From positions 1 to 64,000 of the forward strand of contig MCFE01000021.1 in the NCBI GenBank assembly GCA_002104905.1: 64,000 nt of DNA. The letters run 5' to 3'. A program made the translations under genes and the position numbers. Of this stretch, positions 1 to 64,000 are shown one piece after another (positions within the stretch are counted from its first letter, which is position 1; each line of letters begins with the position of its first letter). The DNA comes from Basidiobolus meristosporus CBS 931.73. Taxonomy: Eukaryota > Basidiobolomycota > Basidiobolomycetes > Basidiobolales > Basidiobolaceae. Under the pieces are notes generated by a model. The model did no database searches, had not been told where the DNA came from, and was given only the letters and a program-made list of their open reading frames with translations.

Positions 1-145
1 ATAATTCTGGATAAAATATCAATTTCACTAGCTGTGACTACTCTTGAACTAGATATGAAATTAAACAAATTCCTAAATCTTTTTTATCGCGTAGATAACC
101 TGGATCTTGTTGCATGCGTTACCTTCTTCTTCAAAGAGTAAATGC

Positions 146-1885
146 ATGGGTGCTTACGATTATTGTCCAATCTGCAAACGCAACCATAGTGATGGCAAAC
201 GTCATTTGTTTTCAAAATCCCACCAAGAGAAGCTGGACACCTTAATCGGGAAACAGATTGAGGTATGTTCAATATTTCTTCGTCCAAGCATAAATCCCTC
301 GTGGCTCTTTAAAGTAAAGCTTACCAATAACCACACCTTTGCACAGAAATATAAGAAATTCAAGATTTTCCTCAAAGACGTAACACCCATCGTAGACGAA
401 ACGAAGCAACCAGAGTTGTGGTGTATTTTTTGCGAGCGAGAAGTTTTCCCCTCTAGTGATGAATCAAGCGAATTCCATCTAGTCTGGTGAGAGGCAAAGC
501 TCAATTGCCAAGTGTCTTGAAACCATTTTATTGAACTAAACGCTTTCAAGTTCACACATATTTGAGCATATGGCAGATCAAGAGCACCAGGAATGCCTGA
601 ACAGTTACTTCAAAAGATTTAAAGCAAAACAACAGTACAAGGAGGAATTTAAGCTAACCCCGAAAGCACTGAACAATGTAATTGCCTGTTACGATATATC
701 GTTAGCAAGTCGCCAGTTATAGCAGAGGCCAATATTAAGTTACATCTTCGCATTTATAGTTTTATCAAAAAGGAGAGAGGAAAATCAAGGAGTTGAAAGA
801 AAAGCTAGAATTGGAGCAAAAGAGGAAAGAAATTGCCCAGAAGAAACGCGAGATAGAGGCAATTATCTCACAAGCACCTACCTCAACACAACGTATGTAA
901 CATACTACTACACTTATTCTCATTCTGATTTAAATACCCATTTTGTATTCAGTTGAGCTACCTTTAGTTCACGAAACAGTCATGAGTTCACTTGGAGTGC
1001 TCCAGAATCCCACCGGTTGGCATGGAAACCAACGTGTTTGGGGTGGTGGTATAGTTAAATTCAAGAAGGTAACTTCGAGTTTTCTTGAGTTGTTGCAAAT
1101 AGCCTTCTCAGCAACAAGTGTTCGCCAATTGTAGGCTCATCAATGGATCCCATGGCCGATCGACCTTGATGATGAGGGCAGAGACTCTACGGCTGCATAC
1201 ATGGGCAACTGGGTTATCAACTCCAAAGCCAAAGCAGGCAACGAGGGAGAAGAGAATGATAGCACCAGATTTGATGATGAGCATGTATATAAGTTGTATG
1301 AATATGATTCAGCCGAGGAGCAAGAGGATGATGGCGAAATTGATGCTGGACCAAGTAGAGCTAGTCGAGCTCAAGCACCTCGTATGTTTCTCGTACCGAT
1401 TCCTCGAAAAAGCCAGTCTTAACTCAACTATCTCTAGGTCTCACGGCTATTCAAGTCCCTGCTTTGAAATCAGGGGAAAACAATGTCCATACCGAAGGAA
1501 GTAGTAAGTACCTATGTCATGAGCTCTTTGGAACCGTTGATATAGATTTACCAACCGTTTGGTTAGTTCCTCCATGGCTGCAAGATGACGATGATGAAGC
1601 GGAAGGATCTCGTAATAATGCAATTGGCCCGTCTATCGATGTATTTCTGAAAGCCAAGGAACTTGAGCGGAAATCGAAGCTGAATCCAGAGCGCATTGGT
1701 GCCGAATTTGATCGAAGTATTTCATTTAGCAGATGGTAATTCCCTACTGGATAGTATTAACCGTTATTACCGTAATAGCGAAAAAGGCTGGCAAGTACTG
1801 GGTTCCTAACTTTGGCCGGGTTTGGAATACGGGGCCAAGGAAAGAATCGAGAATGGAGTATTTTCGGGAGACTCGCAACAAATAA
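146..1885 (+). CDS. CENATAC (CCDC84)-like minor spliceosome protein
   Basis: Homologue of CENATAC/CCDC84, a nuclear protein that associates with the minor (U12) spliceosome and is needed for efficient removal of AT-AN minor introns. By my reading it has nine exons and eight GT-AG introns. The start at 146 puts the first zinc finger (CPIC, then H-x5-H) at the N-terminus, as in the animal protein. A second CxxC...H..H finger (WCIFCE, then FEHM) follows, then a Lys/Glu-rich coiled-coil stretch, an acidic linker, and the diagnostic C-terminus VPPWLQDDDDE, NPERIGAEFDR and WVPNFGRVWNTG. The last intron is placed at GTATTT after GAFDR-type sequence (exon end EFDR) to restore this frame; a splice at the later GTAATT breaks it. 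The TAA is at 1883-1885. It converges with TRM4. I am confident of the family; individual exon borders are less certain. Confidence 0.85.
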
Positions 1886-2552
1886 TCTAACCAGGCTTAA
1901 TCATACCATCTGCCTTGTGCACTCAGCCTCTTTAATACGCATCTATGCCACTCCAGATAGCGTGAGGCTATTCTAGGTAATGCGCTATTTGGTGTTAGCC
2001 ATACGACACGTCAAACAGAAGTTCATTCTATCTTGTAAAAATATCTATATGTTGGCTGGCTGCAAAGCAGATACTAGACTTGATTACTCGCCCTACCTCC
2101 TCTGATACCTTTTACTGTAGAAATTAGTTGCTGTACTGTTTGTTCAAATTGAGTAAAGTCTAAAGGGGCAACTGTGGGGATTGCTTTCATTAAGATAGTA
2201 GTAAATGCTGATGGTTCTATTTCCGCTAACACTAAATGCCCAGATTAATGGTAGACTGATCAGCTTGAACTAAACTTTATTTCCAAGTGCAGTGCAGTTG
2301 CAATGGCTTGTGCGATATATGAAATATGCTAAAAGGATGTTGAAACGAAAATTAATACCCTCAGGGTAGCGTTGATCAAATACGCTAGAGCTACCACCAT
2401 CACTATAGATCACACCGATTTAGGTGGCAACATTCACATTAAGACTTAATTCTCTGCAATGGGTCCATCCTCTTTAACCTTTGCGACCGAGGTGTTCGTG
2501 TCATTAAAATTAGCTTGGATATTGATCTTGGCCGCAATGGATAGTTTGAGTG
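1886..2552 (-). pseudogene. Decayed coding-like fragments of unknown family
   Basis: The spacer between the convergent CENATAC and TRM4 genes holds minus-strand stretches that read like protein but are broken. Around 2446-2550 the frame reads SLTLKLSIAAKINIQ and continues to GPIAEN, then needs a one-base shift to continue as LSLNVNVAT. Around 2330-2400 it reads GVIYSDGGSSSVFDQRYP. Around 2075-2225 it reads EIEPSAFTTILMKAIP, ending GIRGGR. Stops and frameshifts separate the pieces. I do not recognise the family. It could be a dead gene, a transposon remnant, or misread exons of a small real gene. Confidence 0.3.
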
Positions 2553-5429
<2,877 letters not shown>

Positions 5430-6275
5430 TCTTTTCTATTCTACTGCAGTCTATGTCGCTCTGTAGCGTGAGGTTGCTACCGGTGAACTTGCTTGATCAA
5501 GGGGAATTCCGTTCACGCTGTCAGGGTTTCGGATTCATTTTACATATTTGGTGAGGAGAATTCAGTATCTAATTTTTTTTTTTGGACCAGATCTACCACA
5601 CATCGCACGATTATGGACTTCAGCATCCGCTTCAAGAAATCTTAGCCATGGAGAAGGGCATTTCCAGGAAACCGGCTTATGGCACCCCCGATTTGTACTA
5701 TCTTGCACAACGAATAGACTACGATTGATGGAATAAGAGCCAATGGCCCACAAGCACTGTGCTTGGTGAATATAGAAGTAAAGCGAGATATTGAAAATGT
5801 TTAAGAGTGCTATATTCAGCCAAACAAGTGGGTGTAAACGTAAGTATGGTCTGTGATGGATAAATGAAATCTAATCAAAGAAAATTTTGCAAATGCGTTG
5901 GGAAGTCTTCGAGAAAATTCAAACACAAAATCAGTGGAGAGGCAAGAGGCCTGATGAAATATGGGCGATTAGCAGGCCGTGTGCCCCAAATCAAAAAGCA
6001 AAAAATGAATTGCAATCTTCAAGAGAAAACTGAGATATTAAGGATCAAGGGAAGTGGGCTCAAGCATTGGAAAATAATCCGTTGAGATTAGACTTGGGAA
6101 GGAAAATAAGAAATGCAGAGGTATTATCAATAAAATGGTGAGACCTAAAATTATAAGCCAATATGAGCTCGATAGAATCTCTTGTAGTTGCTTACCGAAG
6201 CGGCTTTCATAAAATGCAAAGGTGAAAAGGTTCACTATTCTACATAAAGTCATGTAACCAAATGTTACGACTTGA
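5430..6275. other. Intergenic: TRM4 promoter side and bHLH 3' side
   Basis: No gene seen. It holds the presumed TRM4 promoter (transcribed leftwards) and the 3' flank of the bHLH gene. There is a T-run at about 5573-5582. Small open frames here have no recognisable protein content. Confidence 0.5.
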
Positions 6276-7418
6276 TTAGGCTTGCAATGAGCTGCCACCA
6301 TTGCTCGTGAGCCCATCTGCGCTCTCTTTGCCTCCTTGGAGTTTTGACACCATGGCCTCCAGCTCTTGGTTTCGATTGTCTTGCTGTTGGATCAATTGTT
6401 GCAAGTGGCGAATATAATCAACGGACTTCTTGAGAATAATACCCTTGTTGGGCTTGTTGACGTTATCCCCATAACAGTCTGGAACAAGAGTCGAAAGCTC
6501 CTGTATTTTATCATTGATATTGTCTCTACGACGACGCTCGACTGTTGTATTGAAACGAAAAAGATTAGCAGCCATCCTCGAATCTGTACTAAGGGTAGAC
6601 TACATACCTGCATTGTGGCTTTCACGTCTACGTCTGCGTTTTTCGTACAACAGCTGGATTCTACGACACGATAGTGTAAGTAGGTGGGGGTTAAGTTCGA
6701 GTTCAGGGCAACATACTGTTTGGCAGCGCTTTCAGGCTCCTCGTTTTCAAGTAGAGTAGCCATCATCGACACGTTTCCATTTTGTCCTTGGAGTGAGGTT
6801 GGTGGGGAACCAGTGAGAGAATCCTGGTCCATGTTTTTATGGAACCAATCACCAGTGTGAGTTGGGACTGACATACTATGAAACCCGCCATGCATATCCG
6901 CTGGGCTTGAACCAAGTTGGCTACTGAGAGAGCCCACGTGATTCCCAAAGCGGACATGATTAACTCCAATATGACTCTTTATATCCATTGAAGAGAAAGC
7001 AGGCATAGATCCATGTGGAAGACCAGTGGAGAAATCGTTGCCGTCGTACAGGAAGTCATCGGGACCAGGCGAGTATACCGATCCGTTTCCTGGGGACGTA
7101 GCAAATGAGGAAGGATTGAAAGATCCATGTAGATCATCGCCAGTGTCAAAAGTAGATGGAGTATGGTGACGCGCAATGGTGATAGGGGACACCATCGGAG
7201 CTACAGAGGAATTGTGCATCTGAGTATCCTCCGATGTGTAGAATTCAGGTGAACTTTCTTTTTTAATATTCATAGTTCCTGCGAATTGCTGTTGCATCTG
7301 GAGGAAGCTTGGGTCCATGGAAGATCCGAAATTGCCATCTGTCTGCATTTTCATTTGGGATTGTTGAAGGTGATACGAAGTGGGGTGTGATAGCTTCAGA
7401 GATTGAGGTTGTTGCTGT

Positions 7419-7450
<32 letters not shown>

Positions 7451-7495
7451 ATTGAAACCCGCGAAATTAAACGTTTGATTTGTAAAAGAGCTCAT
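6276..7495 (-). CDS. Gln-rich bHLH transcription factor, Esc1/MiT-TFE-like
   Basis: Nuclear E-box-binding transcription factor. Exons 7495-6717, 6660-6608 and 6541-6276 give 365 residues; the second and third exons are needed to join the DNA-binding domain. The basic region reads [18 protein letters not shown], with the E-box-reading His, Glu and Arg residues, followed by helix 1 ([13 protein letters not shown]), a short loop ([10 protein letters not shown]) and helix 2 ([15 protein letters not shown]), then a short leucine/glutamine heptad tail. The SHNAVERRRR plus NKG-IL pattern resembles fungal Esc1-type and animal MiT/TFE or USF factors. The first ~260 residues are Ser/Pro/Gly-rich, with a 14-residue polyglutamine tract (CAA/CAG, about 7413-7452) near the N-terminus. 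Target genes cannot be deduced. Confidence 0.85.
7413..7452. repeat. CAA/CAG microsatellite coding polyglutamine
   Basis: Short trinucleotide tract on the minus strand with mixed CAA and CAG codons, coding the polyglutamine run near the N-terminus of the bHLH factor. Interrupted codon use suggests it is less prone to slippage than a pure tract. Confidence 0.85.
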
Positions 7496-10400
7496 GGTGC
7501 CCGGATGAGACTACTAATTCAAGTGTGCGTGTCGAAAGATAACTAGTGATTAGAATCGAAGTTAATAAAGTGAGAAAGCGTTTAAAGTAAAGGTTGATAT
7601 GCAAGTTGTGTTAGAGCAAACTAGAAAGGCAAGCAAGTGGCTCGATAGGGAATAAGATAATAATTAGAGAACAAAGAAGTGGGGTCTTGTGTTTAAATTT
7701 AGGGAGGACGAAAGAAGAAAATAAAAGAAGAAAATTTTGGGGGAAAAGAGGCGACAGTGATATTAATATATTCATCGGTTTCTGAAATTGCGAGAATTTG
7801 ACCAAACAATTCTTCGCAGATCTGAACCACACCATTCCTAGAACTTGTAAATAGTCCCCTTATTTGATCGATAGCGTTCATCAATCAATTTCCATAAGTT
7901 TTGGACAAATTTCATAATTTGGATCAGTATATTAGTATAGGATTGTCTTGAAACTTGAAGTACCACTTAGCTTAACATACTTAAGACACGTCTTGATATT
8001 TCAACACCACTTGGGATATATTTAACACCTACAAATATACGTCGGATTTGTCAGTCGGCCCATCAAGGACGTGGCAGCCTCCAGTATTCACACTGTTCTT
8101 CCGATGATATCCTACGAGCGCTAAGTTGGTACTAGCTGGCTCAGATGTCGGTGCTACAGTATTACTTGTCAGTATTCTAAGTGTATACAGATCTAGCGGT
8201 GCTTCAGAATTGGATACAATCCTCGTAAATGCATCCAATCAAATGTTTTTCTGAATAATGGCTTGATACATTTGGCGTGGTGGTTGTGGTAAGGACTATC
8301 TGACATTTCATCATCTTCCTCAATTTCCATATTAATAGGAACTGTTTGACGCCTGAATATATATACTATCCTTTAATACAATGTCAAATGTACTTGACAT
8401 CATCCAAAATAGGACTTTTTGAGTCAACTGTTGAGTGGAGAATTCTATAAGTCTCCAGCCCATAGCTTATTGATGACATTGCTTCCTAGATGATGAATGG
8501 TCGTTTATGGTACTCTTTCGATGGTATGGTGTCTTGGCAAATGTTATCTAATCATCAATCTTCACACTACGTTTCAATGGACATAGTGCTTTTTGTCCTG
8601 AATTCCATCAAGCCATCCTTGGTGATTTTCTGGTATAATTGTCCCAATTCATTCCAACTTGGTTATCTCGTGCAACCATTCCACACCACACAGCTGTCGA
8701 GGCTGAGCGTATGGAGTAGGATAAGAAGATCAGTGGGAGTTACAGCACCACAGTACAATGCTGGCAGTTTGGTAAATAGCTGCGCATTCAGTAGGTGTTC
8801 TCCATGATCAAGTCAATTTTGATTAATCTGGAGTTCATGACCTAAATTGCACACTCAAAGAAACTAGTCGGTGACAGCATAGTGTGGTGTTTTATCTCAT
8901 CATTGAGGAAACCCGATGCGTGGTAATAATTCGACATTGCCGAAAGCGACAAAGCAGTCAACATCAGCTAGCCAATCCTTAGCACACTGGACGGCGCCGA
9001 AGTAGCCCACCGGAGAACTAATTGAGAAACTCCACTGAGACCGAGCCTTCTAGTGATGCAGGAGATTCAACAAGTTATACACGCTCTTGGTAATCAGGAA
9101 GTAGGATCCTTGAACCATGGTTTCATTGAGTACAGCTACCCATTCAAATATACATAAACAACACCCATCGTGTATATTCAATACATATTTGCCTTCAATT
9201 TGCTCAGGAAATTCGGCATGTTCGGAGTGCCTTCGTTTGGAACACTGGGACAACAAATCTGGGTCACTATAGTCCGCCAATCATAAGCGACCAGAATGAA
9301 TCAAATGCCATCAATACCACGAACCAATTGATGAGATGATGATGTCTGAGTTCAAAGCTAAATATTGGTCCATTATTTCGGCCACTGTAAAATATTCCGA
9401 TGACTTGTGAACTGAAAAAACTGAACTCATTGCAATTACAATGTGGTGAGCATGCCAGCCATAAAATGCCATTTTCCACGTGCAATGCTTATTGTACATT
9501 ACAAATATTGAGCAGTCATGATTTGTATACGCACATAAATCTTTAAGCTTCGATGACATAGCAAAAGTACCTACCAGAGTCACCAAGAAATGTTCAGGTC
9601 AAGCCCCTGATGACTAGGGGCTTTACAGTATCATATTTTTGATGATAATTTCAATATGGTCCTGCAGTAGCTCCCCTTCATGGAATACTGTCAAGGAACA
9701 CACAGCGTATGATTGCCGACACCAGCGGCCTATCAACTCGATTGGCCGTTTGATCAAAGGTCCCACGCTCATTTATTTTTCTAAATGGAAGGATTCTAAG
9801 CCACAACCCAGTTTTCCCTTCTTTTCCATACACAATCGAAACGATTATGAGGTATGGTCACAATATGAACAGAATAGTTAATCCGTTGTTTGGGATGGTG
9901 GTTGGTTTGTTGGTTTGACACGTAGAAATAGGAATTGTCTCACTTGACTTCTTATCGCTAAATGTGTGCTATTTGATAACGGGGTTTTATTATATACGGT
10001 CGACAAAACCTTCAAGATCCTATCAATGAACTGTACACCATTGGCATTAGGCTCTTTGCAAAACAGGCACGGCTCATTATTCAATTTCAATACCTCCAAT
10101 CCAAATCCAATACTTCTAGAAATCTGTTTATCAGCCACAGGCCTATAATGACACCAGCCATTATTTACTCAGAAAAATGGCTGGTCAAACTTCATCAAGA
10201 GCACAATCAAGAAAGGGCATTGTTTCCAGTGCCTCTGGAAAGTGAAGAGTATTGTTACCGATGTTCAGTTGATCGGCAGCATGGCAAATATAATACGCAC
10301 CAAAGAGAGGAGATAACCCTGGCATAAATATATTCTGATGCACTCTCGTGGTTCTTCATTTTCAGTCCTTGCATTTCCTACATTATCTTATGTCTCCCGC

Positions 10401-10972
10401 TTTCTGAAGTCGTATTCATAATTCAGAAGCCGAAGATGGCCACATACTATCGAACAACGAATCAGACCAGCTCTGTATGGAGGTCCCTACTTCACAATTC
10501 TCGGTGTGAGCAAATGAATATTGAAGTGATGAAGTATGGTGTATTCTTGGCCTCGTTCATAAATATTAACTGAATCAGCCTCTTTTCTATCGTATCCATT
10601 TTTTATGAATGACAGCTACTTGCAAGACGGATCGCGCTAATAATTGTAATTGCCGAAGGCAATGATATGTTCTCTGAGCCAATGATCACTTGTATTAATA
10701 CTCCCTATTTTCGCTAGCAATGATCTTAGCCGGTCAATTGTTAGATGGTCTGCGTATTTGTACATGAATATTTAGGTGAGGCCAATTGAAGCTTTGGCAT
10801 TAGAACTTGATGAGTTATAAACTGGATCATCGATTTGGTGTTTGGGTCACCACCATTCGTCCAACTTTCTAGGGGTTACATAAACCAGCCACATTGTAGG
10901 CAAGTCACAACTCTGAGTCAAACCTCTTCTTATTACACACCACCTTTCTCTACCTTGACAATTCCTTGAAGT
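7496..10972. other. Gene-poor island with decayed coding-like stretches
   Basis: About 3.5 kb without a supportable gene between the bHLH start and VTI1. The first few hundred bases should contain the bHLH promoter and 5' leader. Minus-strand frames at 9050-9280, 9311-9586 and 9878-10138 are open but broken by stops and have protein-like composition. The first loosely resembles the catalytic region of PIF/Harbinger-type DDE transposases. No intact transposase or terminal repeats were recognised. Confidence 0.4.
9050..9280 (-). mobile_element. Possible PIF/Harbinger-type transposase relic
   Basis: A 76-codon open frame with a stop at 9050-9052. The segment GKYVLNIHDGCCLCIFEW followed by KSVYNLLN loosely follows the order of a Harbinger DDE core (a Y-x-LN strand, then a variable strand, then an SxVxxLL helix), but the conserved D and E are not clearly placed. 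Further minus-strand coding-like sequence continues past the stop towards 8890 in shifted frames. It could equally be chance or another decayed gene. Confidence 0.2.
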
Positions 10973-12020
10973 ATGGCTGATGTTTCTGAGCTTTTCGAGT
11001 CATATGAGCAAGAATATACCACGTTAAGCATTGCTATTTCTAAAAAACTCAATGCGGTTATCCCAGGACAAGTCGGAGGTGATGACACTGCGGCAGCTGA
11101 TAGTATTCTGATTCTTTTCTCACCATTTTCTGTATTTGTCTCTGTTCGTTATTTGATATAGAGGAAAGAAAGGCTAGCATCAGAGCCACTGAACGGGAAT
11201 TGGAAGAGGCTGACGAGATCGTGTGTGCTTTTTCTTTACCAAAGTACTCTTGCGACAATACATACTTATTGAACCTTTAGGTAGAGCAAATGGAAATGGA
11301 GGTATTTAACCTTCCTCAGGCTTCACGAACTCGCTTTCAAGCTCGTCTCAGAGGATATAAAAGTGAGTTGGGAAACCTTAAGCGCGATCTTGTAAGTTCA
11401 ACCACGCCAACTTTGGGCCTTCTTCTTTATAAAATGATTTACTTTTCACAAAGAAACGAATATCTTCCTCCTCCGGTGAGCGTGAAGAGCTACTTTTGGG
11501 GCATACTACTCTGGACTTGGATTCTGTCAGTATGGACCAGAGAGCAAGATTACTCAGTGGGACAGAAAGGCTTTCCGACTCCTCGCGTCGGCTGCAGGAT
11601 TCCCATAGATTGGCTCTTGAGACTGGTATGTCTTCAATATACTCTACCGAGGACGATACTAACCCGCTTCGCAGAATCGGTAGGTGTAGGCATTTTGAAT
11701 GATTTGCGAGGGCAGCGAGAACAAATTCAGCATACAAGGGATACAGTTAGTATATAGGATTATACTATGCATTGGCCAAACATTTAACGGGATCGACCAC
11801 TACAGTTGTTTGCAGCTGATTCGTCCATTGACCGGGCTGGTAGAACCTTGAAGACAATGACTCGTCGGTGAGTAGGTTTGTCAGCTAGATTGCTGTAAGT
11901 TGTATCACTGTTAACCGTTGTTTAAACAGAATGATGACGAACCGGCTTTTAACAGCAGCCATTGTCATCGTCCTAGTCTTGATCATTGGTTTTATTGTTT
12001 ACATGAAATTCTTCCATTGA
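10973..12020 (+). CDS. VTI1: Qb-SNARE VTI1
   Basis: Tail-anchored Qb-SNARE acting in Golgi, endosome and vacuole fusion. The N-terminal three-helix domain begins LFESYEQEYTTLS and includes FNLPQASRTRFQARLRGYK. The SNARE motif runs from RLSDSSRRLQDSHRLALET through VGVGILNDLRGQREQI to DRAGRTLKTMTRRM, with the central Q in LRGQREQ. It ends with a C-terminal membrane anchor (about AAIVIVLVLIIGFIVYM) and a three-residue lumenal tail. Exons join at donors after DTAAAD, ADEI, RDL, ALET, RDT and TRR, all GT-AG; the acceptor before LFAAD is the CTACAG just upstream, not the later TTGCAG, because only that keeps the frame. The TGA is at 12018-12020. Family call is firm. Confidence 0.9.
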
Positions 12021-13064
12021 CATATTCTTACCTGACATTTTCCACCGTCTTTAATCCACTGTACTTTGTAGCTGATTGGAAAATAATATAAAGTATTAGC
12101 CAAATTGCACCTGTTTTCTCTTCACCGTTGAAGGATAGTATCTAGTGTGTACTCCTTCGATATAGATATACCCTCAGGCTCCACATCAAGGTGTGTATAC
12201 TAGCTACTATGCTATACTGAACTCCTCTTGATAGTACGTAGAATTGATTTTCTTTATCAAAACAAAGCTCAACGACAGATGTATCTTGCCATACTATACT
12301 TGCAAGTAAAGTTATATGGCGACCTAGCATACAATGTTGCATTCATTGATAGAAATATGTTCCAAAACTACATTGTTTCCTCGACTTGATTTTCGAAACG
12401 AACCGTTTCAAGCTGCTACTTGGTGCAAAATACCGATGCTGATAGCATCTGGGAACTAATGAAGCCTATTTAAGTACACCAAAGACGCAAACCTAACGAT
12501 AATCCATCCTAAAGCAAGTTTGTGATCATCGCATTTTCAACGCTGCACGACGTGGAATTACATCATAGTGTTGGCAAGTCAACATAAATCTAGATTAGAT
12601 GAACGGCCAATAAAAGGAATTAAATACACTCTAGTCGGTATGGTAAAAATACCATAAATCTCCCCAATGTGGGGCGCTCTTCATTCTTGATAGAATTTAA
12701 ATCCGAATACAGATTTTTTTCAATCTCTACGCCAATTCTGTTGGTCCCCACAGATCGCGTAATTACCGCAATTATACTTATTTCCCCACAATAGCCCCGA
12801 AATCTTTACCATTGCACGATGATATCATTCCGCGATCCATAGAAAGGCGATGAATAAATGGAAGAATGTGATGGTGATACTTGGAAATACAACAGACTAG
12901 AGAAATTTTCACCCACTTGTTGTTGTTTTGACCTCAAAATCAACTCGACCCAATCATGGGCAGTGGATTGAATGTAAGAAAATATCGTTGACAGATAAAA
13001 AGCTTCCGTATCCCAGTTTGAAGGGTTTTAACTTAGCGTACAATATTACTCATTCATTGCTAAA
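12021..13064. other. Intergenic: VTI1 3' flank and RNR2 promoter
   Basis: No gene seen in about 1 kb. The distal part should contain the RNR2 promoter; I did not find an ACGCGT (MluI cell-cycle box) in it. Open frames on either strand are short and unlike known proteins. Confidence 0.5.
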
Positions 13065-14174
13065 ATGTCTACTGCCTCCAATGAAACCGCAAAAGTCGAA
13101 AAGGTTAGTACTGAGGAAACTCCGGTTGTGAGTACTGAGCTAGGTGAGGTGGATACCCCTCAGAAAAGTGCCAAACCCAACACTCCTTTAGTAGAGGAGG
13201 AAGAAGAGCCTTTACTCAAACCCAATCCAAGGCGGTTTGTTCTATTCCCTATTCGCTATCACGATGTTTGGCAGATGTACAAAAAAGCCGAGGCTTCAAT
13301 CTGGACAGCGGAGGAGGTGGACCTCTCCAAGGATATGACGGACTGGGAGAAGCTCAACGATGGCGAACGTCATTTCATCTCTCACGTTCTTGCTTTCTTT
13401 GCTGCTTCTGATGGAATTGTGAATGAAAATTTAGTGGAAAGATTCAGTGATGAGGTCCAGATCCCCGAGGCCCGCTTTTTCTATGGCTTCCAAATTATGA
13501 TCGAGAACATCCACTCAGAAATGTACTCCTTGCTCATTGATACCTATATCAAAGACCCTCAAGAACGCGACAAATTGTTCAATGCTATCGAAACCATCCC
13601 ATGCATTACAAAGAAGGCTGACTGGGCGATGAAATGGATCTCCGATCGTGACTCTACATTCGCAATGCGCTTGGTAGCTTTCGCTGCTGTTGAAGGGATC
13701 TTCTTCTCTGGCTCCTTCGCTTCAATCTTCTGGCTGAAGAAACGTGGGCTTATGCCAGGTCTCACATTCTCGAATGAATTAATTTCGCGTGATGAGGGTC
13801 TTCATACCGATTTCGCCTGCTTGCTGTTCAGTCTTCTCCGTAAGAAACCCAGTGTTGAGAAGGTCACAGCCATCATCACTGAAGCAGTGGTGATTGAGCA
13901 GGAATTCTTGACTGATGCGCTACCAGTTGCATTGATTGGTATGAATGCAAAACTCATGGGTCAGTACATCGAATTCGTGGCCGATAGACTGCTGGTAGCT
14001 CTGGGTTGCCCCAAGGTATATGAGGTCGAGAATCCATTCGATTTCATGGATCTCATCTCACTCCAGGGCAAGACCAATTTCTTCGAGAAGCGTGTATCTG
14101 ATTACCAGAAGTCAGGCGTCATGAATTCCTCGAAGGGGGAGGACTCAGCTTTCACACTCGATGCCGACTTTTAA
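13065..14174 (+). CDS. RNR2: Ribonucleotide reductase small subunit
   Basis: Class I RNR beta subunit, 369 residues, which supplies the tyrosyl radical for reduction of ribonucleotides to deoxyribonucleotides in the cytosol. The diiron ligands are all present: Asp116, Glu147, His150, Glu210, Glu244 and His247. The radical tyrosine is Tyr154 in IHSEMYS. This is therefore a catalytic Rnr2-type subunit, not an Rnr4-like chaperone that lacks ligands. The C-terminus FTLDADF is the peptide that docks on the large subunit. The first ~50 residues are a Glu/Thr-rich disordered leader. The gene has no introns, unusual among its neighbours and fitting for a highly, periodically expressed gene. Confidence 0.97.
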
Positions 14175-16386
14175 AGCTGGGCATCAAGGTGGGTATTGCT
14201 ATTTATTATCATTTTGTTAGAAGCACATTCGTATTGGCTCTCTCGAGCTTCCATCTATACAGGCTATCGTTACTATGTACTTTTACTCCATGGTCTTCCT
14301 GTAAATACTTAATCTTTTCTCTATCAATAAACAATTGTCTCTGCTCTATGCACCTTGTTTTCGCCATGATATGGCTAGTATTGAATTAAACCTGGACATG
14401 GCCAGCAGTGCTGTGTGAACAAAATATCAGAAGTCCCGTTTTTTGAACATCCAAGTGATGTGCGAAAGGTAAACACCATTTTGATTGTGTAGTGAAGGCC
14501 GGTTATCTCCACGATTACGATGGTTGTTCAAATCTTGTATTTAGCCATTCTTTTACAGGAATTTGGAATTTCATTGTTCCCTCAGTATATGGCACTGGCT
14601 GGGATGCTACTGTTGCTGTCGTAAGAGCATCCAGCATATGGCTTATCGTTCAACCTGACGCAGAAGGAAAAAGTTCGTTCCACTTGCATTATGCAACCTT
14701 GACGCTGTTGTTGGTTATTGAAGCCAGATGGCTATTATTACTACTATGTATATGGGATCACTGAAATGTACAAGACATCCAACGGATGACGTATGCTGGA
14801 CACAAAAGAGAACATGTAGCAGCTAAATAAGCTGGCAAACAGGTACACATTGCTTCTTATTGGAACTCATGTTGATTCAGAAAGGCTATGTCCATAATTG
14901 ACATGCTCGAGAGATCTTGGGGATATATCTTCCTGACGATTCCCAGGATATTTCTTTATAGGGACGTTTTTTTCGCAGCTGCCATAGCCCACTTGGTGAG
15001 GTAGCTTCCGAGTCGGTGTTATTCAGGAATTTTTAGAGTTGATTTCCCCACCAATCCTATTATAGTCTTCCTGTGGCACTTCGTACATATTACCATCAAA
15101 TTAAGTGAAAGGAAAGAGATCCCAGAAACGTTGATATATCTCCAAATCTTGATCCCTCTTGATCCGGGGGATCCTTCTGCTTTTGGGATTTGATCCTGAT
15201 TGAATCGAAGGTGGTGCGCGGTCTGTTACTTCAATACCATATCTGGATTTGAATGTTCAATCCATTTCAAGGCCTCATCAATCGATGACCGCATATGGTA
15301 TGGTATTCATTATTTTACCACCGCTACCCAAGACAGGAGCCATCGCAACGAATATTCCAATTCATGATGAAATGTTATAATACCAGCTGACAGGGGACGG
15401 TTGGACATCATGCCCAGAAAGCAATAGGCAATTTGGGGAGTACACTGGAGTGTCTGCTTCTGGGTTTGCCCATGGTTGATGCTTCGAAAGTGACTAAGGG
15501 GCGTCCCCAATATCGAGTCTCATGGTAGGAACCTCGTCTACCGGCACACCTCAAGTCACCTGGATTTATGATGTAGCAAGTTACACTAAAGAGGGACAGT
15601 CGAGTCTACTAATGCTACTACTACCACTACCTCACCACTGAGAATCCAGGAAACTCGCTAATGTCGAAATCACATTAAGCACTGGATGAAGTCAGATCAT
15701 GTCCATGCCGAGTGCAAAATACGCGATTGCCTTGGCAATGATCACGACACACAGCATATGGCAAAAAATATATCCCAGTTCTCTCAAAAGACTTGTGTAA
15801 TCAAAGCAAACTGTGCTCCGGGCAGAAGTACACAATTGAGAATTGTTCATGATTGACTGCATCTACACATCTCGTCGTGGTGGAACCAGCAGCCCATTGG
15901 CTGGGTTATGAATAGAAGGGAATTATTTAAAGTACGTGGCATCCAAGAATGATTTAAATAATATGGTTTCACTTGTGTACAACTGGCATAAACAGGGGAT
16001 ATGCTTTTGTTAATCCACCACCATTCTGGCCAAAGTCCAATCGAATAAAATTCGCACCGATGAATTACTTCGGTGAAACCGGCTGTTAGCCAAGGCGAGA
16101 GCATGAAGGAGCTCGGGTGCCCATTCACTCTGCTGCTTCTATGAGGCCTAGAAAACACAACTTCGCGCCGGATGGGCCGATGGGAATTTATTCTCAGTAA
16201 TATACAATGAAGTGTGCACTGCTCTTGCTGGGCTACGAGGTGTATCAGAAGTAGTACATTTTAAATAGAAGTATATCCAAATCAAACGGGATCAAGGAAA
16301 TTCAGTGAAGGGTAACAAAACTTTACATCGAAAAAAACAATCAGGGAATCATTTCCCAGCATCTACTTCATGAGTCATCTTCACGT
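14175..16386. other. Intergenic island, no gene recognised
   Basis: About 2.2 kb between RNR2 and the 3' end of the homeobox gene. Minus-strand frames at 15310-15510 and 15847-16158 and a plus frame at 14492-14764 are open but unlike known proteins. A purine/pyrimidine-biased GATC-rich patch lies at about 15150-15180. Nothing is firmly supported. Confidence 0.4.
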
Positions 16387-18381
16387 TCAAAACTGGCCAT
16401 TTGATGGAATGTATTCTTGATTCAGGACTTCAGGTTGGTAGCCACCTACCAGCATTTGATCATACATCTCGTTCTCGTAGCTGGATAGGAGCTCTTCATT
16501 CGGTGGTACTTGAGCCAGATTTCCGAACAATGGATCAATAGAAATCTCCGAAAGTTGACTGGTGCTTGCAGGGTTGACAAACTGGTTCTGCTCTAGTGGG
16601 TTTTGGTACAGGCTAAGTGGAGAGGTCAACACCAGTTCATTAGGTGTTGGAGTACCATTTTCTGTAGGGGAGTTGGATTCAGATGATTGATTGAGGTCAT
16701 GCTCGGCCAATGGCGGCGTAGTCGTGGCCAGATTCGATCCAATGGAAACCGTGCTTTGGCTCAAGGTGGCAATAATCTGTTCTTGCAATTCTGGGGTCAT
16801 TTCCGGGTTGGTAAATTGTCCGATCTCAGAAACCATTGAAACTGCTCTCGGCTTTTCCCCATGGCCGGGTATGTTCAGCATAGGGTCGGTCATCGCGCGA
16901 CGAGATATCATATCCACACATCCGTTCTCAACATCAGAGTTGCCTATAACTGGGAAGGACTGTCTTCGTTCGGGGATCAGTTGCGAGGCTAGGCCAGAGC
17001 CAGGGACAGTGGGTGCGTCGATCTGGGCTACCCTTTGCAAGTTGGGATCTGCTTGCATTAACATGACAAGCTGACTCTTCAAAGGCTGAGAGTTCCCTTT
17101 GATAATGTGCCGGAAAAAGCGGGACGCTTGTTTTCCTTCGGTGAAGTCACGGCAGGGAGTCCACACATTGAGGTTACCAGATTTAACTTCCATGAAGAAT
17201 GACGGAGTCTGATTAATATCGATGGCGAGGTGACTGAAGACAGCATCAAGGGTTTTGTACTCCAAGCCCACCACCGATGAAAACGGGAATTCTAGTTTGA
17301 AGCGTGCATTATTGTCCATGATTTGCCAGGTCATCTTCTTCTCCACTGTATTGAAGAAGCAAACGAGATCCGTGGAGGTTATGGACATACGCCTCCAGGA
17401 ACCAACACTAAGCGTGTCGCATGAGAAGGTATAACACCCATCATTTGAGGCAGCATTAGGGGTGGAGGGGGCTGACATACTGCGTACCATCATTGTTGGT
17501 CTATTGTGGTTCTCGCGCACTGAAATACCGTAAGCACCTTGTGCGTTGATGAACGCTGGGTTGGGATAACCCATAGGGAGTTGGCCATGATATGGAGGTG
17601 CATAGAACCCGGGCATGTTAATACCGCCATGCTGGCCAGGGTGAGGAACTGGTGCGCCTGGTGTGACCGGAGTCATGAAATCAGAGTTCGATCGAGGGAG
17701 AGGTACCCGGGCATTCGCATATGGGGCCATTCCCATACGGAAGGGAAATAGGTTGGAGTTGTACCCCGCCATGCAAGAATTGAGATATTGCTGCTTTAGA
17801 GCCTCCTCTTGAAGCATATGTGAGCGCTTCTGCATCAGCTTTACCTTGGCTCTTCTGTTCTGGAACCAGATTTGAATTGAACGTTCTGACATCTTCACTC
17901 GCTCAGCCAGTGCTTCACGCACCTTGCTATTGGGAGATGTGTTGGTCAAAAAGGTTTCTTCCAGTATTGCCAGCTGTTCTGCGGTAGCTCGCGTACGTTT
18001 CTTGGATGGTGTGGTATCCTTCTTACCATCGGCAAGGTCGCTGTGATCATGTTCTTGCTCCTGAGAGTCTACGTCGGAATGTTCTGCTGAAGGGGATGAT
18101 GCCTTTTCGTTCTTGGGGGGCTCCAGAGCACCTTCATCCGGTCCTTGTGGGGTTTTATTGCTTGCAGAGATTGATCCTTTGTCCGTGGGATCTACTTTAT
18201 TCACACTGGACTGTGAAGAAACCTCGGTAGATTCACCAATGGTGTCAAAACTAGACGTATCAATATACTGCGCGAACTCATTATCATCTGTGCAAGCACT
18301 CCGCTCTATGTCTGAAACATGTGACGAACAGTGTTTCTTAGAAGGAGGTTCTCCTTTGAAGTCAATTAGGTCGGAGGACAT
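16387..18381 (-). CDS. Homeodomain transcription factor, fungal Hoy1/Phx1-like
   Basis: A 664-residue single-exon protein. The homeodomain spans about residues 127-186: it starts KKRTRATAEQLAILEE, and the recognition helix contains IWFQNRRAKVKLMQKR (WFQNRR at 172-177, with Gln and Asn in the usual DNA-contacting positions). It is a typical 60-residue homeodomain without a TALE insertion. A second conserved block at about residues 318-430 (SVGSWRRMSI, WQIMDNNARFKLEFPFSSV, FFRHIIKG) is the C-terminal module seen in filamentous-fungal homeobox factors. The flanks are Ser/Pro-rich and acidic and probably disordered. The presumed promoter lies upstream at 18382-18700. Its biological role cannot be read from sequence. 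Confidence 0.9.
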   Translation of the reverse strand: MSSDLIDFKGEPPSKKHCSSHVSDIERSACTDDNEFAQYIDTSSFDTIGESTEVSSQSSVNKVDPTDKGSISASNKTPQGPDEGALEPPKNEKASSPSAEHSDVDSQEQEHDHSDLADGKKDTTPSKKRTRATAEQLAILEETFLTNTSPNSKVREALAERVKMSERSIQIWFQNRRAKVKLMQKRSHMLQEEALKQQYLNSCMAGYNSNLFPFRMGMAPYANARVPLPRSNSDFMTPVTPGAPVPHPGQHGGINMPGFYAPPYHGQLPMGYPNPAFINAQGAYGISVRENHNRPTMMVRSMSAPSTPNAASNDGCYTFSCDTLSVGSWRRMSITSTDLVCFFNTVEKKMTWQIMDNNARFKLEFPFSSVVGLEYKTLDAVFSHLAIDINQTPSFFMEVKSGNLNVWTPCRDFTEGKQASRFFRHIIKGNSQPLKSQLVMLMQADPNLQRVAQIDAPTVPGSGLASQLIPERRQSFPVIGNSDVENGCVDMISRRAMTDPMLNIPGHGEKPRAVSMVSEIGQFTNPEMTPELQEQIIATLSQSTVSIGSNLATTTPPLAEHDLNQSSESNSPTENGTPTPNELVLTSPLSLYQNPLEQNQFVNPASTSQLSEISIDPLFGNLAQVPPNEELLSSYENEMYDQMLVGGYQPEVLNQEYIPSNGQF

Positions 18382-21300
18382 TTCGTGTCGTATTTATTTG
18401 AAGAAAGTATCGGAATGCTCTATAAGGAGAGGTTAAAATTAAGGTCGGGAAACTAAAGTCAGGCAAAAATGAGCTAATGTACACTGTAATAACAAAAGCG
18501 ATGGATAGAAAGGTGCACGAATAAAAAGATTAGAGGGCTGGCACTTCGATTTGATGGAGTAGGTGAACACCCGATGTGGTTTTTATAGAGAATGATGAAG
18601 CCGTCAGGATCTTGGAATGGTGTCAAACACTGAGCACGTTAAATCCGGGCAAATCAAAGCTCTCACAGGCCAATAAGGAAATAGAAGGTTTTCAACCAAG
18701 GAACCATGCCATCTTGCACTGGTCAGATGCTGCGTTTCACTAGCAGAGGTAATATTCGTTTGTTTGGATGACCTTGTATACTCTCATGTCTGATTCCCAT
18801 ATATAGTAACCTTACCGCTCACACTAATGGCTATGGTTTTGTGAGAAGGCCCCCATTTGTACAACCTGCGGTTTGTGTGACGGGTAATTTACCCCTCGGA
18901 TCAAATCCTTCTGGATCAAATCAAGCGATCTCAAAATAGCGCCCTAACAGGTTTTCTTAATTCATTTACCAAATATATCAGACGGATGTCCAGCTAATTC
19001 AAACATACATTTATTTATTTCTTACTGGCACAACTCAATTTTCCATTCACTATCCGTCTTAGGAAGACTCCAACCACTATTTGCTAAATCGAGATCAGTA
19101 TGACTTGGAGCATGCATTTTCGAAAAACCATGTGCAGGTATTGAGTACCAAGTGTGTTCGAGTGAGCCCATGGCTCTATTTAATATTCTAGGAAACCCAT
19201 GGCCCAGTTAGCCCAAGCATAAGTTTACGTAGTGGCTTGGTGGATGTAATGTTAGGCCTTGAGATGTTGTATAGTACAGCATCTTGGTGGCAAACACCTT
19301 ACCTGCTTGCTGAATTTCACTGTGGTTTGATGGGGAGCGATTGGCTGGGGAGCTGTATGTGATACGGATCCACACTCTTTGGGAATCCCGGAGATCAGCA
19401 TAATTGAAAATTGTATTGAGCTCGAAAATGCATGCAACTTTAAATTAAATACTAGTGATCTTTGGGAGAACACAATTCCTTGATAAATCAGTGATTTCTC
19501 ATGCATGATCCCCTCAAGGATTCTTCATGAAGAGTGCAGGTCTCATTACCGTATGGATGAAGGCTTTTCTCGGAAGGGAAGATATCATTGGATTAGACTG
19601 TTAGGTGCTACCAAAACAAATACTCCCAGTGGAAATGAAGTCATCAAGCCTCATTAGGTCTGAATCTTCATTTGTTACTTTCGACCAGATGTTTGTCAAC
19701 GACGAGTATGCTGACCACTGTATGTCTGATGAAAACCTGGTCTGGAAGCATCCTGGTTGCTGATGGGCATCAGAGCACACGACAAACCTCTAATTCGCTT
19801 CTCGTCAGTGATGTAACCTCCACAAGGCACTCTTTAAATCCAATCCTCAAGCATTGAAAACCATGGTCTTGTGTGCTGCGCATGGACTGGATAAAGCAGG
19901 ATCCAGGATATCATCCACAGGACAGCATCCACTTCAGACAAGACTTCCTGTGGACACAACTTTTGAGTACCCTTGCTTCATCTATATTTGGTCAAATAAA
20001 TTTATTTCGTGATACTCATCAACCGGAATGTAACAAGCTCGGAACTGGCCTACAGCTCCCGCTAGAAAGTTATCAACAGTGAATACCATCGCCCCAGTGC
20101 AACGTGGGTATGGTTAGGCACTGTTGAACTTTCATCTGCTGAATGATTGGCCCACGACATATTGAGGTTTTGGCAGTCATGTACAACTATTCGATGACAA
20201 AGTGTATGCCAATTCTAGGCTTTACCACAAAGCCAAATGCGATGAAACACAATCTTTGTGCATGTGTGATAGATACCATTCCTTGAATATCTAACACAGG
20301 TTTGTGCCTATTGCATCGGAACAGATATGATATATTTAATGGATATTGTCGTCTGTTTGAGCTAGTTATAATGGATACAACTCGATTAAAAATTTTCATG
20401 GTCTTCATTTTCCACCAAGGGTGCAACGTTCACATGCAGAGTAACGGCCTCTCGAATTGTTAGGGTCTCCCTTCCTTTTCCAGAGCTACCTTGCATATTG
20501 TATTCATGCTGAACGTTAGATTATTGCAACCTTTTTCGAATGCCAGTTCATGTACTCATGATGCAGCAGGAGAGTGCAGTATCAAATCCTGGATCACTCC
20601 AAACTGGTAGGCAACCAATATGCAAAGTAGCAGGGCTTATCTATAATATACATACCGCTGTTACACTTGGATCATTTTATCCAGGTTTGCTGGGCTCTTG
20701 AGGCGAGTACCACTTAATGAGTAGATATGTCTTACTGATAAAAGTAGATTCCAGTATCTAGCCTCAAAATGCATGGATACAGAAAACACATGATTACAGG
20801 CCCGTTCTTCCAGCGTTGCAGAGGTATTAAGAAATGGACAACTAGTGATCGACAACCATATCAATAACTGATCGGTTACGGAGGATACCCCTTGCGTTGG
20901 TGAGTAGCCATTTATCCGATACATCTTCCATTATAAGAGATGTTCAGGTGTCTAGAGTGTTGCAGCACAGAAGAACTTCAATTGCTAAGAGTCAGGACAA
21001 CATCCATAGTACAAAAATGGGATCTCTTCCGACAGTATATGTCAAGTCCTACATCGTTGGTTTGGCAAGCTCTGAGTTGCCTGGGTTTCGGGTGTAGGTC
21101 CTTGAAGCCATGTTTCTTTTACATGTAGCCCTCCGATGCAGCCCCATCGATTGGGTCCCCTCATTGGGCAAAGTGCAGTTTTAGACCATCTCTGTGCAAC
21201 GACTGTTCATATATCAAATCCAGCGTACAGAATGCACTACCTAGCTAGTAGGAAATCGAAATCCAAGAAATCTAGGTTCTCGAGATCGATATCAACCTTC

Positions 21301-22902
21301 CACAACGGAGATCTAGTCCGCGATGAATGCGTCATTCGTATTCCCTCATCACACTTCACATGTGCTATGTTCTAATTCAGTGATGTAAGAGATTATCCAA
21401 CGTCGAATATTTCATTTATCAGGCTCCCAAAGAACTAGAATCCGGACTTTTACAGTGGCACGGTAATAAATCCCCGAAGTGAAACAGTGAAGACGCCTCA
21501 CATACCATATTGTCGGAAGTGCTACTTGAACACCGTTTAGTGCCGTTTCTTGATTGTAAATGTGAACGGACTATCAGGGTTGTCAATGTTCGAGCGGCTG
21601 CCTATTTTTAGATTCTTAACTACCCCACCTCATTGTCACCCACGCTATGGGTGGTAGAAATGACTCTCATCATCATAAATGGTTATTGTTTATTAGGCTC
21701 TAGAATGCATACAGCTTCTAGACCCAACTCCTGGTGATATCTGATTTGAAACCCCAGCGCTATTCGAGATAGTCTTCAGCCATCTTCTTATTGTAATACG
21801 TATACCTTCAGTGTTGTGACCTATTTGTCATTATATTAGTCATCAAGTGTGTAGGCTTAGTTTATAACAATCTGATGGTCAGTGCTGTGGATAAGAAAAA
21901 GGATCTGTTGTGCACACGGCTCTTTCCCATTCTGCTGATGATTGAAAGGAATCCCTATGACGAGTGGATCATACGGATGGGCTTATTTCCTCTGAGTCAT
22001 GCATAGCAGATCGCTGAAGGGCCAAGCATCATTACTTGGTGTGCATAGCTACCGGATCCACTGTGGAATACGCCTTGCATGGAGTAAAACTAACAAGAGG
22101 GGCAGTCGAAGACTCTACACGTAGGAGAGTTGCTATACTCACAGATCCAATGGCGCAATACTCATACTAGATTGCCAAGATGCATGAATGTCCTGTAGAT
22201 AAGACATTAAGCATAATTCATGATTAAACAGTGATGGTTGGAGGGCAATTTGTCTGAGGGATTTCAAATCGAGGAGCATACAGGCTGCTTAACACTCACC
22301 CTGGAACATATGCTGCTAAAACCAACCAGCCATATTTGTGAAGTAAGCCAGGTAGTGGAGACACAAACACTCCTCTCGCTCTTTTCCAAAACAGGTTGCA
22401 ATAGGGCTCGGTGCTATGGTTATACCTGAACACTACGGACTCTTCATGCTAGTATTAATCGAAATTTGATAGCAAGCGTACACAAAGAGCGCTTCATGGG
22501 CATCGGAGCCAGCATTCACGAATGTATTCGAGCACGAACGAGTCCCTTGCATGGTGTTATACTGGAGCATACTTCCATGGAAAGTAGGGTAATATCAGAG
22601 GTACAGTGCTGATGATGTAAAGCATAAATAGGGATTGACGGGGCTGAAACTGCTTTGTGGTGAATTTCCATTGGATGCTCACGTTATATTGATGTATTTG
22701 CAGTCCAGCTACTACCAGACTCCTTTACCACTTTGCTCACAATAAAATATTACTAATAAATTTCCGTATTAAGTGATCATGCCCCTTTTCCGCCTCGGCA
22801 TGATGATTTAACCACAAGTTTCGCCCGCTCCATATTTATAAGAGCATTTTGTCCCATCTCCTTCAACACTGAGCTTCCTCGTTTGCATATCGAGTTCTTA
22901 CG
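18382..22902. other. Large gene-poor decayed island
   Basis: About 4.5 kb with no supportable gene. The left end holds the homeobox promoter and the right end that of SAM synthetase. Between them are short open frames with protein-like but broken content, for example 20187-20426 (-), 20661-20924 (-), 20897-21128 (+) and 21136-21375 (+). The pattern suits an old transposon graveyard; no terminal inverted repeats or target-site duplications were recognised by eye. Confidence 0.4.
20187..20426 (-). mobile_element. Possible PIF/Harbinger transposase relic
   Basis: A 79-codon fragment containing KPVLDIQGMVSITHAQRLCFIAFGF, here quoted in two parts: KPVLDIQGMVS and THAQRLCFIAFGF. The pattern resembles the LxIQGVxDHxxRFxxxxxGxPG strand region of Harbinger-type transposases. 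A shifted frame beyond the stop reads LHWGDGIHC, like the family's downstream LGDxxY block. No intact catalytic triad is visible. This is a low-confidence reading of a degenerate sequence. Confidence 0.25.
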
Positions 22903-24119
22903 ATGACTATTGCTGATACTTTCCTCTTCACCTCGGAGTCTGTCGGCGAGGGCCACCCTGGTACGTAGTAATGCTTCATCATTCCAACTACATTCTTTCT
23001 GATTTGCCACAAATCACAGACAAGATTTGCGATCAAGTGTCTGATGCGATCCTTGATGCTTGTCTTGCCCAGGACCCTCTATCAAAAGTGGCCTGTGAGA
23101 CTGCCGCCAAGACTGGCATGATCATGGTATTCGGAGAAATTACCACGAAAGCCCAGATTGACTATCAGAAGGTGATTCGTGAAACGATCCGTAAGATTGG
23201 ATATGACGACTCTGAGAAAGGCTTTGATTACAAGACTTGTAATGTGTTGGTTGCAATTGAGCAACAGTCTCCTGACATCGCCCAGGGTTTGGTTCAGGTC
23301 AGCCAAGCTATCGAGGACACTGGCGCTGGCGATCAAGGGATTATGTTTGGTTATGCTACCGATGAGACGCCCGAATTAATGCCTCTCACTGTTACACTCT
23401 CCCACAAGCTGAACTATAAAATGAGCCAACTTCGTCGCGACGGTACTCTTGGTTGGCTGCGTCCTGATTCCAAGACTCAGGTTACTGTGGAATACAAGAA
23501 CAACAATGGTGCCATGGTTCCTCTCCGAGTAGACACAGTTGTCATTTCGACACAGCATGCGCCGGACGTTGATAACGAGACGATCAGACGCGAATTGAAG
23601 GAGAAGGTAATTGACGCGGTAATCCCTGCCAATCTTCTTGACGACAGGACTGTCTACCACTTGAATCCTTCCGGTAAATTTATCATTGGTGGTCCTCAAG
23701 GTGATGCCGGTCTCACCGGTCGTAAGATCATAGTGGACACCTATGGCGGATGGGGTGCTCATGGTGGTGGCGCTTTTTCCGGAAAGGACTGGTCCAAGGT
23801 GGACCGCTCAGCAGCCTATACATCCCGTTGGATAGCTAAATCCTTGGTTGCTGCTGGCTTGGCGAAGCGCTGTTTGGTCCAGCTTTCGTATGCCATCGGC
23901 GTGTCTGAACCATTGTCTATCTTCGTTGATACTTACGGTACTAGCACCAAAACCAATGCTGAGCTCTTGGGCATTATCAAGAAGAACTGGGACCTTCGCC
24001 CTGGCGTGATCGTGAAGGAGCTCAATCTTTTCAAGCCAATTTACGCCAAGACCGCGTGCTATGGACACTTCGGCCGTGATGAGTTCTCTTGGGAACAGCC
24101 CAAGAAACTGGATATCTAA
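22903..24119 (+). CDS. SAM2: S-adenosylmethionine synthetase
   Basis: Methionine adenosyltransferase (ATP + methionine to S-adenosylmethionine), cytosolic, supplying methyl groups including for the TRM4 enzyme in this window. Two exons: 22903-22960 and 23020-24119, separated by a 59-nt GT-AG intron that splits the ATP-binding motif GEGHPDKICDQ. The first exon ([19 protein letters not shown]) is easily missed because the second exon is open well upstream. Other family signatures are [28 protein letters not shown], the P-loop-like [20 protein letters not shown], and [19 protein letters not shown]. The C-terminus [12 protein letters not shown] is typical. Length is normal and no defects are seen. 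Confidence 0.97.
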
Positions 24120-24363
24120 AACTTTTCAAACCTACATACCTACCAAGGACATTATTTAAATCATAGATCTCTATGATAGTATGTAAGGCTTTCTCCGTTA
24201 CTGACGAGCATTATCCGTGGACATTGATTTCGAAAATTTGTGTGAAGATTGATTAGTTAAATTAAATTAGATGTCGCCAAGGCATCCACAATCTCTAAAT
24301 TTGGAAGTGTATTTATTTCTGATGACAATTGTATGCGCGAGTATATATGTTATCCGTACGGTT
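24120..24363. other. Convergent 3' spacer
   Basis: Short AT-rich spacer between the 3' ends of the SAM synthetase (+) and MTO1 (-) genes, presumably holding both polyadenylation regions. Confidence 0.6.
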
Positions 24364-26985
24364 CTATTGCGGTGAGATGTTTTGAGTCGATGCGTTTTGT
24401 CGCTGAGCCCAGTTAAGTGCTCTTTGACGCTTTTGTATGTGCTTTAGTAGCGCGATAACGCTTGATGGCGTCATACCATCAATGCGCTTTGCGGCCCCTA
24501 AGGTGGTGGGTTTAATTAGCTTGAGTTTCTCTCTGGTCTCAGCTGAAAGGCACTGGAGGCTGGGGCTATCGTACTCGATATCTCCAGGGATTTGAATCGA
24601 TTCATCACGACGAAAAGCCTTCACTTCGACACTCTGCTTTTCAAGGTAGCCACTGTACAGACCTAAATGAAAGTGAATAAGTGGCACTCCTGGAGTTTTT
24701 GAGACGGCCATACCTTCAATGGCGATCTTATTCTTGACCGTTGTTGGCAGATCTTTTAGGCTTGGAACGAGAGGCTCAAAGTCGGCGATCTGTACCCCCG
24801 TATATCTTAGCATTCTCAAAGCGCTTCGGCGCTCTCCGTCCTGGTTAACAGTAAATCCATACTCACCCCATCGATTGGGAGTAAGTTCACATTTGGCCAT
24901 TGCCTCCAATCCTTTGTTGAGCTGCTCCTCCATTTGTAGATAGCGCGAGTAGCGATACTCCCCAACGCAACCAGCCTCATATCCCTTACGAGTTAATCTG
25001 ATGTCTGCATTATCAGCACGTAGCGACAAACGGTACTCAGACCTTGCAGTAAAAATGCGATAGGGCTCACTGACTCCCTTCGTGATTAGGTCATCAATTA
25101 ACACCCCGATGTAACCGTCAGCTCTGTCGAGGATCAGTGGTGCTTTGTTCTGAGCTGAGAGTGCGGCATTTACACCGGCCATAATACCCTGTATACAATC
25201 ATTAAATCACCGGCTCAATACAACTACACTGAATTGAATGTGACCTGTGCTGCTGCTTCTTCGTAGCCTGTTGTACCGTTGATTTGGCCGGCCATGTAGA
25301 GGCCCTGAATTCTATGGGTTTCCAATGTAGGGTATAGCTCACGAGGATCAATGTGATCATATTCGACACCATAGCCTGAAATATGTGAGTCAATGCCAAT
25401 GGATACACAGAGATATAGACCCTTACCTGGACGAAGCATCGTCACGTTCTCGAGACCCGGAATTGTACGAAGAAGTTTCAGCTGATATTCTTCTGGGAGA
25501 GTAACCGAGATGCCGTTGGGATAAACAACATCTGTGTCCAGTCCTTTGTAGTGCGAGATGATGTTAATCAATGCTAACAAGACACCCAAAATTTTTGAAT
25601 TTAAAAACCTTCAGGTTCGAGCCACACCATATGAGAGGCTTTGTTTGCAAACCGGATAACCTTCGATTCAATCGACGGACAATATCTGGGGAATCGAGGC
25701 AATGTTAGGTTAACCATCTAGCAGGATGTACACTAAGTAATCTACCTGGGTCCTTTTACTGTTTCTCGAATATGAATACTTTTATCCAGGTTCTCCATGA
25801 TGATCTTGTGCGAATCCGCGGTTGTGCCCGTTTGGAAGCATGGGATTTGCTCACCCTGAATATATAGGATAATACCCCTAAGTAAGTGTCTTAAGTCATG
25901 GTGCGTGGGCAAATATATACCTCCAGGGGAACGCTGTCATGAAGGTAGGAGAAAGGACTAGCCGGGACATCTCCATATTGTGGAATCAGATTCTTGTAAT
26001 CGATCGTACGCCCATCAAGACGGGGTGGTGTGCCAGTTTTGAGTCTTCCAAGCTTAAATCCAGCATTTTCTAAAGATTTCGAGAGAGCAACAGCAGCTTT
26101 CTCGCCGATTCTTCCGGCAGGATAACATGTCATGCCTACAACAATTCACCGATGAGGTGAGAATTCTCCAAATGGATGCTCAGCATCGAGTCTTACCAAT
26201 ATGTATCTCCCCTTGCAAGAAGGTTCCCGTAGTGATGACCACTTTTTTAGCTTGGATAACCTCCCCGGATTCTGTCGCAATACAAATAAGTGAACAAGAA
26301 CGGAAAAGTATGCATTCCTCAAAATCGTACCTAGTTTAATGCCTTTGATCTGGCCATAGACTGATTTTCTGTCGTCCTTTATTTCTGGCTCACCAACTAT
26401 AATATCTGAGACTCCACCAAGCTTGATGGAAAGGTTTGGATAGTTAGAAAGGCACTCTTGCATGTGCTTCTTGTAAAGTTTGCGATCGATTTGAGCTCTT
26501 GGACCCTGATAGTGCTCAATGAGTAACAAAGAAATATCACTCACAAGAAAGAACTATACTAACGTGGACTGCAGGGCCTCTAGAACGGTTGAGAATGCGG
26601 AAGTTTATGCCAGCCTTATCTGTTATTTCTTAGTAAGAGTGTATGGAATCTCCAAGCGAAAAGGAAATGTACCTGAAATACGGCCACACACACCGTCTAG
26701 CGCGTCGATTTCTTTTATCAAAATCCCTTTACCAATTCCTCCGAAAGAAGGATTGCAGCTCATTTCACCGATGGTTTCGAATTTGTGTGTTAACAAGAGA
26801 GTTTTAGCACCGGTTCTGGCGGCTGCGGCACAAGCCTCGGAACCCGCATGGCCTCCGCCAATGACAACAACATCGTACTTAAGACTGTTCGGTAATGGAG
26901 TAGAACCTGCTATGGTTGCCAAACAGCGTTTACCATAGGGTGTACGGAAAGTGGTGCGCAAAATCGAGCGACAGTACAAACTCAT
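24364..26985 (-). CDS. MTO1: Mitochondrial tRNA modification enzyme MTO1 (GidA/MnmG)
   Basis: FAD-dependent enzyme that works with the GTPase MSS1/GTPBP3 to make carboxymethylaminomethyl- or taurinomethyl-uridine at the wobble position of mitochondrial tRNAs. The first ~25 residues ([20 protein letters not shown]) are Arg/Ser-rich without acidic residues, like a mitochondrial presequence. The FAD-binding [17 protein letters not shown] follows, then GidA signatures [27 protein letters not shown] and [18 protein letters not shown]. The C-terminal helical GidA-associated domain ends with APQ-type helices and a stop at 24364-24366. About nine GT-AG introns are placed by homology. Family certain; exact exon joins approximate. 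Confidence 0.92.
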
Positions 26986-28088
26986 TGCTTCTCGGTCTCA
27001 AAGAGTCAAATTGTTCTATCCAACAATAAGTACAAGCCCAGGAGTCACATTAATTTTTTTTGCCAAATACTGATAGGTTACACCCAGGATCTGGCCATAT
27101 TTAGTAGACCATGACCATCAAAGATTGGGCCATATCACGTGCGCGTTCGAACTGATTTTTGCATTAATTCGTGAGTATTTAGACTTGACTGATTAAATCC
27201 TTCCCATGTTTACCAATCTTTTAAGCTGTCAAAAACATAACGATTCCCCCTTCGAAGTCACATTATGATTTTCTGATGGATAATTCATTGAGAGGCTTGT
27301 GGAACTAAAACACCAGTTATTCAATCTATAATTACAACCTTGATGTGCAACTTCATATTAGTTTGGTTGAATTACATGCCAAAAAGGCAGTAATGCAAAC
27401 CTAGGGGTCCACAGTCGAGTGGATCGCTGTTTTTTTATTGAATATAGGTGCAGAATATGATATCTGGAATGGTATTGCTCTGGATCTGGTTTTGGAGGCG
27501 CTCATAGGAGGACAATATAGCTAACAACATAGTGGGATATCTCCCTTCTCCACCGCCTTGTATAGCCATAATCCAATAGTCGAACTAAAGTGTCAGTTCC
27601 CATTATTTAGTCTTCGAGTTGTGGGTATTAGGAACAGTGCCTTGGATAAAGAAATATTTGGCATGAATTGTGTGAAATGAGGGTATTCGACTCCATACAT
27701 CACCGAGGCTACTTGGTGCTACTAGTTTGATATATAGTTGTAATTAAAAAGGAAAATTGCAATTTAAACTCAACCAGTGGGCACCTCAGGTAGGTTTCAC
27801 GAATGGTCCTGCCACCTCTTCCCTTTCACACTGATACATGGAACATTAGCGAAATCAATTGGATCTAAATTATTATGCACAATAATTCATCAATGTTTAA
27901 TCACTTCCCTGAGTTATCTTCACTCGTTACCTCAGTGAAGTACACACCTGCCCCACCAATCCGGAATAGTGCTCCCCACTTTCATCTGGGTACCTATCTT
28001 GAGTAGCCGCCAGTCAAAGCGTCGTTTCAAGTCAACGTTTCTACTGGACACATACCTCTTCTCAACTTTTGGTGCAAACAACAACGCA
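26986..28088. other. Divergent promoter region between MTO1 and septin
   Basis: About 1.1 kb between the divergently transcribed MTO1 and septin genes. It must hold both promoters. No gene, tRNA or clear repeat was recognised. Confidence 0.5.
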
Positions 28089-29674
28089 ATGTCACAGGTA
28101 CTTCTGTTCTCAGAGCTGTCCAACAAATACCCATTCTATATACTGACCTTGTGTAATAGAGATATGGTGGACGCTGGAAGAATGCCAAGAAAGGCACACA
28201 ATTTACCATCATGGTTGTTGGTGGGTGTTTATTCTATTCTAACTCTAAGATTTCTTTCTCTATATTGGCATCTAATATGGTATCTTGAGAATAGGTGCCT
28301 CCGGTCTAGGTAGAACTACCTTTGTAAACACACTATGCGAGAAAAAGATCCTCCCGAATAGAGAAGATTTTAACCCTGACACTGCTCATCAACCTACCCC
28401 CGTTCAAATTCGACCGATCCATGCTGGTAATGATTCCACTGCCTTGAAATTAAGTGAAGTATCCGCATCTGATATAGTGTTTTACTACATAGAACTCGAG
28501 GAAGATGGAATGAGAATTGCACTCACCGTAGTTGATACTCCTGGCTTTGGTGACAATATTGATAATGTGGCTAGGTATGTGATAAACTTGTCAAGATGTG
28601 GGTAAGCCAGGACTAACTTATTTCGTTCCATGTCAATATCTATAGCTTCAATGAAATTTTGAACTACGTAGAACAACAATATGATATCATTCTCAGTGAA
28701 GAATCACGAATTCGTCGTAACCCCAAATTCCAAGACAACCGTGTTCATGCCCTCATCTACTTCATAACACCCACCGGTCATTCGTAAGTAGGATTTTCTT
28801 CAATCTTGACGTTCACTTCCAGGGTACTTACACAGTCTCTATACTTCATTTCAAGGCTCCGTGAGATGGATATCGAGCTGATGAAACGTTTGGGTCCACG
28901 AGTCAACATTATACCTGTAATTGGTAAAGCGGATACTCTAACCCCAACAGAGCTAGCAAGCTTCAAAAAAAGGGTAAGTAGACAAGTAATCATCGGCCCC
29001 AATGCCACAAGGTGTTTCTAAACAAACTCAGGTCATGGAAGACATTGAATATTATAGGATTCCCATTTATGACTTTCCCAACGATCCTGATGATGAGGAA
29101 GAGATGATCGAGGAAAACAATGAGCTCCGTGTAAGCATTCATTCGATTGCCCTGTCCTCAACAGGTATTAACGCTTGAGTAGGCTCTGCTTCCCTTCGCC
29201 GTGATAGGCAACGAAGAGGAGTTTGTTGTGGATGGTGTAAAAATCCGAGGAAGAAGATATCCCTGGGGCTACATCGACGGTTGGTGTTGTTACATGTACT
29301 TTTAGAAGAGAATATTAACCAACAATCTCCTTCAGTTGACAACCCGGATCATTGTGACTTTGATCGTTTGCGCTTCATGCTGCTAAAGTATATACTCGAC
29401 TATATAGTTATTGAAGAAAACGTGTACTAACCACCTTTCAGTTCTCACATGACTGACCTGCGCGAACTTACGCACAATGTACTTTACGAGAACTATAGAA
29501 CCGAAAAGCTTAGTCGTATGAGCCCTGAATTGCTAGAGTGCGGTGATATGATTTCATTCAAAAGCATGCACGCATACTAATGGGTATCCAATTTGTAGGA
29601 AGGAGCTTAGATCCGCTACTACCTCTGAGCCTGGCTCGCCCATTTCCTCCGTCTCACGCCCATTAAGCCCATAA
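28089..29674 (+). CDS. CDC11: Septin, Cdc11 group
   Basis: GTP-binding cytoskeletal protein of septin filaments at the cortex and septa. A tiny first exon (MSQ, 28089-28097) joins RYGGRWKNAKKGTQFTIMVVG. The P-loop GASGLGRTTFVNTLCEKK closely matches the Cdc11 subgroup; G3 is DTPGFGDN, G4 is IGKADTLTPTE, and the septin unique element contains IRGRRYPWGYIDVDNPDHCDF. The C-terminus reaches YENYRTEKLSR, as in Cdc11. A final intron with a TACTAAT branch site and TTGTAG acceptor gives the tail LEKELRSATTSEPGSP to a TAA at 29672-29674. Without that splice the frame ends at 29580. No long C-terminal coiled coil is present, shorter than many Cdc11 proteins. Confidence 0.9.
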
Positions 29675-29701
29675 TTAGCAAGCCGCTCTTCCGCAAAAAT
29701 T

Positions 29702-29950
29702 ATGAGTGAAGAAATCCCTTCTTCAGATACAACCCCACCCTTTAAAACACTTATTCACACTTATTTCTACACTGTCTTCGGATTGTTAGTTCTTTATGAA
29801 GGTACCTTTTTTATATGTTCGACTTGCGCTGTTGTCCAACACAAACATGAATGCATTAATTTCGAGCTACTCTGCAACAAGTCAATCATTTAATCACTTA
29901 TTTGCTCTCCCGCAATAACAATAGTACGAGACAAATGGGTTTGGGCATAG
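29702..29950 (+). CDS. Possible 41-residue single-pass membrane microprotein
   Basis: An ATG 27 nt after the septin stop opens a frame reading MSEEIPSSDTTPPFK, then a hydrophobic stretch TLIHTYFYTVFGLLVLYE. A GT-AG intron (29802-29924, ending AACAATAG) would join it to VRDKWVWA and a TAG at 29948-29950, giving 41 residues with one membrane span. I do not recognise a family. The spacing is too short for its own promoter, so if real it would be a downstream ORF of the septin transcript or a gene starting inside its 3' UTR. It could be chance. Confidence 0.25.
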
Positions 29951-30718
29951 GGCGAGTTGGATGTAATCAGCAAAGGTACTCCAAACAACAATCGCATTCA
30001 GATCGCAAATGTAATCTCCCAAATGCTGTTGATTATCCCCCCTGAATTAGCGCTATCCAATCCTGATGAGGTGTTACGTTAGACTAATACAGATTGTGTC
30101 TATGTCTTCAAGAGCAACTCGAAACGATCATTTTACTTGGTCTCTCTTGCTCGATTAAAATACGTCAGCGTACGCACCACCTAGAATATTTAGCACTGCT
30201 CAGTCATCAACAGCATATGGCAGCGCTCTTGCGGTAGTAGTCAATAGTTGACTGACGCTGCTTGATTTTACAGAATTGGCCCAATCTATTTACACATATC
30301 ATGACTAAGGCAAAAGGAATCCATTCTAAATCCTGAGGCATTACTGCTGAGTTACCCCTGACTACTTGTAATCTGGATACAATTCGTAATTACCGTATCG
30401 GTGACCAAATTGAAGATGACCTCGCATCTAGTCAAGTTGTGCTGGTGATCCATCGATTTTGCTCTTATGGCAAATATATCGGTTGTATTTTATTGTATGT
30501 TGATGGGCGATCGAGGTCGATTCGATCTCAAGGGCTACGACAGAACAGTGGTTCCAATAAAGGAAATCTCAACGGGGAGGGCTATCTATGATTTATTTAG
30601 AAACTCGCGATCGCGGTAGCAACTGGAAGTTCGTGTTGGAGGCTGATCTATTATAAATAAGCGTTGGTGTTTCGATTCACTGCCTATAACCAACTCCTAA
30701 ATACTATTCAAAGAAGCC
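29951..30718. other. Intergenic, no gene recognised
   Basis: About 770 bases upstream of the DUF1295 gene. Isolated coding-like words occur in shifting frames, but no continuous or spliceable frame was found. The right part should be the promoter of the next gene. Confidence 0.4.
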
Positions 30719-31845
30719 ATGAGCATATATGTGCTAGATCAATTCTACCTCTCCATAACATTGCTAGTCACAGTCGGCTACCAACTAGCGTTCTTTCTTG
30801 TGGCCTACACATTCAAATTTGACAAGGTCACTGATTTCGCTGGTGGAACGAATTTCGTAACACTTGCTTTACTAACTTTCTTCTTGTCCCAAGTAAGTGT
30901 ACCACCTTAAGCATCACGCTGAATTGTTTTCACTCATATCCATCCAGGTCTACCACACTCGACAAATCATTGCACTTTTATTGGTATCTGTATGGGGTTG
31001 CCGGTTGGCTGGTATAGGCACTTTTCTTTCAAATGCCGTGCTAATTTACTAATAGCTAATCTCACTAGGAAATCAACTGTACCGTATCATTAAAACCAAT
31101 TCCGACCGACGATTTGATGGAATACGGGAGAATTTCTTCTCATTTCTAGGCTTTTGGGTTGCTCAAATGATATGGGTCTGGACGGTGTCATTACCTGTCA
31201 CTTTCTTGAATTCCTACAGACTCTCCGAATATGACCCGGCGTTTGGCAGCGCTACAGATATCATAGGAATAGTGCTATGGGCAATTGGGTTTGCGATTGA
31301 ACTAGGTTTGTCCTTCAAGAGCAAAGTTGCATACACTCATTTGATTAACCTGAGCTCCTGAAGTCGCTGATCTCCAAAAGAATTACCACTATTCCCACAG
31401 ATCAAGTCCGTTGGATTTTGCTCGCCGAGGTGTTTGGTCGGTTTCGCGTCACCCAAATTATTTTGGGGAAATTCTATTATGGTGGGGGATCTTCCTACTT
31501 TGTCTTCAGCCCACTCTATCAAGTGGCATCTCAGCCGGATGGGCTTCCATTGCTGGCCCGTTGTTTACCATGGCGATTCTTCTTTTTCTCTCTGGGCTCC
31601 CTTACGTTGAGAAGCCTACACAAAAGAAATTCTACGAGAGTGCCGAATTCTCTTCTTACCAGGACTATTTGAATTCAACCAGTATCTTAATCCCGATGCC
31701 ACCAAGTATATTCGCAAGATTACCATTCTGGGTTAAGCAAGTGTTTTTCTTCGAATGGCCCCTGTATCATTATTCCCCTGCCTGGGAGGCCAATGTTTCT
31801 AGCCAGAGAATATACTCTACCGAGGATTTAGAAGCGCCGAACTAG
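30719..31845 (+). CDS. DUF1295 / steroid 5-alpha-reductase-like membrane protein
   Basis: Polytopic membrane protein of the DUF1295 family, related to steroid 5-alpha-reductases and isoprenylcysteine methyltransferases. Exons joined over three or four short GT-AG introns give about 310 residues with 6-7 hydrophobic spans. The family core is FFSFLGFWVAQMIWVW, WAIGFAIELVADLQK (split by an intron), and the diagnostic FARRGVWSVSRHPNYFGEILLWWGI, quoted here as RRGVWSVSRHPNYFGE, the NADPH/cofactor-binding loop. The C-terminus carries an extra ~50 residues beyond the core. Its substrate is unknown; reduction of a lipid or sterol enone is a family-based guess. Confidence 0.85.
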
Positions 31846-32642
31846 CTCCCTATAATCATAAACTCCAATATTGTCAAATGTAGACAACAGACATTTACAC
31901 CTTCAAACCAAGGGAGGGTTTGAGCCAATGTTTACTTCCCATTCTATCAAGTGATACCACCAACCCTCAGTCTGGTTCAATGTTATGGTCACTAAATTGA
32001 GCCAAGTATGAACAGAAGTTGATAGTTGCCCTCTTTTACGATGTAAATTATCAATATTTACCAGTGTTTCTCGATTCACACAAGAGGTGGCAGATCCGAG
32101 AAAACTGGCATAAATGGAAGGAGTCAGGCGCCTCCCCCTACAAAAGCTTCCGATTTTGCACGGTATTGTGTCAACTCTCCATAGGTACTCATTTGCTGAA
32201 ATGAGGTTGCTATACAATGGTTATATTGGCACTAGGCGCGAAGACTCGATTATTCCATGAAACATACAGCAATGATTTAGTTTAGGTAGGCCCATTCTAC
32301 ATCCTAAAAAGCGAGCAGTAGAGAATGTTGTACTACCTAAAAATAGTCCTCTTTTAAGCCACCTTTGTGATGGTATCTCTGCTTAATAAGGAAAAGAGTG
32401 GTTTAAACCTATAGGAGGCAGAGTCCTACTGAGACACATATCAACTAGTGGGGTTTTACGTCCAAGTCCTCGTTCGTTCGAGCTTTCATATTCTGACTTT
32501 AGTTCCCTCTTCTCTTCGAAGACCTCCCAAGACGAGAAATTAGGTCACTTCAGATACGTCGACCTCTGAAGTAGTGCATGGTTCAATAGCTCACCTAGGA
32601 TAACTTTTCCATTCCCTCCTTCCACCTGCGCTTGCAACTCCT
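31846..32642. other. Intergenic: G gamma promoter region
   Basis: About 800 bases between the DUF1295 gene and the G gamma gene. No gene recognised. Minus-strand frames such as 31903-32217 have no family features. Confidence 0.5.
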
Positions 32643-32923
32643 ATGAGTGAAACCAAACTGAAAAAAATCCTTGAGCACAATGCTCGACTTCGAGAGCAGC
32701 TGAGTATACCGCGTGCAGCTGTTAGCGAGGCGGCTATGTCGTAAGTGCACCCAACATCAAATAGCCTTTCCCTCGATATTGACCCCATTCCTTACGTAGC
32801 TTGGTAAAATTTTCTAAATGCACGCGGGACCCATTGCTTCCTTCCGTATGGGGTCCAGTAGAGAAAAGGGAAGACCCTTATGCACCAAACACAAGCAGCA
32901 ACTGTGCATGCTCAGTTATGTAG
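32643..32923 (+). CDS. Heterotrimeric G-protein gamma subunit
   Basis: A 73-residue protein in two exons, joined by a GT-AG intron from GTAAGT at 32741 to TACGTAG. Exon 1 reads MSETKLKKILEHNARLREQL, an amphipathic coiled-coil helix of the kind that pairs with the G beta subunit. Exon 2 reads FSKCTRDPLLPSVWGPVEKR then EDPYAPN, matching the fungal G gamma core (DPLxPxxWG). It ends CACSVM: a CaaX box (CSVM) for prenylation, with an upstream Cys that may be palmitoylated, as in Ste18. It anchors G beta-gamma to the plasma membrane in pheromone or nutrient signalling. Too short and split for a simple ORF search. Confidence 0.92.
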
Positions 32924-34888
32924 CCCATATTCACTTTTGGAACCCACCCTAGGTTGGCGCTGCTTTGGCAATTCTATCTCACCCCTTTGTAAAAGTTTTC
33001 TTCACACCACTTCCTTGGGGTTGTCTGTGGCCACTCGCTCACTCAATAACTTCTTACGTTGAATTTTCCTAGTTGTTTGCTTGCACAGAATACACGCTTG
33101 CCGTTTGTACTATCTGTTTTTTTCCTGTGAAGTAGGTGTGGTAGTGCTTGATACGAAGTATGGTTTGTCGAGCTTCCTTGTATTAGTCACACCCGTGTCC
33201 TCGTAAACACTTCTAAAAGCACTCTGGTAAGTGTAGTGTCAAACAACTCCACCCTCCCTACTTCCATAATAAGAATACGAACGTTCACAATATTATCTGG
33301 TATCATCTGGTGAGCGGAACGGCATTTACACTACATTTTGGTCTGCCTTTGAAGTGTGTATCGTATAGCTGTGTAAATGAGCAACATCATACACTCCATA
33401 TAGAGCTCAATGTTCTTACCATTCATTCTGTTTGGGGCAAGATTAGGTCATCAGTAGTGGATTTCATTGATATGCAGTTGGCATCAGCAGCAAAAGGTAG
33501 CTAAAGCACTCAGAGAATGATTCACATGTTGTACTCTTGTTGTGTGATTCTTTGAAAGAGAACAACCGCATCAGCTCCTGAACATTATACACTAATAAGT
33601 ATTCATCCATGTGAATGATCCACTGGAAACTGTTGTGGAATTTCTGTGGGCTATGAAGAATGTTAGGAAAATAGCCATGTTGCACTATCCATATTGTAAC
33701 TGACAATGGATAACTTTCAGCATGTATTTCAAATTCCTGGCTCACCCATAGCAATTTATCAGATGAATAGCTTAGTAGAAACTTCGTTTTGCTTCTGAAT
33801 TCTGAATGTCCATGAAAAATCCACAACTAAGGATCAAACCCTTCGAAGTTGGGAATTGGTTTTGGGAAGGCTGATGTATAGCACAGGATCCTTAGAGTAC
33901 GTTTTGTACACTGCATGTGGTCATTAGTCAGCGTACGATTAGTATCGACGATAGCGCCATATATAGTCATGAAGATCACCAGCACTAGGCAACTTTCAGA
34001 ATTTTGATTTCCCATGATGGGTGTTGATAAAGTAGTCAGTAGTAATACATGCAACTCCAAGCGTGAACAACTATCCACACGTAATTCAAGAATATAGTTG
34101 GTACTACCAATGGTAGTGTTGACGAATAAGTCTCTGATGAGGGAGAGGCGCTGGACGGCTTGAAGCTGAACATGGTTATTTGATAATAATCTCTTGAGGT
34201 GGTTATTATTAGTAACTCCACAGTCGGTCACCATGAACCAATAGTATACCGCTATTTCAGTAGTCATCTCTAAATATAGATCGATTTGTCGCTGGCATGG
34301 TGCATACTAAGACCTGCCGTGCTTCAGAGTCCGGCAAGTAGTATCCAAGGCTAGCTTAGAGTTTCATATTCTAGTAGATCCAATCTCCCGAGCCTGAGAG
34401 AATACTGTTTCATATAACCTAAAGTCAGGTGTTTTGATTGTTATGGTATAGACCAAGGTCCGTATGAAGCAGATGGTGTAACCGGGTAAGGTTTAGACTG
34501 CAGGTTGCACAGTGGAATGCCTTGATTGATTTCAATGGTGTACCGAAAAGAGTATAATTACTACCAAAAAGGAATGGATGGTGGCCATCTCAAATATAAT
34601 TGAAGTCAAATTCGCATCGCTTCTACAACCAGTTGTTGCATTTTTGATCATTGTGGCGCCTGCAAGCAAACCATGGAATTCCGTGCTTATAGGGCAATTA
34701 TCATCTGAGCTCCATCTTGACGTCACCCAGAGGCTGGTCATGATTCTTCTAAATGGCTTGGTGCTCTAACCGACACTCCATTCAATGCTTGGGCCTGATT
34801 GGTGATTTGGATCACGAAGAGAAATATAAAAGACGCCACTGGTAAATGGTAATCAAGCATTCTCCTAATACCACAACAGGTTGCTACC
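32924..34888. other. Gene-poor island
   Basis: About 2 kb between G gamma and the first IQ protein. Minus-strand frames at 33464-33826 (120 codons) and 33827-34267 (146 codons) are open and adjacent, with protein-like composition, and may be pieces of one decayed gene or transposon. I recognise no family. The right end contains the IQ-protein promoter. Confidence 0.4.
34825..34832 (+). promoter_or_regulatory. TATA box of the first IQ-motif gene
   Basis: TATAAAAG, 57 nt upstream of the ATG at 34889: a good TATA element at a plausible distance for a short 5' leader. Confidence 0.5.
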
Positions 34889-35530
34889 ATGAATTCAACT
34901 CGCAAGAAACAATCAGTCTTTTCCATCTCATATGATCCCATGTACCAATTCTCGGACTTGAATTCTCCAAGAAAATCGAGCAACCCATGTGAGGGTGGCT
35001 CAAGTACCGGACACAACGCTCATTTCCACTATCGGGCTAAAAAAAGTGGGAACCAGCAATTCCGATGGAAGTCCAAGGGTCATGGTAATTCCAAAAAGAT
35101 GAGTCATGTTACGCTGGAACCCAACAATCATCCCTCACACCACAGCCATGAGAAGCACAAGCACACAGATCCTATGAAGGTACCCACACGCACCAATTCT
35201 TCAGTACGGCATTCCCGCCAGTCGTTATTCAATAGAAAATCCCGTCGAACCAAAAAAGCCCAACCAGAATATAGTCAACTGAAAATCGACCTGGAGATTC
35301 TGAAGAGGCATGAGGCCGCCAAAGTTATCCAACGAGCCTGGAGAAAGTACCGGAAAATCAAGTATCACGAAGAAGGCAAATGTCTCCGCCACGGAGATAC
35401 CAAAGCGCGCAGGGCCAATCGATTGATGCGGCGATTCAAACATTCTAAACTCTACAAGATTGCCAAGGAGCCTTGGATTCAGAATAACCACCACAAAGTG
35501 TACATGAAGACCCATCAGTGCACATGTTAG
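34889..35530 (+). CDS. IQ-motif basic orphan protein A
   Basis: A 213-residue, intronless, very basic protein (many Lys, Arg and His). An N-terminal block SYDPMYQFSDLNSPRK is followed by a His/Lys-rich low-complexity middle. An IQ motif (AAKVIQRAWRKYRKIK, about residues 145-160) is the likely site for calmodulin or a related light chain. The C-terminal block RRFKHSKLYKI lies at about residue 185. There is no signal peptide or membrane span. It shares the order N-block, IQ, FKHSKL with the next gene, so the two are probably diverged tandem duplicates. I know no named family; the calmodulin link is inferred from the motif. It may be a calcium-responsive scaffold, but that is a guess. Confidence 0.6.
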   Translation: MNSTRKKQSVFSISYDPMYQFSDLNSPRKSSNPCEGGSSTGHNAHFHYRAKKSGNQQFRWKSKGHGNSKKMSHVTLEPNNHPSHHSHEKHKHTDPMKVPTRTNSSVRHSRQSLFNRKSRRTKKAQPEYSQLKIDLEILKRHEAAKVIQRAWRKYRKIKYHEEGKCLRHGDTKARRANRLMRRFKHSKLYKIAKEPWIQNNHHKVYMKTHQCTC

Positions 35531-36238
35531 CATCGCTTGGATTCCAGCATCATTGTAGATAACCTCATCCTTCCACCACCTAGCAATCGATATTGTACTA
35601 CCGTCTCTATATTATACAGCCCTTATCTAATAATGCTGCATTTCTTCCGCCCATTAGAATCTAGCCCAGAAATTATCATGATTGCGTAAATCACCGTACA
35701 TATGAATAAATGCCTGTTTTGTTATGATCAAGGAATAGCCATTGGCTCTACCTGCTAACAATGTTTGCTCACGAAGACAAGCTTATATACCTGTACCACA
35801 ATGTCTATAGTTGACAGTAGCATCTCAATGCCATGGTAGGTATATTTGTAAAGAGTACAGCATTGTGCTATTGATTTGCCAAGGGTGGGGATGCTCAATA
35901 AAGGTGCTTAAAACCAATGGGTTTCAAGCTGGTTTCACCATCTCTCTATTGTGGGAGAACAAAGAGCGCATACATATTAAAAGTGAGTGGATTTTTTTTC
36001 GCATCGAATATATTGAGATCTGAATTGTGTTGAAAATCATTCAATTGCTGTGACTTGCTTTTTCCTAGCTAAAAATCCACCTGCTTTCATAGACGACCCC
36101 CAAGTTGGCAAACAAGCATAACTCTACCAACTTGGCCACGTAATTCCCTTAATCCTAACCTTTTCGGCTTTAACCCTAACGCCTCACATATAAACTATAA
36201 CCTTATTACTTTTGGTAATCCTCGAACATACGCCCACT
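35531..36238. other. Spacer between the IQ paralogues
   Basis: About 700 bases. No gene seen. A run with CCTAATCCTAACC and TTAACCCTAACG lies at 36150-36182 and ACATATAAACTATAA at about 36187-36201, the likely core promoter of the second IQ gene. Confidence 0.4.
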
Positions 36239-36886
36239 ATGCACCCTTCTCTAAGGACCCGGCGAATGATGAATGCTGCGATGAACACAAAAATATCTTA
36301 TGGCTTTCAGTATCAGCCGATGTACAAGTTCGATAGCTTCAAGGGACTTGGTAGTCCACGTATCACCACCGCGAATATGTGGGAGCAGATAGTCACACCC
36401 GTGAATTATATTCCATCAAATGCCAACTACAAGACGAAGCAGCACAGTGTATCAAAACGGTCCAAAAAGATATACAAGCAAGAAATATCCGGACGACGTA
36501 CAGTCACTAGAACCTATTTTAAGTCCCTCCAGGGAAAAGGTCTTGCCTCGGGAACTCGTAATTTGCATCTCAACGGCACCAAGAAGCGCTTGGTTACTCC
36601 ACACCATCTTAAAGTTGTCTTGAACGCCAAGGGAAGTCGAAATTTGTTGCTTGAATACAGTAAGGTTTTGATGGCCACCGTCACTATTCAGCGTTGGTAT
36701 CGCGAACACAGCAAGAAGCCTCGAGTGGCGGTGACTACTTCATCAAAGTCTCAGTCGAATCCAAGATCGAGATGGTCTTTCAAACATTCAAAGCTTGGAG
36801 GGAAAATACGGGCATTCTTGATAAGGCTGAAATTCAAGAGATGGCGCCGTAAACTCACTCGAGTCCCAAAGCAAGTCCACTCCTGA
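36239..36886 (+). CDS. IQ-motif basic orphan protein B
   Basis: A 215-residue, intronless, strongly basic protein. The in-frame TTG at 36212 is not a credible fungal start, so the ATG at 36239 is used. The N-terminal block YGFQYQPMYKFDSFKGL then GSPR corresponds to SYDPMYQFSDLNSPR in the upstream gene. An IQ-like motif (TVTIQRWYREHSKK) lies at about residues 150-165, and WSFKHSKLGGKIRAFLIRLK near the C-terminus matches FKHSKL of protein A. Overall identity is low outside these blocks. Likely a diverged tandem duplicate. No known family recognised and function unknown. Confidence 0.6.
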   Translation: MHPSLRTRRMMNAAMNTKISYGFQYQPMYKFDSFKGLGSPRITTANMWEQIVTPVNYIPSNANYKTKQHSVSKRSKKIYKQEISGRRTVTRTYFKSLQGKGLASGTRNLHLNGTKKRLVTPHHLKVVLNAKGSRNLLLEYSKVLMATVTIQRWYREHSKKPRVAVTTSSKSQSNPRSRWSFKHSKLGGKIRAFLIRLKFKRWRRKLTRVPKQVHS

Positions 36887-37505
36887 GAGAGAGGATGCCT
36901 GACACAATTTTGGAAGCGAACGTTTCGTAATAAGCACCTACTCTGGAATATACACTACACACCTCTAAGCAACCTCTTTCTTCAAGAGGTATATTGTACA
37001 AACTCTTCTAAATAAAACAAATGAAATTCAAGCTTGTTTGATTAATGTTTCCCTTGAAAATAAAACGGTGTTCGTTGGAGTGCTTGGCAAACCTGTTTGA
37101 AGTTGGATTTCATTTGTGTAGGTTGCAATCCTCCGTGGAACGGCCAGGAATTCGTACTACCCTAGGCTTATGGGTGAAACATTAACAAACCTTGATATAG
37201 AAATATCAACAATACCATTGAACTTTAATCGTTTCTTCACAAGAGCAATTCACCTAATGAGTCTATCAAATAGGTATCACTAAATTTAATGGTTTGCGCA
37301 AAAGGGGATGGGTGATTAAGTTTATTCCGAGGAATCAGGTGAGATTAAATGGATTTAGTAATAGGGATATTGGTATTAAAGTTTAGCGGTGTGTGATGAC
37401 GGCTTATCATGAGCCAATTAATGTTCAGAAGAAATTACAGGCAAAGGTATAGAAATTTACATGTCGAAGGAGCTACAGAGAAACTCGATGTATGGATTAA
37501 ATTAG
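36887..37505. other. Convergent 3' spacer
   Basis: About 600 AT-rich bases between IQ protein B (+) and the phosphatase (-), with a plus-strand AATAAA-type signal at about 37011 (AAATAAAAC). No gene seen. Confidence 0.5.
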
Positions 37506-38484
37506 TTAGCATTTGACCTGGATCAGTGTACGCTCTGGAAATATCATGGCTGATAGCTTCTTTCCCTTTACACAACCACTATCCAATCCGACCGAGTATT
37601 CTCGGATATTCAGCCCTTTGCTGGCCTCATGCCCATATACAACGGTCTTGGGGTGCGCATGTGCTGATTGCTCAATGTTCCACAAATGCCACCACGGCTT
37701 ACCTACACCCTTTTTCTTAGTGGGCTTGTGGTCCACAATGCTGTGCATGTTCATCACATCCTTGGATTTTTGTTGATCGATGCTCAAATATGGATTCAAG
37801 CCAGCGTGTACGACATACATTGAGAGTTGAGGAACGGACAATATAACTGAGCAGGACTCTAGATATTGAAAGAGATCGTCTGATAGAGCACTGGGTGAAG
37901 AGATTAGATGGGATTGACTCAATAGATGCCAAAGCTTTCACATACCTTGCTATACGATGATGCTCAGTCTTCATGTGTAAACCATGCGGCAGCTTTCTCT
38001 TCTTGATCTTGTGCTCACCATATCGGACCAACAGTTCTTTCCAACGAATGACTGTATGGTCATGGTTTCCACGAATGCACAAGGCCCCGACCTCTTTTGC
38101 TCTTCTCAATACTCCCAAGGAGTCCGGTCCTTTTGTAACCATATCTCCGGCCAATATAAGTGTATCGTCCTGTTTCAAATCCAATTTCTCGAGCAGTCTA
38201 TCAAAAGGCTCCAAACTTCCGTGAACATCACCCACTACAACTACCCGGGAATGGTTGGATAAGACTCTTGGCGTCACTGTGAAGAATTCGCTCACGGGTA
38301 AAGGTATGTTGACGATCCAAAGGGAAACAAACAGCACCCCAAATGCTAGGAGAGCGACCACCCAAACACATATTTTGGTACATGCAGACCTTCTAGTGGT
38401 TTCCTCCTCCTTCTCAGGCGCCTGTTGCTCTAGGTTAACATATTTGGAGTTTTGGGAACTTAGCAAGTAAGTTTTTTCATCCAT
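37506..38484 (-). CDS. Ppn2-like metallophosphatase, vacuolar type II membrane protein
   Basis: Calcineurin-like (PPP fold) phosphatase resembling yeast Ppn2, a vacuolar endopolyphosphatase. The start is the ATG at 38484 (MDEKTYLLSSQNSK). One membrane span (ICVWVVALLAFGVLFVSLWI) lies near residue 40, leaving the catalytic domain on the far side of the membrane. The metal-binding motifs are complete: GDVHG, GDMVTKGPDS, GNHDH, HAGLNP, and the C-terminal VVYGHEASKGLNIREYSV and GLDSGCV. One GT-AG intron (donor GTATGT, acceptor CACCCAG) splits the Ser in IASALSDD. The N-terminal cytosolic tail is short and polar. Polyphosphate as substrate is inferred from family resemblance; a protein phosphatase role is less likely. 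Confidence 0.82.
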
Positions 38485-39221
38485 AATTGTACTAGAGCCA
38501 CTATATAGTTGTGGGGCTGGTGTCAATGCTGAATTAATATTGGGTTACAAGGGTTGGGTTTTCAGGTGTTAAAACGAGGTGTTAGGCAAGAGATAGGCTT
38601 TAGTCCCAAAGAGAAAATGTGCCCTGATGTTTGGCTCGATTTATATATGATTCAGAATTCCATTCTCCTGTCAATGTGTATATCTATAGGATGTAGAGAG
38701 CCACGCGCTTCCATCGATTGCAGGACACTATTGGACAAAAGATCTGAATGTAAAAAATCGGAATCATCGTTTTAGATAATGAATGCGATCTAAATCAACT
38801 TGAAGATTGACTAATTATTTGCATGTGCATCTTCAACTGATTGATGCAAGGTCATAATGAAAACTAGAGCAAGTTGATATGATCCTGATAACAAACTGCT
38901 TTGGCCAATCACCGCTCATCAAAATGGAGTTTAGCTGATGCTTGTGATCTTCGCTTGACTTCGAATCTTCCGTTTAGGGAATGCTCATTGGGTGTCCACT
39001 AGATTGACAAATTCGTTACTGACGGGCTTAAGGCGGGTATTGGTAAGAGTGAGGTCATAGATGGTGTCACAGATTCCATTCTTGACCATTGCCAGTTACA
39101 GCAAATAGGACTATTAGGGTAGAGTTGTGCGATCCTTGAAACACAGCTTTATGGTGTGCACCACGATTCTTTCAACATCAGTGGATTGATCTTTTTATTG
39201 AAATAGCTTTGAAACATGGAT
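38485..39221. other. Intergenic: phosphatase promoter, 3' flank of the repeat protein
   Basis: About 740 bases, both neighbours on the minus strand. No gene recognised. Confidence 0.5.
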
Positions 39222-42200
39222 TCAAAAGATTGGTCTTGTTGGACATACGGTTTTAATAACGCTACTGCATATAGTATACGTGACTGAATGGGTCCCGGTT
39301 GTTGATACGGATGAACCATGGCTCTCAGAGGTGCCAGATACGCTTGAGGACCCCGAGTTACTGAATGTTTCAGATGTCTCTGAAGAAGGCTCTGTGCTGC
39401 TCAGAGACTCAGAAGACGGTTCCGTTGTGTTGGATGGCTCTATTGTGGTTGTGCTACTGGTGTTGGATATCTCTGATGTAGGCTCAGTGCTGCTCGGAGA
39501 CTCAGAAGACGGTTCTGTGGTGTTGGAAGGCTCTGTTGTGGTTATGCTACTGGTGTTGGATGTCTCTGAGGTAGGCTCAGTGTTGCTCGGAGACTCAGAT
39601 GAAGGTCCTGTGGTGTTGGGTGGCTCTGTTGTGGTTGCGTTACTTGTGTTGGATGTCTCTGATGTAGGCTCAGTGCTGCTTGGAGACTCAGAAGACGGTT
39701 CCGTTGTGTTGGAAGGCTCTGTTGTGGTCGTGTTACTTGTGTTAGATGTCTCTGATGTAGGCTCAGTGCTGCTCGGAGACTCAGAAGACGGTTCTGTGGT
39801 GTTGGAAGGCTCTGTTGTGGTTGTGCTACTGGTGTTGGATGTCTCTGATGTAGGCTCAGTGCTGCTTGGAGACTCAGAAGACGGTTCCGTTGTGTTGGAA
39901 GGCTCTGTTGTGGTTGTGCTACTGGTGTTGGATATCTCTGATGTAGGCTCAGTGCTGCTTGGAGACTCAGAAGACGGTTCCGTTGTGTTGGATGGCTCTG
40001 TTGTGGCTGTGCTACTGGTGTTGGATGTCTCTGATGTAGGCCCAGTGCTGCTTGGAGACTCAGAAGACGGTTCCGTTGTGTTGGATGGCTCTGTTGTGGC
40101 TGTGCTACTGGTGTTGGATGTCTCTGATGTAGGCCCAGTGCTGCTTGGAGACTCAGAAGACGGTTCCGTTGTGTTGGATGGCTCTGTCGTGGTTGTGTTA
40201 CTTGTGTTGGATGTCTCTGATGTAGGCCCAGTGCTGCTTGGAGACTCAGAAGACGGTTCCGTTGTGTTGGAAGGCTCTGTTGTGGTTGTGCTACTGGTGT
40301 TGGATATCTCTGATGTAGGCTCAGTGCTGCTCGGAGACTCAGAAGACGGTTCTGTGGTGTTGGAAGGCTCTGTTGTGGTTGTGTTACTTGGGTTGGATGT
40401 CTCTGATGTAGGCTCAGTGCTGCTTGGAGACTCAGAAGACGGTTCTGTGGTGTTGGATGGCTCTGTTGTGGTTGTGCTACTTGTGTTGGATGTCTCTGAT
40501 GTAGGCTCAGTGCTGCTTGGAGGCTGAGAAGACGGTTCTGTGGTGTTAGATGGCTCTGTCGTGGTTGTGTTACTTGTGCTGGATGTCTCTGATGTAGGCT
40601 CAGTGCTGCTTGGAGACTCAGAAGACGGTTCTGTGGTGTTGGAAGGCTCTGTCGTGGTTGTGTTACTTGTGTTGGATGTCTCTGATGTAGGCCCAGTGCT
40701 GCTTGGAGACTCAGAAGACGGTTCCGTTGTGTTGGATGGCTCTGTTGTGGTTGTGCTACTGGTGTTGGATGTCTCTGATGTAGGCTCAGTGCTGCTTGGA
40801 GACTCAGAAGACGGTTCTGTGGTGTTGGGTGGCTCTGTTGTGGTTGCGTTACTTGTGTTGGATGTCTCTGATGTAGGCTCAGTGCTGCTTGGAGGCTGAG
40901 AAGACGGTTCTGTGGTGTTGGAAGGCTCTGTCGTGGTTGTGTTACTTGTGTTGGATGTCTCTGATGTAGGCCCAGTGCTGCTTGGAGACTCAGAAGACGG
41001 TTCCGTTGTGTTGGATGGCTCTGTTGTGGCTGTGCTACTGGTGTTGTATGTCTCTGATGTAGGCTCAGTGCTGCTTGGAGACTCAGAAGACGGTTCCGTT
41101 GTGTTGGATGGCTCTGTTGTGGTTGTGCTACTGGTGTTGGATGTCTCTGAGGTAGGCTCAGTGCTGCTTGGAGACTCAGAAGACGGTTCTGTGGTGTTGG
41201 ATGGCTCTGTTGTGGTTGTGCTACTTGTGTTGGATGTCTCTGATGTAGGCTCAGTGCTGCTTGGAGGCTGAGAAGACGGTTCTGTGGTGTTGGAAGGCTC
41301 TGTCGTGGTTGTGTTACTTGTGTTGGATGTCTCTGATGTAGGCCCAGTGCTGCTTGGAGACTCAGAAGACGGTTCCGTTGTGTTGGATGGCTCTGTTGTG
41401 GCTGTGCTACTGGTGTTGGATGTCTCTGATGTAGGCTCAGTGCTGCTTGGAGACTCAGAAGACGGTTCCGTTGTGTTGGATGTCTCTGTTGTGGTTGTGT
41501 TACTGGTGTTGGATGTCTCTGAGGTAGGCTCAGTGCTGCTAGGAGACTCAGATGAAGGTTCTGTGGTGTTGGATGGCTCTGTTGTGGTTGTGCTACTGGT
41601 GTTGGATGTCTCTGATGTAGGCTCAGCGCTGCTTGGAGTTTCAGAAGTCTCGGTTGTAGTTGTACTGCCAGTACTCGATGTCTCTGATGGTGGTTCCGGG
41701 CTAGTTGACGGCTCAGGTGTGGACTCGGTAGATGTGGTTATCGAGCTCATGGTGGTTGTAGGAGATGGTTGACATATAGCGATAGTTCCCTGTTGTTGAC
41801 ACCGTTCACCAGAAGCGCAAGGAGTATAACTCCACGTTGAAGCAAATGCACAATCTAAATGTCCTGAACTATAGCAAACTTGCCCCTGAATGCAACTTCC
41901 TCCTGGTGTCGGGTGCAAAGGATCGATCTCAGACCCATCTGTACTTACGAGCGATGATGTTCCTTTGTCTGTAGATGTACAAAATACTTTGAAAGAGGTT
42001 TCTGTGTCATAATAGCAAGTGCCTCCGTCTCCGCAAGTGCCGAATTGCCACCCCCCTTCTCCACAGCCCAGGAATCCTCCAGTCCCGTAGCAGACATAAT
42101 CATCCAGATTGCAAGGGCCTCCGGTAGTAACTAACGTTGTAATACTTGTACCCTCGGGATTATCAGTAAAAGGATAAGTTACACTACGAGTGGGTATATA

Positions 42201-42890
42201 CCCCTCAGTAGTTTCACATTGTATAACCCACGGATAGCCCTGAACGTAGCTACACGATCGGTAACTGGGGCATTCGTAACTGTTCCAAATGCCAGATGTG
42301 CAGTAGAGATAATCCTTCGAACCATAGCAGACATAGTCGCCTTCATTGCAGCTTTCTCCAGGAGTAAAGTAGTCAGTTGCTTGGGTTCCGGATGGGTTAG
42401 TTGGTGCAGTATATGTCAGCGTACGGGTTCTTGGCGTAGTGGTGGTAGTTCTGGTAAATTCTATTTCAGAAGAATAGGTAGTAGCAGAAGTACATTTTAT
42501 TTTCCACGGCTCCGGCTTATAGTCACAAGTAAATCCAGAGCTACAAGCATTCACCACCCAAATTCCATTGTAGCATAAAAGATATTCTGTTTGGCCATAG
42601 CACACCTCGTCGTCATCGTTACAAGGGTCTCCCGGTTGCAGGCCCCTGGGCAAATCTCCTACAGGGTTTGGAGGAAGTGGATATACGACGCGCCAAGGTG
42701 CATCAGTTGAAGATGATACCTCCTGGATAAATTCAACTATATGGGGTGTCCTGTAGTGCAATCCTTGGTATGCATTCCCTTCTCTGGCAGCAGGTACATT
42801 GGTATGTAGATTTGTAGTGTGAAGGCTAGCTGCTGATAAAGCTACCTGTGTTGTATAGCAAATTAAAGATTTCAATGATGATAGTCTCAT
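39222..42890 (-). CDS. Secreted Cys-rich (CBM19-like) protein with mucin-like repeat tail
   Basis: A 1222-residue, intronless, probably secreted protein. The N-terminus (MRLSSLKSLICYTTQVALSA) resembles a signal peptide. Four Cys-rich modules of ~45 residues follow (for example CNEGDYVCYGSKDYLYC...W...C), spaced by Thr/Pro linkers, in about residues 85-375. Their C-x5-6-CYG-x-C-x4-W-x4-C-x4-C-x-C pattern resembles CBM19 chitin-binding modules. After that come 24 copies of a 31-residue Ser/Thr/Glu/Pro repeat rich in N-glycosylation sequons (SNTT, SNTS). A short Cys-containing tail (YTICSSVIKTVCPTRPIF) ends the protein; no GPI signal is evident. A TATATATA run lies about 30 nt upstream of the ATG. 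Probably a cell-wall or spore-surface protein; chitin binding is inferred from spacing only. Confidence 0.8.
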   Translation of the reverse strand: MRLSSLKSLICYTTQVALSAASLHTTNLHTNVPAAREGNAYQGLHYRTPHIVEFIQEVSSSTDAPWRVVYPLPPNPVGDLPRGLQPGDPCNDDDEVCYGQTEYLLCYNGIWVVNACSSGFTCDYKPEPWKIKCTSATTYSSEIEFTRTTTTTPRTRTLTYTAPTNPSGTQATDYFTPGESCNEGDYVCYGSKDYLYCTSGIWNSYECPSYRSCSYVQGYPWVIQCETTEGYIPTRSVTYPFTDNPEGTSITTLVTTGGPCNLDDYVCYGTGGFLGCGEGGWQFGTCGDGGTCYYDTETSFKVFCTSTDKGTSSLVSTDGSEIDPLHPTPGGSCIQGQVCYSSGHLDCAFASTWSYTPCASGERCQQQGTIAICQPSPTTTMSSITTSTESTPEPSTSPEPPSETSSTGSTTTTETSETPSSAEPTSETSNTSSTTTTEPSNTTEPSSESPSSTEPTSETSNTSNTTTTETSNTTEPSSESPSSTEPTSETSNTSSTATTEPSNTTEPSSESPSSTGPTSETSNTSNTTTTEPSNTTEPSSQPPSSTEPTSETSNTSSTTTTEPSNTTEPSSESPSSTEPTSETSNTSSTTTTEPSNTTEPSSESPSSTEPTSETYNTSSTATTEPSNTTEPSSESPSSTGPTSETSNTSNTTTTEPSNTTEPSSQPPSSTEPTSETSNTSNATTTEPPNTTEPSSESPSSTEPTSETSNTSSTTTTEPSNTTEPSSESPSSTGPTSETSNTSNTTTTEPSNTTEPSSESPSSTEPTSETSSTSNTTTTEPSNTTEPSSQPPSSTEPTSETSNTSSTTTTEPSNTTEPSSESPSSTEPTSETSNPSNTTTTEPSNTTEPSSESPSSTEPTSEISNTSSTTTTEPSNTTEPSSESPSSTGPTSETSNTSNTTTTEPSNTTEPSSESPSSTGPTSETSNTSSTATTEPSNTTEPSSESPSSTGPTSETSNTSSTATTEPSNTTEPSSESPSSTEPTSEISNTSSTTTTEPSNTTEPSSESPSSTEPTSETSNTSSTTTTEPSNTTEPSSESPSSTEPTSETSNTSNTTTTEPSNTTEPSSESPSSTEPTSETSNTSNATTTEPPNTTGPSSESPSNTEPTSETSNTSSITTTEPSNTTEPSSESPSSTEPTSEISNTSSTTTIEPSNTTEPSSESLSSTEPSSETSETFSNSGSSSVSGTSESHGSSVSTTGTHSVTYTICSSVIKTVCPTRPIF
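39390..41621 (-). repeat. 24-copy 93-bp coding minisatellite
   Basis: 24 contiguous copies of a 93-bp unit with no length variation, so every copy stays in frame (31 residues, consensus PTSETSNTSSTTTTEPSNTT then EPSSESPSSTE). Variants recur in recognisable combinations (SSQPPSS, STATTEPS, NATTTEPP, SSTG), indicating copying of multi-unit blocks by unequal exchange or slippage. The antisense strand is also largely open because the unit length is a multiple of three. Confidence 0.97.
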
Positions 42891-44158
42891 TGCTTCTAAA
42901 TCATTTGAGAGTCCTACAGTTCTCTATATATATTATAGGCTTTGAGTTGAGAGAACTTGGATATCTAAAAATACATACTCTAGTCAAAACATCCGTAATC
43001 TACAACGGTTCTCAATGTTGGTATTACTACAATCCATTGGAATTTATTATATCAACACCATCCATCCATTACTATTCTCCACATTCAGCTAATGAAGCTA
43101 GAGGGATATCATGTTGGTTCATAAAAATAACACACAGGAAACCACCTATCTATGGGAATATTTATCAGAATTGTAAAAACGATATTGGCAAGCTAGTCCT
43201 CAACACAATTGGCAAACACCGCATATGTTCATTGTAATTAGATTACTATAATCTGAATCACCTGCGTATTTTAGATGTAGAACTCGACAAAATTCATGAA
43301 TGATAATGCGTTTAAGAACTTGTAACTGAGTAACCCCAATGATATTACAATACTAAAATAATGAGTAAAAATAGCTTCTGAGCAACCAAATTACTCCGAA
43401 GTCTTCTTTTTGGTCATTTGCGCTCTAGCGATATGGAGTATTCCTATTAGAAACTGAACAGGCTATAATCAGTTGGTGCACAATACTTCCCTTTAGTGGT
43501 AGATAGCATCCGATATGGACTTGGGCAACTCTCCAGCTAACCATTGCCTTTTCGAGTGTAGAAAGATTACCGCAATGCCATAGCGTCGGCAAATAGATTC
43601 GACGCGAAAGGAAGTATCATTATACATCAGCGAATGATGGGACATCAACGAAGTACTTGGTCATAGCCGCTGCCATGGCGTTGGTTTATTAATCCAACTT
43701 CGCCATTTGTCCGGATTCACATGCATCTATAAATAACCTTCTGCCCGCTACATGGACTTGGAAATTAGGCTCTACTTGTTTGATTTCATGCCGATAATCA
43801 TACTTCATTAGTACCCGGATGTAATCACTTGGAGCAACCTGTATTGATTGAGCACTCAATGGAGTAAACAATGCTCAAAATACAGAGCCCAAAATACATC
43901 TCAAAACTTCATATTGGCCACAGTGCTCGCATCGTCATTGTGAGATTGTAACCTATTTTACTACATCTTTATGCCACCCCTATTCAGATTCATCCAAATA
44001 CGATCGAGGATTTCAATTTTCCTGTAGACTTGATGGGGTAGTTAAGGTCGAGATTAACAATTTTCAGGATCACACATGTAACTGGCCGGAAAGAGTTTTA
44101 TTTGTGAGTACACCATTTATTACAGTATATCGCAATTCCACTTGGATACACTACATCC
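42891..44158. other. Intergenic with divergent promoters
   Basis: About 1.3 kb between the divergently transcribed repeat protein and SNRNP48. The outer parts should be promoters. A minus-strand protein-like relic lies at 43689-43871. Confidence 0.45.
43689..43871 (-). pseudogene. Possible SET-domain relic
   Basis: A 60-codon open frame ending FQVHVAGRRLFIDACESGQMAKLD and stopping; quoted in parts, RRLFIDACESGQMAKL recalls the SET-domain segment that precedes the RFINHSC motif, and one deleted base would read LIN. The following NHSC core is not present. Too short and damaged for certainty; a dead gene or element fragment. Confidence 0.22.
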
Positions 44159-46064
44159 ATGAGTGAGGTAGAGGCCAGAAAAAAATATCTTTCGACTTTA
44201 CGTCAAGATGCCAAGGCTTTTAACCAGGAAATAGAGAGTATAGTCAGTTTATTGGGAACGGATTCAAAAGATTTATTGGAACAAATTTCGGTTAGTTTTA
44301 TGTGCTTGAAAAGGGATCGTTCACAATCTTATTTGATCCCATGTTTAGAAAGGACACAAACTTCTGCAATGCCCGTTTGATCATAACCATAAAGTTCCCA
44401 AGGAAACGTATTCTGCACATTTTAAAAAGTGTGAGTTAAGGGCTCTGGGAATCACCAGCGAAGATAATAAACCGGTAAGAAGGGGCTATATCGATGGTTA
44501 GTATAATAAACTAAGTGGTTTATGTTCTTCTTAGCTCCCTAGCTCTCTTGGCTTCTACGAAAAAGCACCAGCAGTAATATCTTTGATAGAAGGTTGGTTT
44601 CCTAGCTTGATATTTACCAACCATTTTCTACAAAGTATCTCACTTTTGACTCAAAGTACCGGTTGGAACGGATCTTGGAGATCAGGACTGCAAAGTGGAA
44701 AATCGGTATTTTGCAAGTTGTACCTCTCATGTAAATTGTACACTGACGCCTCTCTTTTATTTTCATGTAGCGAATCATCAACTAGACATTGGGATAAAAT
44801 TGATCTTGAGAATCTTGAAATAGAATCAACCGAAGATCTCCACGGCGATGTACTGTTAACAGAGAACGAAAACATCCTGGACAACATACTGAATTCGGAT
44901 AATATAGATGTACGATTGCGGTAAGTACTTCGTGGTATTATTCCTTTACCGCTAGTGCTTATGAATTATTTAAGAAAACTCAACAAATGGACACAAATCC
45001 CTCGGTTTTATGAAAAACTGAATATCGAAGAGTTAAATCCTATGAAAACCCGTGGTTGGCTTGTCAATAACTTGCCGCAAAACACACAGCTACGTAATTC
45101 AATCAGCCCAAGTTTCAATTCAGAAATGGAGCTTTCAGACTATATATATCGCCATTTGCTGCTACCTGCTAAAGGCATCGAAGAGTTCAAGAGACATGTA
45201 GAACCTTATTTCGGGCCAGGTAAGTTATAAGCAAGGCAGTCATCGATTCTGCCACGATGTTGACTTCGACGACTTTTCTCAGCATCACAGATGTTCACAT
45301 TAAAATTGTGGAAATATCTCATGTCTGAGTTGATTCTGCTAATGGTTCTTCCAGTCAATGATGCCATTCTTCCGGTAACGTGTTTACGGCCAGTTATTTG
45401 GCTGTGGGCCGATGACTAACTGTGTACTATAGACAAATCAACAGTCATCAATAGATGAGCATTCTGAACACTCGCAGTTGCCAAGTGAGATATCTATAGA
45501 ACCAGTAACAGATAACACCGGTGAAAATTTAGTTTATAACGTATGTATATCCGGCGTTTATAATTATAAGGAGAACCTAACCATTTTGCAGCTGCTTGAT
45601 CGCCAGCCTCGCCTACAGCCTGGTTCAGCTTTGGCTGTATCTCAGAGGCGCAAAAAATATGAGCACCTTATTCAAGCAAGTAGATATATTCGAGAACTTC
45701 ACGGACGCAACGATCACAACATCTATGACGGATTTGAAGAGGCTCTAGAAAGAGCGAAATTAATCAAAGGTTAGTTTTGCCTATATCCGCCTGCTATGGT
45801 ATGATTTAATCAACTTTATACCAGAGCAAAATCAGAAGAGGAAGTCGAAAGCTGACTTACTTGCGGAGCAAAGAGATTATAAAAGAAGAAGGAAATCGTA
45901 TCGCGCCAAGAATGTACGGATTACTCAAAGAACCCCCACTCAGGTATGAGCCTTAATTGAAGCGAGCCGACTAGAATATAGTACTCAATGCATTTAATCA
46001 TCATTAGATTCAGCGTGATTTAATTGCTGCGTATATGGAGGATTTTGAGTTATTGAACTCTTAA
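44159..46064 (+). CDS. U11/U12 snRNP 48-kDa protein (SNRNP48/U11-48K)
   Basis: Minor-spliceosome protein that recognises the 5' splice site of U12-type introns together with U11 snRNA. By my joins there are 11 exons and roughly 435-440 residues. The CHHC zinc finger is at residues ~48-72: LLQCPFDHNHKVPKETY then SAHFKKCELRALGI, with Cys, His, His and Cys correctly spaced. The C-terminal signature LLAEQRDYKRRRKSYRAKN is nearly identical to animal SNRNP48, followed by RDLIAAYMEDF. The middle (for example NKWTQIPRFYEKLN, ELSDYIYRHLLLPAKG, QMFTLKLWKYLMSE) is longer than in the ~339-residue human protein and nearer to the longer plant form. All of its own introns look U2-type. The TAA is at 46062-46064. 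Confidence 0.9.
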
Positions 46065-46300
46065 GTTCATGCGGCACCGAATGTATTGACCATGTCTAAT
46101 TATAGAGCAACTTCTTCACAGATGAGAGGAGCTCGTAATACAAGCTTTTAACTATATTGTCGAGCCTTGCTTTAACAACTCCACACCTCAAGATTAGCTA
46201 TATAGAATTGGTTTACGTTGCTCATGATTGTATAGTAAATCATCATTGATTCAAAATCGCGGAAGTACATTTTGTCCATCAATATTAGAATGAAGATGGG
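46065..46300. other. Short spacer before EBP
   Basis: About 240 AT-rich bases between two plus-strand genes; 3' UTR of SNRNP48 and EBP promoter. No other feature seen. Confidence 0.5.
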
Positions 46301-47055
46301 ATGAATAAATTACCTTCTGGCATGTATAGCCCCATCACCATGGCTTCACATCCATATTACCCGCAGACCTTGATATTACTTCACTATGTTCCCCCGACGG
46401 GCTCGTTACTGTATACTTTGGGTATAACCTTAGGAGGGATAGGTTCAGTCATACTTTTAGGAGGATTGTTGGCTAAGCGTAGAGGAATAACTTTCGTTCA
46501 ACAAGTTACCTTTACTTGGTTTGTTTTATGTGGCTTCTTGCATTCTACTTTGGAGCTGTACTTCGTTCTGCATCATGATTCCCTGGCAGCAGACAACACC
46601 ATTTTAGGCCTTGTTTGGAAGGAGTATGCCAAAAGTGATTCTAGATACTTATCAAGTGACACATTCTTATGGTGTACCGAAACGTTTACTGTGGTATGTA
46701 GTTTATTCGTTTTAGCACTTCACGAAACTCTTTATTCACGCTGATTACCTTACACCAGTTTATCATTGGACCTTTGTGCTGGTATACTAGCTATTTGACA
46801 TATCAACAGAAACCAACCTGTCATCTTTATACTGTGTTAACCTCTACTTGCCACCTGATAACTTGTACTTTGTACTTCACGACAAGTCTATTAGATGGTA
46901 GCCCCGATTGTATTCCAAATGTCCTATATTTCTGGGTATATTTTGTCGGATTCAATCTTCCCTGGATAATAATTCCGTTCTACTTGGTATATAACAACAT
47001 GAAGTATTTGGAAGCAATCCTCAATACCAAAGTGAAATCTTTGAAAAAACTGTAA
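46301..47055 (+). CDS. Emopamil-binding protein-type sterol delta8-delta7 isomerase
   Basis: ER membrane protein of the EBP family, which shifts the sterol B-ring double bond from C8 to C7. Two exons joined at GTATGT...ACACCAG give about 225 residues with four to five membrane spans. Family landmarks are SHPYYPQTL, the catalytic-region FLHSTLELYFVLHH (His and Glu equivalents of human H76/E80), LVWKEYAKSDSRYLSSDTF, the E of CTETFTV, IIGPLCWYTSYL, and YFWVYFVGFNLPWIIIPFYLV, which contains the conserved Asn and Trp. Most fungi use the unrelated ERG2 for this step, so an EBP here is notable; it may replace or supplement ERG2, or act on another lipid. It lies between SNRNP48 and the convergent PIG-Y gene. 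Confidence 0.88.
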
Positions 47056-47360
47056 GCCAACTGAATAACAAATAAATTATCTTCTAGATAGTAAATATAA
47101 AGTCGAATGCCCAAATATCTTCCCTATTAACCGACTGCGAATTGTTAAAAGAATCGCTACGATAGATCTAGTAATTATTTACAAGCAGAAAATTGGGTTC
47201 ACCGAGTAAAGTGAGGGGAGAAGAGTTCAAGTTGTACTTGATTTTGTTTCAGCCAAAGATAAAGTAGATATAGTACATTTAATAGGGTAAAAGGATTATA
47301 CGAGGCTCTTTTGACTTTCTGTTTGAGTTTGAAGAAACTGACCACGCCGTTGTAGTAACG
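47056..47360. other. Convergent 3' spacer
   Basis: About 300 AT-rich bases between the ends of EBP (+) and PIG-Y (-), with an AATAAAT at about 47071. No gene seen. Confidence 0.5.
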
Positions 47361-47839
47361 TCAATTATGTCGGAAAAACTTCATACCCATCCAATTCCAG
47401 AACACAGCATATACAGAAACAAACCAAGTGACGGGTATCAGTAAGCAGTAGTATGTATCCTCTTTGATCCAATCTAAGTACTAAGACGTGTGTTATTCAC
47501 AGATATTAAAAGGTGCTTTTCATATTTCTTGTAACTTACCTTGTTGCCGGTATAAGGCATGAGTTTGCTGACGACGATAGCATACATAAAGAGCACAAAG
47601 AGAACATACGTAGCAATGAGTAATACGTAACCCCAGAACTGTGTTGAATCGGGTTCCAGATTAGAGAGTCTAATGGTATTACGGCGTGTATGATGTGGTG
47701 GCTCAGTATTTAACTGAAATGAATGGCTACGCCGTGACAGAGTAGTAACACTGCCATTAGTTCTCGAGATGTTCGAAGTTGACAAAGATCTGGAAGGAAA
47801 AGGTATGGTATTACTCGAGTCAAAACCTACGTTCGACAT
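47361..47839 (-). CDS. PIG-Y-like GPI-GlcNAc transferase subunit
   Basis: A 139-residue ER membrane protein in two exons (47839 down, and 47480-47361). Exon 1 has a Ser/Thr/Arg-rich cytosolic N-terminus and a first membrane span (WGYVLLIATYVLFVLFMYAI) ending VVSKLMPYTGNK. The acceptor CACGTCTTAG at 47481 gives YLDWIKEDTYYCLLIPVTWF then FWNWMGMKFFRHN*. The second span and the terminal MGMKFFRHN match PIG-Y (human MGIKLFRHN), a small subunit of the enzyme that starts GPI-anchor synthesis by adding GlcNAc to phosphatidylinositol. The N-terminal extension is longer than in the 71-residue human protein. The yeast counterpart is Eri1. Confidence 0.82.
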
Positions 47840-49953
47840 GAAAAATTTTGGATGGAGCAGAAAGAATGTAGTTGATTAATTTCTTCAATGATACTCATCA
47901 AATACTACCATTTATCTTGGCCTCGATTATTGAAGCACCACATCCAATATTAAGGTATATTCTGATCTTGGTAATATCGATAGGCTTTTCTGATGATAAA
48001 TCTAGCTTTGCAAAACTTTCCATAATATTTCGCAACCTAAATGAATGCAATAGGCTTCACTTGTGCCACACATACATTGCCTCACAGATGCCATAAAATC
48101 CCGATGAAGAATTGGAAGATTGAAGCATGTAGATTGGTAACGTTTTCAAGTTGCAGAAGTACTGGTTTTTGAAAAGCCTCTCTACTGCCTCAATGGAAAC
48201 AAGTACATTTATTGGTAACAAAAGACATATCAATCTGTCAATAAATTCCCAAGTTTTACAGAGTAGTACCATGTCCCTGCGTCAACTTCATCAGTGTGTG
48301 TAAATAATTCATTAGCTAATATGACAACAGGGTTATCAAACAACGTTATATTGCTGCCTGTGGCTTGTATTTCCTAGCATTACTACAATTCGAAATTACG
48401 AATGAGTACATATAGAGGTACTAGTCTTTGATGGATTGAATATGTATATAAATTGGCACTTCGGACCCATTACCTTGACAGGTGCATAAGGACCCTCAGC
48501 AACTCCAATATTCAGTAGATTTACCAAACATAAATTAATTTGAAACCATACATTTGTTTTGCAATGGTTTTCTTGCCCATCGGATATGACAATAATGGCA
48601 TGATCAGGATTGTTCCTAACCAATTTATCAGAATGCTTGTATATTTTATCCACCCTCTCCAATACATTAGTAATAGAGCAAGCTGGTACAGAGGCTGGAG
48701 CTTGAAAGCAATTCATCAGACACCAGTATTATGGGATGGATAATATAGAATACCCGTTCTCACTATCCTCCTAGTTAGTAATTGAAATCTACTGTGACAG
48801 CTTTTACAAGCAATATAAGGGGCGGAAACGTCATAATGAAGTACCACTTGCTAAATTAGAAGTACACCGGGATGATTTGAAGGGCCATCCAAGCGTCAGT
48901 CCCTCATTGAGGCATAAGGTAAGAGCAGCCTATGACCAAAGGGGTCTCATATCAAATAATATCCACACAATCTTTGTAATCTCGAATAAAGGAAAAATAT
49001 ATTTCGCTTCCGACATCCCAACGTTGATTATAAATCCAAGCGAACTACTACTCGTAGCGATCACGATGATGATGATTAGTAAGCTACCTTGCCAACGTGT
49101 TGCTCGTGTGATTCCTAAAATAGTGATCTGAAGGGTTCGCCAGAATTTGAGGCTTCAGATTTAGTGACCAGAAACATGGTGGATTTTTATGGTATGCTCA
49201 TCGCTTGGGCCCTCGGGCTTGCGCATTTGGTTGGTTACATCGCTGGCAAGTAGTAGTCTAAGCAGATATCTGCAGCAAAGAGTAAATGTTCTCTTCAAAA
49301 TATCCAAAAATGCTCTATTGGCTATAGCATACAATTCGGAATTCAAAATCATATAACACTAGGACATAGATCTTTGAATATCAATAACTCTACACAGAAT
49401 CTGCCATAGCATTGATGATGGTATCTGGAATGCAGGACCCTAATGCGTTTGACCTCAATAATTGGTGAATACTCCTGAAGATTCCTTCATGAAGATTCCA
49501 CGTTAGCAACAACAGCACCAAGAGTATACCATGATTGGCCAATAAGTTCTTCTATCGAAGCCAAAACATGAACGGAATTATTTCTGGTTGGATCATAATA
49601 ACATTTTGAGCTTACAAATATTGCTAGATTGGCTTGAAACGAAGGCAAGTTTGATATTTATGGGCCGATTGCCCGGAAACCCCATTGGGATTGGTAAATA
49701 TCAGCAACTTGGCTTAGGTATTGATTGGTAGATATGCCCTCCTCAGTATGCCAATTCCACATATGGACTCGCTACTGAATATGCTAGCATGTTAGCCACT
49801 GCTACTAGGCTGTCAAGATTGGTTTGACGTATGATAACGTAGACCATTATTTGTCATCAGATGCCTTCCAAAAGATCAGTGCGTTTTGCAAATATATAAA
49901 TAATAAGGTATGCTACCAGCAATGTCTTGTCTTATTCAGTGGTATTATTAGAT
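47840..49953. other. Gene-poor island before transketolase
   Basis: About 2.1 kb without a supportable gene. Minus-strand 48396-48716 holds a protein-like fragment. The right end should contain the strong transketolase promoter (ATATAAATAATAAGG at about 49893-49910). Confidence 0.4.
48396..48716 (-). pseudogene. Protein-like fragment, possibly vWA-related
   Basis: A 106-codon frame containing VLERVDKIYKHSDKLVRNN then DHAIIVISDGQENHCKTN. The hydrophobic strand followed by SDGQEN resembles the fourth strand of von Willebrand A domains (xxIIVxSDGxEN), but no MIDAS DxSxS is seen upstream in frame and flanks are broken. Best read as a relic; chance or another family is possible. Confidence 0.2.
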
Positions 49954-51987
49954 ATGTTCGAAATTGACAACCTTTCCACAAACACTATTCGTGTCCTCGC
50001 TGCTGACACTGTCAAGAAGTCTAACTCTGGCCATCCTGGTGCCCCCATGGGTTGTGCAGCAATGTCTCACGTTCTCTTCTCCAAATTCATGAAGTTCAAC
50101 CCAGAAAACCCAAAGTGGGTATCTCGTGATCGCTTTGTTCTATCTAATGGTCATGCTTGCGCCTTGCAATACGTTTTGCTTCATCTCTGTGGCTATGACG
50201 TTTCCATGGATGACCTCAAGTCGTTCCGTCAAATGAACTCCAAATGTCCCGGACATCCCGAAAACTTCATGACTGCGGGTATCGAGGTTACTACTGGCCC
50301 ATTGGGCCAAGGTATTTCTAACGCAGTTGGTCTTGCCATGGCTGAAGCCAACTTTGCTGCTACCTTCAACAAGGAAGCTTTCCCGGTTATTGACAACTAC
50401 ACATACGCCATCCTTGGTGATGGTTGTTTGCAGGAGGGTGTCTCTGCTGAAGCTGCTTCTTTGGCTGGTCATCTTAAATTAGGAAAACTGATTGCTTTGT
50501 ATGATGACAATAAGATTCAAATCGATGGTTCTACCGATTTGTCTTTCACCGAAGATGTATGCAAGCGCTTCGAGGCATATGGCTGGCAAACTCTTACAGT
50601 CGAAAATGGTGATTCGGATTTCCAAGCCATTGCTGACGCCATTGCTGAAGCCAAGAAGGTAACCGACAAGCCAACCTTGATTAAGATCCGCACTACCATC
50701 GGTTATGGATCACTTTTGCAAGGAAGTGAGAAGGTTCACGGAGCTCCTTTGAGTAACGATGATTTGGCTCAACTTAAGACAAAGTTCGGATTTGATCCCG
50801 CTCAGAGCTTCGCCGTTCCTGAGGAGGTTAGAAACTACTACAAGAACGTCAAGGAGCAAGGTGCACGCCTCGAGGCCGATTGGAACGTGATGTTCGAGCA
50901 ATATGCTGCCCAATACCCTGAACTTGCTGCTGAGCTTAAGCGTCGTATTTCCAACGTCCTTCCCAGTGGATGGGAGAACGCTCTCCCCAGATATACTCCT
51001 GAAGATCCTGCTGTGGCTACCCGTAAGCTTTCTGAGATCGCCTTGAACAAGATTGCTGAGGCCGTCCCAGAACTGGTTGGTGGCTCTGCTGATCTTACTC
51101 ATTCCAACTTGACCAGATGGAAGTCGGCTGTTGATTTCCAACACGAGAGCACTGGACTTGGAAGCTATGCTGGTCGCTATATTCGTTTTGGTGTTCGTGA
51201 GCATGGTATGGCTGCCATTTGCAACGGTATTGCCAGTTATGGAGGTCTTATTCCATTCTGCTCCACTTTCTTGAACTTCATTTCTTACGCACTCGGTGCT
51301 TCCCGTTTGTCATCCCTCTCTCATCTTCGTGTTATCTATGTCATGACTCATGACTCTATTGGTTTGGGTGAAGATGGACCCACCCATCAACCAGTTGAAA
51401 CCTTGACTACTCTTCGCGCTACTCCTAACACCTTGGTCTTCAGACCTGCTGATGGTAATGAGGTGTCTGGTGCCTACTTGGCTGCTATCCAAAACAATCT
51501 CAGACCAAGTGTCCTTGCCCTTTCTCGCCAGAACCTTCCACAGCTTGCTGGCTCCTCGATTGAAAACACACTTAAGGGAGCATATGTGTTGAGTGATGTT
51601 GCCAACCCTGCTATTGTTCTCGTAGCCACTGGTTCCGAAGTTTCTGCTTGTGTGGAGGCTGCTAAGGAACTCGCCAAAAACAACATTCAGGCTCGTGTGG
51701 TCTCGATGCCTTCTATGGAGCTCTTTGATGAACAAGAACAATCCTACAAGGAATCAGTCTTCCCTCGTGGTGTTCCCGTCCTCAGTGTTGAAGCCTTGAG
51801 CACCTTTGGATGGAGCAAATATGCACATGCTTCCATTGGTATGACCACCTTCGGTGCCTCTGCACCAGCAAATCAACTCTATGAGAAGTTCGGTATGACT
51901 CCACCTGCCATTGCAGATAAGGCTATGAAGACCGTTGAGTACTACAAGAGTGAACCACTGCCATATCTTATGGTAAAACCATTCTAA
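49954..51987 (+). CDS. TKL1: Transketolase
   Basis: Thiamine-diphosphate enzyme of the non-oxidative pentose phosphate pathway, moving two-carbon units between sugar phosphates. Intronless, 677 residues. The start is the ATG at 49954 (MFEIDNLSTNTIRVLAADTV), because the upstream in-frame TTG is not a credible start. Motifs: SNSGHPGAPMG, LSNGHACALQY, the TPP/Mg-binding GDGCLQEG...DDN (about residues 157-188), the pyrimidine-domain GVREHGMAAICNG with the catalytic Glu, HDSIGLGEDGPTHQPVE, and the C-terminal domain LVATGSEVSACVEAAKELA. The codon choice is strikingly uniform (many GCT, GGT, AAG and CTT), as expected for a highly expressed gene. No defects. Confidence 0.97.
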   Translation: MFEIDNLSTNTIRVLAADTVKKSNSGHPGAPMGCAAMSHVLFSKFMKFNPENPKWVSRDRFVLSNGHACALQYVLLHLCGYDVSMDDLKSFRQMNSKCPGHPENFMTAGIEVTTGPLGQGISNAVGLAMAEANFAATFNKEAFPVIDNYTYAILGDGCLQEGVSAEAASLAGHLKLGKLIALYDDNKIQIDGSTDLSFTEDVCKRFEAYGWQTLTVENGDSDFQAIADAIAEAKKVTDKPTLIKIRTTIGYGSLLQGSEKVHGAPLSNDDLAQLKTKFGFDPAQSFAVPEEVRNYYKNVKEQGARLEADWNVMFEQYAAQYPELAAELKRRISNVLPSGWENALPRYTPEDPAVATRKLSEIALNKIAEAVPELVGGSADLTHSNLTRWKSAVDFQHESTGLGSYAGRYIRFGVREHGMAAICNGIASYGGLIPFCSTFLNFISYALGASRLSSLSHLRVIYVMTHDSIGLGEDGPTHQPVETLTTLRATPNTLVFRPADGNEVSGAYLAAIQNNLRPSVLALSRQNLPQLAGSSIENTLKGAYVLSDVANPAIVLVATGSEVSACVEAAKELAKNNIQARVVSMPSMELFDEQEQSYKESVFPRGVPVLSVEALSTFGWSKYAHASIGMTTFGASAPANQLYEKFGMTPPAIADKAMKTVEYYKSEPLPYLMVKPF

Positions 51988-53207
51988 ACGTACTATATAT
52001 TTGAAGCCTTTGGCGGAATTGGTTATCATTTCATCATTGTACTGCTGTATACATCAAACTTTAATAAGTAAATCACCAGTTCTTCTACTTTACCAAAATA
52101 CCTATATCAAATCTTCTAAACTCCTATTGCTATTCCGAAATACATAGCCTCCATGAATTTGTTTTCGGGCTGTACTCAAATAGGAGATAGGAAGTGACAA
52201 CTTCTTTTGCAATTAATCAATTGTATTTAATATGAATGTTAACGACGAGATCTGTCAATTGTTATTTGATGAGATGTATTCAATATTCCTTAAAAGGAGT
52301 GCCCGTTATAAAATATGATCAGGTTTCTACTTAGACCTGCCATAGTTTAGGAAGGTGATCGTATCCGGGCATCTCTTTACGGTTACCAATATATTATATT
52401 GATGCTTTGCGATCAACTATTTCTATGAGACTCATGCCCATTCGTTATTCATCCGGAGTTGCCAAGTACAGGGCGAACTTGGGCTTGAGATTGATTGAAG
52501 ATACACTGATAATTCTGATGGGATTGCATCAAGCTATTTTAAGACATCCATACAGAGAAGCAAATACGCCATGGTTGGCAGAGAACACAAGTTCTAGAAT
52601 ACGCCACGTGACTTTTAACACAGCATTCATACTTCAACCTGGGGGGATATGGCAATTTAGTCAGCCCTAAACTAAAACCCTAACTTATGCGGCTTGGGAA
52701 TTAGTTAGTTTCCAAAATAGGAATCAGTTCATATGTAGCCCATTCGAAATGTATCCGTATTTGATCATATAATAATGAGAGAATTCATCTTGGAAGTTTT
52801 AGTATTTGCTTTTAAGATCTAATTACAAAAGGGTATATGTTAATTACATTATAATAATATATAGAGTCAAAGTGGGATTTTTACCAGTTCCCTTGAAACA
52901 AGATAGTGCCGAAAAAGAACAAACGAAAGCCGAAATATTCTATATTGATCTGGAGTATTTGAGCTCTAGTTTGTATTAATCGTCACAACTCTCTGTTGTC
53001 AAGGCTTTTGTCTGGCACTTTTTCGTACACAGTTTTCAATATTTAGACCCTATTATCGCTCTGCCTGTTGTTTTTCGGTTAGGCTTCTCAAGTTCAAGTA
53101 CTTCAAACCCCCATTCACAATTCGTATTCATAAAAACACAGCCAGTCACAAGTTATTCGACTGAGTAGTACGTGGAGTGTACTCAGTGAAAGTTCGTTTC
53201 TTGTATT
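51988..53207. other. Intergenic with one unassigned ORF
   Basis: About 1.2 kb between transketolase and Cch1. An 81-codon plus frame (52425-52670, MRLMPIRYSSGVAKYRANLG...) is open but unlike known families. An AAAACCCTAAC word occurs at 52671-52682. The right end is the Cch1 promoter and 5' leader. Confidence 0.4.
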
Positions 53208-56200
53208 ATGAAAGTAGAAAAACATTCTGAACAATCAACTACGAATCCTAATTATTCCCCTATTCGCCCTACTGTGAATACCACCTTTCGCGCTGTTCCA
53301 ACGAACCCTAGCTTTGACTCTGTAAATATACATTTTTCAGCAGTAATGAGGTTATCAACCCTAACAGTTTGTATTTAGTCAGTGACAGGTTTCACTAGAG
53401 AAAGTATTGGCAGTCTGCAAAGCGATACTTGCGATTTCGAAGGAAGGTATACCAACCGTTTCAGCGAGACAGACACTATACGTTTAATCGATCATATGGA
53501 TGTTGAGGAAATTTCCCTCTCTGACAACATCGATTCTGGAAAGCATTCAAAAACATCACACACCCCATCCCGTTTATACTCCGTGGGCAAGGCTTTTCGT
53601 AGAGCCTCTACCCGTGTTATTGAGCTATCTACCACTTGTTTTGACAATCCAATACCTTCGCACGGCAACTCGGACCAAAAGCATGATCACAATAGCTTAG
53701 ACGATGTACCTATTCCGCAACAACATCGTCTCGGAGGTCGTTCCCTCTTCCTATTCGGGCCCAACAACCCGACAAGAATATATCTTGCAAGGTTGTTCAA
53801 CAGAAGGTAATTGCGATATTGATAGTAATGGAGCTTGGTATTTTCATTTACTAACTGCATGCACTTTCTAGATGGATGGGATATTTGATTACTCTATTAA
53901 TTGTCCTTAACTGGCTCCTACTCTGTGTCCAATACTGGGAACCTGGTGCTCGAGACTTCACTTTCGGCTTCAGTTGGACTGATTATCCGTTGTTAGTCAT
54001 ATTTATACTTTATACGTAAGCATCTTCTCAGCGAACACAATGCAATGACGTCCAAATCGTTAACGGCTTTTATGTAGCTTTGAAACGATTGCAAGAATCA
54101 TTGTGTCTGGGTTCATCATCAACCCACCCACGTCTCAACAGAGACAACCAAGAGTTGAAATTGGAAAAAAATCACCGTTTCTCGTAGTAGAGGTTCACTC
54201 TGAGATCGACTCGCTTTTCCCAGATAGGGCATACTTGCGACATAGTTTCCAGCGGATTGATTTTGTTGTCGTTGTGTCTTTCTGGGTCAACATGATATTG
54301 ATGCTGACTGGATACGGCCGGTTCACTGTGTTTAGTGCTTTGAGCGCACTTCGACCATTCAGACTTATATCGATGACCTCGGGATCTTGGGTATAAATTG
54401 ACAATGCCTAAACCAGCCGATATTCGGACTAACTTATTTTCCTTTGAAGACGATCTTAAGATCTCTCAAAAAGAGTGCGCCAGTCCTGGTTAATGTTTCG
54501 CTCTTCTTGCTATGCTTTTTCTTACTGTTTGGGTAATTAATTATGTTAGACGTTTTACCTTTACGCAAATGCTCACTGACATTGTATGTATACCAGTATC
54601 ATCGGCGTTATCTCATTCGAAGGGTCATTTGATCGACGATGCGTTTCTCAAGGTTGGTGTTCATTAACCATATGATATGCACTTCAATCCCATTAATATC
54701 ATCTCAATAGATTATCAGGAAAGCGACTATGCAAATTTAGAATCTTTTGTTACTGTTCCAGAGCGATACTGTGGACACTACAATGAAACCTCTAAAGGTT
54801 ATAGATGCCCGGCGAATTTTAACTGTGTAATGTGTTTCGTTATTTTCTTTGTAGGATATCCCAGCCATTTAACAGCATACTCTATAGGTGAATGTCGGTA
54901 ACCCTTTTGAAGGAACCCTCGGGTATGACAACATCTTTCAGACAGTTCCAATTTTATTTGGTATCACAGCTGGTATGTTAATGGCAACGCACTGGTTAGG
55001 AAGAGCTTGAGTGACAACACTAACCACCTCTTCAGCCCAAGGTTGGCTTAGCCTGATGTTTCAAACTATGGATGCGGAATACCCATTACCATCCGCCTTA
55101 TATTATATTATCGGAGTTGTTGTATTTAATTTTTGGCTGCTAAATCTATTCGTCGCGGTGATAACAGAAATGTTTGCCAAGATTCGCGAAGATACCAACC
55201 ACAGTGCTTTCACCTCCAGGTATGATAACCATTCTAGTGGATTCTGATTAATACTTATTTATCACGTTGTCCTACAGAGACAAGGCAGCAATTGTTCTGA
55301 ATGACGGTAATGATGAGTTAGATGAGCAGGGGAAGAAAAAGATTCCATCGAAACCAAACTTCTTGCAAAGAAATTTCGATGCTACCTATTATTTTTGGAT
55401 CTTGCTGGTTGCTGCTGATCTGGTTATCATGTGTGTTCGCTCGTATGATCCAGACGATGAAGATAATGTCTTGACACCCGACCCGACCATGAGTACGACT
55501 TTTCTTACCAACTCACTCATACATAACACTCTCCTCGATCATATGAAATAATTCGCAATTTCTATTAGTCCAGGGCGATTTCTTAACTGCCGAGCGTGTT
55601 TTTACATCATTATTCGCACTCGAGATCATCCTTCGTTACTTTGCCATTTTGAAGCCTGGACGGAGGTCTAAATTCTTTCACTCAAAGAGGAACAGACTGG
55701 ACTTGTTTTTGGCAGTTGTCACTTGCTTAATTCAGATCCCCCCTATACCTACAGTTACTTCTGGAATGGTATATCGGTATCTCACAGTATTCCAGGTAGC
55801 AAGATTCTACCGAGTTGTTATGGCAGTGCCTCGTCTTCGTAGATTAATTGTTCGTACATTTCGTATTCACTGAATTGCTTGAAGTATACTAACCATTCAC
55901 ATTTTTACAGACTCGTACTGTCGGAAACGTTATCGGTATGATGAACTTGTTCCTTTTCATTTTGATGTGCATTGGTGTCAGTGCAACTATGGTAGGTGGG
56001 CTGCATTCCATGACAAGATTACTCGTATTGAACAGGCCAATTATGTGTTAGGCGATGCAATTGTTTGGTGGCCAAATAGGATCCGAAGACGGCTTGGACA
56101 TGAATTTTGATAATTTCGCATCTAGCTTCCTGGCATTGTTTCAGGTACATTTGGAGTTAAGAGCTAGTTCACCAGCTAGATATTGATTTTCTTTGTTGGA

Positions 56201-59200
56201 TGTAGGTATTCTCGGGTGATAACTGGACCGATTTGCTGTACGGCTTAACCGGAAGCCAGCGTAAGCACAACATGGCGGTCTTTTCCTCAGTTTTTATTTT
56301 GTTGTTTTTCTGCTTTTCAAACTGTGAGGCATTTTCGTGTCGAATCTCGTTATCTACCTACAATTATTCATGCGTTCCTTTTTAGTCATCCTACTTAACA
56401 TGCTCGTTGCTGTGATCGTGGAGAATTTTGAAATGGACGAAGAAGAAAAACGCAAACTTCAGCTTGAGGAGACCATCAAAGGAATTGAAACTCGGCAAAA
56501 AGAAGGTCAGGCCGTTATCAGGTAAATTCAATGATTCGCAAGTCACGGCTGTAGAAGCATACTCAGGTCGCTTTTGATACAGTAAATGGAACCCATATCG
56601 ATTCTTAAAGCCCAGCCCGAAGGCCTTGGAGGTTGACAGTATTCCATCGAACCTTGTTCTACCCGTTCAGAAGCGGGCTGCTCGCGAATTTCTGCAAGAA
56701 TCAACCTCGAAAGTAGGTGCTCTTAAGCTGCGAAAGTGAAGATTTTTCGAAGCTAACCCGTAATTTTTCAGTCTATTGGAGCCCAACTCAACAGATCCAA
56801 ATCAAAGGGATTTACTTCCCGGGTTCGAAGGTTCCTGAAAATGGACTACGACGATGTAGAACTCGGGAATACAGTTCAAAGGGCTGAAACGAGGGACGAC
56901 AGATTTATAGATGAAGCAGCCGGCAGTAAAGGCCCCAGCATGGAGCAGCACAGCGAGCGCGAGGCAATTCTTAACGACTTCATGACCGCCCATCCAACTT
57001 ACGATACATCGTTGTTTATATTCAAGCGGAATCACCCTATTAGAAAGATCTGCAAGAAGTTAGTGGGAAATTCAGATCCCTCGATCGAGGGAGTGTCGTT
57101 ATCGCATTTCAAACTAAGCCACGCGTTTAACGGGTTCATTTTCGTGTGTGTTGTTGTGAGTGTCGTATTTGCTGCGATCAACACTCCATTGGCTCAACGA
57201 CAACGAATAATCGAAAAGTACGGAAGCCTAGACAATTATACTAGTAAACGCGAGGTGGACATCTTCTACATGATCGACATCATCGTCACTGCAGTGTTTA
57301 CCATCGAGTTTCTCATCCGTATCATTGCCGATGGATTTATGTTTACACCCGAGGCTTATTGGCGGAGTATATGGAATCGTGTGGATTTCTTGGTTTTGAT
57401 CACCCTGTATATTACCTTGGCAATCAACCCCCGGGATGCTACCGGAATTCCGAGAACACTGAGAGCGGCCAAGGGCTTCAGAGCATTAAGAATTGCTAGC
57501 TATTTCTCCGCAGTTCGAGAGGTGTTCTACGGCACCTTGTACTCAGGTTTCCCTCGAATCGTTGATGCAGCGCTACTTTCCCTTTGCTTCATCCTCCCAT
57601 TCTCGATCTACGGGCTAAATATCTTTGCTGGACTGATGTACAGCTGTAACGATGACAATGGAATTTCTAGCCGGGCCGCCTGCTCAGGTTTTTACCCCGA
57701 CAAGGATAATGGATTCTTGAAACCGCGCGTTTGGTCGAACCCGGATAACTTCAACTTCGACAACTTCAGATCGTCGCTTTTGGTTTTGTTTGAGATTGTA
57801 TCCAACGAAGGCTGGGTCGATGTAATGTTGACCACGATGAAAGTCAAGGGGTACAATCTTCAGCCCGAAGACAAAAATGCCTGGTATAATGCCATCTTTT
57901 TCATGATCTACAACATGGTTGGGGCAGTTTTCGTGTTGACCCTTTTTGTGGCGGTTATCATCGAGAACTTCAACACCCGTAATGGAACTGCATTCCTGAC
58001 CGCTGAGCAACGAAGATGGATTGATATGAAAAATCAGCTGAAGCAAATCAAACCATCTATTCGACCAGTGACTCCACCTGTCGACAGAGTTCGGAGGTGG
58101 TGTTACGAAATGGCTATCGAAAAGAATGGGTTTCTATCTAAATTTGTGATCGGGGTGACCATATTTGACGCCTTGCTTTTGGTAACGCAATATCATACTC
58201 AACCAGATGTCGTCGATACCGTTAAAGGTACGAATTGGTAAGCGTCATCTATAGAAGTCACCGGTATTAACATTGCCCTGTAGACATTCTCTTTGGATTA
58301 ATCTTTCTGTGTTATATGTTTGAGATCGTTGTGAAGTGCCTTGGACTTGGTGTTAGAACGGTATGGTGTGCACCATTAATGTCACATCAATGGACGAAGT
58401 GTTGATCTTCTACTTTGTAGGTACTAATGAATCCATGGAATGTGTTCGATATTGTCATTACCTTCGGTCTTGCTATCTCGTCCATTTCGCAGTTGGTAGA
58501 GAAGTTTGTGTTAGGTATAGCAAACGGATCTCGTCTGTCGTTGAGAATCTTCGTTACACTGGTGTTGTTTAAAGTAGTCCAGAAAATCGATAGTTTGCAT
58601 CAGCTCCTGAGAACAATGGCGTAAGTGGATTATTATTGTGAATGCAAAGCACCGGAGTAACCGATTTTTCGTCATTGCAGTGTCAGTTTGAGAACCATTG
58701 TTAATTTACTGGCCGTTTGGTTCTTGGTTTTTGTGATTTATGCCATCGCCTTCATGGAGATTTTTAGTTTGACAAAGATGGGCGAGAATGGAGGGGCTCG
58801 AGCAAATTTCCGGAACTTCTCCAACTCCATATTGAATCTATTGGGAATGTCCACCGGTGAAGGCTGGAACGATTTTATGCATGACTTTGTAACCCAAAGC
58901 CCTGAATGCGTAGCCAGCGACAGCTATTACTTGCAAACAGATTGTGGAAGTCCCGCTTGGGCCTATTTCTTATTCATCTCCTTCAACATCATCTCGATGT
59001 ACATCTTTGCCAACCTGTTCGTCGTCGTGGTCATGGATGGATTCTCATACTGCTATCAAATCGCGTCCTCATATTCTCTGATGAAGAGAGACGATATTAG
59101 AAAATATCCTTTGAGTTTTGCTCACAACCTATTGCTTTAGAATTGCCAATGTATATATCCTTAACAGGTGCTCACTTTCAAGAAGGCATGGGGCGAAGTA

Positions 59201-60456
59201 GATATTCATGGTAATGGTTATATATATCAGAAAGATATAGTCAAGCTATTCTCGGTAAGGGTATTTGCGAATTTGGTCTTCATTCGACCCTACTAATGCA
59301 TTGTCTAGAAACTGTCTGCACCATTTGATGTCAAGATATACCCCGATCAGTATTCTATACCAACATTACTTCGCGAATGTCGTGCTCCAGAGAATCTCGA
59401 CGTAGCCCCATCATTTTCATTTAGAAAAAGTTCGAAGAGAAACATTTATGAGCTTACTGATCAACGGCCAGAGGCAAAGCTTCCGGATTTCAACATATTG
59501 AACACTCGATTATCGGATTTGAATTCGACCGAGATACATGAAAGGAGAAGGATTTATAACTTGATATATCAGGTTAGGTGGCCAGTAGTGGGAGGCGGGA
59601 AATCCTTGACTAACATTGCCGCTACATTATGTATATAGGAAGCCATGGATCTAGGTGCAAATAATCGAAAGATTAGCTTTACTAAGATGTTGTTGCTCCT
59701 GTCCATCTACAAGCTCACTGATCCAGTGAAAAGTTTTCTGTATGATTTATTTTCCACCCACTTGCGTAATATGCTGCATGGTATTAATGAGTGTTTTTCA
59801 TTTAGTCCTACCGATTATATCAAGCGCAAAGAACGGATGGACCAAATTGTGGACAAGGTTCGCATGGATACACTTAGGGGCTTTTTGCTTATTGCGATCC
59901 AGAGAAAACGAATCCGTGAAATTCGAGCACAAAGCGATAGGCACGCAGAGTTCGAGCACCCCCAAACACCCGAAACACAAAGTAAACTGCATTCCGCTTG
60001 GATTTGCTGTGATGAATCTTCCTAACCCCTTCCTCAACTTAGATGCCCCTGATGCAATCGGGCCTGAGATTAGAATAGTTTCTGAAAGCTCCACAACAAG
60101 GCATCATCCAACCTCCACCTATACCCCAGAGAGACCAGCAGTACACGATATTTTCCCGCATTCCTCCGCATCGCCGTAAGTCTACTTCAGTAATCATAAT
60201 GCTAGGAAAACCCTAACCCGATTCTTCAAGTGGATATGTCGATGAAAGCGATGACAACTGTAGCGTTAGTAGCTTGAAAGACATGGATATTAGTCAAGCT
60301 GATGATATCCTGACCGACTTCAGAAGCAACCAATGGCATGGTAATGTAGTGTTTCTCTACCGCACTCGTTAAGCAAGTATTAACTCCAATTTAGATGCTC
60401 TGGTTGCGGAGACGCATGATCTTTACGAGAGCAGCACATCTGAAGAAGACGACTGA
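53208..60456 (+). CDS. CCH1: Cch1-type voltage-gated calcium channel alpha subunit
   Basis: Plasma-membrane calcium channel of the four-domain family, probably near 1,800 residues, in 27 exons by my reading. Each domain has S1-S6 helices and a pore loop. S4 sensors: RFTVFSALSALRPFRLI (I), YLTVFQVARFYRVVMAVPRL (II), PRTLRAAKGFRALRIASYF (III), SRLSLRIFVTLVLFKVVQKI (IV). Pore loops: AAQGW (I), FSGDNW (II), VSNEGW (III), STGEGW (IV), so the filter is Q/D/E/E where yeast Cch1 has N/D/E/E and animal Cav has E/E/E/E. The C-terminus has an EF-hand-like DIRNFKKAWGEVDIHGNGYI and an IQ-like basic region (LLIAIQRKRIREIRAQ). Intron 20 is U12-type AT-AC; the other 25 are GT-AG. Ends EEDD with TGA at 60454-60456. 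It works with Mid1 in fungi. Confidence 0.93.
59104..59175 (+). other. U12-type AT-AC intron in CCH1
   Basis: A 72-nt minor-class intron. The 5' splice site ATATCCTTT (59104-59112) is a perfect AT-AC U12 consensus. The branch region ATCCTTAAC (59157-59165) matches TTCCTTAAC at 8 of 9 positions. The 3' end CTCAC|T (AC at 59174-59175) lies 11 nt after the branch A, within the usual short U12 distance. Splicing joins AGA AA + T TTC AAG and yields RDDIRNFKKAWGEVD, the conserved continuation after the last S6 helix. Left unspliced, the frame hits TAG at 59138-59140. No GT donor upstream gives the right phase for the nearby AACAG. Confidence 0.92.
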
Positions 60457-60856
60457 ATTCTCTGATCATTAATCGTCTGTGTATTACTAATGTATTTTTC
60501 TGTTTGATTCGAGCATCTGTAAGATGGCCAACAAGATCATTTCATTGATATCTATTGAACCCATTCATATCAGCATTTGCTCATTAGTTGAACATATACA
60601 AAGCGCCACATATCTTTCATATTGATCAATAAAACTCCGCATTCAAAAATAAGCGGTGCAAGAATTGCCCAAAACAGCAACAAGACGATACATCAGCAGG
60701 GACACTACTCTACAACTAATATGTTTATATACATATCCTTCACACTAACAAGCACTACACGTCCTCTCAGAACAAAAACCACGATAACTAGGCATGAATC
60801 AACTGCGTCTAATGATGTATGAGATCTCGGATGACGGAAATCAGCCCGTCCATGGA
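60457..60856. other. Convergent 3' spacer
   Basis: About 400 bases between the ends of CCH1 (+) and the ligase (-), with a plus-strand AATAAA at about 60627. No gene seen. Confidence 0.5.
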
Positions 60857-62533
60857 TCACGTATCTCGGGCACCACTTTCGTAAACGGCCTTGACTGTGG
60901 GGAATCTTAACGAGATGCTAGAGGGTGTTGAGGCCTTCCTGTTTACCGAGGGCTCTGTCTCCGAGTAGTATTGTACCGTGATCGGTTTTCCAATAATCAA
61001 AGAGGGAGTAGCTGCGTATCTAATTCGCTGATCCAGCGTAAACCCAGATCCAACATTAACCTTATTGCCTTTGTATCGAATGACGACTGATCCTAGTATC
61101 TCTCGCTCTTCGCTAGTTCCACGAACTGCCAGATTCATCTTTGTCTTCTGAATATCCTCAACAATGAACTCTTCGTCTTCCCACTGTTTGATTTTTAAGA
61201 GGTTTCGGCTTCGCTTCCCTTCGTATTCAGTATCGTTTCTTAGCATAAGACCCTCCCAACGTCTCTCAAAGGCGACGTTCTTCAGCTGCTGCAAGTGTGT
61301 AAAATCCTTGACTTTGGTGTGCTCAAGCAACTTCATTCTGGGATGGTCAAAATCGTTGAAGAGTTGATTCGCAAAGTCAAGACGCTCAGAAAAAAGTCTA
61401 CTTCTTTCCTTCATTAGGAACTCCTTATGTGTTAAAACGTCAAACACGAAATATACAGGGTCTTGAACTTGGTGCTCATTGCGAGAGATTTCTCGCATGA
61501 TAGCTTGGAAATTCTCTACATTCCCCTCAAGGTTGCGGCTATCTTTGAAGACACATATCTCCCCGTCAAATACCAAACCACCATGAAGAGTTTTCACCAG
61601 ATCCATGCGTGTGGAGGTGGATAGCAGTAACTTAGTGGCATCCATTATCTTCGATAAAGAGAAAAATTCATTCCCTCTTCTGGAAAAACATCTAATCTTT
61701 AGATCAGTCGGTGCTGAGTCGGTATCCAGGGATACGAACGTCAAACACCGGACTCCGTCCAGTTTTCTAGACGCATAAAATTTTCCCTTGGATCCGTGAA
61801 ATAAAGCCTCTTCTTCCGAAGGGTATAACGTCTCCGCCAATGCGGTCTTGAAATTCGAGATGCTTCCAGGCATCGCACGATTCAGCAAAGCGACGCCTAC
61901 ACCAGTTCCAAGCTTGCGATCTAATATATCGTATACGACATCGTGGTAGGTCTCCGAGCAACATCTATTAAGAAAACTCAGGATTGCGCCAATCGCGTTC
62001 AAACCGGTGAGTTCTCGAGAAGTAAGCCCCTTCAATAATTGCAGTAGCGTTCGTGGAGGTTGCTGAAAGGTTCTAGTTTTGGCCGGCAATTCATCCTCCT
62101 CCATCAATTCACGCACCCGTTTTGAGTGTAGGCCAAAAGTCAGCTTAGGGTCGGAAACAAAAGTCAAGATTGGGAATAGATGACGACTTGATTCCAAAAT
62201 TTTTATCTTCTCCGTGGTCGATTGAGTACTCTTGAGACGAGTCTGGAGTTCAAGCAACTGCGCTAAATCAACATCATTCGATTTTAAAACCTCTGAGAAT
62301 TCCGAGGTCTTATAAATGCGAGGATTTACTTCGCACTTTCTCCGAGTGGAAAATCCTCTGTGGGCCAAAATAGTAGCATTGTGGTTATCCCTAAGAGTGA
62401 AAGGACGAGTAGCTAAAAGAGGACAACCCGAGGGCCTCGGTAGCTTAGGTTTACTGATCTCAGTACTGAGAGTTGGGGTGTATCTGAAAAGCTTATCCAA
62501 CTGATGTACCAAGGAAGTTATCCGAGTTTTCAT
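60857..62533 (-). CDS. Phage-type ATP-dependent DNA ligase, probably mitochondrial
   Basis: A 558-residue intronless protein. The ATG at 62533 is preferred over the in-frame TTG at 62557. Nucleotidyltransferase motifs: I = ASRKLDGVRC (adenylated Lys), III = GGLVFDGEICVF, IIIa/IV = YFVFDVLTHKEFL and EGLMLRNDTEYEGKRS, V = LLKIKQWEDEEFIV. The OB-fold domain has the KVNVGSGFTLDQR loop typical of small phage- and virus-type DNA ligases, not the LIG1 (KYDGERAQ) type. The first ~75 residues (MKTRITSLVHQLDKLFRYTP..., LRDNHNATILAHRGFSTRR) are basic and Ser/Thr-rich, like a mitochondrial presequence, followed by a helical region of unclear relation. It seals nicks using ATP, plausibly in mitochondria. 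Lack of introns fits acquisition by transfer. Confidence 0.85.
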   Translation of the reverse strand: MKTRITSLVHQLDKLFRYTPTLSTEISKPKLPRPSGCPLLATRPFTLRDNHNATILAHRGFSTRRKCEVNPRIYKTSEFSEVLKSNDVDLAQLLELQTRLKSTQSTTEKIKILESSRHLFPILTFVSDPKLTFGLHSKRVRELMEEDELPAKTRTFQQPPRTLLQLLKGLTSRELTGLNAIGAILSFLNRCCSETYHDVVYDILDRKLGTGVGVALLNRAMPGSISNFKTALAETLYPSEEEALFHGSKGKFYASRKLDGVRCLTFVSLDTDSAPTDLKIRCFSRRGNEFFSLSKIMDATKLLLSTSTRMDLVKTLHGGLVFDGEICVFKDSRNLEGNVENFQAIMREISRNEHQVQDPVYFVFDVLTHKEFLMKERSRLFSERLDFANQLFNDFDHPRMKLLEHTKVKDFTHLQQLKNVAFERRWEGLMLRNDTEYEGKRSRNLLKIKQWEDEEFIVEDIQKTKMNLAVRGTSEEREILGSVVIRYKGNKVNVGSGFTLDQRIRYAATPSLIIGKPITVQYYSETEPSVNRKASTPSSISLRFPTVKAVYESGARDT

Positions 62534-62938
62534 AGTGGTGGAAACTCCTTTTGACAAACCTTCAAATGACCAATTTTGCCAGTTTTGCCATCAAACAAAA
62601 ATGATTTAAAAAATTTGAATTAACCTTGATTACCGGAGGGCTGTCCATTGAGTGTATGATGCGGGTGGTTGACCAACGGGTTCTAGAATCGGATACCAAA
62701 TTAAATGATTCGCTTAGACGCTCTACATACGTTATTCCACCTGGAATATATAGAAGGGGTCAGTAGAAATGTTGTTTTTCAGGTGTATTCTGGATTACCG
62801 ATCTAGCCTTATTCACAAAAACATTTACAAAAAGAGCTTTAAATGGGAATTCTAGATTTAACTTGACATTGGTCATATGGTCAACACAGCTATAAAACTA
62901 GATAGAGGTCGCCCGGATATCTGGTGTAATAAGTGAGT
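62534..62938. other. Divergent promoter between ligase and TPA1
   Basis: About 400 AT-rich bases between divergently transcribed genes; holds both promoters. No gene seen. Confidence 0.55.
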
Positions 62939-64000
62939 ATGACAGTGCTAAATGGTTCCGAGAAGCGTTCCTTGTCAGAGGAGGAGCAGAGTTGCAAAAA
63001 AGCCAAGTCTGTTTCCAACACCTTCAACTCTCGCTATTACGAGCCAGATTTCGTAAGCAACTTCAATCGCGGCTTCACTACTCGCATCCCTTTTCAGGAT
63101 GACCCCGAGAAGTCCCAAGCTTATACTCTTGGCTACCCCTTCCGAGCAGGCGCTTTGAGTGACGTTTTTGATCCCGATTTTCTGAAAGAAGTGAAGAAGG
63201 AGCTCCTCAATGAAGTCTTCTATCACAAGTCCAACGACCTGTACGAATTCTATCAATCGGAGGATTTGAAGCTCACCAAGAAACCCTACCTTTCAGCCTT
63301 GAGATCAGCCATCTTCAGTCCTGAATTTGTAAACCTCATGACTCGCTTAACCGGGATAAAGCTCAACTCCACTATAGATCTCGCTGGACAACGTTACAGT
63401 GATAAATCCTTTTTGTTGTGTCACGATGACGACGTCCGCAACGAGAATGAGGGGCGTCGCATAGCCTTTATTATCTACTTGGTTCCCGAGGATTGGTGCA
63501 AGGAAGATGGAGGATTGCTCAGTTTGTATTCCACGTATGTATCCCAGTTATTTTGAGGCCGAAGCATATTCGCAGTCGCTAAATCTTCCAATTCACTAGT
63601 GATATGCAAGACCAGCCCGCAGAGGTAATTCATTCCATTATCCCCAAATGGAACTCGGTTGCCTTCTTCCAGGTTGGAACCACCTCTTTCCATGAAGTGA
63701 CTGAAATCCTCACCGCGTCCAAAGACCGTGTTTCTATCACTGGCTGGTTCCATGGATCTGTTGATGATAATGCGGAAATTCCACTTCTAGAATATCAGCT
63801 GCTGAAACCTGAGCCTTCTCAATCAATTGAGGCATGGATCAACCCTAGATATCTCAACGAAGATGCCAGTAAACAGATCTCGGATATATTTTTGGAGCAG
63901 TCTAGTGTTGAGCTCCAGAAATTCTTGCGTCCTGAGGTGTACGATGAAGTCCTTAAAGCCTTATCCGATGCTTCTTGGTCCCGTTCGGTTGGTCCTGCCC
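62939..64000 (+). CDS. TPA1: TPA1/OGFOD1 ribosomal prolyl hydroxylase (5' part)
   Basis: 2-oxoglutarate/Fe(II) dioxygenase that hydroxylates a proline of ribosomal protein uS12 and affects translation termination. The start at 62939 gives MTVLNGSEKRSLSEEEQSC, a basic leader that may carry a nuclear signal (KKAK). The catalytic double-stranded beta helix has the iron ligands in LLCHDDDVRNENEGRRIAFI (H-x-D) and, after an intron (GTATGT...TCACTAG), the distal His in SFHEVTEIL and the 2-oxoglutarate Arg in KDRVSITGWFHG. The second, non-catalytic domain begins WINPRYLNEDASKQIS and is cut by the window end. The neighbouring ligase is divergent. Family call firm; C-terminus not visible. Confidence 0.9.

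Follow-up and report, generated by a model that had tools for sequence, protein, structure and literature searches.

A Predicted U12-Type AT-AC Intron in the CCH1-Type Calcium-Channel Gene of Basidiobolus meristosporus and Its Probable Age within the Fungi

Introduction

Introns of the minor (U12-type) class have a 5' splice site that is bound by the U11 snRNP and then by U6atac, and a branch site, usually about 10–16 nt from the 3' end, that is bound by U12. In the textbook form of the pairing between U12 and the branch site, the branch A is bulged.

Among fungi, the highest density of minor introns so far belongs to Basidiobolus meristosporus, with 249 of them according to the available part of the survey by Larue and Roy (2023, PMC10639083), which in the same part recognizes no convincing minor introns in Ascomycota and Basidiomycota. 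The accessible portions of two papers also report such introns from Rhizophagus, Rhizopus and Phycomyces (PMC10639083, PMC2846911), the few in Rhizopus and Phycomyces having been found earlier (PMC2846911). Outside the fungi, the described systems closest to the one considered here are the minor introns of animal sodium- and calcium-channel (Nav/Cav) genes, whose positions are given, in the excerpts at hand, for only some of these genes. In rat Cacna1c they are introns 2 and 13 of 44 (PMC8767276), a table comparing fly and human places those of calcium-channel genes at 3 of 31 and 1 of 23 (PMC2831892), and Nav and Cav have one site in common, which lies in S1 of domain I or at the N-terminus (PMC6259924, PMC3634016). 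Animal channels also provide introns of the type of SCN4A intron 21, which have AT and AC ends and are removed, as stated in the part of PMC2831892 available, by the major spliceosome.

This study concerns a window of 64,000 nt, positions 1 to 64,000 of the forward strand of contig MCFE01000021.1, from the genome of B. meristosporus CBS 931.73 (GCA_002104905.1). A first-pass annotation of the window, made from its letters, had read positions 59104–59175 as an AT-AC intron of the U12 type, located in the gene of a fungal calcium channel, and had raised the idea of a very old intron class retained in the gene family in which animals also keep minor introns. The first part of that interpretation stands; the second is not supported, the animal calcium-channel introns whose positions are given being in a different place. 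No report of this intron or of its conservation in CCH1 was found among the matches listed from the open-access literature (most subscription papers lie outside it), and its likely deep age within the fungi, along with the traces at the same codon in CCH1-like models, is apparently new.

Results

The Host Gene

The intron lies within the following gene:

53208..60456, + strand: CCH1-type four-domain calcium-channel gene (manual model of 1885 aa, with 26 introns and no internal stop)

The gene model was set by hand from splice motifs and contains 25 GT-AG introns of 54–76 nt and one AT-AC intron. A home-made gene finder relying on a coding score was also tried and rejected, its scoring being too weak: it produced a nonsensical model of 991 codons and 43 introns and passed over the AT-AC intron even when this was offered to it.

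The public model of the gene is P0001 (K493DRAFT_333364 of B. meristosporus CBS 931.73). It has four Ion_trans stretches, and the gene is of the CCH1 type both by its four ion-transport domains and by its best relatives, which are named CCH1 or calcium channel. P0001 is the same as the manual model at every residue, save for 22 extra residues that are the translation of window intron 23, and because the two models match at the AT-AC junction, that junction is already in the public annotation. The sequence RDDIRNFKKAW runs across it in both P0001 and P0002 (B. ranarum). The AT-AC intron sits after domain IV, within the C-terminal EF-hand.

Three of the other introns may be mentioned for their own sake. 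Intron 23 (59740–59805) is coding in P0001 and skipped in B. ranarum P0002; that P0001 keeps it is probably an annotation error or else a retained intron. Intron 11 (55850–55910) combines a TACTAAC branch with an unusual donor, GTTCGT, and its junction is identical in the public model. Intron 2 (53807–53871), a GT-AG intron of the U2-type, is located just before domain I S1, near the reported shared animal U12 intron.

Signals and Reading Frame of the Intron

The intron and its surroundings are composed as follows:

58681..59103, + strand: upstream exon, encoding the end of domain IV, S6 and the start of the EF-hand, and ending ...RDDIR + AA
59104..59175, + strand: U12-type AT-AC intron of 72 nt in phase 2, number 20 of the 26 in the CCH1-type gene, with the identical junction in public model P0001
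59104..59112, + strand: 5' splice site ATATCCTTT, 9/9 relative to the U12 consensus RTATCCTTT
59157..59165, + strand: branch site ATCCTTAAC, 8/9 relative to TTCCTTRAC, with the branch A at 59164
59174..59175, + strand: 3' terminal AC, from the sequence and the frame search
59176..59254, + strand: downstream exon, FKKAWGEVDIHGNGYIYQKDIVKLFS

The perfect U12 5' splice site, the branch site 11 nt from the 3' end and the final AC claimed by the first-pass annotation are thus all in place, the 11 nt being counted from the branch A to the last base of the intron. So is the logic of the reading frame on which it had relied: excision of the 72 nt gives KRDDIRNFKKAWGEVDIH and restores the conserved frame, and an in-frame TAG is met if they are kept in.

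The same annotation had asserted that no GT-AG pair restores the phase. When donors and acceptors lying between coding anchors at 59084 and 59185 were paired, for introns of at least 25 nt, this was borne out, as no GT-AG pair gave an open product in phase. Three GC-AG pairs between the anchors are open and in phase, but they add or delete residues at a conserved place. Two other AT-AC pairs and three AT-AG pairs are also open, all of them lacking a U12 5' site.

An in-frame stop inside 59104–59175 is also what one might see if the stretch were no intron at all but the result of an assembly error, an insertion, or an alternative segment retained in a decaying gene. Against this, the full model remains open over 1885 aa, the public models from both B. 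meristosporus (P0001) and B. ranarum (P0002) skip the stretch, and the same element recurs with a different interior in two paralogue copies (described below). I regard the chance that it is not an intron as close to negligible.

The other 25 introns of the gene provide a comparison. The best match to RTATCCTTT at any of their 5' ends is 7/9. Two of them reach 8/9 for the branch motif, but there the motif lies 29 and 5 nt from the end and the 5' sites score 3/9 and 5/9. Counting both strands, the composite U12 motif is matched once in the window, and 300 first-order Markov surrogates of the window together yielded a single match. Predicted pairing of the branch region with U12 gives a duplex of eight contiguous pairs (UAUCCUUA with U12 UAAGGAUA), with no bulged branch A. 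When duplex energies are calculated for single snRNAs, the intron ranks 2, 2 and 3 of 26 for U12, U6atac and U11, values that do not set it apart and that I therefore do not take as proof.

Minor-Spliceosome Components in the Genome

Matches to the four minor snRNAs were found in the genome, each spanning the full model. U11 appears at 76.8 bits in two identical places (Rfam cut-off 39) and U6atac once at 63.2 bits (cut-off 33). U12 and U4atac each have one match, at 46.9 bits (E 1e-6) and 43.4 bits (E 1e-4), both under the Rfam cut-off of 53, so that the case for these two is carried by the E-values and the motifs. The pairing motifs are in place: GUAAGGA in U12, AAGGA in U6atac and AAAAAGGG in U11.

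The minor-spliceosome proteins searched were PDCD7, U11-48K, the 25K type and SCNM1, and each gave one match: PDCD7/59K at 26.3 bits, or 32.5 with its neighbours (cut-off 27), the U11-48K finger at 30 bits (cut-off 21.1), the U11/U12-25K type at 34.9 bits (cut-off 22.8) and the SCNM1 finger at 44.4 bits (cut-off 27). In 14 control genomes, no match was obtained for U12, U6atac, U4atac, PDCD7, the 25K type or SCNM1. The U11-48K finger (PF05253) was matched in one of the 14 and U11 in one, below the cut-off at a lax E-value.

The gene for the U11-48K homologue is itself in the window:

44159..46062, + strand: U11-48K (SNRNP48) homologue, with its CHHC finger at 44361-44435 (modelled to 45219, the end read by eye from the raw sequence)

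The best match of the translated start of this gene is human U11/U12 48K (8r7n_F, E 5.8e-8). The second PDB match is GTSF1, and the CHHC finger thus occurs also outside U11-48K. The gene precedes the channel gene by about 7 kb and contains the sole PF05253 match listed in the genome; its linkage to the channel gene is probably due to chance.

Taken from all of these sources, the U12-type 5' site, the branch site, the snRNA genes, the minor-spliceosome proteins and the restoration of the frame are all found. The stretch 59104–59175 is almost certainly a minor-class (U12-type) AT-AC spliceosomal intron of the B. meristosporus CCH1 calcium-channel gene, as judged from sequence, and it would be spliced, presumably by the minor spliceosome.

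U12-Type Motifs across the Genome

In order to place the intron within its genome, 89 Mb were scanned with the pattern RTATCCTTT-N25..55-CCTTRAC-N6..14-AC/AG. The pattern is matched 128 times (64 forward and 64 reverse), counting some 5' sites repeatedly, as several 3' ends can fit the same site; the reversed pattern, used as a control, gave no match on either strand. The choice of 3' end was examined at the 27 distinct 5' sites contained in 30 fetched loci, with the end picked by the open frame alone. Sites starting with A were paired with AC in 13 of 16 cases, and of those starting with G, 8 of 11 were paired with AG. Taken over both sides, the open stretch has a median of 41 codons when joined and 20 when not, a comparison made without a matched control and leaning towards joining, because the joined value comes from whichever of several ends was best. 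At least one of the 27 sites (L032), whose frame is open even when unjoined, may match by chance. All the sequence tests made class the channel intron as U12-type, and for B. meristosporus it is an ordinary one.

Paralogues in Basidiobolus

The genome contains further copies of the channel gene. Two of them, C36 and C597, are near-identical, with 2 differences in an intron of 71 nt, and have this intron at the same codon and in the same phase as in the window. ATATCCTTT, TCCTTGAC and the final AC are kept. The interior of the C36 intron aligns with that of the window intron at a score reached by 164 of 300 shuffles, whereas the flanking exons are identical at 321 of 423 and 62 of 79 positions. 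With the interior diverged and the exons alike, the splicing signals are what was kept. The C36 intron also permits open GT-AG joins, at the cost of conserved residues, as well as an open join at another AC 3 nt upstream. P0003, the public model of that copy, is wrong here, reading into the intron as RDDIR-KYPFSVTG.

These results bear on the possibility that the stretch is removed by the major spliceosome, either by a GC-AG or GT-AG detour or as an AT-AC intron of the U2-type. The three open GC-AG pairs in the window and the open GT-AG pairs in the paralogue allow for detours, and some AT-AC introns do need the major spliceosome, according to the available part of PMC2831892. The detours, however, add or remove residues where most fungal models are intact, the GC-AG donor, GCTCAC, is far from a U2 donor, and the 5' and branch sites are of the U12-type and have been kept in the paralogue despite its diverged interior. 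Removal by the major spliceosome is accordingly extremely unlikely.

The divergent paralogues C159 and C815 (loci L011 and L012) are contiguous and intronless at this point. They represent a second, divergent channel type in Basidiobolus, also of four domains, which has long open frames and lacks this intron. Several loci occur as near-identical pairs (L009/L010, that is, C36 and C597; C1/C608; C165/C680; C260/C625), which suggests that the assembly contains both haplotypes or that the pairs are recent duplicates.

The Same Codon in Other Fungi

To look for the intron elsewhere, I made use of a set of CCH1-like proteins that combines all 84 matches of one search with the 120 best of 264 from a second and the 120 best of 181 from a third, amounting to 284 distinct proteins and 565,838 residues. 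When an intron beginning R-TATCCTTT follows a phase-2 AA or CA, its translation reads K- or Q-YPF, so that a model that fails to remove it may betray its presence. The word R[KQ]YP[FL] occurs seven times in the 284 listed proteins, and all seven occurrences are at this codon. If any residue is accepted after R, the word occurs ten times in the same proteins, the extra three being elsewhere in the proteins. The seven read-throughs are in P0003, in five Mucorales (Zychaea, Choanephora, Apophysomyces, Halteromyces and Mycotypha) and in one member of Glomeromycotina (Funneliformis). Other models from Mucorales and Glomeromycotina are cut or misjoined near this codon, for example as FSL-KIWAEFD in Phycomyces.

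The condition of the 284 listed models at this codon, by taxon group, is:

Mucoromycotina: 29 proteins, with 17 intact, 5 read-through and 7 aberrant
Glomeromycotina: 16 proteins, with 6 intact, 1 read-through and 9 aberrant
Basidiobolus type 1: 4 proteins, with 2 intact, 1 read-through and 1 aberrant
Basidiobolus type 2: 2 of 2 flagged, contiguous by eye
Entomophthora: 4 proteins, with 3 intact and 1 flagged but contiguous by eye
Mortierellomycotina: 45 of 46 intact, the other one truncated
Dikarya: 141 of 141 intact
Metazoa: 11 of 11 intact
Proteins without an assigned group: 31, with 27 intact, 2 aberrant and 2 without a probe match

An aberrant model is one with a deletion or shift at or around this codon, and an intact model may come either from a correctly spliced gene or from an intronless one. 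Groups were assigned from names, and the counts could shift with proteins beyond the 284. Beyond the three clades with read-throughs, the regular expression also flags P0066 (truncated), P0084 (distant), P0173 and P0195, together with two type-2 proteins of Basidiobolus, P0191 and P0199; P0173, P0195, P0191 and P0199 are contiguous by eye and were left in the counts as flagged. P0076 and P0083 are the two named as having no probe match. In P0004, P0050, P0059, P0087, P0107 and P0137 the damage starts upstream, and these are therefore weaker traces than the seven read-throughs.

In the clades that would keep the intron, 24 of the 49 models examined are faulty at this codon or close to it, as against 1 of 108 (Fisher 1e-13), and read-throughs by themselves 7 of 49 as against 0 of 108 (Fisher 2e-4), values that are only indicative because they come from the first 170 proteins only and from related sequences. 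Protein models do not distinguish an intron that begins with AT from one that begins with GT (AAA and AAG both encode K), and they show no branch site.

Since read-throughs are found at the identical codon in Mucorales and Glomeromycotina, the intron at this codon probably predates the split between Zoopagomycota and Mucoromycota, so far as protein models can tell. Dikarya would then have lost it, as would the type-2 channel of Basidiobolus (unless it was never there) and, probably, Mortierellomycotina.

The traces in Mucorales and Glomeromycotina might instead reflect independent gains, or chance, rather than common descent. They were seen in protein models, and descent from one ancestral intron needs extra losses, given the 45 of 46 intact models in Mortierellomycotina and the contiguous type-2 channels of Basidiobolus. 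Yet R[KQ]YP[FL] falls on this one codon at each of its occurrences in more than half a million residues, one of the seven read-throughs is the C36 paralogue, where the intron is seen in DNA, and minor introns have been reported from Rhizophagus, Rhizopus and Phycomyces in the portions available of PMC10639083 and PMC2846911. Independent gain or chance thus seems a rather unlikely explanation, and I continue with common descent.

Discussion

The Intron Compared with Known Systems

The intron has no anatomical difference from other U12-type AT-AC introns. It resembles them in its 5' site ATATCCTTT, in its branch motif TCCTTAAC 11 nt from the end, in its AC end and in the presence of matches to minor snRNA genes; at 72 nt, it is short, like the gene's other introns (54–76 nt). 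The species is the same one in which, by the part of Larue and Roy (2023, PMC10639083) available, 249 minor introns have been reported. It shares its AT and AC ends with introns of the SCN4A intron 21 type but, unlike these as they are described in the accessible part of PMC2831892, it bears full U12 signals at both the 5' site and the branch.

If the intron is handled in the way usual for its class, a spliceosome containing U11, U12, U4atac, U6atac and U5 would remove the 72 nt, joining the codon for N in RDDIR-N-FKKAW. Were the intron retained, translation would stop inside it, ahead of the C-terminal EF-hand.

The relationship to animal channels is one of gene superfamily and intron class (PMC6259924, PMC8767276, PMC2831892, PMC3634016, each in the portion available). 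That animal channel genes keep minor introns, as three of these sources report in those portions (PMC6259924, PMC8767276, PMC2831892), speaks for homology with an intron of the Nav/Cav genes. The animal introns whose places can be read, which come from part of the animal channel genes, occupy S1 of domain I or other positions within the gene's first third, in contrast to intron 20 of 26 in the C-terminal EF-hand of Basidiobolus. Because it comes after domain IV, the fungal intron is not one of the animal minor introns placed in those papers, and the first-pass idea of a link to the animal channel introns is not supported by these positions. Judged from the places that can be read, homology with an animal Nav/Cav minor intron is very unlikely.

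History and Significance

The history that I favor, and consider quite probable though well short of certain, is that of a single ancestral minor intron, present in CCH1 since before the split between Zoopagomycota and Mucoromycota, lost in Dikarya and, independently, probably in Mortierellomycotina, and hidden in the databases by faulty models (24 of 49). Under that history, retention would truncate the channel before the EF-hand, and slow splicing may limit the amount of channel.

The Basidiobolus intron adds a well-supported case to the minor introns of fungi. The word R[KQ]YPF in protein models offers a simple signature by which read-through of a U12 5' site in this phase can be found, and the results suggest misjoining at the EF-hand in many CCH1 models from Mucorales and Glomeromycotina. 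If the shared position across fungi is confirmed in DNA, this would be one intron that can be traced through keeping, through loss on its own (perhaps in Mortierellomycotina and the type-2 channels) and through loss together with the minor spliceosome, in Dikarya.
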